Positions 1 through 11,857 of a stretch of DNA of 11,857 bases are shown here, piece by piece. The first letter of the stretch is position 1, and every line of letters starts with the position of its first letter. The DNA comes from Erysipelothrix sp. Lineage in GTDB: Bacteria > Bacillota_I > Bacilli_A > Erysipelotrichales > Erysipelotrichaceae. The position numbers and the translations under genes were made by a program. The stretch lies in assembly GCA_012520695.1 (NCBI GenBank), contig JAAYNU010000100.1:1-11857 (forward strand), given 5' to 3'. A model generated the notes under the pieces. That model searched no databases, was not told the DNA's origin, and saw only the letters and a program-made list of their open reading frames with translations.

Positions 1-147
1 ATATCTCGTGTCTTCATTGTATGAAAAGGTGATGTGGTATGAGCCGACTTTTTCTGCGTGCCAGCCTCGAGCTGATTGCTCATTAAGATAACGTTGAAGT
101 TTATATTGGTCGTTTTCGTAAGTAATAATAAACTTAGTTCGTTTCAT
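1..147 (-). CDS. DUF2812-like protein, N-terminal part only (cut by window edge)
   Basis: The minus strand is open from an ATG at 147-145 to the left edge, giving 49 residues that begin MKRTKFIITYENDQYKLQ and continue with a QRYLNEQSARGWHAEKVG segment. A short lead-in followed by 'L-N-E-x-x-x-x-G-W-H' and then a beta-rich stretch is what I know from the start of DUF2812 proteins, which usually follow PadR regulators and often carry membrane helices further on; those would lie outside the window. The start is supported by AAAGGA at 160-155, 7 nt upstream. The gene overlaps the end of padR by 14 bp, so the two are probably one transcript with coupled translation. Function is unknown; the family name rests on memory of the N-terminal pattern only. 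Confidence 0.6.
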   Translation of the reverse strand, partial: MKRTKFIITYENDQYKLQRYLNEQSARGWHAEKVGSYHITFSYNEDTRY

Positions 148-457
148 GGTAGCGTCCTTTCGCCTCTTGGGCTGTTTTGAGAACTTCATTGAGTCGTTTG
201 ATTTCTTGGGTAAAAACTTCTCGGCCTCGATCTGTAATTGTATAGGTTCGTTTTCGTCCCTCAACTGCAGTTTCTTTAATGAGGCCATCGGTCTCAAATT
301 TCGATAGGATGGTGTACAGGGTTCCGGGTCCCATAGGTACTCTATTGTTACTGACATTGTTTATGTATTCAACAATTTCAGTTCCGAAGGTGTCTTTTTC
401 GTAAAGTGCCATCAAAACATAGAATGTTGATTCGGTAAGTGCTGGGTAGTTTTCCAT
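134..457 (-). CDS. PadR family transcriptional repressor
   Basis: A protein of 107 residues beginning MENYPALTESTFYVLMALYE. The pattern 'LTESTFYVLMAL', then 'GTEIVEYI', 'GPGTLYTILSKFETDGLI' and 'GRKRTYTITDRGREV' is the PadR winged helix-turn-helix: the 'P-x-G-T-L-Y' turn leads into the recognition helix, and 'R-x-x-Y-x-I-T-x-x-G' forms the wing. The C-terminal helix (about residues 80-107) would form the dimer. An in-frame ATG exists 15 nt upstream (472), but it lies inside the Shine-Dalgarno region; AGGAG at 469-465 sits 7 nt before the ATG at 457, so I chose the inner start. It is co-transcribed with the downstream DUF2812-like gene, a common PadR arrangement. It probably represses its own operon through the palindrome beside its promoter. 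The inducer cannot be read from the sequence. Confidence 0.88.
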   Translation of the reverse strand: MENYPALTESTFYVLMALYEKDTFGTEIVEYINNVSNNRVPMGPGTLYTILSKFETDGLIKETAVEGRKRTYTITDRGREVFTQEIKRLNEVLKTAQEAKGRYHETN

Positions 458-464
458 TGTTTTT

Positions 465-469
465 CTCCT
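465..469 (-). promoter_or_regulatory. Ribosome-binding site deciding the padR start
   Basis: AGGAG on the minus strand, 7 nt ahead of the ATG at 457. It overlaps codons 2-3 of the longer reading frame, which argues against the ATG at 472 as start. Confidence 0.75.
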
Positions 470-472
470 CAT

Positions 473-501
473 TATCGTTCGACGATATCACCATACGATA
501 T
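473..501 (-). promoter_or_regulatory. Candidate PadR operator (palindrome plus direct repeats)
   Basis: A perfect inverted repeat TATCGT-N3-ACGATA lies at 473-487. The half-site recurs as a direct repeat: ACGATAT on the plus strand at 482-488 and again at 495-501, a 13-bp period. The repeats cover the predicted -10 box and transcription start of the padR operon, where a repressor would block transcription. Assigning it to PadR is inference from position. Confidence 0.5.
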
Positions 502-519
502 TACATAAAGTATTGTCAA
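490..519 (-). promoter_or_regulatory. Promoter of the padR-DUF2812 operon
   Basis: On the minus strand a consensus -35 TTGACA (519-514) is followed after 18 bp by TATGGT (495-490), a 4 of 6 match to the -10 consensus. The predicted leader is short, roughly 25 nt to the ATG at 457. Confidence 0.5.
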
Positions 520-562
520 TACCCAACAAATTTAATTCTTCTGAAATACTTTCACGAATAGA

Positions 563-591
563 TTGAAATAACTGTTCTTATTTGGTATTAT
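563..591 (+). promoter_or_regulatory. Promoter of tRNA-Arg
   Basis: TTGAAA (563-568), 17-bp spacer, TATTAT (586-591), with TGG just before the -10 giving an extended -10 (TGN). The predicted start near 598 lies only a few nt before the mature tRNA 5' end. Confidence 0.7.
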
Positions 592-601
592 TGTCTAGCA
601 T

Positions 602-677
602 GTCCATGTAGCTCAGGGGATAGAGCACGTGCCTTCTAAGCATGTGGTCGGGGGTTCGATTCCCTCCATGGACGCCA
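602..677 (+). tRNA. tRNA-Arg, anticodon UCU
   Basis: A complete cloverleaf folds by hand. The acceptor stem GTCCATG (602-608) pairs fully with CATGGAC (667-673). The D stem is GCTC/GAGC (611-614, 623-626). The anticodon stem CGTGC/GCATG (628-632, 640-644, one G-T pair) encloses loop CTTCTAA with anticodon TCT at 635-637, reading AGA. The variable loop has 5 nt. The T stem is GGGGG/CCCTC (650-654, 662-666) with loop TTCGATT. The discriminator base is G674 and the CCA end (675-677) is encoded. It reads AGA arginine codons. Confidence 0.96.
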
Positions 678-687
678 TGAAACAATT

Positions 688-712
688 AAACTCACTTAAC
701 TGTGAGTTTTTC
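688..712 (+). terminator. Rho-independent terminator after tRNA-Arg
   Basis: An 8-bp perfect stem AAACTCAC/GTGAGTTT (688-695, 702-709) with a 6-nt loop, followed by further T residues. It starts 10 nt after the tRNA CCA end. Confidence 0.8.
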
Positions 713-750
713 TATGCTAAAACAATAAAATAATGCACGTGAATGGGGTT

Positions 751-779
751 TTGTATCCAATATGTGATAACATTATAAT
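751..779 (+). promoter_or_regulatory. Possible gntR promoter with overlapping operator copy
   Basis: A perfect TATAAT (774-779) has TTGTAT (751-756, only 3 of 6) 17 bp upstream. The -10 lies inside the 13-mer ATAACATTATAAT (767-779), which recurs in inverted orientation in the promoter of the downstream operon. Caution: the TATAAT abuts the Shine-Dalgarno at 781-788, so a start at the usual distance (about 786) would leave almost no leader. The element may therefore be mainly an operator, with transcription from elsewhere. Confidence 0.4.
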
Positions 780-780
780 A

Positions 781-788
781 AAAGGTGG
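781..788 (+). promoter_or_regulatory. Ribosome-binding site deciding the TTG start of gntR
   Basis: AAAGGTGG lies 8 nt before TTG at 797. The GTG codons at 785 and 788 fall inside or against this site and so cannot use it. Confidence 0.65.
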
Positions 789-796
789 TGTTTGCT

Positions 797-1495
797 TTGA
801 GTAAGAGAAATTTATTATATCTCACGGTTGCGGATGAGATAAAGGAAGACATCCTTCAGGGCGTTTATCCTGTTGGGACGAATATTCCAACTGAGCGAGA
901 ACTTGAGGAGCGTTTCTCTGTAAGTAAGATTACAGTTCGTAACGCAATTGAGATCCTTAGTAATGAGGGTTATGTTGAAAAGAAGAGTGGCGTTGGTACG
1001 AAAGTCATCTCCGATCGTTTATTTAACAAGCTTTCGAAGGCGCGTTCGTTTTCAGCGATCTTAGAAGAGAAACATAATCTTAAGAAAGAAGTGATTTTCT
1101 TTGGAATCGTGGATTCACCCGATGATGGTGAAGTGAAACGGTTGTTTGGGGAACAGTCCTATCTTTTAGAGCGTACCTACGAATTGGATCAAAAGCCTTA
1201 TATTTATTTTGAACACTACTTTCCAATCGTTGATCCTAAAGCTACCATCAAGTCTATTGAAAATCAATCGCTTTATAAATGGCTTGCGGATAGTGGGATG
1301 GAAGTTGCCTATTTCCAAGATGCGTTTAAAGTAGCACGTATGAATGCGAAATTGAAGATGCTTTTAGATACCAGAGCAACACATGTTTTGTGTCGTGTTC
1401 GTAAGACCTTTGATCGCAATGATAGGGTTATAGAAATCTCTTATGGCTATTATGATTCAGAGATGTCGCCGTATATTATAGAGTACGAAGTGTAG
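797..1495 (+). CDS. GntR family (HutC/UTRA type) transcriptional regulator
   Basis: A protein of 232 residues starting at TTG: (M)SKRNLLYLTVADEIKED. Residues about 8-72 form the GntR winged helix-turn-helix: 'GVYPVGTNIPTERELEERF', then 'VSKITVRNAIEILSNEGYVEKKSGVGT'. The rest, about 90-230, resembles a UTRA effector-binding domain: 'LLERTYELDQKPYIYFEHYFP' and the closing 'VIEISYGYYDSEMSPYIIEYEV'. UTRA domains usually bind a sugar phosphate or similar small metabolite. The reading frame extends upstream to GTG 785, but the AAAGGTGG site fits only the TTG. The gene has its own terminator and lies just upstream of the four-gene catabolic operon; a 13-bp sequence is shared between the two promoter regions. 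It is inferred to repress both until an intermediate of the pathway binds. The exact effector is unknown. Confidence 0.9.
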   Translation: MSKRNLLYLTVADEIKEDILQGVYPVGTNIPTERELEERFSVSKITVRNAIEILSNEGYVEKKSGVGTKVISDRLFNKLSKARSFSAILEEKHNLKKEVIFFGIVDSPDDGEVKRLFGEQSYLLERTYELDQKPYIYFEHYFPIVDPKATIKSIENQSLYKWLADSGMEVAYFQDAFKVARMNAKLKMLLDTRATHVLCRVRKTFDRNDRVIEISYGYYDSEMSPYIIEYEV

Positions 1496-1519
1496 AAGTC
1501 CTTTGAGGCTTCTATTTTT
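1493..1519 (+). terminator. Rho-independent terminator after gntR
   Basis: TAGAAG (1493-1498) pairs with CTTCTA (1509-1514); inside it CCT pairs with AGG, leaving one bulged T and a TTG loop. A run of five T residues follows. The stem begins with the gntR stop codon. Confidence 0.75.
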
Positions 1520-1520
1520 G

Positions 1521-1549
1521 TTTACACAAGAACATTATAATGTTATGAT
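1521..1549 (+). promoter_or_regulatory. Promoter of the amidohydrolase-dgaE-dgaF-kdgK operon
   Basis: TTTACA (1521-1526), 17-bp spacer, TATGAT (1544-1549), with an extended -10 TG at 1541-1542. The spacer is almost filled by the palindrome at 1531-1544. The predicted start, about 1556, gives a leader near 20 nt. Confidence 0.7.
1531..1546 (+). promoter_or_regulatory. Candidate GntR operator
   Basis: A perfect 14-bp palindrome AACATTATAATGTT (1531-1544) sits between the -35 and -10 boxes. The 13-mer ATAACATTATAAT is present here on the minus strand (1546-1534) and on the plus strand upstream of gntR (767-779). The position is ideal for repression; assignment to the neighbouring GntR protein is inference. 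Confidence 0.6.
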
Positions 1550-1576
1550 GTTGTAATAGAAACAGTGGTGGAGTGG

Positions 1577-2674
1577 ATGAAAATACTCATTAGAAATGCA
1601 AGACTTATTACAGATGAAGTCTTTGATATTTTAGTTGTGGATGGCCTGATTGAAAGAATCGGACTGAATCTTGAAGTTGAAGCCGACCGGGTTATTGAAG
1701 TACCAAGTAATGTTTACGTATCACCAGGGTGGATTGATATGCATACGCATGCCTTCAAACACTTTGAATTGTACTCAGATGGTCCAGAAGAAATCGGCTA
1801 TAAAACAGGGGTTACTTGTGTTGTGGATGCAGGTACAACGGGTGCGGATGATATGGCACAATTTTATAATGATACGCGATCGAATATCACGCGCGTTTAT
1901 GCCTTAGTAAACATTGCCCATCAAGGCATCAAAACACAAAATGAACTCGCGAATTTAAGGGATATTCAATTTGATTCGATTAAGAAAATAATCGAAACCT
2001 ATCCTGACTTCATCCTTGGATTGAAAGCACGTATGAGTGCTTCAGTTGTCGGGGGTCAAGGGATTGAGCCCCTGTTAATCGGGAAGTCATTCGCGAATCG
2101 ATTGAACCTACCCCTAATGGTTCATGTAGGCTCAACGCCACCTGATTTGGATTTGATTGCGAATACACTTGATAAAGGGGACATCATTACCCATATCTTT
2201 AATGGTAAGGAGAATGGTATGTATTCGAGTGATGTGATTTTGCCATCGATACTTTCTGCTCGCAATCGGGGCGTATTCTTTGATGTTGGTCATGGCAAGG
2301 AAAGTTTCAGCTTTGATGTTGCTCAGAAGGCGTTTAAAGACGGTTTCTTGAGTGATACCATCAGTTCTGACATCTACAGTCGTAACCGCCTAGAGGGGCC
2401 TGTATACAGCCTAGTTCACACAATGAATAAGCTGTTGTATGTTGGCTATTCACCTGAGAAAATAATCAAAAGTGTGACGGAAGCACCAGCATGTATTATG
2501 AATTTATCCATGCTTGGAAAAATACGAACAGGCTTGTTTGCGGATCTCACATTCTATAAATATGATGAAGTAAATTTGGACCTTACAGATTCAGTAGGTA
2601 AACAAGTCCATTTAGATAAAGGGTTCATTCCAGTCGGAGTTTTATTAAAGGGGGAGTATTATGAAATTAAGTAG
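1577..2674 (+). CDS. Amidohydrolase/deacetylase family metallohydrolase (EF_0837 type)
   Basis: A 365-residue amidohydrolase-superfamily enzyme. The full metal-ligand set is visible: H56 and H58 in 'WIDMHTHAF', K150 in 'LGLKARMS' (the usual carboxylated lysine), H183 in 'MVHVGS', H206 in 'ITHIFNG' and D265 in 'SSDIYSR'. A short beta-strand region precedes the barrel (about 1-50), and the C-terminal part returns to it ('GLFADLTFYKYD'). It is dihydroorotase/deacetylase-like, and this subfamily is known for sitting beside the SelA-like and KDPG-aldolase genes found here. The likely reaction is hydrolysis of an amide, plausibly removing an N-acyl group from an amino-sugar acid; the substrate is inferred from the neighbours. 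ATG 1577 is preferred over GTG 1565, which has no ribosome-binding site; GGTGG at 1567-1571 is 5 nt before ATG. The 3' end overlaps the next gene by 14 bp. Confidence 0.88.
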   Translation: MKILIRNARLITDEVFDILVVDGLIERIGLNLEVEADRVIEVPSNVYVSPGWIDMHTHAFKHFELYSDGPEEIGYKTGVTCVVDAGTTGADDMAQFYNDTRSNITRVYALVNIAHQGIKTQNELANLRDIQFDSIKKIIETYPDFILGLKARMSASVVGGQGIEPLLIGKSFANRLNLPLMVHVGSTPPDLDLIANTLDKGDIITHIFNGKENGMYSSDVILPSILSARNRGVFFDVGHGKESFSFDVAQKAFKDGFLSDTISSDIYSRNRLEGPVYSLVHTMNKLLYVGYSPEKIIKSVTEAPACIMNLSMLGKIRTGLFADLTFYKYDEVNLDLTDSVGKQVHLDKGFIPVGVLLKGEYYEIK

Positions 2675-3716
2675 AATTATTAATGCGTCGGGTAAAATGA
2701 CCATCTTAGGAGGGTCGAAGGTTGATGAATCAGTTGCGGAAAAAATGGTGTTTGGTGCACAAAACCTTTTCCTGATGGAAGAGTTAATTGAAGTATCAGG
2801 CAAGCATATTGCGAATCTATTCGGCGTCGAGTCGGCGAGTATCGTAGCGAGTGCTTCAGCAGGGATTGCGCAAGCAGTAGCGAGTGTAATATCGAACGAT
2901 CATGTGCTTGATCCATACAACACTAATAATTTACGCCGCAATATCGTCATGCCCAAAGGACACAATGTGGACTACGGTACAACGATTGCAATTCCCATTC
3001 AAATGGGAGGCGGGGTTGTCGTCGAAGCAGGGTATGCGAATGCTTGTTCTTTAGATCATGTTGAAAGCAAGATAGATGAGAATACCGCAGCACTTCTCTT
3101 TGTGAAGTCACATCATGCCGTTCAAAAAGGTATGCCCGATCTAAAGGAGTTTATTGAGCTGGGTCATAAGCACGGTTTGCCTGTCATCGTTGATGCGGCA
3201 GCTGAGGGCGATGTAGCGTATTACCACCACCTTGGTGCGGATGCGGTAATCTATTCAGGAACGAAGACCTTTGAAGGACCTACTTCAGGTGTTGTGATTG
3301 GAACGCATGACTTCATTACGAAGCTTCGCCATCAATCAAAAGGGATTGGTCGCGTTATGAAAGTGGGTAAAGAAGGAATTCTTGGGCTTGTTCAAGCGCT
3401 TGATAATCACTTTGTGCACGAAGATGTATCTCTAGATGATCAAAAGAAACGACTTGAAATATTCCATTCTGGTTTCCAAGGAATACTCAAGAGTCGTAAT
3501 GTTCAAGATGGCGCGGGAAGACCGATATTAAGATGTGAATTAACATTCAGTTCAAGTGAAGAAGCAGTTAGGATTGTGAATCACTTGAAATCAGGAGATG
3601 TGAAGATTTATACCAGAGATTATCGTGCCAACGAAGGCATCATTGAACTGGATGTACGAGATTTAAGTGATGATGAAATGAAAGAAATTGTAGTCGCAAT
3701 CAAGGAGGGACTTTAA
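2661..3716 (+). CDS. dgaE: DgaE/SelA-like PLP-dependent ammonia-lyase
   Basis: A 351-residue fold-type I PLP enzyme of the SelA-related family. The Schiff-base lysine is K202 in 'YSGTKTFEGPTSG', preceded by the aspartate of 'PVIVDAAAE' that normally holds the PLP nitrogen. The N-terminal 'RIINASGKMTILGGS' and 'GVESASIVASASAGIAQAVA' are typical of SelA-like proteins; this is not selenocysteine synthase, being shorter and set among sugar-acid genes. Characterised DgaE of Salmonella removes ammonia from D-glucosaminate-6-phosphate to give KDPG. Here, with a KDG kinase downstream and no PTS genes in view, the unphosphorylated acid is an equally good substrate; this is inference. The start is firm: GGGGGAG lies a few nt before ATG 2661. 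The gene overlaps the amidohydrolase by 14 bp and stops 1 nt before the aldolase. Confidence 0.85.
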   Translation: MKLSRIINASGKMTILGGSKVDESVAEKMVFGAQNLFLMEELIEVSGKHIANLFGVESASIVASASAGIAQAVASVISNDHVLDPYNTNNLRRNIVMPKGHNVDYGTTIAIPIQMGGGVVVEAGYANACSLDHVESKIDENTAALLFVKSHHAVQKGMPDLKEFIELGHKHGLPVIVDAAAEGDVAYYHHLGADAVIYSGTKTFEGPTSGVVIGTHDFITKLRHQSKGIGRVMKVGKEGILGLVQALDNHFVHEDVSLDDQKKRLEIFHSGFQGILKSRNVQDGAGRPILRCELTFSSSEEAVRIVNHLKSGDVKIYTRDYRANEGIIELDVRDLSDDEMKEIVVAIKEGL

Positions 3717-3717
3717 G

Positions 3718-4455
3718 ATGAGTCATGAACAACGTTTTTTAAACAATAGAGTGTGTTTGAATGTATTGGGTAATTCATTGGAAAATGCGAAGGATATTTT
3801 TGAAGCAGCACAGGGACATGTCCTTGTGGGATTGTTATCAAAAACATATCCATCCGTTGATGTTGCGGTTGAAGATATGAATCGTTATATGAAGGAAATT
3901 GATGGTGCAATTTCAGTGGGACTGGGTGCAGGAGATCCAAAACAGTGGAAAATGGTTGCGGACATCGCTAAAGAAGTTCAACCCCAACACGTTAATCAGG
4001 TCTGTACAGCAACGGGTTATACTCGTGGTTTATTAGGTCAAAATGATACCTATGTGAACAGTCTTCTCAGTCCAACAGGAAAAGTGGGTTATGTGAATAT
4101 GGCAACGGGTGAGTTCAGTTCTCAGGTTGAACAAACTTTAGTACCGATTGATACAGCGATTGTGATGTTGAAGGAAATGGGCGCTAACTCAGTTAAATTC
4201 TATCCAATGAATGGTCTTAGTACGCGTGATGAGTTTGTCGCTGTGTGTGAAGCATGTGCTCGCCATGATTTCATGGTAGAACCAACGGGAAGTCTTGACT
4301 TAGAGAACTTTGAAGAAATTCTTCAAATTGCACTTGATGCAGGTGTTCCTAAAGTAATACCTCATGTGTACTCTTCAGTGATTGATCCAGTTTCAAAGGA
4401 TACGCGTATTGAAGATGTGAAAACACTCTACGAAATCATGAAGCGTCTGGTATGA
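3718..4455 (+). CDS. dgaF: 2-dehydro-3-deoxy-phosphogluconate aldolase (DgaF type, EF_0839 family)
   Basis: A 245-residue TIM-barrel aldolase, longer than the classic Eda protein. The probable Schiff-base lysine is K160 in 'GANSVKFYPMNGL'. Other barrel landmarks are 'ISVGLGAGDPKQW' (substrate or phosphate-binding loop), 'VNQVCTATGYTRGLLG' and the C-terminal 'MVEPTGSLDLENFEEIL', followed by 'GVPKVIPHVYSSVIDP'. The family splits KDPG into pyruvate and glyceraldehyde-3-phosphate, and it pairs with the DgaE-like enzyme in many genomes, as it does here. AAGGAGGG at 3702-3709 inside the end of dgaE precedes ATG 3718; the gap is 1 nt. The stop codon overlaps the start of the kinase (ATGA), so these genes are translationally coupled. 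Product and role are well supported by motif and context; exact stereospecificity is not visible. Confidence 0.87.
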   Translation: MSHEQRFLNNRVCLNVLGNSLENAKDIFEAAQGHVLVGLLSKTYPSVDVAVEDMNRYMKEIDGAISVGLGAGDPKQWKMVADIAKEVQPQHVNQVCTATGYTRGLLGQNDTYVNSLLSPTGKVGYVNMATGEFSSQVEQTLVPIDTAIVMLKEMGANSVKFYPMNGLSTRDEFVAVCEACARHDFMVEPTGSLDLENFEEILQIALDAGVPKVIPHVYSSVIDPVSKDTRIEDVKTLYEIMKRLV

Positions 4456-5411
4456 GAGTACTAGCGTTTGGTGAGGTCATGATGCGTTTGATGCCTAATG
4501 ATTATAAAATGATGGATCAAACGGATAGTTTAGAATACTTATACACCGGAACTGGTGTCAACATTTTAGGTGGTCTTAGTCGACTTGGCGTTTCTACGTC
4601 CATGTTTACCTGCTTGCCTGATAATCGTATTGGTAAGAGTGCGAATGCTCATTTGCGTAAACTGGGTCTTGATACTTCATTTGTGAGGTTTGATTCTAAT
4701 CATATGGGGATGTATTTCCTTGAAAAGGGGATTGGTGCTCGTAGCTCTTATGTTACGTACATGAATCGTTCGGAGTCTTCATTTGCGAAACATGATTATC
4801 AAAACATTCATTATGATGCTCTTTTGGATTCAGTATCGTGTATTCATATCTGTGGTATTTCTCTTATTCAAGACCATACGTATCGTGTTGCCTTGAATTT
4901 GATGATAGAGGCACGTAAGCGAGAAGTGTTAGTCTTCTTTGATTGTAACTACAGACCAAGTTTGTGGGACAATCCAGATGATTCACTTGAGAGGTATCTT
5001 GAGATTCTTTCCTATTGTGATTATGTTTTCGCAACATCCAGGGATGCATTGCGCTTTATGGATGGTGAGGGCGATGAACTCATGAACTCATTTAAGGAAC
5101 GTTTTAATTTCAAAGGAATCTTTGGGACAAAGCGAAGTACTGAGGATACGATTCAAGGCTTCGCATATTTGAACAGTAAATATGAAAGTTCAGTTTATGA
5201 TGTCGTGGTTTATGATCGCATTGGTACTGGTGATGGCTTTGCGCTTGGTGTTATTTATGCGCTGTTAAATGATTATACTCCGAATGATTTAATTGAGTTT
5301 TCTACGGCTAGTGGGGTTCTTGCCCACACAACCTATGGTGACACACCGTGTGTTGATTTGATGGATATTGAGAACTTGGTTAACGGGATTTATATTGATT
5401 TAGTCCGATAA
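4452..5411 (+). CDS. kdgK: 2-keto-3-deoxygluconate kinase (PfkB/ribokinase family)
   Basis: A 319-residue PfkB-family sugar kinase. The N-terminal 'VLAFGEVMMRLMPNDY' and 'TGTGVNILGGLSRLGVSTSM', the lid and substrate region 'YFLEKGIGARSSYVTYMNRSE', and 'FFDCNYRPSLW' are the pattern of KDG kinases; the NYRPxLW motif is especially typical. The C-terminal signature 'GTGDGFALGVIYALL' contains the catalytic base D261. It phosphorylates 2-keto-3-deoxygluconate to KDPG using ATP, feeding the aldolase encoded just upstream. The ATG overlaps the dgaF stop (ATGA) and no strong ribosome-binding site is seen, so expression depends on coupling. The usual 'GGAxxN' near residue 38 reads 'GTGVN', a mild variation. 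Other ketose or deoxy-sugar acids are possible substrates. It is the last gene of the operon. Confidence 0.82.
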   Translation: MRVLAFGEVMMRLMPNDYKMMDQTDSLEYLYTGTGVNILGGLSRLGVSTSMFTCLPDNRIGKSANAHLRKLGLDTSFVRFDSNHMGMYFLEKGIGARSSYVTYMNRSESSFAKHDYQNIHYDALLDSVSCIHICGISLIQDHTYRVALNLMIEARKREVLVFFDCNYRPSLWDNPDDSLERYLEILSYCDYVFATSRDALRFMDGEGDELMNSFKERFNFKGIFGTKRSTEDTIQGFAYLNSKYESSVYDVVVYDRIGTGDGFALGVIYALLNDYTPNDLIEFSTASGVLAHTTYGDTPCVDLMDIENLVNGIYIDLVR

Positions 5412-5415
5412 GGGG

Positions 5416-5443
5416 AGTTAGGCTTAAGGGTCTAACTTTTTTT
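5416..5443 (+). terminator. Rho-independent terminator of the catabolic operon
   Basis: GTTAGGC (5417-5423) pairs with GTCTAAC (5430-5436), with one G-T wobble, a 6-nt loop and a run of seven T residues. It begins 5 nt after the kinase stop codon. Confidence 0.85.
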
Positions 5444-5474
5444 GTGGTATCATGACAAGTTTTTTATCCTAAAG

Positions 5475-5485
5475 TGTGTTAAAAT
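5475..5485 (+). promoter_or_regulatory. Probable extended -10 promoter for the 5508 gene
   Basis: TAAAAT (5480-5485) is preceded by TGT (5477-5479), an extended -10. No good -35 lies at 17 bp; ATGACA (5452-5457) is 22 bp away, too far. It follows a terminator and precedes a gene, so a promoter is expected here. Confidence 0.45.
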
Positions 5486-5496
5486 AGTACGGTATG

Positions 5497-5502
5497 AAAG
5501 GA
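5497..5502 (+). promoter_or_regulatory. Ribosome-binding site deciding the 5508 start
   Basis: AAAGGA lies 5 nt before ATG 5508. The open frame extends upstream to 5442, but that stretch overlaps the terminator tail and the promoter. Confidence 0.75.
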
Positions 5503-5507
5503 TATGT

Positions 5508-6140
5508 ATGAATAACTATTATGAAACGTGTCTTGCGACATTGAATGATCTTATTGAGAGTGGAAAGCAAAAAGAAGCTCTTGATCTTGTTTCACAGGAA
5601 TTACGTATGCCCTATGTTCCGGAACCTTATTTTTCGCAGTTTGAAGGGATCCGCGATGCCATCGTTGTTGATCAGCGCACTGGTTCGCAGTTCTTTGAAG
5701 ATGTAGAAGAGATTGGCTTGGCACTGAAGGGAAATGAAGCACTCCAGCATAAAGCATTGATGTCACTTGAGCGTATGAATTTACGGTCAATACAGGATTC
5801 TTTAAGTGGATGGTTTATGGATCGTATCATTCCTGATTGGATAAAAAAACAATTGTTATTTTTTCTTATGGAACAGGATTTAAATTTAGAAATTCAAATT
5901 GAACTGGATTCAAAGAAACATTTAATTAATACAGCGGATTTGAAGAATCCCTTTGCGAGTGAAGCGTTCGTTCAGTGTGAACTGGCCTTGCGTCATCGTT
6001 TGGAATCTCATAATCCCAGTCTACTGATCTTATGTGTGTCTCAGTTGGAACAAATGGCTTTATCGGCGTTTCCGCTTGGTGAAGGAGTGTTTGTTGCGGG
6101 TGACATAATTGCTGAGGTAGAGCGTTACTTGGGTGTGTAA
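5508..6140 (+). CDS. Small helical protein, DUF3196/TPR-like
   Basis: A 210-residue, mostly helical soluble protein with no signal peptide or membrane segment. The N-terminal 'CLATLNDLIESGKQKEALDLVSQELRMPYVPEPYFSQFEGI' reads like a TPR-type helix pair followed by the 'E-L-x-M-P-Y-x-P' segment that I associate with the DUF3196 family of Mollicutes and Erysipelotrichia. Later parts (about 70-130) suggest HEAT- or TPR-like helix pairs. The biochemical function is unknown. In Bacillus subtilis a TPR protein (YsoA) also lies just upstream of tig, so the place in the genome, though not clearly the sequence, is shared. A link to nascent-chain handling is only guilt by association. I see no terminator between this gene and tig, so read-through into tig is likely alongside tig's own promoter. 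Confidence 0.7.
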   Translation: MNNYYETCLATLNDLIESGKQKEALDLVSQELRMPYVPEPYFSQFEGIRDAIVVDQRTGSQFFEDVEEIGLALKGNEALQHKALMSLERMNLRSIQDSLSGWFMDRIIPDWIKKQLLFFLMEQDLNLEIQIELDSKKHLINTADLKNPFASEAFVQCELALRHRLESHNPSLLILCVSQLEQMALSAFPLGEGVFVAGDIIAEVERYLGV

Positions 6141-6148
6141 ATGAAGTT

Positions 6149-6175
6149 TTGGCACTCAATGATTGACAGTGCTAA
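6149..6175 (+). promoter_or_regulatory. CIRCE element (HrcA operator) at the tig promoter
   Basis: TTGGCACTC (6149-6157), exactly 9 nt, CAGTGCTAA (6167-6175). The CIRCE consensus is TTAGCACTC-N9-GAGTGCTAA; 16 of 18 arm positions match and the spacing is exact. It covers the -35 box of tig. CIRCE is the binding site of the heat-shock repressor HrcA, normally found at groESL and the dnaK operon. Confidence 0.8.
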
Positions 6176-6190
6176 ATCTTGTGTTATAAT
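6163..6190 (+). promoter_or_regulatory. Promoter of tig
   Basis: Consensus TTGACA (6163-6168), 16-bp spacer and consensus TATAAT (6185-6190), with TGT before the -10 (extended). It is a very strong sigma-A promoter, with its -35 box inside the CIRCE element. Confidence 0.88.
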
Positions 6191-6212
6191 AGTATTGTAC
6201 TAGGAGGAAAGA

Positions 6213-7487
6213 ATGAAATCTACATGGACATTAAATGAAAACTCAACGGGAGTTTTAGAAGTTGAAGTAAACAAAGAGGCTTGGAAAAAGGCTCAAGATA
6301 AATCTTTAGAGATCTTATCAAAGGATATTGAAATCCAAGGATTCCGTAAGGGCCATGCTCCTAAGCATTTAGCTCAAAAACAAATCGGTTCACAAAAATT
6401 ATTGCTTGAAGCAATGAACAATGTTGCTAACGAAGCATTTGTTGCAGGAATGATTGAACAAAAAATTGAACCAGTTGCTCAACCGCAACTTGATATCAAA
6501 GCAATGACAGAAGATGAATTGACACTTATTTTTAACGTAACTGTTAAACCTGAAGTTGAACTTGGAGAATACAAGGGCATCGCTATCGCGGCTGAAGACG
6601 TTACTGTCACAGACGAAGATGTTGAAGCAGAACTTGTTAAACTACAAGACCAAAACGCTCAACTTACTGTATTAGAAGATGCAGTTGTTGAAAACGGTCA
6701 TACTGTTATTATCGACTTTGAAGGTTTCAAAGATGATGTAGCATTCGAAGGTGGAAAAGGTGAGAACTATACTTTAGAAATCGGTTCAAACTCATTCATC
6801 CCAGGATTTGAAGAAGCATTAATTGGTATGAAGTCAGGCGAAGAAAAAGATTTAGATATTACATTCCCTGAAACATATCACGTTGAAGAATTAAAATCAC
6901 AACCAGTAATTTTCAAAGTAAAACTACATGAAATTAAGGTTCGTGAACTACCAGAACTAAACGATGATTTCGTTGAACTCGTAGAAGTTGAAGATGTAAC
7001 AACTTTAGATGAATTAAAAGCATCAATTAAAAAAGATTTAGAAACACAGCGCAAGCAAGTTGAAGAAGATCGTGTGAACGATGAACTTGTTCGTACCGTT
7101 GCTGAAAACGCAAAAGTTGAAATTCCAGAAGCAATGATTGAAGAAGAATTGAACCAAATGTTCAATGAATTCAACCAACGTCTTGCTCAACAAGGAATGA
7201 ACTTTGAACTTTACTCACAAATCTTAGGACAATCTGAAGAAGATGTTCGTGGTCAAATGAGTGAAGATGCAGGCAAACGCGTCCGTTCACGTTTAGTTCT
7301 AGAAAAAATTGCTGAAGTTGAAGAACTTAAAGTTGAAGACAGTGAAATTGATGAGGAATACGCTCGTATCGCAGAAATGTACGGTATGGAAGTTGACCAA
7401 GTTAAAGAAATTGCTTCACCAGATGCAATTCAATACGATATCTTACTGCGTAAAGCAGTCGAGTTGGTACAATCAACTCAAGCTTAA
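6213..7487 (+). CDS. tig: Trigger factor, ribosome-associated chaperone and peptidyl-prolyl isomerase
   Basis: A 424-residue protein, close to the usual length. The three classic parts are visible. The N-terminal ribosome-binding domain carries the signature 'GFRKGHAP' at 43-50 (the loop that contacts ribosomal protein L23). The FKBP-like isomerase domain (about 155-245) contains 'VIIDFEGFKDDVAFEGGKGENY' split by a short turn and then 'IPGFEEALIGMKSGEEKDL'. The long helical C-terminal arms (about 255-420) are rich in Glu and Lys. It binds nascent chains at the ribosome exit tunnel. AGGAGG at 6202-6207 lies 5 nt before ATG. Codons are strongly biased to AT-rich forms, as in highly expressed genes. 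The promoter is strong and carries a CIRCE element, so heat induction through HrcA is expected. A small terminator follows, then lon. Confidence 0.96.
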   Translation: MKSTWTLNENSTGVLEVEVNKEAWKKAQDKSLEILSKDIEIQGFRKGHAPKHLAQKQIGSQKLLLEAMNNVANEAFVAGMIEQKIEPVAQPQLDIKAMTEDELTLIFNVTVKPEVELGEYKGIAIAAEDVTVTDEDVEAELVKLQDQNAQLTVLEDAVVENGHTVIIDFEGFKDDVAFEGGKGENYTLEIGSNSFIPGFEEALIGMKSGEEKDLDITFPETYHVEELKSQPVIFKVKLHEIKVRELPELNDDFVELVEVEDVTTLDELKASIKKDLETQRKQVEEDRVNDELVRTVAENAKVEIPEAMIEEELNQMFNEFNQRLAQQGMNFELYSQILGQSEEDVRGQMSEDAGKRVRSRLVLEKIAEVEELKVEDSEIDEEYARIAEMYGMEVDQVKEIASPDAIQYDILLRKAVELVQSTQA

Positions 7488-7492
7488 CTTTT

Positions 7493-7516
7493 AAAGACGC
7501 GAAAAGCGTCTTTTTT
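7493..7516 (+). terminator. Terminator or attenuator between tig and lon
   Basis: An 8-bp perfect stem AAAGACGC/GCGTCTTT (7493-7500, 7506-7513) with a GAAAA loop and a short T run. It ends 18 nt before the lon ATG and I see no promoter after it, so lon probably depends on partial read-through. Confidence 0.78.
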
Positions 7517-7524
7517 ATCCTAAA

Positions 7525-7530
7525 GGAGGG
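7525..7530 (+). promoter_or_regulatory. Ribosome-binding site of lon
   Basis: GGAGGG, part of AAAGGAGGG (7522-7530). From GGAGG (7525-7529) the gap is 4 nt to ATG 7534 and 7 nt to ATG 7537. The second ATG is better spaced; the difference is one residue. Confidence 0.8.
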
Positions 7531-7533
7531 ATT

Positions 7534-9852
7534 ATGATGAGCGAAAATAAACCAATGAGTGTTCCTGTTGTAGCCACAAGGGGAGTCATAGTTTTCCCTG
7601 GCCAGGAAATCATGATCGAAGTCAGCCGTCATAAGAGCATTAACGCGATTGATGAGGCCGAGAAATTCTTTAACGGGAATGTATTTTTAGTCAGTCAGCG
7701 CGATGTGCTTATTGATGAACCTCAAGAAGAGGATCTATATGAGTTTGGCTCATTAGTCCATATTAAATCTGTGAAACGTAAACAAGGTTTTCTACGCGTA
7801 ACGTTCACGGGTCTTCAACGAGGAGAAATTGTTACCTTATCCGAAGATGCAAAAATGTTATTTGGAAGCATCAATCTAGTCGAAGATACGATAGGTAATG
7901 CTGACGAGGAATTAGTTCTTGTTCGAAAGATCACAAAAGAACTTGAAAGTATTACAATCCAAAACATGCCACTTCCAGCGGAAGTGATTCAACACCTTAC
8001 AATGGGTGTGAGTGCAGCGCAGTTTGCGGATCAGATTGTTCAATATTTCCCTCTCAATCTTGAGAGAAAACAAGGGTTCTTGGAAGAACTGGACGTAAAT
8101 GAGAGACTTATGTCAATCTCTGAAGAAATTCAACGTGAAGCAACACTGTCATCGATTGAAACAACAATCAATGAAAAAGTGAAAGATCGCGTCGAAGAAA
8201 ACCAAAGAGAATACTACTTACGTGAAAAAATGAGAGCCATTCGAGAAGAACTCGGAGATGCAACGGATGTTGGTGAAGATACGGATGAATTCAGACGATT
8301 ACTTGAAGAAAATCCATATCCAAAACACGTTCGAGAAAAAGCACTCGAAGAGATTTCTCGTTATGAAATGTTACCACAAGCATCCGGTGAATCCGGTGTC
8401 GTGCGTTCATACCTTGATTGGTTATTGAAAACACCGTGGTGGCAAGAAACAGAAGACAATAAAAACTTAAATGAAGTACGTGAAAAACTTGATGAAGATC
8501 ACTTCGGTCTTGATAAAGTTAAGGATCGTATTATGGAATACCTCGCTGTCAAGAATATGACAGGGAACCTAAATGCACCGATTCTTGCATTAGTTGGGCC
8601 TCCTGGTGTTGGTAAAACATCCCTTGCGAAGAGTATTGCGGATTCTCTCGGTAGAGAATTTGTGAAGGCTTCGTTTGGTGGAGTTCGTGATGAAGCTGAA
8701 ATTCGTGGTCACAGACGTACATACCTTGGATCACTTCCAGGGCGTATCATTCAAGGAATGAAAAAAGCGGGAGTTGTTAACCCTGTATTCTTAATTGATG
8801 AAATCGACAAGATGGCATCAGACTACAAGGGAGATCCTTCAAGTGCAATGCTTGAGGTTCTTGACCCTGAACAAAACACGATGTTCTCAGATAACTATCT
8901 TGAAGAACCGTATGATTTATCCAATGTTATGTTTGTGGCAACCGCAAACTATCTTGGAGATATTCCAGAAGCACTCCGTGACCGTTTGGAAATCATTCAA
9001 CTCAGTTCTTATACTGAAGAAGAAAAAGTTGAAATTGCGAAAGCTCACTTGATTCCAAAACAAATGGAAGCCAATGGATTGAAAAAGTCACAATTCAAAC
9101 TCGCAGACAAACAACTGCAATTTATCATTCGCCACTATACTCGTGAAGCGGGTGTACGTCAGTTGGAGCGTGTTATTGCTTCACTTGCACGTAAAACTGT
9201 TCTTGCGATTCTTAAAGACGATAAGAAATCCGTTACGATTACGAATAAACTAACTGAAGAATGGTTAGGACATACAATCTTCGAATACGGTCAAAAAGAA
9301 AAGAAAAACCAAGTGGGTGTTGTTACCGGGCTTGCCTTTACACAATTCGGAGGGGATGTACTTCCTATCGAAGTTACTACTTTTGATGGTAAGGGTCGCT
9401 TAATCGTAACTGGTCAATTGGGTGATGTTATGAAGGAATCTTCAGAAATTGCCTTTGGTTATGTTAAGAGTCATGCGAAGGAATTGGGAATTGCTTCTGA
9501 TTTCTTTGAAAAACATGATGTCCAAGTTCACGTACCAGAAGGTGCTGTTCCAAAAGACGGTCCTTCAGCAGGTGTAACATTCACAACTGCTCTCATATCA
9601 GCAATCACAAACCGTAAGGTATTCGCTGATGTCGCTATGACAGGTGAAATGACACTTCGTGGTAATGTACTTCCAATTGGTGGATTGAAAGAGAAATCTC
9701 TTGCTGCTCACCGTGTTGGAATCTCGAAGATCTTCATTCCTAAACTCAATGAGAAGGATATGGATGAAATTCCAGATGTCGTGAAGGAATCAGTAACGTT
9801 CATTCCAGTTGAGACCATTGATCAAGTCATTAAACAGGCATTAGTTCAATGA
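7534..9852 (+). CDS. lon: ATP-dependent Lon protease (LonA type)
   Basis: A 772-residue full-length LonA. In order: the N-terminal substrate-binding LON domain (about 8-205, starting '[15 protein letters not shown]'); a helical linker containing '[17 protein letters not shown]'; the AAA+ module with Walker A GPPGVGKT at 355-362, Walker B VFLIDE at 418-423 and the arginine-bearing 'ALRDRLEII'; and the C-terminal protease domain with catalytic S678 in '[10 protein letters not shown]' and K721 in '[12 protein letters not shown]', 43 residues apart as in E. coli Lon. It degrades misfolded and regulatory proteins in the cytoplasm; no membrane segment is present, so this is not LonB. It may start at the second ATG (7537), which suits the ribosome-binding site better. 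It lies 46 nt after tig and overlaps engB by ATGA. In B. subtilis clpX and lonB sit between tig and lonA; both are missing here. Confidence 0.97.
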
Positions 9853-10421
9853 GTTTCCACGCCAATGATGCGAAACTCATCATCTCAGCAGCGGCATACA
9901 AACAATTCCCTGAAACGGGACAAAAAGAAATCGTAATGGTTGGGAAATCCAACGTAGGGAAAAGTTCGCTTATCAATGCCTTGTGCAATCGTAAGCGACT
10001 TGCCTATGTCGGACAAAGACCAGGGAAAACACGTTTAATTAACTTCTTTCATATTACTGATGAAATGATGTTAGTGGACGTTCCAGGTTATGGTTTCGCA
10101 AATCGTTCGAAGCAAGAACAAATCAATTATGGTACACTTATGGATTCATACTTTGAACTGAGACATCCAAGTCTTATGTTGATTCTTGTGGATATTCGCC
10201 GCGGTATTGCGGAAGAAGATGAATCGATGATGCAATTTGCGCAACACTACGGCATGGATTACGCAATCGTACTTTCAAAAGCAGATAAGCTTTCAAGAGG
10301 AAAAGCGAAGTCACTGCAGTTACAAACAGAGCGTAATTATGGTGTCCCAGTATTTCTATTTTCACATACGATGATAGAATCGCGTGAACCAATTCTAAAT
10401 AAAATATTAACGTATATTTAA
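9849..10421 (+). CDS. engB: Ribosome-biogenesis GTPase EngB/YsxC (YihA family)
   Basis: A 190-residue TRAFAC-class small GTPase needed for late assembly of the 50S ribosomal subunit in Bacillus. The GTPase motifs are in order: G1 GKSNVGKS at 32-39; G2 threonine T61 in 'RPGKTR'; G3 DVPGYG at 77-82; and G4 SKADK at 143-147, where T or S precedes KAD in relatives. The G5 region reads 'PVFLFSHT' where relatives usually show 'FSS', a small variation. Length matches the family (about 195). The start codon overlaps the lon stop (ATGA), with only a weak upstream AGG, so translation is probably coupled to lon. The lon-ysxC pairing is conserved in Firmicutes. A strong terminator follows, ending this block. 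Confidence 0.96.
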   Translation: MSFHANDAKLIISAAAYKQFPETGQKEIVMVGKSNVGKSSLINALCNRKRLAYVGQRPGKTRLINFFHITDEMMLVDVPGYGFANRSKQEQINYGTLMDSYFELRHPSLMLILVDIRRGIAEEDESMMQFAQHYGMDYAIVLSKADKLSRGKAKSLQLQTERNYGVPVFLFSHTMIESREPILNKILTYI

Positions 10422-10424
10422 GCT

Positions 10425-10452
10425 AAAACTAAGATCCAGGTCTTAGTTTTTT
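10425..10452 (+). terminator. Rho-independent terminator after engB
   Basis: A 10-bp perfect stem AAAACTAAGA/TCTTAGTTTT (10425-10434, 10441-10450) with a 6-nt loop and trailing T residues, starting 3 nt after the engB stop codon. Confidence 0.88.
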
Positions 10453-10459
10453 GCTAAGG

Positions 10460-10488
10460 TACCAATGGTAAATATTTCATGATATAAT
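10460..10488 (+). promoter_or_regulatory. Promoter of the ATP-grasp operon
   Basis: Consensus TATAAT (10483-10488) with TGA before it (extended -10). The -35 region 17 bp upstream (TACCAA, 10460-10465) is weak and is part of the short palindrome TACCA-A-TGGTA (10460-10470), which could bind a regulator. Confidence 0.6.
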
Positions 10489-10515
10489 AGGAAGGATTTT
10501 GAAAGGGATGTATCT

Positions 10516-11514
10516 ATGACTAAAATTAAGTATTACTTTAAACGATTATTCGCACTCGATTATAAAAATATGTGGCGTCTTGCTGGGGAAATTAGTAAAG
10601 AACATAAGCGATCCCGTTTATATATTCTTATTGACATGGTGATTTGTTCACTACGATATCAAGCAGGATATATGGAATACTTTGAATACGAGTTTTTTCT
10701 TTTGAATCATAAACAACGACAAACATTTATGACAACTGGAAAAGCACACCAAATTATAATGAAATACAATCAAAGAGATCAGCGCTATAAATTCGCTGAC
10801 AAAACAGTTTTCAACGAAATATTTAAAGACTTTATTGGACGCGATTATATTGATGTTCGCGAGAGTACAGTTGAAGAGCTTCAAGCATTTATGGAAAAAT
10901 ACCAAGTCGTTATGGCAAAAAGAAATGATGCTATGATGGGAGATGGAGTTGAGCGCGTTGATGTTAAAGACATTAAAGACTTCAGTGCATTCCATGCAAA
11001 ACTTCTAGAACAACGTCAATTCTTAATTGAAGAATTCTTTGTTCAACACGAAGACATGAGTAAATTATATCCAGACAGTGTGAATACCTTACGCGTCATT
11101 ACATTCTTTGACGGTAAAGATGTTCATGTATTAGAGTCTATTTTAAAAATCGGAAACGGTGGTCACTTAGATAACTTCGGAGCGGGTGGTATGTATACCA
11201 TTCTTGACGAAAATGGTGTTGTTAAATACCCTGCTTTTGATATGTTGGCGAAAGCTTATACAAATCATCCAATCACTGGAACACCCATCGTAGGTTTCCA
11301 AGTACCGAACTTTGATATCTTATTAGAAACTATGGACCGTGCAGCGCGCGTGGTACCTGAAATTCAATATGTCGGATGGGATGTCGCAATTGGACAAGTT
11401 AAACCTGCATTGATTGAAGGTAACTACAATACGGGAGTATTCCAAATGAAACCAAGCCTTACGGGCGAAAAAATCGGATTGGTTCCGCGTTACCGTTCCA
11501 TTATTGATTTTTAA
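10516..11514 (+). CDS. Sugar-transfer-associated ATP-grasp family protein (first tandem copy)
   Basis: A 332-residue cytoplasmic protein with no signal peptide. It has a basic N-terminal helical region (about 1-95), then 'FIGRDYIDV', a candidate nucleotide-binding lysine in 'VVMAKRNDAMMGDGVERVD' (about 131-149), and 'LIEEFFVQHEDMSKLYPDSVNTLRVITFF', broken here by reading it as two blocks: the hinge 'LIEEFF' and the 'SVNTLRVITFF' strand. Near the end 'VGWDVAIGQVKPALIEGNYN' gives the acidic and Asn metal-binding residues. This matches my memory of the ATPgrasp_ST family, found in surface-polysaccharide loci and presumed to ligate or modify a sugar-linked acid. The exact reaction is unknown. AAAGGG (10502-10507) lies 8 nt before ATG. 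A related gene follows after 15 nt. Confidence 0.82.
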   Translation: MTKIKYYFKRLFALDYKNMWRLAGEISKEHKRSRLYILIDMVICSLRYQAGYMEYFEYEFFLLNHKQRQTFMTTGKAHQIIMKYNQRDQRYKFADKTVFNEIFKDFIGRDYIDVRESTVEELQAFMEKYQVVMAKRNDAMMGDGVERVDVKDIKDFSAFHAKLLEQRQFLIEEFFVQHEDMSKLYPDSVNTLRVITFFDGKDVHVLESILKIGNGGHLDNFGAGGMYTILDENGVVKYPAFDMLAKAYTNHPITGTPIVGFQVPNFDILLETMDRAARVVPEIQYVGWDVAIGQVKPALIEGNYNTGVFQMKPSLTGEKIGLVPRYRSIIDF

Positions 11515-11529
11515 TTTGAGAGAGAGAAT

Positions 11530-11857
11530 ATGAAAAACACACTTAAAAGTCGTTTTGACTTAAAACTGTTATTACAGATTGCTTTTGATACAAAACGAAA
11601 AAACAATAAAATGCTTCTACCCATCATGTTTGATATTGTTGTATCATCATTTAAATACGATATGTCCTATAAAGAATATCGCATCTATGAGTTCTACAAA
11701 TTAGAAAAAGTTGATCGCAGAAAGTTCTTAATGATGAGTGATGCTCAACGCATTGATGCTCGATATAATCACGGAATCAACCGTGAAATATTCACAGACA
11801 AGATGATCTTCACAAAGCGTCTTGAAGATTATACTGGAAGAATTGTATTAGACCTAC
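11530..11857 (+). CDS. Second tandem ATP-grasp family protein, N-terminal part (cut by window edge)
   Basis: ATG 11530 opens a frame that stays open to the right edge, about 109 residues: MKNTLKSRFDLKLLLQIAFD and onward. A 76-residue stretch, 'FDIVVSSFKY' through 'TGRIVLDL', aligns without gaps to 'IDMVICSLRY' through 'IGRDYIDV' of the upstream gene; I count 26 identities. It is therefore a diverged tandem paralogue, not a recent duplication. The visible part covers only the N-terminal helical region, so the ATP-binding residues cannot be judged. The ribosome-binding site (GAGAGAG) is weak; the gap to the upstream gene is 15 nt, so the two are almost certainly co-transcribed. Confidence 0.78.
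   Translation, partial: MKNTLKSRFDLKLLLQIAFDTKRKNNKMLLPIMFDIVVSSFKYDMSYKEYRIYEFYKLEKVDRRKFLMMSDAQRIDARYNHGINREIFTDKMIFTKRLEDYTGRIVLDL

Follow-up and report, generated by a model that had tools for sequence, protein, structure and literature searches.

In Bacillus subtilis, the repressor HrcA is described as acting on the dnaK and groE operons, and its activity is reported to be set by GroE (PMC8957991). In the passages cited here, Mollicutes are reported to have its operator CIRCE also at clpB and lon (PMC5138195, PMC7737663), and Geobacter sulfurreducens at rpoH (PMC545781), so that a restriction of CIRCE to groESL and the dnaK operon, as assumed in the first-pass annotation of the locus studied here, can no longer be upheld. 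For Campylobacter jejuni, HrcA has been described as an intrinsic thermosensor whose binding is enhanced by GroE (PMC8533110).

In this study, we analysed a stretch of 11,857 nt (in the following, the window), which represents contig C253 of a 1.33-Mb Erysipelothrix draft genome (265 contigs, 88% complete) and carries a CIRCE candidate in front of tig, the gene for trigger factor. Generally, the system resembles that of B. subtilis in the operator consensus, the N9 spacing, the repressor family, and an hrcA-grpE-dnaK-dnaJ operon under CIRCE. It differs in that tig, clpB, and htpG are added to the genes preceded by the operator (in relatives also hsp20), in that the operators of tig, hrcA, and a DUF308 gene enclose a TTGAC box, and in that groESL was found in only six of the 13 genomes of the genus. 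Likeness to the Mollicutes M. pneumoniae and Spiroplasma melliferum is given by extended targets, namely clpB and lon there (PMC5138195, PMC7737663), and the order tig-lon is the one reported for M. pneumoniae. While the CIRCE of M. pneumoniae is described between tig and lon (PMC7737663), the one found here stands in front of tig, with lon preceded by a terminator-like hairpin. The HrcA protein of C. jejuni may serve as a model for heat sensing by the repressor itself (PMC8533110), apart from the fact that no GroE was found in seven of the 13 genomes of the genus studied here. Passages retrieved from the open-licence literature in PubMed Central revealed no description of a CIRCE upstream of tig; judged by its sequence features, tig can be added, with good support, to the targets of an operator-repressor pair that is itself known.

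A CIRCE operator with a nested -35 box before tig

A pattern scan of the window revealed the CIRCE candidate on the forward strand at 6149–6175, namely TTGGCACTC-AATGATTGA-CAGTGCTAA (left arm 6149–6157, N9 spacer 6158–6166, right arm 6167–6175). It agrees with the consensus TTAGCACTC-N9-GAGTGCTAA at 16 of the 18 arm positions, leaving two mismatches, and is the sole match in the window with up to three mismatches allowed. The repeat described in the first-pass annotation, with 16 of 18 arm positions and exact spacing, was thus confirmed, the N9 spacing being built into the CIRCE searches. Dinucleotide shuffles of the window led to a CIRCE match in 2 of 200 cases. At the base frequencies of the window, the chance of a match with at most two mismatches is about 2e-8 per position, corresponding to 0.03 expected matches per 1.33-Mb genome; the presence of the site throughout the genus (see below) is stronger support than this estimate. 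Inverted-repeat detection on the window reported no pair, since the longest exact arm match comprises five bases and is shorter than the seed of six. The operator begins 8 nt past the stop codon of the upstream gene and is located 37 nt before the start codon of tig.

CIRCE overlaps the promoter of this chaperone gene, which was assigned to sigma-A by consensus only. Its -35 box TTGACA (6163–6168, forward strand) runs from the end of the CIRCE spacer two bases into the right arm, and a 16-nt spacer separates it from TATAAT at 6185–6190, which is preceded by TG, giving the extended -10 element TGTTATAAT at 6182–6190 on the same strand. In the consensus scan this was the only 12/12 promoter match in the window, in line with the first-pass annotation, which had placed the operator over the -35 box of a near-perfect promoter. 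One deviation from the CIRCE consensus, G to C in the right arm, is accounted for by this arrangement because the TTGACA box requires the C. Transcription is predicted to start near 6197, followed by a ribosome-binding site (AGGAGG, 6202–6207, identified by eye) and tig itself (6213–7487, with Pfam domains Trigger_N, FKBP_C, and Trigger_C), all on the forward strand. Directly upstream lies a DUF3196-like gene (5508–6140, forward strand; Pfam E-value of 1.1e-5, below the gathering cut-off). The region before it (785–5411) harbors genes for a GntR/UTRA regulator, an amidohydrolase, a DgaE-family lyase, a DgaF-type aldolase, and a PfkB kinase, and represents, according to these gene contents, a probable amino-sugar-acid degradation operon.

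Conservation and distribution of the tig site

The nearest named trigger factors belong to Erysipelothrix, with identities of 65–73% in the genus, and five genomes of this genus (g1) agree over 600 nt without a difference with named Erysipelothrix records, so that g1 is, or includes, Erysipelothrix. A tig match was obtained in 12 of its 13 genomes (none in G122, which is 84% complete), and hrcA in all 13. In each of the 12 genomes with a tig match, a CIRCE is located 37–39 nt before the start codon, and the repeat has therefore not been lost from the tig upstream region of close relatives. Aligned tig sites, 16 in total, displayed one or two mismatches to the consensus in every case, and TTGAC is invariant in all of them. 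Among eight non-redundant sites of the genus, the information content per column was 1.88 bits in the left arm, 0.69 in the five free spacer bases, 2.0 in TTGAC, 1.88 in the remaining right arm, and 0.48 in the flank from -20 to -6. Values for the 16 sites, a set that is partly near-identical and includes four picked because they carry the site, were similar with 1.93, 0.63, 2.0, 1.88, and 0.46 bits, respectively. Since the left arm has no role in the promoter, its conservation argues for a repressor site, and as far as can be judged from an alignment, arms that are held while flank and free spacer drift imply selection on binding. The first base of the right arm is C in 16/16 tig sites and the second is additionally T in nine of them, which weakens the symmetry of the CIRCE.

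For a wider search, a strict CIRCE pattern was checked on loci and then run on 272 genomes of the family and 395 genomes of the class. In the family, it resulted in 53 places in 52 of the 272 genomes, and in 38 genomes, belonging to 10 of 59 genera, it was found directly before tig, with tig identities down to about 44%. In addition, genome G234 revealed a CIRCE with the tig start 136 nt downstream, and in genome G066 (L217) a CIRCE precedes a DUF3196-like gene with 28% identity to that of the window, tig being next at +825. The remaining 13 places were assigned to hsp20 (seven), clpB (two), htpG (one), and none of the genes searched (three). The class scan led to matches in 21 of the 395 genomes, seven of them at tig (five from the Erysipelothrix genus and two from genus g26, all within the family) and one more, also within the family, before a DUF3196-like gene followed by tig; matches outside the family were located at htpG (10), clpB (two), and hrcA (one). 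Altogether, the tig CIRCE is a lineage trait, and most genomes of the family gave no match at tig; owing to the strictness of the pattern, absence elsewhere is no proof. Of 80 named trigger-factor loci, nine had a CIRCE (up to four mismatches allowed) in the 400 nt before the gene, and about six of the remaining ones are poor tests due to a short flank (L035, L051, L066) or a match that starts mid-gene (L080, L083, L084). Ten genomes from other families of the class (L149, L160–L168) displayed a CIRCE with nested -35 box before htpG, suggesting that this arrangement predates the site at tig.

HrcA, its further candidate targets, and GroE

A profile search identified one copy of hrcA in the source genome, and a scan with up to two mismatches led to five CIRCEs including that of tig. 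The other four stand shortly before hrcA-grpE-dnaK-dnaJ (with grpE, dnaK, and dnaJ named by eye), clpB, htpG, and a DUF308 gene, so that both the repressor gene and a CIRCE at dnaK, which had been sought as companions of the tig site, are present. A sixth CIRCE-like place with three mismatches was detected at C39:5318. Such isolated three-mismatch CIRCEs carry little meaning because a reversed control pattern also matches at that level: it revealed three places in the scan of the source genome and, with up to three mismatches and among the matches listed, one in the source genome and 0–2 per genome of the genus, compared to 2–8 for the real pattern. The CIRCEs of hrcA, the DUF308 gene, and tig have TTGACAGTGCTAA, a -35 box fused to the right arm, in common, and those of clpB and htpG are located just before the ribosome-binding site. 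The DUF308 gene (L003:180–763, G000:C181), with a one-mismatch CIRCE and nested TTGACA, would be an unexpected target of HrcA. Twelve other CIRCE loci inspected in the genus are followed by a gene that was read as hsp20, htpG, clpB, groES, or hrcA, which Pfam confirmed for the eight tested. Among the matches listed, hsp20 often harbored two CIRCEs 48–51 bp apart, and groES was preceded by a CIRCE (up to three mismatches) in five of the six groES-bearing genomes. The genomic setting of its operator strongly suggests that tig is a member of the HrcA regulon.

No match to GroEL or GroES was obtained in the source draft (88% complete) by Pfam profile search. Both proteins match in the same six of the 13 genomes of the genus, and neither was matched in the other seven, which include the source draft and three single-contig genomes (G082, G118, and G121). 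As the GroE-less genomes keep hrcA, GroE can hardly be the HrcA sensor there, and the setting of HrcA activity by GroE as in B. subtilis can hardly apply to them, unless their chaperonin is too diverged for Pfam. According to the cited passage, GroEL is missing from many Mycoplasma species (PMC4193397), so that this genus may not be alone in having HrcA but no GroE. In regard to G116 and G117, HrcA and trigger factor are 100% identical after rounding (the HrcA comparison was performed without G123 and the HrcA tree without G122 and G123), and groESL was found only in G116, with no match to GroEL or GroES in the near-identical G117; this difference may go back to loss, gain, or an assembly gap. 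In G116, groES-groEL is located directly after a gene for a phage-type integrase, and a gene for an N6 DNA methylase lies nearby (L218:4429–11140, G116:C29).

The idea that the tig CIRCE substitutes for a lost groE is not supported, since in a sample of 115 family genomes 11 of the 20 carriers have GroEL, compared to 78 of all 115, and within the genus the site occurs both with and without GroE. Somewhat speculatively, HrcA of the GroE-less lineages might work in a circuit without chaperonin, in which either the repressor is its own heat sensor or a different chaperone from its regulon titrates it, with trigger factor as one of the folding chaperones delivered by the circuit and possibly as its feedback partner; we regard this as rather unlikely. 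If true, the feedback loop between HrcA and GroE would have been rewired within one genus, and the GroE-bearing sister species would represent natural controls.

Proposed control of tig and its reach into lon and engB

Based on these features, we infer that tig is under the control of HrcA, which would repress it via the CIRCE covering the -35 box and release it with the rest of the regulon upon heat, and assign a probability of roughly 0.87 to this reading. Relative to the predicted start, HrcA on 6149–6175 would occupy about -48 to -22 and thereby cover the -35 box, in competition with RNA polymerase for an otherwise near-consensus promoter, leading to partial repression. Heat or misfolded protein would remove HrcA from the DNA, and tig would be derepressed together with hrcA-grpE-dnaK-dnaJ, clpB, and htpG, in relatives also with hsp20 and, where present, groESL; some transcripts may then continue beyond the hairpin that follows tig and reach lon-engB. 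In Myxococcus, a 2.6–3.3-fold rise of one trigger factor's transcript is reported to have slowed growth (PMC11559001), so that a strong induction of tig could be costly.

Binding of HrcA might also matter little, if tig is kept nearly constant by its strong promoter together with transcripts that read through from the DUF3196-like gene, and HrcA just trims its level. An open reading frame resembling that gene by eye is found upstream of tig in all 12 genomes of the genus with tig and ends 60–114 nt before it, no terminator-like site is listed between the two genes on the forward strand of the window, and the CIRCE of G066 precedes the DUF3196-like gene and, after it, tig, as if the two formed one operon. 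The DUF3196-like gene is thus a possible source of HrcA-independent read-through, which could bypass the operator. However, the near-invariance of both arms amid drifting flank and spacer points to selection on binding, and such a minor role of HrcA is, in our view, unlikely. Far less probable still is an RNA hairpin without any protein site, serving as terminator of the upstream gene or as a 5' leader element of tig. Though an inverted repeat 8 nt past a stop codon would fit a terminator, no U-run follows it, and the predicted start comes only after it, so that the tig transcript made there would not contain it. Moreover, the sequence itself matches CIRCE beyond mere pairing and also precedes other heat-shock genes, and the innermost pair is broken in 16/16 tig sites (left arm C in 15 and T in one, right arm C in 16). 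The upstream position, the missing U-run, and the conservation as a CIRCE sequence led us to discard this RNA-hairpin reading.

How far control by HrcA would extend downstream depends on the region after tig. A terminator-like hairpin with U-run, likely a terminator or attenuator, is located at 7493–7516 on the forward strand between tig and lon (7534–9852, forward strand), which follows tig after a gap of 46 nt. The end of lon overlaps by 4 nt with engB/ysxC (9849–10421, forward strand; TIGR03598 above cut-off), encoding a ribosome-biogenesis GTPase. Their common strand and close spacing could speak for a single HrcA-controlled operon of tig, lon, and engB, as could the consensus scan, which revealed no promoter-like match starting at 6869–7929 on the forward strand; lon may thus depend on read-through or on a promoter missed by the scan. 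M. pneumoniae has the same tig-lon order, and lon is reported there, in the passage cited, to use the tig promoter along with a CIRCE upstream of lon (PMC7737663). In contrast, the window revealed no CIRCE with up to three mismatches between tig and lon, and the hairpin with U-run just after tig is found in 12/12 genomes of the genus, with folding energies of -12.0 to -16.2 kcal/mol for a 45-nt stretch. Given this conserved hairpin, HrcA control of lon-engB would be at best partial, and the single operon remains a doubtful reading, if a somewhat better one than a merely trimming HrcA. Thus, of the proposed tie between folding, proteolysis, and ribosome biogenesis, the placement of tig in the regulon is backed by the site and its conservation, whereas the extension to lon and engB is called into question by the hairpin. 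Further downstream, the window harbors a sugar-transfer ATP-grasp gene (10516–11514, PF14397) and, after it, an open reading frame (11530–11856) that at its start resembles this gene by eye.

Trigger factor is usually regarded as a housekeeping chaperone. In Erysipelothrix and several related bacteria, damage to proteins probably raises tig as it does the usual heat-shock genes, and control of tig by HrcA in ten genera would bring the chaperone of the ribosome exit into the stress response there. As GroE-bearing and GroE-less species of the genus have HrcA targets in common, their comparison makes the question of what HrcA senses without GroE directly testable.
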